A stretch of 38,582 bases of DNA from a virus. Below are positions 1 to 38,582 of this stretch, in pieces. The position numbers and the translations under genes were made by a program. How positions within the stretch are numbered: the first letter of the stretch is position 1; every line of letters begins with the position of its first letter. A model generated the notes under the pieces. The model saw only the letters and a program-made list of their open reading frames with translations, was not told where the DNA came from and ran no database searches. The stretch spans positions 1-38,582 of the IMG/VR virus record IMGVR_UViG_3300010885_009426. The stretch is one strand, 5' to 3'.

Positions 1-39
1 AAAGCCTTGAGTTTGTGTTGCTTCCTGTCCTTCTAGCAT
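1..39 (-). CDS. AAA+ ATPase, N-terminal fragment in the repeat
   Basis: This is the duplicate of the first 13 codons of the MoxR-like ATPase (full gene at 37752-38498). It starts at the ATG at 39 and runs off the window edge. It is not a second gene. It is present only because the contig ends overlap. Confidence 0.9.
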   Translation of the reverse strand, partial: MLEGQEATQTQGF

Positions 40-123
40 TTTATTCTCCCTTTTGTTTTGTTGTTGTTGTTTATATTGCTTATTACTTTGAGAGTTCTAC
101 ACTCTCAAATCTTTCACGGATAA
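1..123. repeat. left copy of 123-bp terminal direct repeat
   Basis: These 123 bases are identical to the last 123 bases of the window (38460-38582). The repeat carries the first 13 codons of the AAA+ ATPase gene, a spacer of about 40 bases, and the 3' end of the 57-residue gene that lies upstream of it in transcription order. The simplest reading is a circularly closed contig with an assembly overlap. A genuine short terminal redundancy is the alternative. Either way the two window ends are adjacent, and the AAA+ operon is continuous with the genes at the left end. Confidence 0.97.
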
Positions 124-256
124 CCCGTTTAATTTCTTTAATCAAAGGCAGTTCTACTTGGTTATAGACCAACTCATCGTTAAAACTTATAGTTGATTTA
201 ACCAATCTCTCAGCCTGAACTCTTGTAATGGCGTGTAACACTTGCTCTATGTCCAT
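83..256 (-). CDS. small hypothetical protein, first gene of the AAA+/VWA operon
   Basis: A 57-residue protein beginning MDIEQVLHAITRV and ending ESVELSK. I chose the ATG at 256 because an AAAGGGA ribosome site lies about 9 bases before it. The longer frame back to 397 would run through a GC-rich, hairpin-rich leader and a predicted promoter, and reads as an implausible Arg-rich extension. The protein looks all-helical and charged, with no recognised domain. Across the circular junction its stop is about 43 bases from the start of the AAA+ ATPase, so it is probably the first gene of that operon. Function unknown. Confidence 0.6.
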   Translation of the reverse strand: MDIEQVLHAITRVQAERLVKSTISFNDELVYNQVELPLIKEIKRVIRERFESVELSK

Positions 257-285
257 AGCGTTATATCCCTTTGCTTTTAAGTTAA

Positions 286-305
286 ACGCAATAGAAAAAT
301 TGCGT
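286..305 (-). other. hairpin at the predicted 5' end of the AAA+/VWA transcript
   Basis: A perfect 7-bp inverted repeat (ACGCAAT at 286-292, ATTGCGT at 299-305) with a 6-base loop. The predicted transcription start for the promoter at 313-340 is about 306, so the mRNA would begin with this stem. There is no U-run after it, so it does not look like a terminator. A 5' hairpin of this kind would be expected to protect the mRNA; that role is inferred. Confidence 0.55.
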
Positions 306-312
306 CGGGTCA

Positions 313-340
313 ATGCTAGCACCGCAGCGAGCCGTTGCAA
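313..340 (-). promoter_or_regulatory. predicted promoter of the AAA+/VWA operon
   Basis: On the minus strand there is a TTGCAA -35 box (340-335), a 16-base spacer and a TAGCAT -10 box (318-313) preceded by TGC, giving an extended -10. Predicted start near 306, about 50 bases before the ATG at 256. The same TTGCAA box occurs in the predicted promoters at 6712-6740 and 35195-35223. The location, in a 215-base gap upstream of the operon, supports it. Confidence 0.5.
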
Positions 341-370
341 ATCGGGGGCAATTTTTCGCAGTAGAAAGAA

Positions 371-410
371 CGCGCGCGCTCGCCCGTGCAGGCGCACGCA
401 CGCGCGCGCT
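371..410. repeat. GC-alternating repeat (CGCGCGCGCT twice, 30 bp apart)
   Basis: The 10-mer CGCGCGCGCT occurs at 371-380 and again at 401-410, separated by more alternating purine-pyrimidine sequence (GCGCACGCAC). The CG runs are self-complementary, so a GC hairpin or Z-DNA-prone tract is possible. It stands out sharply in a moderate-GC genome and lies just upstream of the predicted promoter at 313-340. A similar tract lies at 5231-5276. Between them, the gene-free stretch 257-471 holds this tract, the promoter and its hairpin, and the GGTAGC repeats. Confidence 0.7.
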
Positions 411-428
411 TGCGCAGGTCAAGCCCGT

Positions 429-473
429 TGTTGGTAGCAACCGTTGCTGGTAGCAGCGTTATTGGTAGCGGTC
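429..473. repeat. three tandem GGTAGC mini-hairpins
   Basis: GGTAGC occurs at 433, 449 and 464, spaced 16 and 15 bases. Each copy sits in a tiny stem around GTAG: GTTG/CAAC, GCTG/CAGC and a wobble-paired ATTG/CGGT. The arms differ between copies but mostly still pair. The array lies immediately after the stop codon of the minus-strand gene 472-1032, so it would be in the 3' region of that message. Confidence 0.5.
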
Positions 474-1032
474 ACCAATGAAAGCACGCATTGAACAATG
501 CGTCGATCAAATCATTCTCTCCTGTTTTGATTTTAGATTTAGGATAGGTTGCGCAATTTACTTCATCACCGTTTCGGATGATGACATGCACACCACGTGG
601 AGTTGTGAGAGTTGTAATGTACATAGTTACTTTGTCGTCACACTCTGATGCTTCTTTCTTTGAGGCAACTGCGGTCTTGGATGCCCATGCTTCTGATCGG
701 GTAATGATACCCAGGCATTTGTCTGCCTTGCATTCTTGGATCATGTCCGAATCCTGCAACGCCACGAATAGATCTCCGTAGGTTCCCTTGTATTTGATAG
801 CTAAAGCTTCGGCCTCATCATCAAAAGCATCTTCTGGATTAACTAGATCCATTTCTGGGTCACCATTCATACTCATGTACCAGATCTCGCTTGATGAATC
901 ATCAATTGATCCCTTGGATGCAAAGAAATCTTCTACCTTTTTGAAGTCGTCAAGCTCTTGCTCTAGTCCTTCTTGTACGATGCTTTCGTAGGCCTCACGC
1001 AAAATGTTATCTACCTGCTCTTCAAACTCCAC
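472..1032 (-). CDS. hypothetical acidic protein
   Basis: A 186-residue acidic protein starting at a GTG with a clear AAGGAG site 6 bases upstream. The N-terminal half is rich in Glu and Asp. The C-terminal half alternates hydrophobic strands (VTMYITTL, GVHVIIRNGDEV) and carries several cysteines, one in the last residues (NACFHW). No family was recognised. It overlaps the next upstream gene by 11 bases, so it belongs to the early polycistronic transcript. I cannot assign a role. Confidence 0.8.
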   Translation of the reverse strand: MEFEEQVDNILREAYESIVQEGLEQELDDFKKVEDFFASKGSIDDSSSEIWYMSMNGDPEMDLVNPEDAFDDEAEALAIKYKGTYGDLFVALQDSDMIQECKADKCLGIITRSEAWASKTAVASKKEASECDDKVTMYITTLTTPRGVHVIIRNGDEVNCATYPKSKIKTGENDLIDALFNACFHW

Positions 1033-1237
1033 GTTGTTCTCCTTGCTTAGCTCTGTACAAAGAGTACTCTTTGCTGCGTTCTACCGCTTCTATTGGTAAA
1101 TGATTTGATATGCCAATAGCCAAGTCGGTTATCGGACCACGGATATGGTTAGGTGCCCTAAGTGCAGCCACTAACAACTCAACTAACAGGTTCTCCATTA
1201 CTTCTAAGTCCTCAGTTTGGAACTTCGGAATGTTCAT
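1022..1237 (-). CDS. small hypothetical protein
   Basis: A 71-residue protein starting at an ATG preceded by AAGGG. It reads as a helical protein (DLEVMENLLVELLVAALRAP) with no Cys or obvious motif. It overlaps the genes on both sides: 26 bases with the zinc-ribbon gene and 11 with the acidic protein. Such overlaps indicate translational coupling within the early operon. No function can be given. Confidence 0.75.
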   Translation of the reverse strand: MNIPKFQTEDLEVMENLLVELLVAALRAPNHIRGPITDLAIGISNHLPIEAVERSKEYSLYRAKQGEQRGV

Positions 1238-1361
1238 TTCGTTTTCCCTTCTCTTCCATTTGTTTAATTGAATGACGGTTCGAGCACGTTGGTGGTTCAG
1301 ATAACTCTACATAGGTAACTATCTGATTGTTACAAGTGCTGCAATTCCAATGACGTTTCAT
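1212..1361 (-). CDS. small zinc-ribbon protein
   Basis: A 49-residue frame beginning MKRHWNCSTCNNQIVTYVEL. C7-x2-C10 and C26, with H30 four residues later, could bind one zinc. The layout (W-x-C-x2-C, then a hydrophobic strand, then PPTC) matches a small zinc-ribbon type often seen in actinophage early regions. The ATG at 1361 has a strong GGAAGGGA site. It overlaps the genes before and after (32 and 26 bases), so it is embedded in the coupled early operon. Probably a nucleic-acid or protein-binding accessory; the role is inferred. Confidence 0.7.
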   Translation of the reverse strand: MKRHWNCSTCNNQIVTYVELSEPPTCSNRHSIKQMEEKGKRNEHSEVPN

Positions 1362-1707
1362 GTGTTATCCCTTCCCTGCATATGCATGGCTTGACGTATG
1401 TGTATTCCTTCCCAGTCTCCGATAGTGCCGTGTATCTTTCACCCCAACCCGACCCGTTACAAACCGTACATGTGGTGATCTGGTCATTGGGTCTCATGTC
1501 TTTTAGTAAGGTCTTGATTCTATGTAGTGATGGAAACTCTCCGTCTCTTTCCACAATATCAATAACCCTGCGACACATGTGCACCGATGCAGCCAAGAGT
1601 TGTTTGTCCACTCTCCAACCAGACTTGATTGTGTTGCGTGCTACCTGCCTGTTGGGGTACAGCGCACACAACCTATCAACGAATCGATCTATGTTTTCTG
1701 GCAGCAT
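1330..1707 (-). CDS. protein with a CxxCxGxG-type zinc motif
   Basis: A 125-residue protein from the ATG at 1707, which follows an AAGGAGG site; a TTG one codon earlier is less likely. The N-terminal two thirds are helical and basic. The C-terminal third has CTVCNGSGW and then CIC, a DnaJ-like zinc-knuckle pattern. Phage helicase loaders and replication accessory proteins sometimes look like this, but the similarity is too thin for a call. It overlaps the small gene upstream by 32 bases and the zinc-ribbon gene downstream by 32. Confidence 0.75.
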   Translation of the reverse strand: MLPENIDRFVDRLCALYPNRQVARNTIKSGWRVDKQLLAASVHMCRRVIDIVERDGEFPSLHRIKTLLKDMRPNDQITTCTVCNGSGWGERYTALSETGKEYTYVKPCICREGITHETSLELQHL

Positions 1708-1834
1708 CAATCCTCCTTCTCGTTATCTCGTTCTCAATTATTGATACACAATTGACAAGCTCATCTTCTTCTAGTTTGCCAACGAATGCGCGACGCAAAA
1801 ACTTTGACACACTAATTAACATCTCGTCTGTCAT
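1676..1834 (-). CDS. small hypothetical protein coupled to WhiB
   Basis: A 52-residue frame, MTDEMLISVSKFLRRAFVGK and onward, ending in a basic helix (RRRIDAARKHRSIR). Its ATG overlaps the WhiB stop codon as ATGA, the usual arrangement for translational reinitiation. Its 3' end overlaps the next gene by 32 bases. No family was recognised. The basic C-terminus would allow nucleic-acid binding, but that is only a possibility. Confidence 0.65.
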   Translation of the reverse strand: MTDEMLISVSKFLRRAFVGKLEEDELVNCVSIIENEITRRRIDAARKHRSIR

Positions 1835-2112
1835 GATGATTTCTTCGCCCACTCAACCCTCGCTTTATATCTACGTCTTTCATTCAATGTCATGCCACCC
1901 CAAATACCGTAGGTAATGAAGTTGTCGATTGCAAAATCTAGGCATTGCTGCTGGACTTTGCAACCTCCACATAACTCTTTGATTGTTTTTCTTTCTGAGC
2001 TGCTGTTGCCACGCTCTGGAAAGAACATGTCGGTCGGCATACCTTTGCAGGCTGACTCGTCACCCCAGCTAAAGTCCTTGTTAAACAAGGAGAACTCATT
2101 CATTAATTCCAT
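1831..2112 (-). CDS. whiB: WhiB-family iron-sulfur transcription factor
   Basis: WhiB proteins are actinobacterial regulators that bind a 4Fe-4S cluster through four cysteines and interact with the sigma factor. All hallmarks are present: C-x25-C-x2-C-x5-C (SAC, then LCGGCKVQQQC), the GIWGGMT turn, and a basic C-terminal tail (LNERRRYKARVEWAKK). I start at the ATG at 2112 because AAAGGA precedes it by 7 bases. An in-frame ATG at 2136 has only a weak site and would add 8 residues. The gene lies in the early operon and is coupled by ATGA to the next small gene. Phage WhiB proteins are known to act on host WhiB targets, so a role in redirecting host transcription or blocking superinfection is plausible. 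Confidence 0.95.
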   Translation of the reverse strand: MELMNEFSLFNKDFSWGDESACKGMPTDMFFPERGNSSSERKTIKELCGGCKVQQQCLDFAIDNFITYGIWGGMTLNERRRYKARVEWAKKSS

Positions 2113-2142
2113 ATCCCATTCCTTTCTATCTTTCATTGGTTT

Positions 2143-2685
2143 CTATCCGATATCCCAGGGACTCCACCCCGCGACATCGTAAAGGAGTTTGCCTGCTATG
2201 AGGTTAGTGAGCGGGTCTAACAGTATAGACTGCTCGCACACCCCAAGTCTCTTGCAGATAAGTCCGTGGTATTGGGCATGATCCTGCTTCCAATGTATCC
2301 CGTTAATCTGCAGCAACCCTGTGTCTGACCTATGGTTCCACTCGGAAACCCCAGTTATATTGCAGTTCCCATCAACCATATCCCCGCCAGCACGGTTAGG
2401 GCAGCCACCCGATTCCCTCAGGATTATCTGACCAAGCTTCTTCCATGTCGAGCGAGGCCACCCAGCCTGAGTTGCCAAGCTCGGTAGCCAAGAGATATCC
2501 CCGTGCTTGAAGGTCACGGGTTTTGGCAAGTCCAGCCTCTCGTGCTTTACGAGCGTCGTTGGCAATGATCCCGATACTTGTATCGAGATTGAATCTGGTG
2601 AAGGTGCGATTGCTGCTTGAGCTTGCGAACTCAGAGTAATCAACCCTGCCAAAGGTACGGCTATGCACCGTATAAGTATGTTCAT
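2143..2685 (-). CDS. secreted lysozyme-like transglycosylase
   Basis: A 180-residue protein with a cleavable signal peptide (about residues 1-24, ending SSQAQA). The mature part carries lytic transglycosylase/lysozyme-like motifs: catalytic-type Glu at 91 in ILRESGG, then DTGLLQIN at 121-128, and NLIAGKLLYD followed by a C-terminal WSPW. Four Cys (95, 108, 144, 150) may form disulfides outside the membrane. Such enzymes cleave the glycan strand of peptidoglycan. It is far from the lysis cassette and in the early operon, so it may remodel the wall rather than act as the main endolysin. The start has a GGGAGGG site. Confidence 0.85.
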   Translation of the reverse strand: MNILIRCIAVPLAGLITLSSQAQAAIAPSPDSISIQVSGSLPTTLVKHERLDLPKPVTFKHGDISWLPSLATQAGWPRSTWKKLGQIILRESGGCPNRAGGDMVDGNCNITGVSEWNHRSDTGLLQINGIHWKQDHAQYHGLICKRLGVCEQSILLDPLTNLIAGKLLYDVAGWSPWDIG

Positions 2686-2696
2686 TGTTCCCTCCC

Positions 2697-2702
2697 ATTA
2701 TA
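2697..2702 (-). promoter_or_regulatory. possible -10 box before the secreted lysozyme gene
   Basis: A perfect TATAAT lies 11 bases before the ATG at 2685 on the minus strand. It would give a very short leader containing the GGGAGGG site. No good -35 box is present at the right distance. A small inverted repeat (CCTTAT/ATAAGG) ends the gene before it. Weak evidence; it may be chance. Confidence 0.3.
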
Positions 2703-2720
2703 GTAAAACTCCTGAAGTCC

Positions 2721-3164
2721 TTATGGAATAAGGCTTATGATTTCTGTGAACTCGGTAAGAGTAATTAACACGATACCTTCTGATGTTCCGTCTGGCATTG
2801 CGACCATCACAAATGGGCGATTGTCACCCAACGCCTTTGCTTGATCACTCTGTGCTTTCGCGTCTCTGAATCGTGTATAAATCGGACCAACTTGCGCGCC
2901 CGCTTTGACCTCGGTACGAAAAGCACCACCCCAATTTTCCTCGTGACGGGTAAGATGACCACCCAACCCAAGTTTCTTACGGGCACGACGTGCTTTTGAA
3001 TCCCCTTTAGATCTGTTACGTTTACCCCTAGCTGCAGGGTCGCCACAGTTGCGAATCCTACGCGCACCGTCACGACTGGGGCGCCCGAGTGTTCCGAATA
3101 GGGGACATCCCTTGGCGTTGCACTTATCTTGGTTGCCTTCACAGTAACCTTTCCTTTCATCCAT
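2721..3164 (-). CDS. possible Holliday-junction resolvase-like nuclease
   Basis: A 147-residue basic protein. The N-terminus has four Cys (8, 15, 20, 40) that could bind zinc (the fourth in RNCGDPAARG). A Lys/Arg stretch follows (KGDSKARRARKKLGL). The motif HEENWGG followed by EVKAG (Glu75/76, Glu85, Lys87) fits the core of PD-(D/E)xK nucleases such as archaeal Hjc resolvases. Many actinophages carry this family beside recombination genes, as here, directly downstream of the annealing protein and nuclease. The nuclease assignment is an inference from the E-x-K motif and context. The start overlaps the stop of the ribbon-helix-helix gene. Confidence 0.6.
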   Translation of the reverse strand: MDERKGYCEGNQDKCNAKGCPLFGTLGRPSRDGARRIRNCGDPAARGKRNRSKGDSKARRARKKLGLGGHLTRHEENWGGAFRTEVKAGAQVGPIYTRFRDAKAQSDQAKALGDNRPFVMVAMPDGTSEGIVLITLTEFTEIISLIP

Positions 3165-3306
3165 TGTATTGTCCGAGTGCTTCGTTAAGTAAAACTCTAA
3201 TCGTTTCAGATCTTGTCTTGCGTATCCGTTTGGATACCTTGTTGACCTGCTTGAGCAACTCGGTATCCAAACGAACAGCGATTAAAGTTTTAGCTATCTT
3301 GCTCAC
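3157..3306 (-). CDS. ribbon-helix-helix (CopG-like) DNA-binding protein
   Basis: A 49-residue frame starting at a GTG that overlaps the previous stop codon (GTGA). The sequence reads TLIAVRLDTELLKQVNK for the N-terminal beta strand and first helix, then TRSETIRVLLNEALGQ for the second helix. This is the classic CopG/Arc ribbon-helix-helix pattern, including the R-S-E-x-I-R turn. It would dimerise and bind an operator, and so may repress this or another phage operon. It sits between the annealing protein and the resolvase-like gene and overlaps both by a few bases. Confidence 0.75.
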   Translation of the reverse strand: MSKIAKTLIAVRLDTELLKQVNKVSKRIRKTRSETIRVLLNEALGQYNG

Positions 3307-3938
3307 TTGTATTGGGTGATAAGCGCTGATGCTTCACCCTTAGTAAGTTCGTCAAGCTTTGTGATGTTGCGATTGACAGCTGCGCTACAGACATCTGCGA
3401 CTTCTTTGTTGTCGGAGATACCTTGGTTGCGTAACACGGCACGTAACATACCTAGTTGTTTAGGAGATGCTGCTTCCCCTGGGTTTTTGATAGAGATGTT
3501 TCGTGGTTGTTCTTGCTCACCATCTTCTACATAGGTAGCACCGTTACTGACCAGCTCATCCATGATTTCGTTTACATTGTTCTTTGGGCTGGCAGCCACA
3601 GGGGTTGCTCGCTGTACCTTCTGCATCTCTTCGCGGCTAGGGCGTGCACCCTTGGCTGCGTACCCACAGTTAGCGAGAGCCCTGCCAATGGCGCTGGTCT
3701 CTGCGTTCTCTGCGTGTGAGGTGCGGTTTACTGGGCTTGCACCCCGTAGTTCTTCTGCATACCCGCTTGCTACTGGCCTTACATCTTCACGGTCAAAGTA
3801 AACCTCTGCTCGTATAAGGATGCGTGTGTCGTCGTAGTAATGGATGGATGTAATGACCCGACCATCTGTGTGGTCAGCCCAAAACTTTACAAGTCTGTCT
3901 TCGACTGTTTCGTAATTATCTAAGTTGAACCCTGGCAT
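3303..3938 (-). CDS. single-strand annealing protein (MPGFNLD family)
   Basis: A 211-residue protein opening with MPGFNLDNYETVEDRL, a start shared by a family widespread in actinophages. The motif NAETSAIGRALANCGYA (about 78-94) resembles the conserved region of ERF/Sak-type annealing proteins. A C-terminal helical tail follows a low-complexity linker and contains KQLGMLRAVLRNQG. It lies directly after a YqaJ-like nuclease, and its AAGGAG site overlaps that gene's stop codon. Nuclease plus annealing protein is the standard phage recombination pair. The annealing role is inferred from motif and neighbour. Confidence 0.75.
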   Translation of the reverse strand: MPGFNLDNYETVEDRLVKFWADHTDGRVITSIHYYDDTRILIRAEVYFDREDVRPVASGYAEELRGASPVNRTSHAENAETSAIGRALANCGYAAKGARPSREEMQKVQRATPVAASPKNNVNEIMDELVSNGATYVEDGEQEQPRNISIKNPGEAASPKQLGMLRAVLRNQGISDNKEVADVCSAAVNRNITKLDELTKGEASALITQYK

Positions 3939-3940
3939 TG

Positions 3941-4879
3941 TTATCTCCTTACCTTTGTTTTGAGGACACGGAATTCCGTATCCTTCCTGTATTTCTTTGA
4001 CAAGACTGGATGGTCTTTATCAAACCTTGATGAATCAAACACGTTGCGTGTCTGTGTCTTCCATGTTACGACGATATCGCCGTTGAGTATTCCTTCCTCT
4101 GCTTCTTTCATCATTAGACCAAGCTCTGCTTTGAGTCCGCTTTCAAGTTCGTCAAGTTCTTTCTTTGCTTTCTTTACTTGTTCTAATTGATTGACAATCT
4201 CTATTGCTGTTGGTGGAAGAATCGTTTGTGTACTTGATGACTTGTTGTACAGATCAGATACGTTATCGTAAGAAAGTTTTGCTACCTCAGGCACCAATCC
4301 TTGCTCGATTAGATTCAGAAACTCATCAACTGCGCTGATGTGTATCTGTTGTTCATCGGACGTAATGATCTGCGTGTACTGATGCAGCTCAAGGTTGCTG
4401 TCAAAGATGCGCCACTCAATCTGATTAGTACCTGCGCAGATGGATTGTTGTACGCCTTGCCAATACCATTGACGTGGCAGTACACCTTCCCAACGTTTCT
4501 TGGTTGTCTTGATTTCAAACGGTATGCCATCGCTGGTGATTGCGTCAAGTGTGGCAATCATGCGAGCATCTCCATTCTCGAAGCAATACATAATGTCTGG
4601 GGTAAGCAAAGCAATGTCTTCTAGATCGGATGTCCATTGGATGAGGACTGGTTCAAGTCGGTTGCCTCGCTCCATTGCAGCGTTGGCTGGCTTGGGTTGC
4701 GGTGCTTCGTCAGCAAGTAGTTCTACTGCGAGATCTCCTGGTGTCATGTACTCGTGCTCATTGTGTACTGCTGCTGCGCTTGATGCAGCGATTCGTGATA
4801 GCCCTTCAGCGTTGCGCCAACGTACCTCTAACCATTCTTGGCTGCCGTGTTCTGGCTTATTGATTGTGTATCTGTTCAT
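3941..4879 (-). CDS. YqaJ/RecB-like exonuclease
   Basis: A 312-residue PD-(D/E)xK nuclease of the YqaJ viral recombinase type. The active-site residues are visible in order: E76 in GNRLEP, D112 in ATLDAI, E122 and K124 in FEIKTTKK, and the conserved helix QWYWQGVQQ (137-145). The N-terminal half before residue 76 matches the substrate-handling part of the family, and a coiled coil (VKKAKKELDELESGLKAEL) follows the catalytic core. It would resect double-stranded ends to give single strands for the annealing protein encoded next. An AAGGAAGAGG site precedes the start. Confidence 0.88.
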   Translation of the reverse strand: MNRYTINKPEHGSQEWLEVRWRNAEGLSRIAASSAAAVHNEHEYMTPGDLAVELLADEAPQPKPANAAMERGNRLEPVLIQWTSDLEDIALLTPDIMYCFENGDARMIATLDAITSDGIPFEIKTTKKRWEGVLPRQWYWQGVQQSICAGTNQIEWRIFDSNLELHQYTQIITSDEQQIHISAVDEFLNLIEQGLVPEVAKLSYDNVSDLYNKSSSTQTILPPTAIEIVNQLEQVKKAKKELDELESGLKAELGLMMKEAEEGILNGDIVVTWKTQTRNVFDSSRFDKDHPVLSKKYRKDTEFRVLKTKVRR

Positions 4880-4907
4880 CCTCTTCCTTTCATGTAATAC
4901 AAACGTA

Positions 4908-5201
4908 TCACGTCAGAGGGATGGACACAACCTTTGATTCAAGATTTATTTGGATGCACTTGAATTCTTTGACCATTGCTGTGGGTATATGTAGAACATG
5001 GTCTACGTCATCGTTCGGGGTGATGCTCTGATATATGGTGATGTGTCCTTCTTTGCCACCGTCAGACTGAGGCAGAAGAAATCCTGCCGTGCGCACGAGC
5101 ACGGGTTCTTGGTCAAGGTCTCGTATGTTGGTCCAGGTTTCGCTACCCGAGTGTGCGTCGATCCACGTCACGTATATATAGGTGAGTTCATTCTTCGTCA
5201 T
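4908..5201 (-). CDS. conserved small phage protein
   Basis: A 97-residue protein from the ATG at 5201, chosen because GGGGAG lies 10 bases upstream. The longer frame to 5243 would read through a GC-rich repeat. The sequence reads as a beta-rich domain (YIYVTWIDAHSGSETW, PVLVRTAGFLLPQSDGGKEG, HVLHIPTAMVKEF). Small proteins of this shape (V-x-W-x-D-A at the start, an I-P-x-x-x-I/V end) are common in phages and uncharacterised. Function unknown. It precedes the nuclease gene by 28 bases. Confidence 0.7.
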   Translation of the reverse strand: MTKNELTYIYVTWIDAHSGSETWTNIRDLDQEPVLVRTAGFLLPQSDGGKEGHITIYQSITPNDDVDHVLHIPTAMVKEFKCIQINLESKVVSIPLT

Positions 5202-5230
5202 CGTCTGGTTTCTCCCCGCAGATTGGGTCG

Positions 5231-5276
5231 CGCGGGCGCACACCTTTATTTACGCACGCGCACAGGCGCGCGCGTG
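5231..5276. repeat. second GC-alternating tract with inverted repeat
   Basis: The 75-base gap between two early genes holds alternating CG/CA sequence: GCGCGGGCGCACACC, then ACGCACGCGC, ACAG and GCGCGCGCG. The last two arms pair imperfectly as a GC hairpin. It shares the words CGCACGCGC and CAGGCGC with the tract at 371-410. No U-run follows on either strand, so it is not a standard terminator. It may be a pausing, processing or protein-binding site. Confidence 0.55.
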
Positions 5277-5447
5277 TCACGGTTGTACCTTTGGTAGGTA
5301 TTCGTAACTGGCGTAACTCATTGAGATGATGCGCCCATCACGGCCTATCCCAATCCAAGTCGGGGCATCCGAATCACAATTGCAGCCGACCACTTTTGTC
5401 TCGTCGTGTTCAACGATGGTGTCGCAATGCTGGCAAGCAAGTCTCAT
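5277..5447 (-). CDS. small zinc-binding protein
   Basis: A 56-residue frame, MRLACQHCDTIVEHDE and onward, with C5-x2-C8 and then C22-x-C24 (GCNCDSD), a compact zinc-ribbon-like set. Its ATG overlaps the stop codon of the metallophosphoesterase (ATGA), so translation is probably coupled. The middle strand PTWIGIGRDGRIISMS looks like a small beta domain. Its position next to the phosphoesterase suggests a partner or accessory role, but that is inference only. Confidence 0.65.
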   Translation of the reverse strand: MRLACQHCDTIVEHDETKVVGCNCDSDAPTWIGIGRDGRIISMSYASYEYLPKVQP

Positions 5448-6433
5448 AGCCAACACACATACTCTGCGGTTACACGGCCCTTGTGCGGGTCTATGAAATG
5501 TATTCGCTGCGATGGTTTACCTACGGCAGCAATGAATGTGCGGGCGTATTCGTTGTGTGATTCGGGTGAGCCTGTAACAAACACACGCCCACCATTAGCC
5601 ATAGTGAGGGCTGTTGGTGTGTGGAAATGTCCCATATAACAATCGTCAAATGGTTCCACTACGCCTGTAGACCATGCGGATACCTTGCGTAAGATGTTGC
5701 CGAACGAACCTATCTCGTCGCCGTGCACCAGTAATACTTTGTAATTACCAATATGAAAGATCTGGTACCAGTCATCTGACATTTGCCATTTGACATGCTT
5801 GATGTCTTTGCAATTGTTTGATGCAATCTGATACGCCATGCGATCAATGTTGTCACCAGAAGGCATGTCGCCTTTGCGTCCCAACCTGCCGTGGTTGCCA
5901 AACTCACACACGACTGTGACTTTCTCAAACGATTGGGCAAGCGAGCGAATGCATCCCTCAATGATGCGGACTACCTCGAATAACTGTTCGTATAGATGTG
6001 CACCTATCTCATACTGTTGCCCTGGGAATATGCCGACACCTTCTACCATGTCGCCACCCAACATAACTACACACTCTCTTACTGGATGATGTGCTCGTTG
6101 GATTTCTGTAAGCTGCAACACTTTCTCCATCATGCTGTCCATGCGGGATGATAGTGCGGGGATGTCGTATGAAATAGTTTTCTTGCCAGCTTGCCAATCG
6201 GTAAGATGAACAAGAGCTACTTCTGGTTTACCTTTCCTTGCATCCTTGAGTGGAGGAATAATCTTTGGGCGTGGAGTGGATAGCAGCGAGTTAGCTGCTG
6301 CTTCATACACAGCTTCTATTAGGTTGGCTGTTTTGAACTTTGCTTTTGCTTCAGCTCTTTGGCTGTGTAGTAACGCTTTCTTTAATTCAATTAGATTACT
6401 TTCGAGTTGGATAACCTCATTGAATTTGCTCAC
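5444..6433 (-). CDS. calcineurin-like metallophosphoesterase
   Basis: A 329-residue two-metal phosphoesterase with an N-terminal coiled coil (about 1-50). Metal-binding blocks are in order: LTDWQAG (D79), GGDM (126-129), GNHGR (179-183), VHGDE (236-240) and GHFHT (268-272). The first block has D-x-Q where most members have D-x-H. Family members cleave phosphodiesters, including DNA ends (SbcD/Mre11). In the early recombination region, DNA processing is the likely job, though nucleotide or RNA substrates cannot be excluded. It starts at a GTG one base after the upstream stop, with a GGAG site inside the upstream gene. Confidence 0.88.
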   Translation of the reverse strand: MSKFNEVIQLESNLIELKKALLHSQRAEAKAKFKTANLIEAVYEAAANSLLSTPRPKIIPPLKDARKGKPEVALVHLTDWQAGKKTISYDIPALSSRMDSMMEKVLQLTEIQRAHHPVRECVVMLGGDMVEGVGIFPGQQYEIGAHLYEQLFEVVRIIEGCIRSLAQSFEKVTVVCEFGNHGRLGRKGDMPSGDNIDRMAYQIASNNCKDIKHVKWQMSDDWYQIFHIGNYKVLLVHGDEIGSFGNILRKVSAWSTGVVEPFDDCYMGHFHTPTALTMANGGRVFVTGSPESHNEYARTFIAAVGKPSQRIHFIDPHKGRVTAEYVCWL

Positions 6434-6434
6434 G

Positions 6435-6635
6435 TTATCTCCAGCGTTGGATAGTCATGTTGGATACCTGTACTCCAAACTCTCGGAGTGTGGATCCAAT
6501 GGCTGCTGATGAAACAGATTGATCTTTCAAAGCTGCTTCAAAATCTGCGTAAGATTCTTTGTCAAGTAATTGTTTGATTGCTTCCCGTGGATTTACTTTG
6601 ATTTTTGTTTTCAATGATTCTTTGAATTTACTCAT
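6435..6635 (-). CDS. small HTH DNA-binding protein, first early gene
   Basis: A 66-residue basic protein. The C-terminal half, SSAAIGSTLREFGVQVSN then MTIQRWR, reads as a helix-turn-helix with the recognition helix at the very end. This pattern recurs in small actinophage DNA-binding proteins. It is the first gene after the predicted early promoter, has a strong GGGAGG site before its ATG, and its stop is one base from the phosphoesterase start. A regulator of the early operon is plausible. Confidence 0.75.
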   Translation of the reverse strand: MSKFKESLKTKIKVNPREAIKQLLDKESYADFEAALKDQSVSSAAIGSTLREFGVQVSNMTIQRWR

Positions 6636-6660
6636 GTTTCCTCCCGTTTGTTAAGTGTAA

Positions 6661-6701
6661 CCCAGAGGGCAAAGGAAGGGAAGAACCAAAACCCCTCTGG
6701 G
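6661..6701 (-). other. hairpin at the predicted 5' end of the early transcript
   Basis: Perfect 9-bp arms (CCCAGAGGG at 6661-6669, CCCTCTGGG at 6693-6701) around a 23-base loop. The predicted start of the early transcript is about 6705, so the stem would begin within about 4 bases of the 5' end. It ends 25 bases before the first gene's ATG, leaving the ribosome site free. Likely an mRNA-stabilising or regulatory leader structure (inferred). Confidence 0.6.
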
Positions 6702-6711
6702 CTACGATGAA

Positions 6712-6740
6712 ACTATAGTACACATGTTGCAAAGTTGCAA
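6712..6740 (-). promoter_or_regulatory. predicted early promoter with a duplicated TTGCAA site
   Basis: A TTGCAA -35 box (6740-6735), an exactly 17-base spacer and a TATAGT -10 box (6717-6712) on the minus strand. A second TTGCAA lies inside the spacer (6732-6727), so the region reads TTGCAACTTTGCAA, an inverted repeat that could be an operator. It lies upstream of the HTH gene and the whole early operon. The rest of the gap 6636-6914 holds the leader hairpin and the TTGCCAC repeats listed separately. Confidence 0.65.
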
Positions 6741-6831
6741 GCATTACGCTACTGTGTGAACACAATTTATTAGGCGCATGGTTGTGCCCTTGTCGCAAAG
6801 GGTGGGACGTAAACAGGGGAACCTGGGTCGA

Positions 6832-6893
6832 TTGCCACGTCATGTGGCAAGGCGCTGTGATTGAAATAGGGAGTCGGACTGTGGCAACCCGAC
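6832..6893. repeat. TTGCCAC repeats and two hairpins after the lysis cassette
   Basis: TTGCCAC (6832-6838) pairs perfectly with GTGGCAA (6844-6850) around a 5-base loop. GTGGCAA recurs at 6881-6887 inside the loop of a second stem (GTCGG at 6873-6877, CCGAC at 6889-6893). These lie just after the stop of the last late gene and before the early promoter. They may end the late transcript, though no U-run follows, or be a protein-binding site. Confidence 0.45.
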
Positions 6894-6914
6894 GGGGGGC
6901 ACAGACAGGTCTAA

Positions 6915-7136
6915 CTAACTGCGGTTATGTTCCTTGATGTGGTCGTTGAGTTTGTTCTCAACTTTGTCCACCTTCGTTTCAACTCTTCCTACACTTCTAT
7001 ATATATGAGAAAGCATCCCCGCAACTACAGCGTGATCTTCTTTGTTCTCTTTACGGAACTGTGCAATCAAAGCAACCAACACTCCACCTACCGTAGTAAC
7101 TACAGCAGAGAGTACTAGCGCCCAGCCCCCGTCCAT
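6915..7136 (-). CDS. holin-like membrane protein
   Basis: A 73-residue protein with one N-terminal membrane segment (about 5-26, WALVLSAVVTTVGGVLVALI) followed by a charged coiled coil (VGRVETKVDKVENKLNDHIKEH). This one-TM-plus-coil layout is typical of actinophage holins. It starts one base after the stop of the M15 peptidase gene and is the last late gene. It would form lesions in the cytoplasmic membrane so the endolysin can reach the wall. The assignment rests on topology and position. Confidence 0.75.
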   Translation of the reverse strand: MDGGWALVLSAVVTTVGGVLVALIAQFRKENKEDHAVVAGMLSHIYRSVGRVETKVDKVENKLNDHIKEHNRS

Positions 7137-7137
7137 C

Positions 7138-7686
7138 TCATACGGCTTTCTGTGAATCGACCCATGCCTGCACAGCAGGAGTAGGGTTATCTCCAGTAAC
7201 TAGTCGTATATGCCAAGGCTCTTCGGGAACTACTTCCCAGCTAAATCCAAACGCTGGTGCGTTAGCAAGCATCCACTCAAAACGTTCACCACTTGCCTCG
7301 CTAATATCCACAGCAATCCCTAAGTTGTGTTGTGATGTACCTGGCGCTGCAAGCGACGCTAACTTCTCAGATTTCTTGTACCACTTAACACCATCCCACG
7401 TACGGGTTGAAGCACCAGCAATAGGTTCTTTCTGATAACGCTGCAAGAATACTGTTGTTTGCATAGCAAGCGTACGGTATGTATCCCCCGCAGACGTAGG
7501 CTTAAACGGTTTAATCCCATCAGCTAACGCCTTTGCACGCATCGCATGATATGCGTCAGCTGCACGCCAATGAAGCCTACCGTAAGGTTGAGTGTCTCGG
7601 AGAAGTGAGTCTGGAAGGGCACCAGGTTTCACACCTTTAAGATCCGCAGGCAATACAACCTTAACGATAGGCCAATTCTTTTTCAT
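7138..7686 (-). CDS. endolysin: M15 (VanY-like) D,D-peptidase
   Basis: A 182-residue zinc peptidase of the VanY/M15 type. Zinc ligands are visible in SQHNLGIAVD (H120, D127) and PWHIRL (H159), with catalytic Glu 156 in VVPEEPWH. The family cleaves peptide cross-links or the D-Ala end in peptidoglycan. No signal peptide is present, as expected for an endolysin released by holin. It lies between the small membrane proteins and the holin-like gene, and its ATG overlaps the previous stop as TAATG. Confidence 0.92.
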   Translation of the reverse strand: MKKNWPIVKVVLPADLKGVKPGALPDSLLRDTQPYGRLHWRAADAYHAMRAKALADGIKPFKPTSAGDTYRTLAMQTTVFLQRYQKEPIAGASTRTWDGVKWYKKSEKLASLAAPGTSQHNLGIAVDISEASGERFEWMLANAPAFGFSWEVVPEEPWHIRLVTGDNPTPAVQAWVDSQKAV

Positions 7687-7802
7687 TACTTCTTTTTCTT
7701 AGCCTTCTTACCGTATTCTTTCATACGGTCTTTAGGACCTTCCATCTTTTCGTGCTTCATCTTCGCTTTTTTTGAAAAATACTTTTCATTTTTTACTGAC
7801 AT
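7686..7802 (-). CDS. 38-residue Lys-rich protein
   Basis: A 38-residue highly basic protein beginning MSVKNEKYFSKKAKMKHEK and ending KKAKKKK. It overlaps the start of the M15 peptidase (TAATG) and begins on the stop of the membrane protein before it. Its last codons form a 17-base word also found at two other gene junctions (16058 and 34197). No homology recognised. It may bind nucleic acid or simply serve in coupling. Confidence 0.6.
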   Translation of the reverse strand: MSVKNEKYFSKKAKMKHEKMEGPKDRMKEYGKKAKKKK

Positions 7803-8053
7803 TATTTTGCTGCTTTCTTTTTTGGTGTTCCAAACGCTGCTGAGATTTCTTCTGTTGTAAGTTCACCATCAACTGAAGCAGCAGCAAGTTTCTGTACCAC
7901 ACCAAACAAAGCTGTAAGTCCAGCAACACCAGCAGACTTAACTACATCTACTCCAAGGATTGCACCGCCAGTAATAATCGGCAAAGCCGATGCAATAAAC
8001 AACGAAACAAGTCGTTGTGAAAGGTCCAAAGTTTTAGCAATCATTGAGTTCAT
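7802..8053 (-). CDS. small membrane protein, holin candidate
   Basis: An 83-residue protein from the ATG at 8053, which overlaps the previous stop as ATGA. Two hydrophobic stretches are visible (LVSLFIASALPIITGGAILG and SAGVAGLTALFGVVQKL), then a short acidic stretch and a basic end (GTPKKKAAK). Size, topology and location just before the endolysin fit a holin or antiholin. The longer frame up to 8176 reads through the preceding small gene and is less likely. Confidence 0.65.
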   Translation of the reverse strand: MNSMIAKTLDLSQRLVSLFIASALPIITGGAILGVDVVKSAGVAGLTALFGVVQKLAAASVDGELTTEEISAAFGTPKKKAAK

Positions 8054-8217
8054 TCTGTGTCTTTCTGTGTAAGGGATATTAATGAATGAATTAAAATACC
8101 CACACCAGTAAGCAACAGAGCTTGACGCAAAGTTGGACCAGACAAGGTAATTAAAACCATGCCCGTTCCCACCCATGTCCAGGTGTTCTCCATAATGTAG
8201 GTTACAATCCGTTTCAT
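8050..8217 (-). CDS. 55-residue membrane protein, holin-like
   Basis: A 55-residue frame, MKRIVTYIMENTWTWVGTG and onward, with one strong membrane helix (about 13-48, GMVLITLSGPTLRQALLL then GVGILIHSLISL) and a polar tail. The ATG at 8217 overlaps the stop codon of the PA14 protein (ATGA), and its own stop overlaps the next start in the same way. An internal ATG at 8193 is the alternative start. Position at the head of the lysis cassette suggests a holin or accessory membrane protein. Confidence 0.6.
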   Translation of the reverse strand: MKRIVTYIMENTWTWVGTGMVLITLSGPTLRQALLLTGVGILIHSLISLTQKDTE

Positions 8218-9767
8218 TTACGTCTAATACTACTAGATGACATTCCTACCAATAAAGCGCCAGCAGCTACAAGGGTTCGACGTGTTTTTACAGGGATGTT
8301 AGAACCCGTTGGTACGTAGTCCTCAAACTGGGAGCCAAAGATATCAATGGTTTTCTCAAACGCCTTCTTAATTTTAGTAGGGGCTTCTTGAATAGCAGCA
8401 GTAAATTCTTCCAACTGTTCCTCAGTTAGTTCCTCTACGTCAATCTGCTCAAACAACTCTTCGGCCTGATCCTCAGTAATAGCAGCCAACACCTCAGGAC
8501 TTGAAGCAATCTCGGTGGCTTGATCCGAAGTAATCTCCGCAGCCAACAGTTGGGCGACAGCAGCAACAATCTGTTCAGGTTCAGCCTCGGTAAGGTCCTC
8601 TAAGATTTCTCCTACTTGCTCATCAGTAACTGGCTCATCAGCTGGGACATCAGGTAAGGTGGTAGTTGATGACAACTCTGGTGATTCTTCTTCTATATCT
8701 TGTGTATATTCCTCTGGCGATTCTGTTGTTGTTGGGGCATCTGTTTCGTCAGGAGCAATCTCTTCAACGGAAGTATCTTCAGGATAAGTCTCTTCTGGAT
8801 AAGTCTCTTCTGGATAAGTCTCTTCTGGATAAGTCTCCTCAGGAGTAGAAGTAGTTGTTTCTAGAGTATCTTCTGACACCTCTTCTTCTTCTTCAGGAAG
8901 GATCGTTACCGTGGGTTCTGGCACTTCTGTTGTCGTTGTGGTTGCCGTGGCTACTGGCAAAGATGTCGTAGTTGTCGTTGCAGGGACAGTCGTTTGAACT
9001 ACAGTAGTAGTACTTGTCGTCGTTGACTCCGTGGATGTTGTAGTTGGGGCCCATGATGTAGTGGTTGTCTCCTGAATTGTAGTAGTTGTAGTACTAGATG
9101 TAGTAGTAGACGAGGAGGAAGATGAAGACGAAGATGAAGATGTTGTTGTGGTCCCTGGCAGGGTTATTGTGGTTGTCGTCGATGATGTGGTTGTTGTGGT
9201 GGATGTTGTTGTCGTCGGTGAAGTCGTTGTTGTAAACGCAGAGTCGGGGATCATTTCCCAGCCTTGACCGTTGATGTTCCAGGCGAGCATTATGCAGGTG
9301 CCGCCACCGTTTTCGTACATCCATAGTTCTAAAGGTTGGCTGCCTGCGTTTAGTTGTAGTGGTCCTGATTCGGTTGCTGAACAACCCTGGTCATACCAGA
9401 CACCGAACGTGTTGCCGTCAATAGTTATCTCACCACCGTCATCTGATGCAAGCCAGAACTCAATCGTGTTGTGTTCAGGGATAGTAATGAACCCCGTCAT
9501 GTGCACCATAAACAAGTCACCTGTGCAATCCTCGTACGGTTCACCGTCATAGGAACGGTTGATGTTGTTCTCTGTTTCAGTACCGCAGACAGGGTATTCG
9601 GTGGTGGATTGGACTGGTGGTATTTCGTCGATTGTGTAGTAGGTGGTTGCTAACCCTGGTGTCGGTTCAGCGTTGGCGGTTTGTGGGAAAACTGTAAACA
9701 GGATTGCTGGTAGCGGTATAAGCCACCTTGTTAGATTGCGACCCACTCTAGTTCTTCTTCGTTCCAC
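8214..9767 (-). CDS. secreted PA14-like protein with mucin-like stalk
   Basis: A 517-residue protein with an N-terminal signal peptide (about 1-33, ending TANA). A PA14-like beta domain (about 34-178) shows FWLASDDGGEITIDG and FGVWYD. A long Thr/Ser-rich stalk follows (about 179-290), then an acidic part with four EETYP repeats (about 315-335), a helical segment, and a C-terminal hydrophobic stretch with a basic tail (TLVAAGALLVG then SIRRK). PA14 domains bind carbohydrate. The layout is that of a membrane- or wall-anchored surface protein, not a normal virion part. No LPxTG motif is evident. It starts at GTG, overlaps the hydroxylase gene, and leads into the lysis cassette. Confidence 0.8.
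   Translation of the reverse strand: MERRRTRVGRNLTRWLIPLPAILFTVFPQTANAEPTPGLATTYYTIDEIPPVQSTTEYPVCGTETENNINRSYDGEPYEDCTGDLFMVHMTGFITIPEHNTIEFWLASDDGGEITIDGNTFGVWYDQGCSATESGPLQLNAGSQPLELWMYENGGGTCIMLAWNINGQGWEMIPDSAFTTTTSPTTTTSTTTTTSSTTTTITLPGTTTTSSSSSSSSSSSTTTSSTTTTTIQETTTTSWAPTTTSTESTTTSTTTVVQTTVPATTTTTSLPVATATTTTTEVPEPTVTILPEEEEEVSEDTLETTTSTPEETYPEETYPEETYPEETYPEDTSVEEIAPDETDAPTTTESPEEYTQDIEEESPELSSTTTLPDVPADEPVTDEQVGEILEDLTEAEPEQIVAAVAQLLAAEITSDQATEIASSPEVLAAITEDQAEELFEQIDVEELTEEQLEEFTAAIQEAPTKIKKAFEKTIDIFGSQFEDYVPTGSNIPVKTRRTLVAAGALLVGMSSSSIRRK
8776..8835 (-). repeat. four 15-bp tandem repeats inside the PA14 gene
   Basis: Four adjacent copies of a 15-base unit (TCTTCTGGATAAGTC on the plus strand, the first with one change) encode the EETYP peptide repeat. 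The near-identity at DNA level points to recent expansion by slippage. Copy number may vary between strains. Confidence 0.9.
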
Positions 9768-10341
9768 AAACCAAATTTTTACCTACAAAATCATTTGGCA
9801 AAATATCAACTATTACATGGACTCTATCTTCATTGCTTAAATTTTCTACTTTATGTAATTTAGTATTATCAATCTCCCAAATTTCTCCTGTTTTTAAGTT
9901 TTTCTTTTCTCCGTCAACATAGAACCAAACTTCATCATTTGTAACAATGGGGATATGATGTCTTTTAATTGTATTTAAATACAATCCATTATCGGAATGC
10001 TCATTAATTTTTTTTCCAGCAGCCAACTTCACAAGCATAGTTTTAGCAAGTTCTCCATTATGTAAGTTTTTTAAATAGTTTAAAATAGGCTTTAATAAGT
10101 TGACTAATTCATTATTTTCTAATGTAAAGCTATATTTGCATTTTACAAATTTGTTTGTTTTTAGGCTTTTTTCTTCCCAAGATTTAGCATCAAAATCAGT
10201 TATCTGTACGGTATGCGTATGTCTATGTATAAAGAAAGTATCTTGCCTAAAAGTGTAACTAAGCCATTCCTGGTTAAAGTTGTTTATTACCTTAGCAATT
10301 TCTGAAACATCTTCTGTTTTGTGTAAAACAAAAGCTGTCAC
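9748..10341 (-). CDS. Asp/Asn beta-hydroxylase-like dioxygenase
   Basis: A 197-residue protein with the double-stranded beta-helix signature of 2-oxoglutarate/Fe(II) enzymes of the aspartyl/asparaginyl hydroxylase type. H115-x-D117 (INEHSDNG) and H163 (KLHKVEN) supply iron ligands, R173 (EDRVHVIVD) could bind 2-oxoglutarate, and RHHIPIVTND is the conserved strand between. Such enzymes hydroxylate protein side chains or small molecules. The gene is markedly AT-rich, suggesting separate origin. It starts at a GTG overlapping the previous stop (TAGTG). The target is unknown; a tail fibre or host surface product is a guess. Confidence 0.8.
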   Translation of the reverse strand: MTAFVLHKTEDVSEIAKVINNFNQEWLSYTFRQDTFFIHRHTHTVQITDFDAKSWEEKSLKTNKFVKCKYSFTLENNELVNLLKPILNYLKNLHNGELAKTMLVKLAAGKKINEHSDNGLYLNTIKRHHIPIVTNDEVWFYVDGEKKNLKTGEIWEIDNTKLHKVENLSNEDRVHVIVDILPNDFVGKNLVCGTKKN

Positions 10342-10706
10342 TAATCAGCCGAAACCCAAACTTGAGTTGGTTCATCCCAATAATAACGAATAGTATTTGA
10401 GGCATCAGAAGGCCTTGGTGTTGGTGGTTTCCAATTGTAATCGCTGTCAAGATTCCATGAGGCAAATGGTTGAGGCAAAATGAATACGTCCGCTTCAGGA
10501 TTGTAGGTCATCCCAATAGTCCCAAAGTGTTTACGAAAATTATGATTGTAGCTTGTTTGTTTCCATTCGCCGTCAAGACCTAGTGTACTGATAATAAAAT
10601 TTTGACCAATAGGTTCACTTTCTGGAAAGACGTCACCACAAACATCATTACTAATTACGATTACATTTGTAACAAGGTTACTTTCAACCTTAGCAAAGTG
10701 AGCCAT
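10341..10706 (-). CDS. conserved phage protein (MAHFAK type)
   Basis: A 121-residue protein from the ATG at 10706, which has a GGAG site 5 bases upstream; the longer frame to 10742 would overlap the sulfotransferase more. It begins MAHFAKVESNLVTNVIVISN and continues with FPESEPIGQNFI and LGLDGEWKQTSYN. This kind of protein recurs in aquatic phages near tail fibres and has no assigned function. It is sandwiched between a sulfotransferase and a dioxygenase gene, so it may be a substrate or fibre-associated protein (inference). Confidence 0.75.
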   Translation of the reverse strand: MAHFAKVESNLVTNVIVISNDVCGDVFPESEPIGQNFIISTLGLDGEWKQTSYNHNFRKHFGTIGMTYNPEADVFILPQPFASWNLDSDYNWKPPTPRPSDASNTIRYYWDEPTQVWVSAD

Positions 10707-11445
10707 ACAAACTCCATTCATCCAGACGATTACATTTGTCAATCAATTCATCAGATAATTCAACATCAACTGTGCGCCGACTAATTTGTGGGCGAACATC
10801 GTGTTGACCGATAAGGCCATATACAGCGTCGTTTTCTTTATGGTGATTTATGATGTTATCAAGGTTGTGCACAAAAGGTTCCCAACCACAATGCTCGTAA
10901 ATACGGTCAAGAGTCACTTGTGTGTTATCAACAAGCTCATCATAAGTGACAAAAATAAACTCACCATTGTTATTTTTTCTTGCCCATTCAACACCAGCAA
11001 GTGAACGCATAATTGGTTCACTACCGTCTTCAAGCAGTATCTCCATGTCTGCCCAACCATTTGCTTTGCGTAAAGCTAAAAATGAAGCAACAACTTCAAC
11101 AAGTGGTCTAACAAGCACAATAATTTTTGGTGCGTTATTAAAGTAACGGTTTAAGATTTCAACATTGGCTGGTAATGTCCACGAACGGCATTTGTCAACG
11201 ACAATCGATTTTGCTACATCGGCATAGTAGGTGTGCGGTATTGGTTTAACTAGGGCGTCAAGAATATCTTTATTAGTTGCTTTAAGTTGTTCAGAGTTAA
11301 CAACTGACTGTTGCATATCCCACATCAATTGACAAACGGCTGAATTACCTTCAGCATGTATTTCAGGATTTTGTGACAAGATAGCCGACAATAAAGTTGA
11401 TCCTGTGCGCGGTAATCCACTAAGTGCTACGAATTGTTTTATCAT
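10690..11445 (-). CDS. sulfotransferase
   Basis: A 251-residue PAPS-dependent sulfotransferase. The 5'-phosphosulfate loop is GLPRTGSTLLS (from residue 10), and the 3'-phosphate-binding strand-helix is KIIVLVRPLVEVVASFL. A later ITYDELV-like stretch (FVTYDELVDN) also fits the family. It would move sulfate onto a sugar or tyrosine. I start at the ATG at 11445 because it overlaps the fibre gene's stop as ATGA. The position between a glycine-rich fibre and a dioxygenase suggests modification of a fibre or of host surface glycans, but this is inferred. Confidence 0.88.
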   Translation of the reverse strand: MIKQFVALSGLPRTGSTLLSAILSQNPEIHAEGNSAVCQLMWDMQQSVVNSEQLKATNKDILDALVKPIPHTYYADVAKSIVVDKCRSWTLPANVEILNRYFNNAPKIIVLVRPLVEVVASFLALRKANGWADMEILLEDGSEPIMRSLAGVEWARKNNNGEFIFVTYDELVDNTQVTLDRIYEHCGWEPFVHNLDNIINHHKENDAVYGLIGQHDVRPQISRRTVDVELSDELIDKCNRLDEWSLYGSLC

Positions 11446-12302
11446 GCCCACGTAGCTGTACCAGAACCAGTAAATTTATAAACAGTATAACCATTAGCAG
11501 TTGTAATAGTAGGTGATCCAGTTGTTGATGTAGCTTCATTGCCAGCAACTACTCTAACAACTACTATTCCAGAACCTCCGCCAGCACCTCCATACCAGGC
11601 TTGGTTGTAACCATCTCTGCCGCCACCGCCACCGCCACCGCCTGTGTTTGCGCTACCACCACCTGGGGCACCGCCACCACCAGAACCACCGCCATCAACA
11701 CCGCCAGATGGGCCAGCGTTATATTTACCTCCGCCACCTCCACCGCCATAACCAACAGTGCTACCAGTAATACTTGTTTGTACTCCAGATTGTCCAGTAC
11801 GAGCGCCACCGCCTTGTCCGCCTTCGTAGCCACCGCCACCGCCACCACCAGCGCCTCCACCACCAGAACCGTTGCCAGCAGCGCCAACACCACCACCTGT
11901 ACTTCCGCCTCCACCAGCGGTACATGTTTTTGTAACAGCACCATCACCATCAGCAACTACAAGACTACTTGTACCACCACCGCCAGCAACTGTTGCAGTT
12001 AAAACTCTTGGCGGAGTGAATGTGATTTGACTTTCCACAGAACCGTTACCACCAGTTTGGCTCAAGGTGCTACGCACTCCTCCGCCTCCACCACCAGCAC
12101 CCTGCTTAAGGTTCCACATTCCTGCACCACCACCAGAACCACCGCCTGCTACAACAAGGAAATCAAAAATTATTGGCGATGCACCACCACCACGTCGCAA
12201 ACTGTCAACTTGGAGTGTTGAGTTCGCATGTTTTTTGCGTGGGGACAACGCCCCACCACCAACAGCTTTGCCACCTGTTGTGTTTCTAAAACTTCTAGGC
12301 AT
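11442..12302 (-). CDS. polyglycine-rich tail fibre/adhesin
   Basis: A 286-residue protein with long glycine runs. FDFLVVAGGGSGGGAG opens the repeat region, and SGIVVVRVV then YTVYKFTGSGTATWA close it. Glycine-rich fibre tips of this type can fold as packed polyglycine-II helices with variable loops that bind the receptor. This is established for the tip adhesin of some T-even-like phages. The gene lies at the end of the tail module, where receptor-binding proteins usually lie. The role as receptor binder is likely but not shown by the sequence alone. Confidence 0.75.
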   Translation of the reverse strand: MPRSFRNTTGGKAVGGGALSPRKKHANSTLQVDSLRRGGGASPIIFDFLVVAGGGSGGGAGMWNLKQGAGGGGGGVRSTLSQTGGNGSVESQITFTPPRVLTATVAGGGGTSSLVVADGDGAVTKTCTAGGGGSTGGGVGAAGNGSGGGGAGGGGGGGYEGGQGGGARTGQSGVQTSITGSTVGYGGGGGGGKYNAGPSGGVDGGGSGGGGAPGGGSANTGGGGGGGGRDGYNQAWYGGAGGGSGIVVVRVVAGNEATSTTGSPTITTANGYTVYKFTGSGTATWA

Positions 12303-12311
12303 TATTTAACC

Positions 12312-12680
12312 TTAAGCCGTAATTCGGTTTACGTATCCTGACAACGAAATAACGTTTGTGGTTCCTGCTGCTGCTTTAACTGTAAGCGCAGTAGCGTTAC
12401 CTTTAAGAATTAAGCCAGGAACTATAAGATATAAACCACCCTTGGTTTTTACTGTGTACTCAATAATGTCGTCGGGGTCTGTTGTGTTACCAAAACCAAG
12501 ACGCAAAGCAACGTCTGCTGTGTGGTTGTTTTGTGCGTAAATCCAAACCTCATCATACGTTGTCGCTGTTGTAGAGCCAGTATGGATCAAGGTTGGTGAT
12601 GTACCAATTGCTGTTGCTACAACCTTAATTGCTCGCCCATCGGTGCTTGAACTTAATGCTATTTTGCTGAATGTTGACAT
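12312..12680 (-). CDS. small beta-rich structural protein
   Basis: A 122-residue protein of beta strands (AIKVVATAIGTSPTLIHTG, EVWIYAQNNHTADVALRLGF, GLYLIVPGLILKGNATAL) ending in GYVNRI. Proteins of this shape occur among phage tail and fibre genes as decoration or baseplate-like parts. It sits between two fibre-type genes with a good AGGAGA site. Exact role unknown. Confidence 0.7.
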   Translation of the reverse strand: MSTFSKIALSSSTDGRAIKVVATAIGTSPTLIHTGSTTATTYDEVWIYAQNNHTADVALRLGFGNTTDPDDIIEYTVKTKGGLYLIVPGLILKGNATALTVKAAAGTTNVISLSGYVNRITA

Positions 12681-12695
12681 TTATTATCTCCTATG

Positions 12696-13307
12696 TTATC
12701 CGAATATTTGCCCTGCGAGAATGAACTGGTCATTATCTACAGAACTAAAAACAAACGCCGTAGTAGCAACCTGTGTCGTACTGGTTCCTACTGCAGCAGT
12801 AGGGGCTGCAGGAGTACCTGTAAAAGTTGGTGAAGCTACAGGTGCGATACCCGCAGTTGAAAGACTTGCCCAAGCAGGGTCAGTACCATCAGAATAAAGA
12901 ACTGCACCTGAAGAACCAATAGCAAGTCGACCAACAGTAGGACCGCTACCCATTTTAATCATGTCGCCACGGGTAGTCATTGTCGAAGCAAGAGTATTTG
13001 CTTCATCAGCGTCAGTTGCTGTAAAGACAGGGTAACAAGTAGCGCCAGCAGAATGCGAAACAGCAGTAGTGCCGTCTACACCACGAGTAATAGACGAAAG
13101 CGACCCAGTTGATCGTGAACTAACAAGAACTTTTTCTTCTGTTGACAAACCTGGATCAATAACCATATGAAATGGTCCACCAGCAGTAGTAGGCCAAGCA
13201 GTTACCGTACCAGTAAGCGAAGCACTAGTGTCGCCAGAAGTTATAGAGCCAGTAAGAGTGCACGCTGGTGCTGCACCTGCATAAGATCTCCTAGTTACTG
13301 CTGCCAT
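12696..13307 (-). CDS. tail fibre protein
   Basis: A 203-residue protein. The middle has IDPGLSTEEKVLVSSRS and ITRGVDGTTAVSHSAGA, a segment common in phage adaptor and fibre proteins. The C-terminus carries the phage fibre repeat SPTFTGTPAAPTAAVGTSTT followed by QVATTAFV, seen in many side-tail fibres. An AGGAG site precedes the ATG. It is probably a fibre shaft or attachment piece in the tail module. Confidence 0.8.
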   Translation of the reverse strand: MAAVTRRSYAGAAPACTLTGSITSGDTSASLTGTVTAWPTTAGGPFHMVIDPGLSTEEKVLVSSRSTGSLSSITRGVDGTTAVSHSAGATCYPVFTATDADEANTLASTMTTRGDMIKMGSGPTVGRLAIGSSGAVLYSDGTDPAWASLSTAGIAPVASPTFTGTPAAPTAAVGTSTTQVATTAFVFSSVDNDQFILAGQIFG

Positions 13308-13315
13308 TTATTCTC

Positions 13316-15169
13316 CTAATCCTGTACTGATCTCATTGTAACAACACAGGTACCTTCAAGGTTCCAAGTTCCATTCGCGCCGTCAACAACTTGGAAATCC
13401 AAGTCCTCAACAACTACCGAAAAAGTCTCTGTATTTTCCTGATAGTTTACCACACGAGGACTCGTAACTAGGTCCCTTAATAGGGATAGTTCGTTTTGTA
13501 CATCTAAGTAGTATTCAATGCCGTTAATTACCTGCTGACGGTTCATAAGTAGGGGAACCTTAAATACTTGGCTGCGGGCTGGGGATGCGTATGCTCGAGC
13601 CATCCAACGGGTAACAGTTGGGCCAGTACTTACAGTAGCCCTAGTTAAATCCAACCTAAAAGACGCTTCAATAAATTTGGCTTGAGGACCAGTAGCAACA
13701 GACTCGGTTGCTGCCGCAACATTGTGTGCTGTTAAAGCCGTAAAGTTTCCTGTGTCGGTTGATATGTTTGGTGTAACCGTGCCAGCTAAAGGTGTAGTAC
13801 GAATATCAAATTTAGCTACAAACTTTCTATCTGGGATTCCCCACCTATAGATACCTGTAGTAATAGAACCAGATGAAACAAGATCAGTTGATTCCGCATA
13901 CAACCCAGAACCAGAAATAGCAAACAATCTTTTAGAACTAAATGTTCCCGCAGCAGTAACCGTGCCACCAACACTAGCCATCAAGTCTGATGCAAAAGCT
14001 GGAACATTAACTGCAGTAAAAGTTGAAAGATCTAAACGCCCAAGACCCGAAGTTGACGTAGCATAATCTGACCAAGTAAACCAAACAAAATTACCTTCAG
14101 CGGTAAATTGATTTACGTCCCCGTTAGTTGAAATAAGAGCACCAGTAGTTAAGTCCCCATTGTTATCTGCTGTTGCAAATCGCACACCTTTGTTTGTCCC
14201 AATTAATACACCGTTAAGATAAGAACCAAGATGGGTTGGTATTTCTCCAATTGGTAAATCAAGTGCAACTACTGGGGTTTCTAATACGCCAGCTGTAGTG
14301 ATGGTAAGTTTATAAATTGCTCCACGGTTACCTGTATAGCCAGCTAAATAAATAGCGTTAGGGCCAGACGCAGAACCAATCCATATCCAAGCATTTAATG
14401 GGTGTGTGTAGTCTGCTGCACCAACATTCCCAGTTGGGTTGTAATAAAGTTTGTGTTGATTGCTAGTTCCTGGACCACCAGTAACAATAAAAAATCCTTT
14501 AGACAAATCAACATAACCAAACTCGCGACCGTAAGCAACGTTGACTGCTGTATGGGTTGACGGTACCTTCCATAATCCATACGAATTAGTTGTACCTGGG
14601 TATGTTAAATAAACAGATGATCCGTCACTAACCATGTCTTGAGGTGTACCAGTAGGTAATCCAGTTACAGCTGTCCATGTTGGGCTTGATGCATATGGGT
14701 TTGTTGAATAGTAAAGATTTGTACCATCTAAGAAATAAACTTCTGTATCTGTTGTAGCAATCTTTAAGTTTGTGCCAGTAGCAGCTTTAGATAAAGCTAC
14801 ACTTTTAAGCAACGAGATCTGGCCTTTAGTCCAAGGGTTAATTCCTTGACTTGTATTAAACCTATAGTCCTGTGCTTCTGCTGTGTCGGCATACTTTTGT
14901 CCAGCACCAAGATGCCAAGAGCTTTCACCACGTCGCCACAATCCCTGTGGGTTAATAGCTGCTTCGCCAGGTGTAGTTGATTGGTCAACCGAATCACGAA
15001 CACGTGGTTCAAAACCACGAGAAAACAAATTAGATTTAAGATCTACAAGAAAAGGTCTTGAATCAATTGCGACAGGAAAAATATCTGGGACCAAGGAACT
15101 AGATTCCTGTCCTGTGTAGTAAGCAGGAGAAGGAAGATAGGCATTCGTATACCGCAGTAGTAATGACAC
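13316..15169 (-). CDS. tail nozzle-like beta-propeller protein
   Basis: A 617-residue protein starting at a GTG with AAGGGA upstream. It has repeated short beta blades with aromatic-glycine turns (TDTEVYFLDGTNLYYS, GLGRLDLSTF, KRLFAISGSGLY) and a C-terminal beta part with YYLDVQNELSLLRDL and FSVVVEDLDFQV. Size, propeller-like pattern and position directly after an adaptor-like gene fit the nozzle (gp12-like) of short-tailed phages. The match is structural by eye; no motif is decisive. A tail spike or minor tail protein is the alternative. Confidence 0.6.
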   Translation of the reverse strand: MSLLLRYTNAYLPSPAYYTGQESSSLVPDIFPVAIDSRPFLVDLKSNLFSRGFEPRVRDSVDQSTTPGEAAINPQGLWRRGESSWHLGAGQKYADTAEAQDYRFNTSQGINPWTKGQISLLKSVALSKAATGTNLKIATTDTEVYFLDGTNLYYSTNPYASSPTWTAVTGLPTGTPQDMVSDGSSVYLTYPGTTNSYGLWKVPSTHTAVNVAYGREFGYVDLSKGFFIVTGGPGTSNQHKLYYNPTGNVGAADYTHPLNAWIWIGSASGPNAIYLAGYTGNRGAIYKLTITTAGVLETPVVALDLPIGEIPTHLGSYLNGVLIGTNKGVRFATADNNGDLTTGALISTNGDVNQFTAEGNFVWFTWSDYATSTSGLGRLDLSTFTAVNVPAFASDLMASVGGTVTAAGTFSSKRLFAISGSGLYAESTDLVSSGSITTGIYRWGIPDRKFVAKFDIRTTPLAGTVTPNISTDTGNFTALTAHNVAAATESVATGPQAKFIEASFRLDLTRATVSTGPTVTRWMARAYASPARSQVFKVPLLMNRQQVINGIEYYLDVQNELSLLRDLVTSPRVVNYQENTETFSVVVEDLDFQVVDGANGTWNLEGTCVVTMRSVQD

Positions 15170-15172
15170 GGA

Positions 15173-16060
15173 TCATTCCCTTGTCAAGAATGTTGGGTAT
15201 GCTCGCATCAATCGTGCAGCCTCCGCAATGATTCTGTCTCTCCGTAGTTGCCTTAGGGCTGTCACAGAGTTGCTGATTGCACCAGAAGCTACTTCTTCTG
15301 ATCGACGTGTATCGCCTTGTGACTCAATAAAGTTTCGTTTGATTTCGCGTGGGGCCATCAATCTAAGTTGTGTACCGATAACAACAATATCTTCTACTGA
15401 TTCTTGTATACCACAATCTGTATTAAGGTTGGTTGCTTCAGTAGTAACTGAAGTGTATGGCGCTTTGTAGACAACACGAAGTCTGCCAGGGTATACAGCT
15501 TGGTCAAACTTGAGAGCAAACGAAGAAGCAAAGTCATCGGTTGGTAAATCTCGAACAAGTTTTACTTTGCGAGCTACTGGGTAATCGTCGGTAAGATAAC
15601 GAACAGATACATTGAGAACATCTATGACATCAGTAGCTGATGTTAAGTTAACCATTCTGTCTGTGCCGTTGTATGTTTGGTTAAAAGTTTTAACTTGAAA
15701 CAATCCATTAACTGGTGATGAAAGATCTAGTACCTCATCGTTGATTGCTTCAAGTACTTGAGCTCTAGGAAACCTAGGGGCAACTGTTAGCAACGCACCG
15801 CTTGTATGTGCGGCTGCTGTTGTCCCATTAAATCCACGTTGAACCGTTAAAGTTTGAGTAGAAACATTGGCTGCCCAAATATAAAACACTTCAGAATCAA
15901 TTTCAAAAACCTGTCCAGCGCGTAAACCTTCTATGGCATACGTGCAAACAACAGAAGTATCTGAGCTTGTAATGGTGGAGGCCAACTTGTTGCGGGCCTC
16001 CACCGTTCCAGATAGAAGTTGCCGCAACGTTTTATTAATTACCGTTGCTGCAGTTGTCAT
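15173..16060 (-). CDS. head-tail adaptor-like structural protein
   Basis: A 295-residue protein. FEIDSEVFYIWAANV and VQRGFNGTTAAAHTSGALL form a beta segment found in many virion neck and adaptor proteins, followed by AQVLEAINDEVLDLSS, typical of helices in tail-tube or adaptor subunits. A helical, basic C-terminus contains ALRQLRRDRIIAEAARLM. It lies between the structural small genes and the nozzle-like protein. An adaptor or gatekeeper role is inferred from order and pattern. Start overlaps the previous stop (TAATG). Confidence 0.65.
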   Translation of the reverse strand: MTTAATVINKTLRQLLSGTVEARNKLASTITSSDTSVVCTYAIEGLRAGQVFEIDSEVFYIWAANVSTQTLTVQRGFNGTTAAAHTSGALLTVAPRFPRAQVLEAINDEVLDLSSPVNGLFQVKTFNQTYNGTDRMVNLTSATDVIDVLNVSVRYLTDDYPVARKVKLVRDLPTDDFASSFALKFDQAVYPGRLRVVYKAPYTSVTTEATNLNTDCGIQESVEDIVVIGTQLRLMAPREIKRNFIESQGDTRRSEEVASGAISNSVTALRQLRRDRIIAEAARLMRAYPTFLTRE

Positions 16061-16176
16061 TACTTCTTTTTCTTGCCTTTCATTTTCATTGACTTGCCAG
16101 TTTTCTTGGCTTCTGCTTTAGCCATTGCCATACCTTTTGGGGTGTAAGCAAATTCCTTTTTTCCTACTTTTGGCAT
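16060..16176 (-). CDS. 38-residue basic phage protein
   Basis: A 38-residue protein, MPKVGKKEFAYTPKGMAMAK and onward, ending KGKKKK. The opening MPKVGKK-x-F-x-Y-T-x-K-G recurs in many phages as a tiny basic protein of unknown role. Both ends overlap neighbouring genes as TAATG. Its last codons are the same 17-base word as at 7684 and 34197. Confidence 0.75.
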   Translation of the reverse strand: MPKVGKKEFAYTPKGMAMAKAEAKKTGKSMKMKGKKKK

Positions 16177-16475
16177 TACTTGCCTTTCTTGTTCTTGTTT
16201 CGTGCGGATATTGCTTTAGCCTTAGACCGTGCATCCGCTTTAGACGAAGCACCCCAAGCCTGTAAAGATAATAGCAGTCTTGTTGGTTTACCTTTTTCAT
16301 CTCGTTCAGGTCCTGGCATGTTTCCCATGCGTGCGAGGAATGATGCTCGACGTGGATTGTCTCCTGCTTTAACAGGTGCTTTCAATGTCCCACCTTTGTA
16401 TGATGCACGACCTTTTGCATTGAGTCCGCCCGCAGGATTCTTTCCTTCTTTGCGCTGCCATGCTGGTGATTTCAT
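16176..16475 (-). CDS. basic phage protein (DUF6321-like)
   Basis: A 99-residue basic protein, MKSPAWQRKEGKNPAGGLNA then KGRASYKGGTL, followed by NPRRASFLARMGNMPGP and LLSLQAWGASSKADA. This matches my memory of the DUF6321 phage family (WxRKEGxNPxGGLNxKGR, then RRxSFxARMxxM). Its function is unknown; a structural or DNA-associated role is possible given its charge. The start overlaps the previous gene by 4 bases. Confidence 0.75.
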   Translation of the reverse strand: MKSPAWQRKEGKNPAGGLNAKGRASYKGGTLKAPVKAGDNPRRASFLARMGNMPGPERDEKGKPTRLLLSLQAWGASSKADARSKAKAISARNKNKKGK

Positions 16476-16744
16476 TTAATACCTATCCCTGTCTCGACTT
16501 GCCATTTATGTTCTGCTTTTTTTTCAACTTCGGCTGAACCATCAATTCGTTTTGGTTGCAAACCTTCCTTCCTTAAACGCTTATAAGCTGGCATATCTTT
16601 CTGCCAGTTTCGTTCTACCTTATTTGTTTGCTCTACTTGCTTCCCACGAGTTGTGGTGCTATTAGTGCCCATGCGAATATTCGCAATGCGACAACCAAAA
16701 CAACCATCAACATCTAAATCGGGATGGGTTTCTGCATGCTTCAC
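16472..16744 (-). CDS. conserved actinophage protein with a CxxC motif
   Basis: A 90-residue protein from a GTG overlapping the previous stop (GTGA). The N-terminus has HAETHPDLDVDGCFGC, a His and CxxC set that may bind zinc. The C-terminus is charged and helical (NWQKDMPAYKRLRKEGLQP then RIDGSAEVEK). Similar proteins occur in actinophages beside structural genes. Function unknown. Confidence 0.75.
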   Translation of the reverse strand: MKHAETHPDLDVDGCFGCRIANIRMGTNSTTTRGKQVEQTNKVERNWQKDMPAYKRLRKEGLQPKRIDGSAEVEKKAEHKWQVETGIGIK

Positions 16745-18099
16745 GTTATGTACGCTCCGTATCCAGCTGCTGTTAGGTCTGCTACTTCTTCATCCGTTAA
16801 TGGAATTACGTGTGAACCAAGGTAGACCTTAACTGCTGTGCCATCTCTTGGATCATTAATTGTATACGAACCATCTTGTAATTCAAAGAGGTTTTCTACT
16901 CTTACGCCGTTAGGTAGACGAGCAAACAATCGTTTGCGTGGTTGCCAACTAATTTCTGAGTACCCTTCAACAAAAGCAAAGTTCGTAGTTTGTGGAACCC
17001 TAAACATACGAGACTTAACCCACGTAGCGTTCTGGCTTACAGAACCCACACCAGAGCCTGTAGCTGTTCTAGGAAGCGATTCGATACCGCTGGCTGTCTC
17101 GGTACCAACACCTGATCCTGTCGCCGTACGGAGCGCTACAACGATTCTGGTAGCAGCCTGTGTGCCAAGGCCAGACCCTGTTGCTGTTCTTGGTAGGAGT
17201 TCTATCGCTGTAGCTGTTCCAGTACCAAGTCCACTACCTGTGGCGTTTCTTACTAAACCACGAATAAATACTGTTAAAGAAGTTCCAGTACCGCTACCCG
17301 TTGCTGATCTAAAAAGAGACAAAAATGGATCTGCGTCACCAGAACCCGTGCCAGATCCTGTAGCGGTGCGAGCCAAAACTTCTTTGGTTGTGCTTGTTGA
17401 TTCACCTGCTGTACCACTACCTGTAGCAGTACGGATAACTATAAGTAATCTAGTTGCTGTTTCTGTGCCAAGACCAGAACCAGTAGCGGTTCTTGCATAT
17501 ACTGCAGGACCTAAGTAGTAGCGACCACCAGTTAAATATGGAAATGAATAGTCAGTTAACCCAGTAAGACGTAACTGGTTAGAACCAGAAGTTACTGCGC
17601 TATCAGCGCCAACACCAGACCCTGTAGCTGTACGTAATACTATACGTACCCCAGAAGCCGACTCGGTTCCAGTTCCTGAACCAGTAGCAGACTTTGCTTT
17701 TGTTGCAAACGCAATTGCGGTTCCCGTGCCAAGACCAGAACCGCTAGCGGTCTTTTGTTTTATAGGTGCACCTACATAATAAGCACCACCAGTTAAATAT
17801 GGAAATGAATAATCGGTTAATTTACCAATACGTAGTTGAGTGGGTCCCGAAACAGTTACTTCGGTACCAACACCAGATCCTGTAGCGGTACGTAGTACTA
17901 CACGTACACCATAAGCTAATTCGGTTCCAGTTCCCGACCCAGTACCAGACTTTGCTTTTATTACAAGTCTATTTGCAGTCTCTGTACCAACACCAGAACC
18001 AGTAGCAGTTAATTGAAATATTAACGCACCAATGTATAAACCCGTCGCAGGTTTATACGGTGATGAATATTTTGTAAGTGTGCCCTGAAAAGCAGCCAT
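16741..18099 (-). CDS. repeat-rich tail or surface protein (GSG repeats)
   Basis: A 452-residue protein with about 14 copies of a repeat of roughly 20 residues centred on ATGSGxGTETA. Two to seven copies separate a larger module (LTDYSFPYLTGGxYYxGxxI), present three times (residues about 8, 92 and 180). The C-terminal 110 residues are unique (SRMFRVPQTTNFAFVEGYSE, then NGVRVENLFELQDGSY). The regular Gly/Thr/Ser repeat suggests a beta-solenoid or extended fibre. It lies two genes after the major capsid protein, so it could be a head fibre or decoration. No known family recognised. Confidence 0.7.
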   Translation of the reverse strand: MAAFQGTLTKYSSPYKPATGLYIGALIFQLTATGSGVGTETANRLVIKAKSGTGSGTGTELAYGVRVVLRTATGSGVGTEVTVSGPTQLRIGKLTDYSFPYLTGGAYYVGAPIKQKTASGSGLGTGTAIAFATKAKSATGSGTGTESASGVRIVLRTATGSGVGADSAVTSGSNQLRLTGLTDYSFPYLTGGRYYLGPAVYARTATGSGLGTETATRLLIVIRTATGSGTAGESTSTTKEVLARTATGSGTGSGDADPFLSLFRSATGSGTGTSLTVFIRGLVRNATGSGLGTGTATAIELLPRTATGSGLGTQAATRIVVALRTATGSGVGTETASGIESLPRTATGSGVGSVSQNATWVKSRMFRVPQTTNFAFVEGYSEISWQPRKRLFARLPNGVRVENLFELQDGSYTINDPRDGTAVKVYLGSHVIPLTDEEVADLTAAGYGAYIT

Positions 18100-18117
18100 A
18101 GGGTTTACCCCCTACGA

Positions 18118-18486
18118 CTAATCGAGAGACAGGGTTAGTGTAGTAATTTGGAAAGTATCGCCAGCAGTTACAGCAGCCGATGCTGACAATGCACCAGTCC
18201 ACAAAGCGTTACCCGCAGTTGACGCATCCCATAACGACCAATGTGTATAAGTTTCTGTAGTAGAAACGTTAGTCCACTCAATAGTTGAGCTTGTTGCAAT
18301 AGCGCCCGAAGCCGCTGTAGCCCAAGCAGAAACTTTACGAGTTGCTTCAACAGCAGCATTAGAAGTAGCAGCCTCACCAGGATCACCAAGATGCAACTTG
18401 ACATACACATTCGTTGGCATAGTCCAAGCAGTTTTACCTGTGGTGTGCTCCAAGATTTTCAGTTCAGCATAATTAGAAATTGACAT
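18118..18486 (-). CDS. small virion protein (phage fibre/decoration family)
   Basis: A 122-residue protein. VYVKLHLGDPGEAATSNAAV, then VSAWATAASGAIATSSTIEW, YTHWSLWDASTAGNALWTGA and a final ITTLTLSLD match a common small phage structural family, often labelled tail fibre protein, found next to capsid genes. It follows the major capsid gene after a hairpin terminator. Probably a capsid decoration or fibre component. Confidence 0.75.
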   Translation of the reverse strand: MSISNYAELKILEHTTGKTAWTMPTNVYVKLHLGDPGEAATSNAAVEATRKVSAWATAASGAIATSSTIEWTNVSTTETYTHWSLWDASTAGNALWTGALSASAAVTAGDTFQITTLTLSLD

Positions 18487-18517
18487 ACAAACCTTTCGTT
18501 AGTAAAAGTATAGCAAA

Positions 18518-18545
18518 GCCCCCCCGCCTTTCATGACGGGGAGGC
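18518..18545 (-). terminator. terminator-like hairpin after the major capsid gene
   Basis: Read on the minus strand: GCCTCCCCG, a 10-base loop, then CGGGGGGGC (one wobble pair), followed by TTTGC. It lies 16 bases after the stop of the major capsid gene and before the next gene. The short T-run suggests a leaky terminator that lets capsid protein be made in excess over tail proteins. Confidence 0.7.
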
Positions 18546-18560
18546 CCTACTAATTAATTA

Positions 18561-19520
18561 TTAGGCGTTGTTAGTACCAATGCTTGATGCCGACTCGATT
18601 CGACGAAGCGAAGCTTCGCGGAAGCGACCGTAGCCGCCGAGCCAGTACCAACCAAGTGGTTGCAGACGCATCAAGATATCTGTGACATTGCCACGGACAA
18701 TCTTCGGTGTTGCGCCATTGCCATCTTGCACGCTGTAAGCCTTAGCAAGAGCCTGACGACCCATGATAAGAGTTGAGTATGCATCTCCTGTACCAGCTGC
18801 ACCTGCGCCGTTGAAAACGTTGGTGAATACCTTGGCACGTGGTGTCTCAATGAAACGTACCGACTCAAACAAGCCGATCTCGCCATTGTAGATACCAGTT
18901 GGATCCACGTAGTTGGCTGGTGTGCGCCATGCACTTGCATCTGTAGCCGAACGGAAGTCGTACGACACGTCTGGGTGGATGAAGCCGATGTATGAACCAT
19001 TGAAGGTTGCAACGTTTGCACCACGCAAAGCAGCTACCTGCTTGCGAACGTCGTTTGCAGTCAAGATGTCTGCTACAGCCAAGCCGACACGACTTGTCTT
19101 ACCGTTTGAGTAAGCCACGTTGGTTCCTGCGGCAAGAACGTCACGAACGACTTGATCGATCGAGTCACCTGCGTTGTAGCCAATGATGTTTGCTGCTGCC
19201 GAGTCAACATCCAAGAATGCTGTGCCACGGAGTTTTGCTGTTGTAACAACTGCGTTGCCGTATTCAGCCAAGGTAACTGTTACCTGACTGTCCGAGAGCG
19301 CTGTTGGGGTTACGTCAGTTACTTCGTTCAACGTAGATGTCGCTGCTGCGATGTCTGCGAAGATTGTGAATGTAACTCCAGTACCAGGCATTGCCTGTGC
19401 TACTGGTTGTACGTCCGCTGCCTGATCGAAAAGAAGTTCTGAACGCAATGCGAAATACGCAAGACGGTCAAACGCCACCTGGTCGATAGACAAGGACGAG
19501 AGTTGTGTTTCGCCTGCCAT
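18561..19520 (-). CDS. major capsid protein, N4-gp56 family
   Basis: A 319-residue protein with the block YIGFIHPDVSYDFRSATDAS, followed by a GEIGLFESVRFIETPRAKVF stretch. These are the conserved core of the N4-gp56 type of HK97-fold major capsid proteins. The C-terminal strand ILMRLQPLGWYWLGGYGRFR is also typical. It builds the icosahedral head. A strong AAGGAG site lies 8 bases before the ATG; a scaffold-like gene and predicted promoter precede it, and a terminator-like hairpin follows, all consistent with high expression. Confidence 0.93.
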   Translation of the reverse strand: MAGETQLSSLSIDQVAFDRLAYFALRSELLFDQAADVQPVAQAMPGTGVTFTIFADIAAATSTLNEVTDVTPTALSDSQVTVTLAEYGNAVVTTAKLRGTAFLDVDSAAANIIGYNAGDSIDQVVRDVLAAGTNVAYSNGKTSRVGLAVADILTANDVRKQVAALRGANVATFNGSYIGFIHPDVSYDFRSATDASAWRTPANYVDPTGIYNGEIGLFESVRFIETPRAKVFTNVFNGAGAAGTGDAYSTLIMGRQALAKAYSVQDGNGATPKIVRGNVTDILMRLQPLGWYWLGGYGRFREASLRRIESASSIGTNNA

Positions 19521-19544
19521 GATTAATTCTCCTTAAAGAATTGG

Positions 19545-20054
19545 TTAATTGTTGATTTGATTCATTCTTGCTTGAGCCAACAATTCCATTACTTCTCTTT
19601 CGGATTTAGCGTTTGCAATTCTAGTGCTGTAGTCAACCGTCGCTTCAGTTGTGTCTCCAACGCGTGATGCGTTGCTAACTCGATCCCATGCTTGCTTCTC
19701 CTGTGTAGGGGCTGCTTGCATAGTTTCTTGGGGCTTAATGAGATTTGCTTCTGCGGCTGCAACTCGGATTGCCTCGGGTGTGAGATCGCCATCGTACGCT
19801 TTTACGAAATACTTGGACATCCCTGAAGATAGGTCTACGCCTGCCTTCACAAATGCCAACTCTCGTTGAGCCGACTTAGCTTCCTCTGCTTGCTGACGCA
19901 AGCTCTTAACCTCTGACTCCAACTCACGCATTCTTGCACGAACTGGATTCTTTGTTGCCTGGTCTTCTTGAACGCTGTCCTCTTCATAGAAGTCTTGTTC
20001 TTGCATGACCCACTCCTCCGCCCACACCTGGCTGGAGGGGCCAAGTGGCTGCAT
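19545..20054 (-). CDS. scaffold-like protein
   Basis: A protein of 169 residues from the ATG at 20054, or 153 from the ATG at 20006. Both have good sites (AGGGGTGAG and GGAGGAG). The N-terminus is acidic, followed by a coiled coil (RMRELESEVKSLRQQAEEAK) and a basic-helical C-terminus (SEREVMELLAQARMNQ). This is the usual layout of phage capsid scaffolds, and it directly precedes the major capsid gene. Scaffold role inferred from layout and position. Confidence 0.78.
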   Translation of the reverse strand: MQPLGPSSQVWAEEWVMQEQDFYEEDSVQEDQATKNPVRARMRELESEVKSLRQQAEEAKSAQRELAFVKAGVDLSSGMSKYFVKAYDGDLTPEAIRVAAAEANLIKPQETMQAAPTQEKQAWDRVSNASRVGDTTEATVDYSTRIANAKSEREVMELLAQARMNQINN

Positions 20055-20076
20055 ATCTCACCCCTGTTAGCACATT

Positions 20077-20115
20077 GAAATCGGGGGGATTTCCAATGGT
20101 TATCCCTGATGGGAT
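20077..20115 (-). other. two hairpins in the leader of the capsid transcript
   Basis: Arms GAAATC/GATTTC (20077-20082, 20088-20093) enclose five G/C bases, and arms ATCCC/GGGAT (20102-20106, 20111-20115) enclose four bases. The predicted transcript starts at about 20115, so the second stem would form exactly at the mRNA 5' end. The rest of the gap (20055-20165) holds the promoter. Confidence 0.55.
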
Positions 20116-20121
20116 ATAACT

Positions 20122-20149
20122 ATCTTACATCACAATTAGTGATTGTCAA
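20122..20149 (-). promoter_or_regulatory. predicted capsid promoter with internal operator
   Basis: A perfect TTGACA -35 box (20149-20144), a 16-base spacer and a TAAGAT -10 box (20127-20122) on the minus strand. The spacer contains a perfect inverted repeat, ATCAC-5-GTGAT (20129-20143), sitting where a repressor or activator could control the promoter. It is upstream of the scaffold and capsid genes. Confidence 0.65.
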
Positions 20150-20165
20150 GGGTTGGCTATCTGTA

Positions 20166-21350
20166 TTAGAGATTTGCTTGACCGTACCCAGATTTGTACG
20201 AACCGCTGTCGCCTTGAGCAAGGGTTGCTGAACCACCACTAGCAGTTACCTCACCGATACGACGCTTTTTGCGTTCTTCCACCAACCGTTTAGCTTCAGC
20301 ATCTGTACCTAAAGCAGCCTGAGCAAACTGAAGATCGGTAATTTGTTGTTCACCAAACCCACCACGTCGCAGTTCACCCATCTGACCAATTGTTGCAAAA
20401 GCTGTTTCGGCTTCAGTTTGGCTAATACCTTGTCGTACAAACTGTTCAGCCACATCCTTATTCAAGTTGAGTGCTGAAAGTCTTTGAGCGCTTTCCGCAA
20501 TTAAGGCTGCTTGCGCTTGACGCTTGTAATCTGGAGACATAAGAGGACGTGCTCGATCAGGGTCAATTACGTATGCAAGAAGATCTCCGTCGGTAACGCC
20601 ATACATTTCTGCCATCTTGTTCTTTACTTCTGGAGAAGCATCACGCACTACCGTATAAGCGTCTTTAAGACGGTTGTTAAGTTCTGTTACAGACACGTCA
20701 CCACCAATAAGTTTTTCAAAATCATCTGGTGAATCGTAAAATCCCTGTGGTAAACCGTTGGCAGCCAAAGTATCTTTGTATGATTTTTCCAAAGAAAGAT
20801 AAGTAGCTGGCGACAATTCTTTGAATCCCAAAGATTTGCGTCGTTCGTTTGCAGCAAATCGTTTCTTGTATGCTTCTTGTTCTTTTAACGCAAAGATAAG
20901 AGAGTCGCCGTCATTAACATCTATTTCATCCTTAGCGTAAAGAGAATACGCATATTCATACAAACCCTCTAAACCATAACTGGCTAGCACGTTGCGCAGT
21001 ATTGCTTTTGCTCCAGCAGCTGGAACAAATTCTTCTCCACCACCGTTACCCCCTTTACCAGTATTACCGCTAATAATAGGGGCGCCTGGAAAAGCATCTA
21101 CCGATCCACGTTCTGCAAGATTGCGATCTTTGCCTTGCTGAATAAGAGTGTTGAGAGCATTTTGTCTTTGCTCTAAAGTGCCTGACCCAACTCCAGTATT
21201 AGCTACAAGTTCGTTAATGTAGGTTTCATCACCGTAAAAACCACGAGCTTCACTAACAAGACCTGGATCCAGGGTCTGAGAAGTAGGGCGAGTTACCTGA
21301 CGACCACGAGCTTCAGATAGCGCCCGAAGATCTTGTTCCGACATTGACAT
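20166..21350 (-). CDS. internal virion/structural protein
   Basis: A 394-residue helical protein. AEMYGVTDGDLLAYVIDPDR followed by AQAALIAESAQRLSALNL and SQTEAETAFATIGQMGELRR is a pattern I recall from actinobacterial phages and prophages, in proteins without assigned function. It ends in a Gly/Ser/Tyr tail (GDSGSYKSGYGQANL). It lies in a coupled block with the giant protein and two similar-sized genes. An internal head or ejected protein is the likely role (inferred). Start overlaps the previous stop (TAATG). Confidence 0.7.
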   Translation of the reverse strand: MSMSEQDLRALSEARGRQVTRPTSQTLDPGLVSEARGFYGDETYINELVANTGVGSGTLEQRQNALNTLIQQGKDRNLAERGSVDAFPGAPIISGNTGKGGNGGGEEFVPAAGAKAILRNVLASYGLEGLYEYAYSLYAKDEIDVNDGDSLIFALKEQEAYKKRFAANERRKSLGFKELSPATYLSLEKSYKDTLAANGLPQGFYDSPDDFEKLIGGDVSVTELNNRLKDAYTVVRDASPEVKNKMAEMYGVTDGDLLAYVIDPDRARPLMSPDYKRQAQAALIAESAQRLSALNLNKDVAEQFVRQGISQTEAETAFATIGQMGELRRGGFGEQQITDLQFAQAALGTDAEAKRLVEERKKRRIGEVTASGGSATLAQGDSGSYKSGYGQANL

Positions 21351-22285
21351 TAGAGTACCTCTCCAAACGTTCTAGCTATGGTTGTAGCTAGCGTCATAGC
21401 ATCACGCTTTGCTTTCTTTGTGTTTTCAAAACCGTACTTGGGGTCCGTGCGCAGCATGGTTTCCCATTCACCCAACGTAGGTGGAGGTGTGTTGGGTCCA
21501 CCAAATGCCGTTCTAAACTTTGGATCATTAAACGAAATAGATTCTGGAGATAGCTCTAGTGTCCTGGCAGCTGTATCTTTGTAAGAACTAAAGATCTCAG
21601 CAAGAGTTAAGCCAGCATCCAATTGTGGAGCCAATTGAAAGTGTGCTGCTTTAGCCAAAGCCATACCTTTTTTCTTAAGAGTATCCAGGGTAACAACTTC
21701 TCCGTTGTATTCTTTGCCCTGAATTGAGGCAAGGATTTGTTCGTTTAAATCTGGTGGGTTATACCCATAATCCATTGCTACTTTCTTCAATGCCTGCGCA
21801 TCAAGGCTGTCCAACAAATCCTGTTTGCCACGGGCACGAGTACCCACAACGCTGTTCACATATTGCGACAAAGCGAGCCCATTAAGACCACGGCGTGTTG
21901 CCGTTAATGTGATGTCATCTAGTTCTTTGGTTGTTAAACCAAGGTCGCCATAACCGCTAGCTATCGTTATGCGATTGGCCCTGATTTTGTCGGCTTTATC
22001 TACATCGAGCAGAGCATCAAATGCTTTGGCGGATTCAACTGTTTCGTTGTAGTACTTGGTTGCTTTAATTTTTGCATTGAAAGCATCAACGCCAGCTTGA
22101 GTTGTGAATTCGTACTGTGTTGGTCTTTTGGCTACATCTTGAATAAGATCAATTAGATCATCACCAAATTTGGCTCGAGCTTCCTGTTCTCCTGGACCAC
22201 CATCAACAAGCTTTGCATATTGCGGAAACTTTGAAATGAACGCACTACGCCAATCTTGTTTTGGCTCTTTCTTTTCTTTTGCCAT
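21350..22285 (-). CDS. structural protein of unknown role
   Basis: A 311-residue helical protein (KKEPKQDWRSAFISKFPQYA at the start; TKELDDITLTATRRGLNGLA, then LSQYVNSVVG in the middle; a C-terminal TLGEWETMLRTDPKYGF). No family recognised. It is coupled to the neighbours on both sides by TAATG overlaps and is probably part of the same internal-virion set as the giant protein. Confidence 0.7.
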   Translation of the reverse strand: MAKEKKEPKQDWRSAFISKFPQYAKLVDGGPGEQEARAKFGDDLIDLIQDVAKRPTQYEFTTQAGVDAFNAKIKATKYYNETVESAKAFDALLDVDKADKIRANRITIASGYGDLGLTTKELDDITLTATRRGLNGLALSQYVNSVVGTRARGKQDLLDSLDAQALKKVAMDYGYNPPDLNEQILASIQGKEYNGEVVTLDTLKKKGMALAKAAHFQLAPQLDAGLTLAEIFSSYKDTAARTLELSPESISFNDPKFRTAFGGPNTPPPTLGEWETMLRTDPKYGFENTKKAKRDAMTLATTIARTFGEVL

Positions 22286-23157
22286 TATGCGCCACCCAAT
22301 AGTGAGAAGACCTGATTGATTGCTTTACCTGCTGAGTATGCACCAAACTCCCCAGGTGCAGCCTTCATTGCTTGCTCTTCAGCTGCAACACCAAGAGTAG
22401 TTGGATCCTCAACATTGGATAGTTGACGCTTTCTGTCCATATCTTGAATAGCTTGAACTGCAATTTTTACTTCTGCTGGGGTTGCTGCTCTGCCAAGTAA
22501 CTGAAAGAATGCATCTCCAGTTTGTTTTGCTGCGTCTTCTCTTGAGACAACAGATACGGTTCGACCAGTACCCATTGATGGTGGACCAACAAAATCACCA
22601 GATGTCCACAGATTTACCAATGCTTTCAATGTACGGCGTCTATCATTCGCCGTTACCATAAAGTTTCCTATTGCATTTGAGTCAGCATTACTTAAGCTAA
22701 TTCCATATAAAGCTTGCGAACTAGGTTTCCCGTCTCCGTAATAACCAAGCCCAACCAAAGCTTTAAAGAATTGTGTGCGGTCAGCCTCATTCTTTAATCT
22801 AAAGAACTCTGTGTCTATCTCTGAACTTGGATCATAGATATCCCTAGATGGCGCATCATTTTCATCAACCAACTTATCGCCTGTGTAAAACCATTTTGAT
22901 CCACCAGGTCCACGCTGTACCGTAATTGTTTTTGGAAGCAAAGCAGGCAAACTAGTTGGATCCATGCCTTTACTTTCGCGTGGATATGTTACTGCTTCGT
23001 CCTGAATAATTTTTTGAGTTGTTGGATTGTTAGGATTAATAGCAATTGGGGTTTTAGGGATAAAAGTTTCTTCGCCTTGTGCACCAGTAACACCAGGGTC
23101 GTTCTCTCCTATGAGGGTAGTTATGTTTTGTTCTGAGTTTTTGTCGTCTTTAGCCAT
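22285..23157 (-). CDS. structural protein with a lysozyme-like or peptidoglycan-site-like motif
   Basis: A 290-residue protein. After a disordered N-terminus it has FFKALVGLGYYGDGKPSSQA and NAIGNFMVTANDRRRTLKAL, resembling a short domain repeated in phage internal proteins, then DAFFQLLGRAATPAEVKIAV, a helical pair similar to a motif seen in internal virion proteins. The motif's function is not known to me. It is coupled to the giant gene by TAATG, so the two products probably work in the same particle compartment. Confidence 0.68.
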   Translation of the reverse strand: MAKDDKNSEQNITTLIGENDPGVTGAQGEETFIPKTPIAINPNNPTTQKIIQDEAVTYPRESKGMDPTSLPALLPKTITVQRGPGGSKWFYTGDKLVDENDAPSRDIYDPSSEIDTEFFRLKNEADRTQFFKALVGLGYYGDGKPSSQALYGISLSNADSNAIGNFMVTANDRRRTLKALVNLWTSGDFVGPPSMGTGRTVSVVSREDAAKQTGDAFFQLLGRAATPAEVKIAVQAIQDMDRKRQLSNVEDPTTLGVAAEEQAMKAAPGEFGAYSAGKAINQVFSLLGGA

Positions 23158-26100
23158 TATTTTTCAACCTCTGATGAGAGCAATCGTTGCCAGATTCTAT
23201 CAAACTGTGGGTTTTCTTGGGCTAAACGATTACCGAAACTGTAGAGAGACTCAGCTACTGGTTTGGCTTTTTTAGAATTAAAGCTTTTAAGATCCTTGCC
23301 CTCTAACAAAGACTCTCTTGCGCTTAGATATCTAGCAACCAATGGAGCTACTTCGTTGTTTGCCAAACGTGGATCTTTAATAATTTCTTTTAGCAAAATC
23401 AATTGATTATCAAACTCACCAACGGTGAATTCAGCTACTTCGGGGAAGCCTGGATATTCTTGGTGCAGTTTTGTGCGGTAAGCCCTCAGCTTTTCGCTTT
23501 GTGCTTCTGATGGGAAAGCAGGGAACATCTTGCGGGCTGCTCGGAACTTAGCTGAACCAATACGATTCTGTGCTAATTCAACCAGTTCGTCCAGTTTAAG
23601 CGACCTTCGTTTGCCCTCTGATTTCTGTCGATTGTAAACATCTTGGTTAAACTCTGAACCTGTCGGGCCAAAGTAAGCCGCAAGATCTTCATAGTCTTCC
23701 ATCAGGTCTCGGTTCTTAAGTTCCCATTCTCCGAACTCGCCAGTTGCTTCAAGACCATTGACCAAGCTTTCAGTTTTAGAACCAACATACAGCGCTGCTT
23801 CTTCTCCGAAAACTTTAGTAAAACGTGTAACAGCAGTTTCGTAATCCTCTTCCTGCATCTTGCTGAACACTTGAACAAGTTGGTCAACGTAAATATCTTT
23901 GTCCTTAAGTTCTACTTTATATCCAACCTGTGGCGAAGTTGGTCCAAAGAACTGTTGACCAATTCTTATAGCGGTGATAATTCGAGCGTCACGCAAAGAG
24001 TCCTTTTCAAGTTTGGCAAAGCCCTCTTTGGTTGTCAGGTCGTAATCACCAGATGCATACTTTGCTCTGGCTACGTCATTCAATGTTGTGGCAAACGCAT
24101 TGTTTACTGTGTTGTTGTTTTCGTCATGCCAACTGTACATCAAAGATATAAGTTTGTTTGCAACACCTGGCAGCGGATTTATTTGACTTGCTATTTCGCC
24201 TTTTGAAATACCAGCTTTACCATATGGTAACAAAATTTCTACGATCTTGCTTGTTTCTGGTTTGTTTCTCAACAGGAAAGAAGCTGGGATTTGAGCCAAC
24301 GGTCCAAGACCTGGAATCCAGCTCATACCCTGACTAAGTTGAGAAACTGGTGCCTCAAAAAAGGAATCAACACCAGCTGCTTTGAGTGCTGCTGGAAGCC
24401 CAAACCACATAGGGAACTTAAAGAACATTTGTTTTGATTGTGGGTCCTGATACCAGAATCCGCGACCGTCTCCATCTGGATCTGCCTGCCCAAGATTACC
24501 CGCATAACGCACACCTCTCGTCAAACGAGTTGGGTCTTCCAAGATAAGTCCTGCATAGGTCCCAATAATTTCTCGCCATGCACCAATAAACGGAAAGATG
24601 ATTCGCAAAGAATCCTCAAGGTTGTTTCTTGAAGATGCGTCGTAAAGCAAACCTTTAGTTTTGCTAACCCCTACAAGACGAGCGTAATCATCTAGATCTT
24701 TTACCGTTAAGGTTCCATTTCCAGGTGTTGCCGCTACCTTCTGTAGTTTTGCCGCAGTTTCTTTGCTGCCAATATACTTACCAATGTCGCCACCTGATTG
24801 CTGTTTAAGCTTGGTAATTAACCCCTGTGCTTCACTTGCTGAAAGCTTGTCAATGTGATTGGCAATTTCGTCATAGTAAAACTTTCTAAAAACTGGGCTG
24901 CGCTCTAACGTCTTTGCCCACTTCTGTCCATACATTTGAGAGAAAAAGAAATCGGTAAAATCATCCAGCTTTTCCTGGGTAGATGCCAACCATGCTTTTC
25001 CTTCTTTTGTATTTGGGGTTGTCATTTCTTTTGGAAACTGCAAAGGAAGACCCTTTTGCATTCCGAGATCGTCCGTTACTGGTATGCGATTAATTAATTT
25101 GATTGCATCTGGGTGGTAGTTGAATGACCCTTGACCAGTTGCCGAACCATCTAGAACTTTTCTGACTACAACATTTTTCCCGTCAAAAGCCATAACAACA
25201 GCATCTGTTTCATTTTCGTCTACCGATTTCTTTAACTTAACAAAAGCCCCAGGCTTTAGATCTTGGTCCGCACGCTTGATTACGAAGTCGTTTGGGGTAA
25301 GGGTGATATTGGTTTCAAGTGGAACGCGATCAAATGCTGCTATGAAAAGAACATCTTCAAATTCGCCAGTTTCGTTTTTAATGTTTGCATACGGGATATC
25401 TCTTGAGTGAGAACGCAACCATTCGCGTCGTGCTTGTGGGGGAAGACCACTTAATGATCTGCCTGGACTTTTAATTTCATCCCCTTGTCTTGAAACAAAA
25501 GGGATGCCACGTTTGTAGGCACCATCGATCTGTCTAAAATTTTCAGCCTTGTCAGCAACTGTTGACAGCTCGTCAAGGATTTCATCTTCTGCCTTATTGA
25601 AAAGCAAACCGCGAGCAGCTGTTCTCTGCAACTCGTCGCTATTTGACAAACGCAAAGAATCCAAAGCCGCTTCTGCATATATTCTTCTACCGTCAGCGCG
25701 TGAGACTGTTCGCCAATCTTTTGTGCTGCGCAAATGTCGCCCAAAACCTGTTGTGCCTAAACCCTGTCTTGCTGATGATAGTTGCAATAAATCGGAATGT
25801 TCTTCCCGCAACTCTTTCCATGCTGCTCTAATCTCTTCGTTGTTCTTTTCTTTATCTTTTCCAAATAACTGAGGACCCTTTACGGTCAATTGCTCGCCCA
25901 AAATAGAGCGCTGTTTTGTTGAGAGGTCATATTTTTTGGCAAGCTTAATAAGCTTGTTGGCGGCTTTTGTTTCGCCTATCAAAAGAGAAATGTATTCACC
26001 TGGGTGGTTCAAGAATCCAGTCCCAGCACCCAATGCCATGCGCAACTGTGCGTCAATTGAGTTACGCATAATGTAACCAACTGTTGCAAGGTTTAATGGT

Positions 26101-28208
26101 TTCCATATCAAGTTTTGTACACCGTCGATGATGTCAACCCATACAGCTTGTTCTCCAGTATGAACCCTTTTTGTAGATCTTTTAACAAGTCGTTCTTGCT
26201 CCTGCTCAAGAGCGCGTACTTTTCTTCTTGTTATATCATCGGCTATTTCGTTTGCAGGATACTTGCCCAATTCGGCCGTGATTTCGTCATAACGTTCTTG
26301 GTTTACAATTTCTTTGACCATTATTTTTGAGCGCTTTGAAAAGATTGGTTTTGTAATTTTTCCCTGTAAGCCAATGGTATTTAAGGCATCTCTAAACAAT
26401 GGGTTACTTGTCAATCTTCGCAATTCTCTTGGGTCTGGAAGAGTTTGAACTCGATCAAACAATTGCGAAAGCTGCATTGGACGAGCAAAAGCCATGTTTG
26501 CGTTCCCTAATTCCGCTGCTTTCTCCATGTACTCGTTCCATACAGATGGAGGGAAATACTTCTTGATCATGTCCCCGTACGTCTTCATGAATCCGTTGTC
26601 TGTTTCTACGCCCATTCTGTCAGTCATGTATGAGCGAAGTTTTTGAGAACGCTTCTGTGCTCGCTGGAAAAGAAGATCGATTGTTTCATCCCTAACCCCA
26701 TTAAGGTTCAAGGTTTCTTTTAGATATAGCTCGTAAACTTTGTACGCATCACGCTGATCGTCCGAAGCAGATATAGCTTTAAACTTGTCAAGTGCTTCTT
26801 TTGTGAACTCGGAAAGTCTTTCACGGGTAGCACCAGCTGTTTTTAGAGAGTTGACCATGCTTTGAACAGCTTTAATGCGATCAACGTCGTCACCATTAAT
26901 TACTATCTGATCGCTCGATAGTTGGGTTAACAACCTTGAGTTTTTTAGTGGCCCAATCTGCATACCATATTTAATTGGGTTAAGCAATTTTGATGGCTGA
27001 ATATCTTGAATTCTTGTGCTCAAACTCCCAGTACCAATTGTGTAATTGCCAATTAGTTCTGCTTTTACTTTGTCTACAGTTTTAGCTTTCGCCAATCGTT
27101 GAATCATTTCTGGCGCAAGTTTCCAATTAAATCTTTCAGCTAGTGCAAGTTCGTCTGATTCTTCCGCAATTTGCCTAAGGGCTTTAACTGCCGTTGGGTT
27201 GACGCTCATAAACCTATCCCATTTTTTTGCGTCAAGAGATACACCATCTAGGGATTTGATTAAACCAGATTCAATCTCCAATGCTTTTCGGTATGTACCA
27301 GCATCAGCCTTGGTCATTACTGGAACAACACCTCTAGCAAACTGAAGCGCTTCTGTAAACTTTTCTGCGTCACCAAACACAACGGGCAATGTTTTTACTG
27401 TTAAGCCAGCTGCCTTCAACCCACCAAACAGATACTTGTTTGGATCAGGGGCAGCTATGGATACCATGAAGTCAAGAAAACCAGAAACGCCTGTATGCCA
27501 CCTGCTGTTTTCTGGAATGTTTAAGGTTCCAGCAACACCTCTACCAATAGTGAATGCGGAACCATTTATCGTGCCTCGAATTCTGCGGGCAGCTTCAGAT
27601 TGTTGAGCCATCAGTTCTTCTGACAAGAAGAAACCATCACCTTGGTCATCCCAGTTATTCAGTAATTGAAATAAACTAAAAGAATCCAAAGCGTCTTTGA
27701 TCTCAAAACTTCTTTGTCTTCCCTCTTCGGTCCCCAAAGTACCAAGAGAAAAAACAGTCTGTAGGGCTTCTGGTATGGAAGCCCCAAGTGCACCAGTAGC
27801 GCGGGATGTTTGTTTTAAAGTGCTGTAAAGATTGTCAACACTTCTCTCAAAGAAGTTTCTATCAACTGGCTTGCCCTCGTTAACAGCCTTAATTGCATCA
27901 CCAACTTTGTTGCTAACCAAATATTTTCTTATTGGAGAATACAATTCCTGCACAGAATCTGGGTTATCGTTTAAGTTGCGCGCATGTAATTCTGCTGCTT
28001 TATCTACAGCGTCATCGCTTGCATAATTTTTAGCCAACGAAAGTTGAGTATTAGCTGGGATCCATGGTGCTCGATTGTTGATATAAGAAATACGTTCGGT
28101 TATTAGCGGGTCAACAACTGGTTTGCGGGCAGCAGCTTCTTGCTCCGTTGCAGCTTGCTGTAATAAAACAGACCTGCTTTGTTTATCTAAATTTTTCTGC
28201 CAAGACAT
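23157..28208 (-). CDS. giant internal virion (ejection) protein
   Basis: A 1683-residue protein, about 13% of the genome. It is mostly helical and charged, without tape-measure-like tandem repeats or long membrane spans. A central segment (LNLATVGYIMRNSIDAQLRM, then LNHPGEYISLLIGETKA) recalls the arginine-asparagine helices of very large phage virion proteins. It lies between the portal side and the scaffold, before the capsid gene, so a tape-measure role is less likely than an internal protein injected with the DNA. No enzymatic motif recognised. A virion RNA polymerase was considered, but no supporting motif was seen. Confidence 0.6.
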   Translation of the reverse strand: MSWQKNLDKQSRSVLLQQAATEQEAAARKPVVDPLITERISYINNRAPWIPANTQLSLAKNYASDDAVDKAAELHARNLNDNPDSVQELYSPIRKYLVSNKVGDAIKAVNEGKPVDRNFFERSVDNLYSTLKQTSRATGALGASIPEALQTVFSLGTLGTEEGRQRSFEIKDALDSFSLFQLLNNWDDQGDGFFLSEELMAQQSEAARRIRGTINGSAFTIGRGVAGTLNIPENSRWHTGVSGFLDFMVSIAAPDPNKYLFGGLKAAGLTVKTLPVVFGDAEKFTEALQFARGVVPVMTKADAGTYRKALEIESGLIKSLDGVSLDAKKWDRFMSVNPTAVKALRQIAEESDELALAERFNWKLAPEMIQRLAKAKTVDKVKAELIGNYTIGTGSLSTRIQDIQPSKLLNPIKYGMQIGPLKNSRLLTQLSSDQIVINGDDVDRIKAVQSMVNSLKTAGATRERLSEFTKEALDKFKAISASDDQRDAYKVYELYLKETLNLNGVRDETIDLLFQRAQKRSQKLRSYMTDRMGVETDNGFMKTYGDMIKKYFPPSVWNEYMEKAAELGNANMAFARPMQLSQLFDRVQTLPDPRELRRLTSNPLFRDALNTIGLQGKITKPIFSKRSKIMVKEIVNQERYDEITAELGKYPANEIADDITRRKVRALEQEQERLVKRSTKRVHTGEQAVWVDIIDGVQNLIWKPLNLATVGYIMRNSIDAQLRMALGAGTGFLNHPGEYISLLIGETKAANKLIKLAKKYDLSTKQRSILGEQLTVKGPQLFGKDKEKNNEEIRAAWKELREEHSDLLQLSSARQGLGTTGFGRHLRSTKDWRTVSRADGRRIYAEAALDSLRLSNSDELQRTAARGLLFNKAEDEILDELSTVADKAENFRQIDGAYKRGIPFVSRQGDEIKSPGRSLSGLPPQARREWLRSHSRDIPYANIKNETGEFEDVLFIAAFDRVPLETNITLTPNDFVIKRADQDLKPGAFVKLKKSVDENETDAVVMAFDGKNVVVRKVLDGSATGQGSFNYHPDAIKLINRIPVTDDLGMQKGLPLQFPKEMTTPNTKEGKAWLASTQEKLDDFTDFFFSQMYGQKWAKTLERSPVFRKFYYDEIANHIDKLSASEAQGLITKLKQQSGGDIGKYIGSKETAAKLQKVAATPGNGTLTVKDLDDYARLVGVSKTKGLLYDASSRNNLEDSLRIIFPFIGAWREIIGTYAGLILEDPTRLTRGVRYAGNLGQADPDGDGRGFWYQDPQSKQMFFKFPMWFGLPAALKAAGVDSFFEAPVSQLSQGMSWIPGLGPLAQIPASFLLRNKPETSKIVEILLPYGKAGISKGEIASQINPLPGVANKLISLMYSWHDENNNTVNNAFATTLNDVARAKYASGDYDLTTKEGFAKLEKDSLRDARIITAIRIGQQFFGPTSPQVGYKVELKDKDIYVDQLVQVFSKMQEEDYETAVTRFTKVFGEEAALYVGSKTESLVNGLEATGEFGEWELKNRDLMEDYEDLAAYFGPTGSEFNQDVYNRQKSEGKRRSLKLDELVELAQNRIGSAKFRAARKMFPAFPSEAQSEKLRAYRTKLHQEYPGFPEVAEFTVGEFDNQLILLKEIIKDPRLANNEVAPLVARYLSARESLLEGKDLKSFNSKKAKPVAESLYSFGNRLAQENPQFDRIWQRLLSSEVEK

Positions 28209-28588
28209 TAACTTGACTCATACTTGTCAAGTAGGTCACCCAGTCCACTATTTAAATCAAAACGTGCAATATTGCGCAACTCCACCACCGCATCGTTAAG
28301 TGGATTTGGTATTCGGATACCAGCCTGTACTGGACCCATGCCTGGACCAAATGCTGCACCAGCAGTAATTGGTTCATTGGGGCGATTAGTCATTGCAAGC
28401 AAATCAATTTTCTCTCTTGGTTGTTGTGCAGCAACGGCTCGATCGCCAGCAGCAGGCCCAGATGGGACTTGTTGAAGTCCATCCATAAGTTTCTTTACTT
28501 CACCGTACTGATTGCTTGGTCCAACTTTTGGGGTCATAGTGCTACCAATAACGTTTGCCTTGTTTTGTAGGTCTGTCCGTATTGCCAT
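28208..28588 (-). CDS. small structural protein of unknown role
   Basis: A 126-residue protein with a Pro/Gly-rich disordered middle (AAFGPGMGPVQAGIRIPNPL) and a helical end (NDAVVELRNIARFDLNSGLG). It is coupled between portal and giant genes: its start is one base after the portal stop, with GGAGG inside the portal gene. Probably a minor head component. Confidence 0.7.
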   Translation of the reverse strand: MAIRTDLQNKANVIGSTMTPKVGPSNQYGEVKKLMDGLQQVPSGPAAGDRAVAAQQPREKIDLLAMTNRPNEPITAGAAFGPGMGPVQAGIRIPNPLNDAVVELRNIARFDLNSGLGDLLDKYESS

Positions 28589-28589
28589 T

Positions 28590-30347
28590 TCAGCCTCCGA
28601 GTTGTGCTAGTAGTGCGTCTAATCCTTGTGGTCCAGGAGGTGGCTGCATTGGCGCTTCTGCACCCATGCCTGGCATAGCTAACCCTGGCATAGCCTCTGG
28701 AGAACCAGGAGGCACCATTGCTGCTTGCCTGTCTCGTGCACGTTGATCTGTGCGCTTAACAGCTTCATACAGAGTTACGTTCTGTTCAACGACCAAACGG
28801 GTCAAATAAGCTAGATCCTCTGGTTGGTATGGACCGTTTGGATCTACCGCTTGCTGTTGGATAGAGCTAAGTAACGCCGACTCAACACCTTCTGCAACGA
28901 TTCTATCATGTTCTAGGTCAGGGTCGGAGATTAGTGGGTCTGCTTCTCGTGCAGATTCTTTGCTCATCAACCCAGTACCAAGTCGCTGTCCAAGACCAAC
29001 GATCAATCCGTTTACATCCGAACCTGCAGCTGAATAAGTTACGTAATGGAAATCATTATTCCAAAGTTGATTCGGGACATAGATAGCCATGCCTGCTGCT
29101 GCGCGACCTGGAATATAGAACGACTTTTGGAAAGCGCCCCAGTATGCCCGCTCAATAGCGATAGCGATCTTATCCTCCTGAATCATTGACGACTCAAAGA
29201 TTGACTGTGCTTCTTGTACGCGATAGTCAACAGTTGCTGAAAGCACAGCATCACCACGTCGACCCGTACGAATGTTGCTACCTGATTCACCACCAAACTC
29301 TGCAGGGATAGCGCCTTCTAAACGTTCTTGTCGTTCAAGACGATCTAATGCCGTGTCTGTCTTGTAACCAGGATTAACCTGTAATTGCTGGATGTCTCCA
29401 CCTTTAACAACACCGAGCTGACCAATTTTGCCATCAGCTACCTGAATGATCTCAGGGTTTTCGCCTGAACGTGCAACTAAGTATTCCTCTGGGAAAATGC
29501 CACGCTCAATAGCAATCTCTGTTAGCGCTTGAAGTCTTGCGCGTGTGTAGTACATGCCGAGTATGCCGTCAAACTGACCACGTGGTTGGTCTAAGGTAAT
29601 GCGACGTGGGTTAACCACCAATGGCATGCCAGTACGGTTAGGGATTTGTTCGAGCATTACTGCACTAAAACCGCCATACAGAACGCCATCTTCATATGAT
29701 TCATCGCCATTACCTACAGCACACAGTTGGATTCCTTCTGGAGATACATATTCAAGCAATAAAAACTTTTTATCTATCTCTAGATCTTTAAGACCAAGCT
29801 GTCCAACAAGCTTTTCCCCATATGTACGCACCATCCAAGAAACAGTTACGCGATAAGAAAAAATACAATCGTAAGGTAGTGGATCATCTGTGTCTTCTAC
29901 TGGGGCAGCATACGTATCAAGTGGATTACGCACGGTCCAAGTAGGCATCATTGTTTTGAAGTTTGGTTTGATAACTACTGGGGCATTTGAATAAGCCAAC
30001 AGATGTCGAGCCCTACGGCGCAACTTCATATTCATTCTGTTGTGATCCCAAATAGCAAGCATTGCTTGTTTCTTTTGACGTGCTTGGTTTTTTGCACGTT
30101 CAGAACCTTCTTTGGTTGGAGGGAAAAAAGGTTGTGGCATTGTTGATGCAACACGCATTGACATCTGATCCAAACCCTGTACAAGCAGGTTGGCTACAGA
30201 TGTTTTGGAGTTTCTATCTAGTTCGTTAAGTGGAACAACAATGTCGCCATTAGCAAGATCACGAATGCGACGCATCTGTTCTTTGATTGGACCATCATTC
30301 TTTTTTCGTTGGTTGTAAAGCTCAACGATCTCTTGAGCAGCAAGCAT
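28590..30347 (-). CDS. portal protein
   Basis: A 585-residue protein. MLAIWDHNRMNMKLRRRARH, SNAPVVIKPNFKTMMPTWTV and a strand-helix region with TEIAIERGIFPEEYLVARSG resemble head-to-tail connector subunits. It ends with a Pro/Met-rich tail (GMGAEAPMQPPPGPQ) common in portals. It lies two genes after the large terminase, the standard order. The portal forms the ring through which DNA enters. The family call is by pattern and position. Confidence 0.8.
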   Translation of the reverse strand: MLAAQEIVELYNQRKKNDGPIKEQMRRIRDLANGDIVVPLNELDRNSKTSVANLLVQGLDQMSMRVASTMPQPFFPPTKEGSERAKNQARQKKQAMLAIWDHNRMNMKLRRRARHLLAYSNAPVVIKPNFKTMMPTWTVRNPLDTYAAPVEDTDDPLPYDCIFSYRVTVSWMVRTYGEKLVGQLGLKDLEIDKKFLLLEYVSPEGIQLCAVGNGDESYEDGVLYGGFSAVMLEQIPNRTGMPLVVNPRRITLDQPRGQFDGILGMYYTRARLQALTEIAIERGIFPEEYLVARSGENPEIIQVADGKIGQLGVVKGGDIQQLQVNPGYKTDTALDRLERQERLEGAIPAEFGGESGSNIRTGRRGDAVLSATVDYRVQEAQSIFESSMIQEDKIAIAIERAYWGAFQKSFYIPGRAAAGMAIYVPNQLWNNDFHYVTYSAAGSDVNGLIVGLGQRLGTGLMSKESAREADPLISDPDLEHDRIVAEGVESALLSSIQQQAVDPNGPYQPEDLAYLTRLVVEQNVTLYEAVKRTDQRARDRQAAMVPPGSPEAMPGLAMPGMGAEAPMQPPPGPQGLDALLAQLGG

Positions 30348-30349
30348 GG

Positions 30350-32212
30350 CTACCTTCTACCGTTAAGCAAATTTGCCAATGCTGTTGGTTGTTTGCCACC
30401 AGATTTCTTAGCAGCTTTTTTAGCCGCAGCCTTCGTGGCTGGTGCAGCTTTCTTAGCTGCAGCTTTTTTAACTGCCGCAGCTTTCTTAACTGGTTGACGC
30501 AAAGCTTGTTGAGATTTTGGAACAATCGTTCGTACAAAACCATTTGCTTCATTGATTGCCGTAACTTCAGCTTTTCGTTTAGCTTCACTTACTTTTGAAG
30601 CCAATGCTCTTTCGGCGCTAGCTTTTTTGTTTACATCAATAAATTTTCTGTTGTTTCTAATAAATGTATCTTGAACTCCAAGGGTTTGTGATCTAACAAC
30701 ACCCTCCCCACCAGAAGCCATGAACTCATTAAAATCTTTTTGGTCCTTGAATACAGTACGGAATGTAGGTTTTGCTTTTGGGGCTGCAGCTGGAGCTGCG
30801 CTCTTAACATCTGCTAAAGATTTTGGAACTTGAGCTTGAGCTTGACTTGCTTGAGCTTGTCGTTGTGCTCTTACTTCCCACGGAGATGGCGGATATTTAA
30901 ATTGCTGTCCAGCAGGAGATGCAGTTCTATCTGTGTAAGGCTGTTCTTCTGGGGTAAGTTTAACGCTTTTTTTAGTTGGCGCAGGTTTTTGGGTTGGTGC
31001 TTTCTTAGCTACCTCAGTTTTAATATTTTCTACAACTTTGGCATTCTTCATCCCAAGTTCAATTGCGTTATCAGCTTGTGCTTGAAGCTGTGCTTGCAGC
31101 GCAGCATTAGGTGTGCCCTGCATTTGTGGGGCAACATAGGTTTCCTTAGCAGGAGCTGCTTTAACTGGTTTAGCTGCTTTAACTGGTTTAGCTTTTTTAA
31201 CTGGCTTAACCTTTTCAACAACATCGTTGGCGCCCGACTTAACAAACTTAACTCCACCAATTTCGCCAGGAACTTTTGTTTTGCTTGGGGGTTTAGTGAT
31301 AGGACTTGTTAAATTATCAAGACCTTTTACTTTCGGGAACATACGCAAATTCTCGGCTGCTTCTATTGCAGCTTTTGATTTTCTCGCTACGTTTGAAACT
31401 ACCGTGGCAGCAGCAACTAGATTCTTATTGAGTAAAGTTTTGCTACCTTTTTGTGCCAATTTTGATAATGCGGTAGTAACTGGTTTTGATCCACCAAGAC
31501 TACTGATATCTAGTATGGTCCCAGCTGTGTTGATTGCGGCTTCAACAGCTCCAGCTTCACGCAACTTTGGTTTCTTTCCAAACAAACCAGCAACTGCGTT
31601 GATTGTTGGGTTTGTAAACGTTGCTGCCATTGACTCGAGGGTTTCATTGACAATATTTTTTGCACCAACCACAACATCTTTTGCAGCCTGACCTGGAACA
31701 CCAACAGGATTGGTTGCACCATAGCGCTGCAATGGTTTGGCAACATTACGTTCATACCAATTGCTAGTTGATCGCTCTACGCCATATTCAGCATCCCAAC
31801 CTTTTTGGGCAGCTGCTGAAGGTGCTTTAATAATTTTACCTTTGCTCGTACTTTTTTGTACTTGACCAGCCTTAAAGCCAGCGACATCTTTGCCCCTGGT
31901 TGGATCCATGTATCCACCAGTTTGTTTAACTGCAGGTGGCGGAGTTACTTTATTGTTGCCACCAGTAAACTTAGCTACATCTGTTGGTGTGTAAAAACCT
32001 TGACGTTGCACACTACCCGTAACAAACTTTTGTCGAAGAGCAGCTCTGCGTTCTTTGGTTACTTCAACGCCAGACTTCTCAAGTTCTTGTACGCGCGTTT
32101 GTACAAAGTATCGTTTACGCGCCTCTGCAGGATCTAGTTCAGGATTTGCTTGGACAAATTCTTTTCGTTGTCTAATCCGCTCTAGTTCTTGTGGGGTACG
32201 TTTTTTTGCCAT
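30350..32212 (-). CDS. basic protein with a histone-H1-like tail
   Basis: A 620-residue very basic protein. It has Lys/Ala/Pro repeats in the middle (VKKAKPVKAAKPVKAAP at about 350) and a C-terminal stretch (VKKAAAVKKAAAKKAAP then ATKAAAKKAAKKSGGK) close to histone H1 and AlgP-like tails. The N-terminus is helical and charged. These tails bind and condense DNA. The location between terminase and portal suggests a DNA-binding protein used in packaging or carried in the head. No catalytic motif seen. Confidence 0.7.
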   Translation of the reverse strand: MAKKRTPQELERIRQRKEFVQANPELDPAEARKRYFVQTRVQELEKSGVEVTKERRAALRQKFVTGSVQRQGFYTPTDVAKFTGGNNKVTPPPAVKQTGGYMDPTRGKDVAGFKAGQVQKSTSKGKIIKAPSAAAQKGWDAEYGVERSTSNWYERNVAKPLQRYGATNPVGVPGQAAKDVVVGAKNIVNETLESMAATFTNPTINAVAGLFGKKPKLREAGAVEAAINTAGTILDISSLGGSKPVTTALSKLAQKGSKTLLNKNLVAAATVVSNVARKSKAAIEAAENLRMFPKVKGLDNLTSPITKPPSKTKVPGEIGGVKFVKSGANDVVEKVKPVKKAKPVKAAKPVKAAPAKETYVAPQMQGTPNAALQAQLQAQADNAIELGMKNAKVVENIKTEVAKKAPTQKPAPTKKSVKLTPEEQPYTDRTASPAGQQFKYPPSPWEVRAQRQAQASQAQAQVPKSLADVKSAAPAAAPKAKPTFRTVFKDQKDFNEFMASGGEGVVRSQTLGVQDTFIRNNRKFIDVNKKASAERALASKVSEAKRKAEVTAINEANGFVRTIVPKSQQALRQPVKKAAAVKKAAAKKAAPATKAAAKKAAKKSGGKQPTALANLLNGRR

Positions 32213-32249
32213 CTAGTCTCCAAATCCTGTATGTACAAAATAGCACATA

Positions 32250-34199
32250 CTATATCCAAGAAGGACGCCACATCTTTGGTGGAGCATGAAGTGGGCGAAG
32301 TTGGGGCATGTGTAGTTCAGCAAACCAATGTGCCATTACCAAGTCGGTGCCGTTCTTTTTATCTCTAGTCCAAGAAGTCATCTCGTCTACAAATGCCATA
32401 GTCTTCCAATTAGCACGCATAGTTGGGATTCGTACCTGCCCTGATCTCCACAGAGGTGGCAGCAAAGCTTCAACACCAAGGTTCTCGTCAAACTTGTTGC
32501 GGGCTGTTGTGTGTGGCACAACGTTGATCCCATGCAATGCTTGCCATTTGCGAACGAAGTCGTGCGCCAAAAGAAACCGTTGCGCTGCGTTGATTTCTAC
32601 GATCCAATGGGAGATCGGATAGCCGTAAGCCATTGAACGGTTCTGCCATTCCTCCATGATTCCACCGAACTCACGGGTCTGCGTGTTGTAGCCCAGTAGA
32701 TCTTCGGCGGTTAGCTTAACTCGTTCAACATCAATCAAGTATCTAAGGTTGGTTGACGGTTGATATAGCCACCATTGCAAAGCCCAGAACATGGTTGGTG
32801 ATGGGTCAACTGATGCAATAGAAATAACTGGCGGGACCAAACCTTCAGGAACATATCCTGCTTGTCGGTCATTGTCGATGCAACCTGGATACAGTACACC
32901 ATCTGGACCCAGACCACCAGTTGCCCACGTGCGATTAATTAAGTAGTTATCTTCCGCCATATCCTTTTGTTGATATACAACTTCAAACTTTGATGGCGAA
33001 CTGTGTCGAACATAAGAAAGATCTTTCCATGAAAGACGAAATGGTTCCAGCAACGGACCAACAGGCCATGCAGGTGCGTCTTGTCTACGAGACTTAGGAC
33101 CATCATCTAGTTCTTCATAGTAAGCCTTGTAGATTAAGTGATGATACTTATAGGTTTTAACTGGTTCTACTTCTTCGGATACATCAGTTACATCTGATCC
33201 GTCATAGTCGTCTGCGTCGTAAGCAACCTTACCAAGACAATGCGCGTATAGGTCAAGTGGTCCAAGACGTTGACCGATAACGGCAAGCATGCCACCTGGA
33301 TCAACACGGGCTTCTGCCATTGAGTCCCAACGTTCAATGAGTTTGTCACGAGCAACAGATTCTTTAGCGTTCTCTGGTGATGCCACGTCGTCAAACAAAC
33401 AAAGGTCGGCACGGTGTCCAATGAACTCTGATTCGATACCATATGCGCTTACTGTTGGTTCTTTGTTGTCTAAACCACCAGCTCCTTGTTGTTCTACTAC
33501 AAATTCTTCTGCGCGCCACAGAGCACCAACATGGTTGGGTCTGAAACGCCCATAGTCCAAAGACAAGCAACCTTCTGCGTTGATAGCTAATCCTTTGGCA
33601 ACCATCTCTGGGTCAGGAATAAGTGGGGATGTGCGCTCTAAGGTTTCACGGATACGGCGTGAATACATCTTTGCAAGCGTTTGCGAGATGGATCCGATCA
33701 TCACACGGATTGCTCGGTTGCGTACGATACACCAAACAGCCACGTCGTGGAATAGGGTTGATTTACCTACACCTGGTGGGCAGTTAAGAACCATGAACTG
33801 TTTGTCTGGATGTTCAAGCATTTCAACAATCTTGTATGCAGCATCTACTTGCCATGGTGACGGGACGCGACCCAGATAGACGGTACGGAAATAATCAAAG
33901 TCTTCTAGCCCACGTTGCGCTCTTTCGGACAACCTGCCAGCTGGAATGACGGGTGGCATGTTGACCATCTCCAGTCTGTCCTTTTCAACGGATCCTCTGC
34001 CACCACCTGGCTTAGCTAACTTGACTTGCTCCAACTCAAGTTTGGCTTCTGTTTCTTTTGCTTTAGATCGCCACTTGACAGCCGTGTTGTAGCAAACACC
34101 AGAGATACGTGCAGCTTCTTTTGTGGATACGCCAGATTGTAGGGCTTGCCAGAATAGGGCTCGGTCTTCAGCCGAGATCGCCCTTCTACCTTGGGACAT
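32250..34199 (-). CDS. terL: terminase large subunit with N-terminal HTH
   Basis: A 649-residue packaging motor. An N-terminal helix-turn-helix (about 9-48, VSTKEAARISGVCYNTAVKW) is fused to the ATPase. The Walker A is NCPPGVGKST, the Walker B is LCLFDDVAS, and the nuclease residues follow in SVDPSP and VEINAAQ. It cuts concatemeric DNA and drives it into the head using ATP. The fused HTH may do the DNA recognition usually carried by a small subunit. The start overlaps the previous stop (TAATG) after an AAGAAAAAGAAG stretch. Confidence 0.92.
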   Translation of the reverse strand: MSQGRRAISAEDRALFWQALQSGVSTKEAARISGVCYNTAVKWRSKAKETEAKLELEQVKLAKPGGGRGSVEKDRLEMVNMPPVIPAGRLSERAQRGLEDFDYFRTVYLGRVPSPWQVDAAYKIVEMLEHPDKQFMVLNCPPGVGKSTLFHDVAVWCIVRNRAIRVMIGSISQTLAKMYSRRIRETLERTSPLIPDPEMVAKGLAINAEGCLSLDYGRFRPNHVGALWRAEEFVVEQQGAGGLDNKEPTVSAYGIESEFIGHRADLCLFDDVASPENAKESVARDKLIERWDSMAEARVDPGGMLAVIGQRLGPLDLYAHCLGKVAYDADDYDGSDVTDVSEEVEPVKTYKYHHLIYKAYYEELDDGPKSRRQDAPAWPVGPLLEPFRLSWKDLSYVRHSSPSKFEVVYQQKDMAEDNYLINRTWATGGLGPDGVLYPGCIDNDRQAGYVPEGLVPPVISIASVDPSPTMFWALQWWLYQPSTNLRYLIDVERVKLTAEDLLGYNTQTREFGGIMEEWQNRSMAYGYPISHWIVEINAAQRFLLAHDFVRKWQALHGINVVPHTTARNKFDENLGVEALLPPLWRSGQVRIPTMRANWKTMAFVDEMTSWTRDKKNGTDLVMAHWFAELHMPQLRPLHAPPKMWRPSWI

Positions 34200-34489
34200 T
34201 ACTTCTTTTTCTTTTTACCAGTCACCTTTACTGATTCAGGTTTGGTCAAAGCATTGCGCTGCTCATACAAGAACTTGGCATTTTCTGCAAGACGCTTTTC
34301 TACCTGTGGTTCAAAAGAAGTATACGGATCAAATGATGCACGCATGTTCATAGCTTTCACTTGTTCTTCCATCACGTACTTGATTCCTTCCACGGTCTTG
34401 CGTCGAGCGTCAGCATTGAGGGCTTCAGTTTCGCTTTCCTTGTATTCAGCAAGAGAGCCATAAAAATTTTTATTTTTTGGTTTCATCAT
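34199..34489 (-). CDS. small Lys-tailed protein in the terminase small-subunit position
   Basis: A 96-residue protein from the ATG at 34489 (an ATG one codon later is equally possible). It is helical and charged (DARRKTVEGIKYVMEEQVKA, VEKRLAENAKFLYEQRNAL) and ends GKKKKK. Position directly before terL suggests a terminase small subunit, but the HTH sits in TerL instead. A TATAGT box ends 7 bases before the ATG, so the mRNA may have no leader. A longer frame to 34531 would cross that box. Role tentative. Confidence 0.6.
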   Translation of the reverse strand: MMKPKNKNFYGSLAEYKESETEALNADARRKTVEGIKYVMEEQVKAMNMRASFDPYTSFEPQVEKRLAENAKFLYEQRNALTKPESVKVTGKKKKK

Positions 34490-34490
34490 G

Positions 34491-34519
34491 TTGTCAACTA
34501 TACACCATGGTGCTAGAGT
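34491..34519. promoter_or_regulatory. divergent promoter pair around a CACCATGGTG palindrome
   Basis: Minus strand: TATAGT (34502-34497) with a weak CTGCCA -35 16 bases upstream, placing the start at or next to the ATG at 34489 (leaderless). Plus strand: TTGTCA (34491-34496), 17-base spacer, extended -10 TGC-TAGAGT (34514-34519), start near 34526. Between the two -10 boxes lies the perfect palindrome CACCATGGTG (34503-34512), a good site for one regulator controlling both directions. Prediction by eye. Confidence 0.45.
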
Positions 34520-34903
34520 GGCAGGACTCACAACCGACTAAACGCACGGGCCGTACTCTATTCGCACAGAGCGGGGCATTGAACACCAGGTAACTGGGGT
34601 AGATCTCCCATGACTGGGAGAAGCGACGTGATGAACGATACATCATCAACTAAGGTGTCGGCTAAATAGCTTGGCTACGGCGACCTGCTCCATAAAGGAT
34701 GCGAACCGTGGGGGGAGCTGACAGCTCTAAGTTGATTCGTAGCGGTTAACCAGCGTATGTGTACGGTATACACACAAACTAGCGCCGTTCACCACAGAAA
34801 ATGTAACAAATCCACACATATACAGGACGGGTATTACCCCCCCTGGGGGGTAGGGTAGGCTCGGCAAACCCCTAGTTGTCTAGAGGCTTACCGAGCCTAG
34901 AGC
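34520..34903 (+). ncRNA. candidate structured RNA or packaging/regulatory region, no gene
   Basis: No convincing reading frame on either strand. The block has several inverted repeats: CCAG-GTAA-CTGG (34586-34597, a GNRA-type loop if read on the plus strand), TCTCCCA-TGAC-TGGGAGA (34604-34621), GAGCT-GAC-AGCTC (34715-34727), TGTGTA-5-TACACA (34758-34774), a C7/G6 palindrome (34836-34851) and the long stem at 34856-34899. A plus-strand promoter-like sequence precedes it. It could instead be a cos/pac site next to terminase. Only small frames (19 and 16 codons) are seen on the plus strand. Confidence 0.35.
34856..34899. other. long hairpin between the ATT-start frame and the structured block
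   Basis: Outer arms TAGGCTCGG (34856-34864) and CCGAGCCTA (34891-34899) pair over 9 bases. Inner CTAG arms (34872-34875, 34880-34883) enclose TTGT, and the middle pairs partially. It starts 4 bases after the stop of the frame 34904-35149. It may stop that transcript, although no U-run follows, or form part of the structured block. Confidence 0.6.
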
Positions 34904-35149
34904 CTAAGCCTTGTTGGCTAGAGCGTAGAGCGTATATCCATTAGTCTCTACAGTCTTTGAGACTGCTTTGACCTTTACGCCTAGAGCCACTAGGGACTCT
35001 TGGCCTTTCCAATTCATTACCCTGACTATTTCATTCTTCTTGATTGTGCCCTGACCGTCCCAGACTTTAATTCCATAGACGGCGTTCTTATCTTTCTTAG
35101 AGCCTGAGACTATGCCCCAAGACCCTAATTTATATTGGTTAGTAGTAAT
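34904..35149 (-). CDS. 81-residue protein with a probable ATT start codon
   Basis: An open frame of 81 codons with no ATG, GTG or TTG near its 5' end. ATT at 35149 sits 6 bases after a strong AAGGGAG site, and an in-frame stop lies just upstream. The product reads as a sensible small beta protein: TTNQYKLGSWGIVSGSKKD, then AVYGIKVWDGQGTIKKNEIV, RVMNWKGQESLVALGVKVKA and ETNGYTLYALANKA. A later internal ATG (codon 45) would leave only 37 residues. It follows the promoter at 35195 and its hairpin leader. Function unknown. A sequencing error in an ATG is possible. Confidence 0.55.
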   Translation of the reverse strand: MTTNQYKLGSWGIVSGSKKDKNAVYGIKVWDGQGTIKKNEIVRVMNWKGQESLVALGVKVKAVSKTVETNGYTLYALANKA

Positions 35150-35167
35150 GACTATCTCCCTTGTTTA

Positions 35168-35189
35168 GTGTTGGCGGAATTGCCAACAC
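35168..35189 (-). other. hairpin at the predicted 5' end of the 34904-35149 transcript
   Basis: Perfect 8-bp arms (GTGTTGGC 35168-35175, GCCAACAC 35182-35189) around 6 bases. The predicted start for the promoter at 35195-35223 is about 35189, so the mRNA would open with this stem, followed by the AAGGGAG site. Confidence 0.6.
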
Positions 35190-35194
35190 AAACC

Positions 35195-35223
35195 ACGCTA
35201 TCACCATTTCAACCGTCTTGCAA
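35195..35223 (-). promoter_or_regulatory. predicted promoter for the ATT-start frame
   Basis: Minus strand: TTGCAA (35223-35218), 17-base spacer, TAGCGT (35200-35195) preceded by TGA as an extended -10. The same -35 word and -10 pattern occur at 313-340 and 6712-6740. Start predicted near 35189. Confidence 0.5.
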
Positions 35224-35434
35224 ATCGGCTGCAATCTCGCCGATTAGTAGTAGCACCCCACCCCTACTCCCTACCGTATGCCGTAGGTCTTTACGCTAGA
35301 CCTAGACGGTGTTGGTAGTGGTAGCAGTAGGGTATAGCCCCTTAAGGACACAAGGGATTAAAGTCCCTAAGGGGCTTAATAACCCTAACGGTTACTGATT
35401 AGTAACCAAGCAATAATAAACACAATTAGGGTTA
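35223..35434. repeat. cluster of inverted repeats, possible origin or packaging site
   Basis: Four stems in 210 bases: AATCGGC/GCCGATT (35223-35245), TAGGTCT/AGACCTA (35284-35304), a 14-base stem AGCCCCTTAAGGAC/GTCCCTAAGGGGCT with one wobble (35336-35376), and TAACCCTAA/TTAGGGTTA (35380-35434) enclosing GGTTACT-GATT-AGTAACC (35390-35407). None is followed by a U-run on the minus strand. The only reading frame inside is the micro-frame at 35385-35447. Confidence 0.6.
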
Positions 35435-35447
35435 ATAACCTATCCAC
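35385..35447 (-). CDS. 20-residue membrane micropeptide (doubtful)
   Basis: A GTG-start frame of 20 codons encoding V(M)DRLLTLIVFIIAWLLISNR, a single hydrophobic helix. A GAGG site lies 11 bases before it. It follows the acidic-protein gene by about 40 bases. The frame overlaps the inverted repeats, so the hydrophobic reading may be a by-product of the structure. Weak. Confidence 0.3.
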   Translation of the reverse strand: MDRLLTLIVFIIAWLLISNR

Positions 35448-35490
35448 TATTTCATATACCTCACTCTCCTTCCTTTTGTTTAGAACTTAA

Positions 35491-36228
35491 TCAGTCATCA
35501 TCGTTAGACCCATCACCGAAGTCTCCTTCTAGGTTTGGTGGTCTCTCGTCGTTAAGGACTTGCTTGGCGATATTTTTCTTAAGCATATCGAGAATATGCT
35601 CATACATAATTGGGCTTTGCGCTTTAAGCATATTGGGCAGACTCAAGTGTGTGTAAGTGTTTTTAAGGAAGTCAAAGTCCCACTTGTTATCAAACTCGTC
35701 TGGCTCTGGTGCTATCTCCTCGTTAGTGTCCCAAGACTTGGTGATAGTGTCGCCACTTGCCAAGACCTTTTGGAATATAAGGATATTGCCCAACGCCATA
35801 GCCTGAACCAACTCGCCTTTACGCTTAGCCCTAGCAAGTAAGCCTTGTGGCTCTTTCCATTGGCTAAGCACCAACGCAGTCTCTAGGTCGCCCAAGAACT
35901 GACGGATTTTACTGACTGGCACACTATCTGCTATCAGTTCCACCCTTCCTGCCTGTGTTGCTTCTTCGTTTTCTTCTTTGCTGAACCCATTACTGACTAA
36001 CCTGCCTGCACCTTCTGCTAATGCTTGCTTTGCTTCGTCGGGTTCTACGGCTTTGATTGAATACACCTGAGTCCCAACGAGTGGATTGTCTTGTTCCATA
36101 GCAGTTATCAGGTTCTTAAATATCGCCAAGCCTTCAGATTGTGCGTCTGTTGGTTCGGCAATACGCTTGCTTTCAATGGCGATTATGTTTTCTAGTTCTG
36201 CCATTAACTCATTGTCTTGATTTTCCAT
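35491..36228 (-). CDS. third component of the AAA+/VWA module, function unknown
   Basis: A 245-residue acidic, helical protein (IENIIAIESKR-like start, KIRQFLGDLETALVLSQWKE in the middle) ending in an acidic tail (DFGDGSNDDD). No known domain recognised. It follows the VWA gene by 4 bases with an AAAGGGA site inside the VWA 3' end, so it is co-expressed with the ATPase and VWA protein. In cellular MoxR-VWA modules the third gene is often the variable partner or effector. Whether that applies here is inference. Confidence 0.75.
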   Translation of the reverse strand: MENQDNELMAELENIIAIESKRIAEPTDAQSEGLAIFKNLITAMEQDNPLVGTQVYSIKAVEPDEAKQALAEGAGRLVSNGFSKEENEEATQAGRVELIADSVPVSKIRQFLGDLETALVLSQWKEPQGLLARAKRKGELVQAMALGNILIFQKVLASGDTITKSWDTNEEIAPEPDEFDNKWDFDFLKNTYTHLSLPNMLKAQSPIMYEHILDMLKKNIAKQVLNDERPPNLEGDFGDGSNDDD

Positions 36229-36232
36229 TGTT

Positions 36233-37564
36233 CTATCCCTTTCCTTGTAGTTTTTTAAGTGTTTTTATTGCTGAGTAAGCATTAGGGCAAACGATAACGC
36301 CATAACGCTGTTTTATTTTATTTGTTTCCGCTCTTAGAGACATACCACCACTATCGTTTAGCCCTGTAACCATCTCGTCGCTAATCCAAATGACTGGCTG
36401 ACGAGAACTCTCTCTAAGAACCTTAATGCCATACATCAACGCTGGTGCGTCGCAACCGTTACCACCGTGAAAGTCTGGCAACTTGCGTATCCTGCGACCC
36501 TTACGGGCAACGACATAAGCATTGGGGTTATCGTGGCTTGGTCTAGAGTCTGACGAGTAGCAAAGCACCGTAGCACCTGCCGAGACTTTAATCATCTCGT
36601 CGATATCGCCCTCGCATAACGACATAGAACCCGAACAGTCAATAACAACAACTGCCCCTAACGCTCTAGTCTTGCGAGTAAATATCCGTTCCTCAGGGTC
36701 AGAGAACAAGCGACCGATATTCTTAATCGCTCTGCCTGTATCTGTATACATAACTTTCCTACCGAGTTTGCCTGTATGAGTTAATGGCAACTCAGGCTTA
36801 GAAACATACAACGGATACCACCTATCTGAACCGTCTGTATATTCCTTGCCTTTGCCATACTCGTAAGACTCACCTGGTTGCTTCTCCTTTTTCTCTTGGT
36901 CTTTAATGTGCTTCTCGCCAAGCATTGAGAGTCTGTCAATCTCTCTAGCCAAGTCCCGATAAGAACTTCTAGCACGGCGACGGCGAAAGTCAGTTGACGA
37001 GTTAATATCTTTAACTTCTCGCCAACGCCAACTGCCTGTGCCGTAGATACCTTTCAGGTGATTGTTAAAATTAACCAACAAGTCCCGAACTTCTTCGTTG
37101 CCTATCTCAAGCACTAAGTTGTCAAACGCTTCCGTATTTGAGTAACTTATGGCTTTACCAAACAACTCGCTATTGGGGCTTGGCTCGCTAAGCATTGTTG
37201 CCAACACATCTGTAGACATAGTGCCTATAGTTGGGTCGTCATTAAATGCTTCCTTGTATGCGTTGATAGCAAATATCTGCTCGGCGTATTTAACGCTGCT
37301 TGGCTTTACTTTCCAACGCTTTGCAAGTTGCTTGCTGTTAGGTAACTGAAACCTGCTAAGCGTCAAAGCAAAACGCCTAAGGCGACGGCTTGTTAGACCG
37401 TCGCCCGTAGGGGCTTGATAACTATGAGGCTTCCTAGGTGTTCCGAAACTAACGCTCACCCCGTCAAAGTCCAATGGCGTGCCACCTGACTCGTAACGGT
37501 TATGGTCTAACTCTGGTCGTTGCCCCAATGCTTCAGGGGCTACGGTGTTGTGCTTAGTTGTCAT
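36233..37564 (-). CDS. VWA-domain protein (CobT-like), partner of AAA+ ATPase
   Basis: A 443-residue protein. The N-terminal part is helical (possible HTH-like segment about 78-110). A charged middle (about 200-250) leads into GRAIKNIGRLFSDPEERIF and then a von Willebrand A domain (about 301-443). The MIDAS metal site is DCSGSMS (309-315), with further ligands likely in HGGNGCDAPAL and WISDEMVTG. MoxR-type ATPases work with such VWA proteins to load metals or remodel complexes (CobS/CobT, RavA/ViaA are known pairs). It overlaps the membrane-protein gene before it (ATGA) and shares its AAGGGAGAATA leader with the ATPase gene. Confidence 0.85.
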   Translation of the reverse strand: MTTKHNTVAPEALGQRPELDHNRYESGGTPLDFDGVSVSFGTPRKPHSYQAPTGDGLTSRRLRRFALTLSRFQLPNSKQLAKRWKVKPSSVKYAEQIFAINAYKEAFNDDPTIGTMSTDVLATMLSEPSPNSELFGKAISYSNTEAFDNLVLEIGNEEVRDLLVNFNNHLKGIYGTGSWRWREVKDINSSTDFRRRRARSSYRDLAREIDRLSMLGEKHIKDQEKKEKQPGESYEYGKGKEYTDGSDRWYPLYVSKPELPLTHTGKLGRKVMYTDTGRAIKNIGRLFSDPEERIFTRKTRALGAVVVIDCSGSMSLCEGDIDEMIKVSAGATVLCYSSDSRPSHDNPNAYVVARKGRRIRKLPDFHGGNGCDAPALMYGIKVLRESSRQPVIWISDEMVTGLNDSGGMSLRAETNKIKQRYGVIVCPNAYSAIKTLKKLQGKG

Positions 37565-37752
37565 TGTATTCTCCCTTTGTAAGTTGGGTGATTACGCATT
37601 GACTTGCGCTTAGCCCAATAACGGTTCTCTCGTTCTCTCTCTCGTTCATCAAGAGTGTGTATAAACGCACCAACTTGATAGCCGATAAAGAGGCAGACCA
37701 TAACAATAACTATGAGATGGTCTATCCACAAAGTTATTTTGTCGCCTTCCAT
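37561..37752 (-). CDS. small membrane protein in the AAA+/VWA operon
   Basis: A 63-residue protein with one membrane helix (about 8-28, LWIDHLIVIVMVCLFIGYQV) and a charged, basic tail (RERERENRYWAKRKSMRNHP). Its ATG overlaps the ATPase stop (TAATG) and its stop overlaps the VWA start (ATGA). The placement between the two core genes suggests a membrane anchor or regulator for the module. No family recognised. Confidence 0.75.
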   Translation of the reverse strand: MEGDKITLWIDHLIVIVMVCLFIGYQVGAFIHTLDERERERENRYWAKRKSMRNHPTYKGRIQ

Positions 37753-38498
37753 TATTGTGCCTCTACTTTCTGAAGACTAATGCTGTCAATGATTTGCTCT
37801 GCTATACGGGGTAAGCAGACATCAACTGACTTGTGCAAGTCGTTAGTCTTTGCGTAGAGTTGGGCAAACTCCACGAAGTTTCTTAACGAGTAACGGTCTG
37901 ACTGTGTGGTTCTTGATACCACAGAGAACGCCAAGTCCCTAAGGTATTCAGGCAGACTAGCAATAGCGTCAGGGTGTGGTTCAGTTATCTCTAACTGCAC
38001 AACCAAACGGTCTTGGATAGCGCGCCCTAAGTCCTCAGGCTCACCGTTCATAGTGGCTACAACGCTAAAGCCTTGTGCTGGCTTAATCGTTTCGCCTGTA
38101 TCGGGGTTCTGCCAAGAGGAACTAGCGTGAGTGTCGATAAGAGACATAAGGCGACTCTCAATATCGCCATTGACTCTGTTAATTTCATCAACAACCAAGC
38201 GACCACCTGTTCGCCAAGCCTTAATAGCAACGCCCTCGTGGAACATAAGTTCCTTAGAGCCATTAACCAATGTCGGCTTATACATACCGATTAAGTCTGC
38301 ATCAGTCATTTCCTCTGTGCAAACTAACCGATAAGCGTTATCGGGGTTAGTGTGGTAATTCATAGCGAAGTATGTCTTACCTGTTCCTGGTGCGCCATAG
38401 AGCAATACTCGCCCTAAGTTATTCTCAAGAGCAAAACTTGCTCTCTCCCAAGGGCTATTAAAGCCTTGAGTTTGTGTTGCTTCCTGTCCTTCTAGCAT
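37752..38498 (-). CDS. MoxR-type AAA+ ATPase (CobS-like)
   Basis: A 248-residue single-domain AAA+ ATPase. Walker A GAPGTGKT (35-42), the MTDADLIG motif typical of MoxR/CobS (64-71), Walker B RLVVDE (100-105), sensor-1 Asn 151 in VVATMNG and an arginine finger at 164 (IQDRLVV) are all present. It would form a ring and use ATP to remodel a partner, probably through the VWA protein encoded next but one. Start ATG at 38498 with AAAAGGGAGAATA upstream. The copy at the left end (1-39) is part of the terminal repeat. Confidence 0.9.
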   Translation of the reverse strand: MLEGQEATQTQGFNSPWERASFALENNLGRVLLYGAPGTGKTYFAMNYHTNPDNAYRLVCTEEMTDADLIGMYKPTLVNGSKELMFHEGVAIKAWRTGGRLVVDEINRVNGDIESRLMSLIDTHASSSWQNPDTGETIKPAQGFSVVATMNGEPEDLGRAIQDRLVVQLEITEPHPDAIASLPEYLRDLAFSVVSRTTQSDRYSLRNFVEFAQLYAKTNDLHKSVDVCLPRIAEQIIDSISLQKVEAQ

Positions 38499-38582
38499 TT
38501 TATTCTCCCTTTTGTTTTGTTGTTGTTGTTTATATTGCTTATTACTTTGAGAGTTCTACACTCTCAAATCTTTCACGGATAA
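38460..38582. repeat. right copy of 123-bp terminal direct repeat
   Basis: Identical to positions 1-123. It contains the start of the ATPase gene (38460-38498) and the last 41 bases of the 57-residue upstream gene (38542-38582). It shows that the contig closes into a circle or has a short terminal redundancy. Confidence 0.97.
38542..38582 (-). CDS. 57-residue protein, C-terminal fragment in the repeat
   Basis: Duplicate of the last 13 or so codons (ending ESVELSK) of the gene at 83-256, cut by the window edge. It is not an extra gene but the overlap of the circle. Confidence 0.9.
   Translation of the reverse strand, partial: IRERFESVELSK

Follow-up and report, generated by a model that had tools for sequence, protein, structure and literature searches.

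A candidate structured RNA encoded opposite the terminase genes of phages that probably infect freshwater Actinobacteria

Next to the terminase genes of the viral DNA studied here lies a hairpin-rich block, and the question is what it encodes if it does not encode a protein. To our knowledge, structured phage RNAs are few and mostly unexplained. The first-pass annotation had proposed either a structured noncoding RNA on the plus strand or a cos/pac site. We have compared the block with homologous loci in other viral contigs, and the comparison indicates that it very probably encodes a structured RNA read from the plus strand.

The window, i.e., the whole stretch of DNA that was analyzed, is 38.6 kb long with a GC content of ~45%. 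All of its genes are on the minus strand, and the RNA would run against every one of them. The window encodes a WhiB protein (1831-2136), a large terminase (TerL) of phrog_38 and a portal of phrog_104. Genome size, GC content and whiB are alike in the Planktophila phages E7 and F5 (“Ca. Nanopelagicales”; ~39 kb, 44.7-44.8% GC), the main text of whose description does not mention such an RNA (PMC10202952). Based on this profile, and not on a sequence match, the window phage probably belongs to the “Ca. Nanopelagicales” phage family, and its host is probably a freshwater actinobacterium. The 38.6-kb window contains no tRNA gene, and Pfam or PHROGs scans of a subset of its proteins showed no guide-RNA nuclease partner. 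On the minus strand, 9748-11451 holds Asp/Asn beta-hydroxylase-like and sulfotransferase-like genes.

The elements of the block are as follows, “unstranded” being used where no strand is assigned.

34491-34519, plus strand: predicted promoter of the RNA, extended -10 type, with TTGTCA (34491-34496), a 17-nt spacer ending in TGC, and TAGAGT (34514-34519)
34497-34502, minus strand: -10 box TATAGT, followed 7 nt later by the ATG at 34489
34503-34512, unstranded: palindrome lying between the two promoters, CACCATGGTG, retained only among close relatives
34525-34717, plus strand: structured RNA core, ending in the invariant GUGGGGG(G)AG (covariation; CM match of 160.8 bits, matched part 34542-34717)
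34796-34838, unstranded: conserved 3′-flank block with the minus-strand reading GGTAATACCCGTCCTGTATATGTGTGGATTTGTTACATT, recurring in related loci by inspection only
34858-34897, unstranded: long hairpin of ~40 nt that folds between the convergent RNA and a minus-strand small gene

The plus-strand promoter-like sequence, the minus-strand TATAGT (34502-34497) that it overlaps and the palindrome around which they lie were all found as first described. The TATAGT box probably marks the leaderless start of the small gene on the terminase side, since a TANNNT box shortly before the first ATG was seen again when homologues were compared. As the ATG at 34489 is 7 nt after TATAGT, a spacing like that of leaderless genes in Actinobacteria, the nearest minus-strand gene need not extend into the block. 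At the far end of the block, a small minus-strand gene has its stop at 34904-34906, and the hairpin at 34858-34897 is a possible two-way terminator; no U-tailed terminator was found for the RNA. The conserved core excludes the block 3′ of 34720. The palindrome is missing in most homologues, and the shared regulator that had been proposed to act there is hence without comparative support. The small gene beyond the block (34904-35152, minus strand, ITTNQYKLGSWGIVSGSKKD...) seemingly starts with ATT after GGGAGA, its relatives having ATG or TTG at a similar place.

Homologues were collected in two ways. A TerL search gave 21 loci, and the block was carried by 20 of the 20 that reach upstream of TerL. 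DNA patterns taken from the invariant segments retrieved at least ~170 distinct viral contigs from IMG/VR. The RNA lies in the same place across related contigs, ahead of and opposite to the terminase genes, with TerL on the other strand 189-2870 nt away in 157/186 loci among the matches listed. Several of the remaining loci carry an unrelated TerL (phrog_979, Terminase_6C) with the RNA in the same position; the one followed furthest (L030) has a P22-like portal and a WhiB-domain protein. As judged from these sequences, the RNA occurs in two lineages of phages whose large terminases are unrelated. No credible match to the RNA came from cultured phages, plasmids or GTDB genomes, nor from Streptomyces phages with a distant TerL (L230, L231). 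The two matches in Hymenobacter (L198, L199) are apparently fortuitous, lying within coding sequence, and were rejected, together with two false matches (L144, L180).

The view that the block holds no convincing gene stood up to comparison. A frame that is open throughout is rare among the 78 homologous cores, whose lengths fall in all three phases, and frames are not kept across the set; a coding block was rejected on these grounds.

We have then analyzed covariation in a MAFFT alignment of 37 sequences that had not been fitted to the structure, scoring 35 pairs that included the pseudoknot and two single tertiary pairs. This gave 93.8% standard pairs, and 250 cells were compensatory, compared with 77.5 after shuffling and no more than 46 when the pairs were slid. 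Because kinship among the sequences can inflate the shuffle result, the slid and the tree-based controls weigh most. Our own test with a tree-based null (78 sequences) yielded 10 pairs at E≤0.05, of which 8 are in the proposed helices and the other two are linked to one of those 8. Single-sequence folding gave a weak signal, with z of about -2 on the plus strand. A minus-strand z of -5 applies to the whole block, in which the separate long hairpin at 34858-34897 is included; for the core alone the values were -1.85 (plus) and -2.39 (minus). It is the covariation over homologues that is decisive for a predicted structure beyond chance. Where at least five stems had been noticed at first, this analysis supports at least six helices and a pseudoknot within 34543-34717, besides the hairpin at 34858-34897. 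All of the following are on the plus strand.

34550-34577, plus strand: hairpin P6, 34556-34559 with 34568-34571, outer pairs 34550-34577 and 34551-34576, loop AUUCGCAC
34586-34597, plus strand: hairpin P5, CCAG-GUAA-CUGG, with a GNRA tetraloop (loop counts in 101 rows)
34604-34621, plus strand: hairpin P4, 34604-34610 with 34615-34621, 7/7 pairs covarying
34563-34625, plus strand: pseudoknot, P6 loop 34563-34565 (CGC) with 34623-34625 (GCG), partners changing between sides with 100% standard pairs
34630-34647, plus strand: hairpin P3, 34630-34634 with 34643-34647, 4/5 pairs changed on both sides
34653-34686, plus strand: helix P2, 34653-34656 with 34683-34686, around the invariant GUCGGCU...GGCUACGGC, the outer pair covarying and three invariant
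34682-34706, plus strand: hairpin P1 (~34687-34702) and a single covarying pair, 34682-34706

The fold thus described consists of a 5′ domain (three hairpins, one GNRA loop and a loop pseudoknot) followed by a 3′ domain that ends in the invariant G run. The tree-based test scored pairs of P6 highest; the pairs of this hairpin change on both sides, and its inner stem has 100% standard pairs. The pair 34682-34706 occurs as G-C, C-G or A-U, again with 100% standard pairs, and P4 has an insertion in one clade. The invariant segments are a GUAC/GCGGG internal loop, GUCGGCU, GGCUACGGC and GUGGGGG(G)AG. Two further pairings were tried and discarded, namely one between the G run and a C run further downstream, which is not conserved, and a long-range closing helix CACGG/CCGUG, which is inconsistent across homologues. 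Nine loci (L013, L082, L158, L160, L165, L168, L177, L183 and L186) have another 5′ domain, with CCG-GAAA-CGG on the plus strand and again a GNRA loop, and the RNA looks modular.

As the hairpins are readable on both strands, the strand was tested separately. Read on the plus strand, the P5 loop is of GNRA type in 100/101 rows (GGAA 55, GAAA 33, GUAA 8, GCAA 3, GGGA 1), the one other row having no letters there; the GTAA loop first noticed in the window is one such case. Folding energy was lower for the plus strand in 75/78 cores. Mismatches in copy 1, with one loop-closing pair left out, favored the plus strand by 33 to 10 (A-C on the minus strand, equal to G-U on the plus strand). The P4 loop-closing pair goes the other way and favors the minus strand (20 vs. 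2), and in the CM-fitted alignment alone the G-U and A-C counts were close to even (81 vs. 71). The plus-strand promoter, diverging from that on the terminase side as had been claimed, is conserved: among the matches listed, TTGNNN-N16-18-TANNNT precedes the RNA in 105/145 distinct loci, compared with 29 in shuffled sequences and 31 on the minus strand. A minus-strand RNA, which the sense of the genes and the minus-strand z of -5 would suggest, was rejected because of the GNRA loops, energies, mismatch type and promoters.

The same data bear on the possibility that the late mRNA of the minus strand has a structured leader here, for instance an antitermination element. In favor of this, the block precedes the late operon and is in line with it, and hairpins can be read on both strands, but GNRA loops occur only on the plus strand and that strand is the more stable one in nearly all cores. 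Moreover, no enrichment of minus-strand promoters was seen on the other side of the core (21/130 vs. 31), and two loci (L044, L150) have, by eye, an apparent plus-strand frame between the RNA and TerL. We consider a late-mRNA leader highly improbable. Covariation, GNRA loops, folding energy, mismatch type and promoter conservation together bear out the original suggestion of a structured noncoding RNA on the plus strand, about 200-370 bases long, whose start we place at ~34525, some 6 nt after the -10 box.

The block had been taken for the only plus-strand signal of the genome. This did not hold, because a paralogous copy occurs on the plus strand at 6761-6904, with a promoter of its own.

6727-6755, plus strand: predicted promoter of copy 2, TTGCAA-17-TACTGT (GTTGCAA box and TANNNT-type box in 10/10 aligned sequences)
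6761-6904, plus strand: copy 2 of the RNA (24 compensatory cells vs. 7.3 shuffled; 99% standard pairs)

Model R1 matched the paralogue at 6774-6873 (55.4 bits, E 2e-18), and the paralogue is also present in relatives. The 5′ domain of copy 1 (P6, P5 with its GNRA loop, P4 and the pseudoknot) is retained in copy 2, which has G-U pairs on the plus strand. The 3′ half differs, comprising a GUCGG/CCGAC hairpin with a CUGUG/CACAG pseudoknot and GGGGGG at 6894-6899. The two copies are ~10.8 kb apart and flank the late region, which runs from the terminase as far as the lysis genes (a VanY-domain protein and a weak match to holin), and each is back to back with the start of a minus-strand operon.

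This last arrangement would also be compatible with a regulator of nearby transcription, in which divergent transcription or RNA-polymerase binding times the operon behind the RNA, and so would the conservation of the promoter boxes around a spacer that varies. Divergent interference does not need a covarying fold, however, and no conserved palindrome or operator was found, which makes such a regulator rather improbable. A replication primer or R-loop RNA, its G run holding the template as in ColE1 RNA II, seems very unlikely: copy 1 ends in an invariant G run and copy 2 has a G run as well, but neither copy coincides with a GC-skew switch, no iterons or origin proteins are tied to the site, and two copies so far apart do not suit a primer.

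The location beside the terminase makes a packaging RNA the strongest rival, i.e., a plus-strand RNA that is part of the DNA-packaging motor, or a guide to it, as the pRNA of phi29. It would account for the distance of 0.2-2.9 kb from TerL in most loci (among the matches listed), for a place that is kept even when TerL belongs to another family, and for the interlocking hairpin-pseudoknot fold. The present RNA further resembles phi29 pRNA in being a phage noncoding RNA of comparable size near a genome end. Nevertheless, its core is common to phages with unrelated TerL and portal proteins, which an RNA fitted to the motor would not be expected to tolerate, and copy 2 is found at the opposite end of the late region. 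The terminase belongs to the ordinary large-subunit type (phrog_38) and is not phi29-like; phages like phi29 use a different packaging ATPase and replicate by protein priming. Crossing TerL and portal families and giving no Rfam match also set the RNA apart from pRNA, and we regard a packaging role as unlikely, while still giving it some weight.

Packaging at the level of DNA, with the inverted repeats of a cos or pac site recognized as such, has in its favor that the block adjoins the terminase and that, among the matches listed, 33/173 contigs end within 650 nt of the 3′ side of the RNA, compared with 5 on the other side. Many of these contigs, however, start within or close to poly-G runs or strong hairpins, which break assembly. 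Compensatory pairs of free choice, GNRA loops and a conserved promoter are features of RNA, and a second copy at the far end of the late region speaks against such a site as well. The cos/pac alternative raised at first is not supported as the main reading and appears extremely unlikely. The contig ends on this 3′ side concentrate 200-650 nt from the RNA, a G/C hairpin or a poly-G run being at hand in many cases, and a packaging site or genome end may lie in that flank.

The reading that we prefer is that of a phage structured noncoding RNA, made by the host RNA polymerase and acting in trans, and as a whole we hold it with moderate confidence. Its fold, strand, promoter, second copy and distribution are established by comparison among genomes. 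Host RNA polymerase would transcribe the RNA on the plus strand from the sigma70-type extended -10 promoter, which would stand back to back with that of the minus-strand terminase operon. During infection the RNA would then act as a folded molecule, its invariant segments probably binding a host or phage protein or RNA; for action in trans itself, we lean towards it.

No Rfam 15 covariance model matched the window region or eight loci on either strand at E≤5, and our literature search, of partial coverage, found no description of such an RNA; by these comparisons it matches no known RNA family. The nearest analogues, by behavior, would be the right-end RNAs of L5 and D29 and the GOLLD and ROOL RNAs. 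According to the sections of PMC5712189 concerned, the right-end noncoding RNA of the mycobacteriophages L5, D29 and StarStuff is abundant, stable and untranslated, with a strong promoter near the genome end; it arises from the early promoter Pleft as ~500 nt processed to 100-400, and the region is toxic to the host. Ours would likewise be an untranslated actinophage RNA, whereas those sections report no covarying fold for theirs (PMC5712189). Model R1 did not match the last 1.8 kb of D29 (47300-49127) at E≤10. GOLLD and ROOL, which occur in phages and prophages, are ornate structured RNAs that contain pseudoknots and are often near tRNA islands, GOLLD often being over 800 nt (PMC12286853). 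The present RNA shares with them structure and a pseudoknot, but is smaller, matches no family model (E≤5) and has no tRNA in the window.

It seems somewhat probable to us that this is a new class of phage noncoding RNA, common in uncultured phages of aquatic Actinobacteria, modular in that several 5′ and 3′ domains are combined, sometimes present in two copies and needed, through some partner, for the lytic cycle of these phages. Among the hosts of phages with a profile like that of the window are some of the most abundant bacteria of fresh water, and cultured representatives exist; provided that they carry the RNA, it would be open to direct testing. With a well-supported fold, strand, promoter and paralogue, and a place beside two unrelated terminases, the role of a structured phage RNA becomes a concrete question. 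The alignments suffice to rebuild a covariance model that finds the RNA in other genomes.

Some further observations concern the neighboring genes. The small genes between the RNA and TerL (34199-34489 in the window; L003-L022) differ greatly in length and C-terminus and have a common N-terminal motif, N(F/Y)YGSL(A/S)(E/D)(Y/F)K.S; two are in tandem in L003 and L004. By sequence they form a variable cassette with a common N-terminal tag. In L044 and L150, the apparent frame on the strand of the RNA (MGKQLGTSGRIMRRKELKPARP... in L044) overlaps the RNA promoter with its 3′ end, by eye. In its N-terminal part, TerL (32250-34199, minus strand) has a stretch resembling a helix-turn-helix (ISAEDRALFWQALQSGVSTKEAARISGVCYNTAVKWRSK), most of which the phrog_38 match does not cover; it is perhaps a fused small-terminase function. 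Finally, a short relative of the RNA (L046, locus coordinates 2874-2972) is near SSB and Rv2179c-like exoribonuclease genes instead of a terminase.
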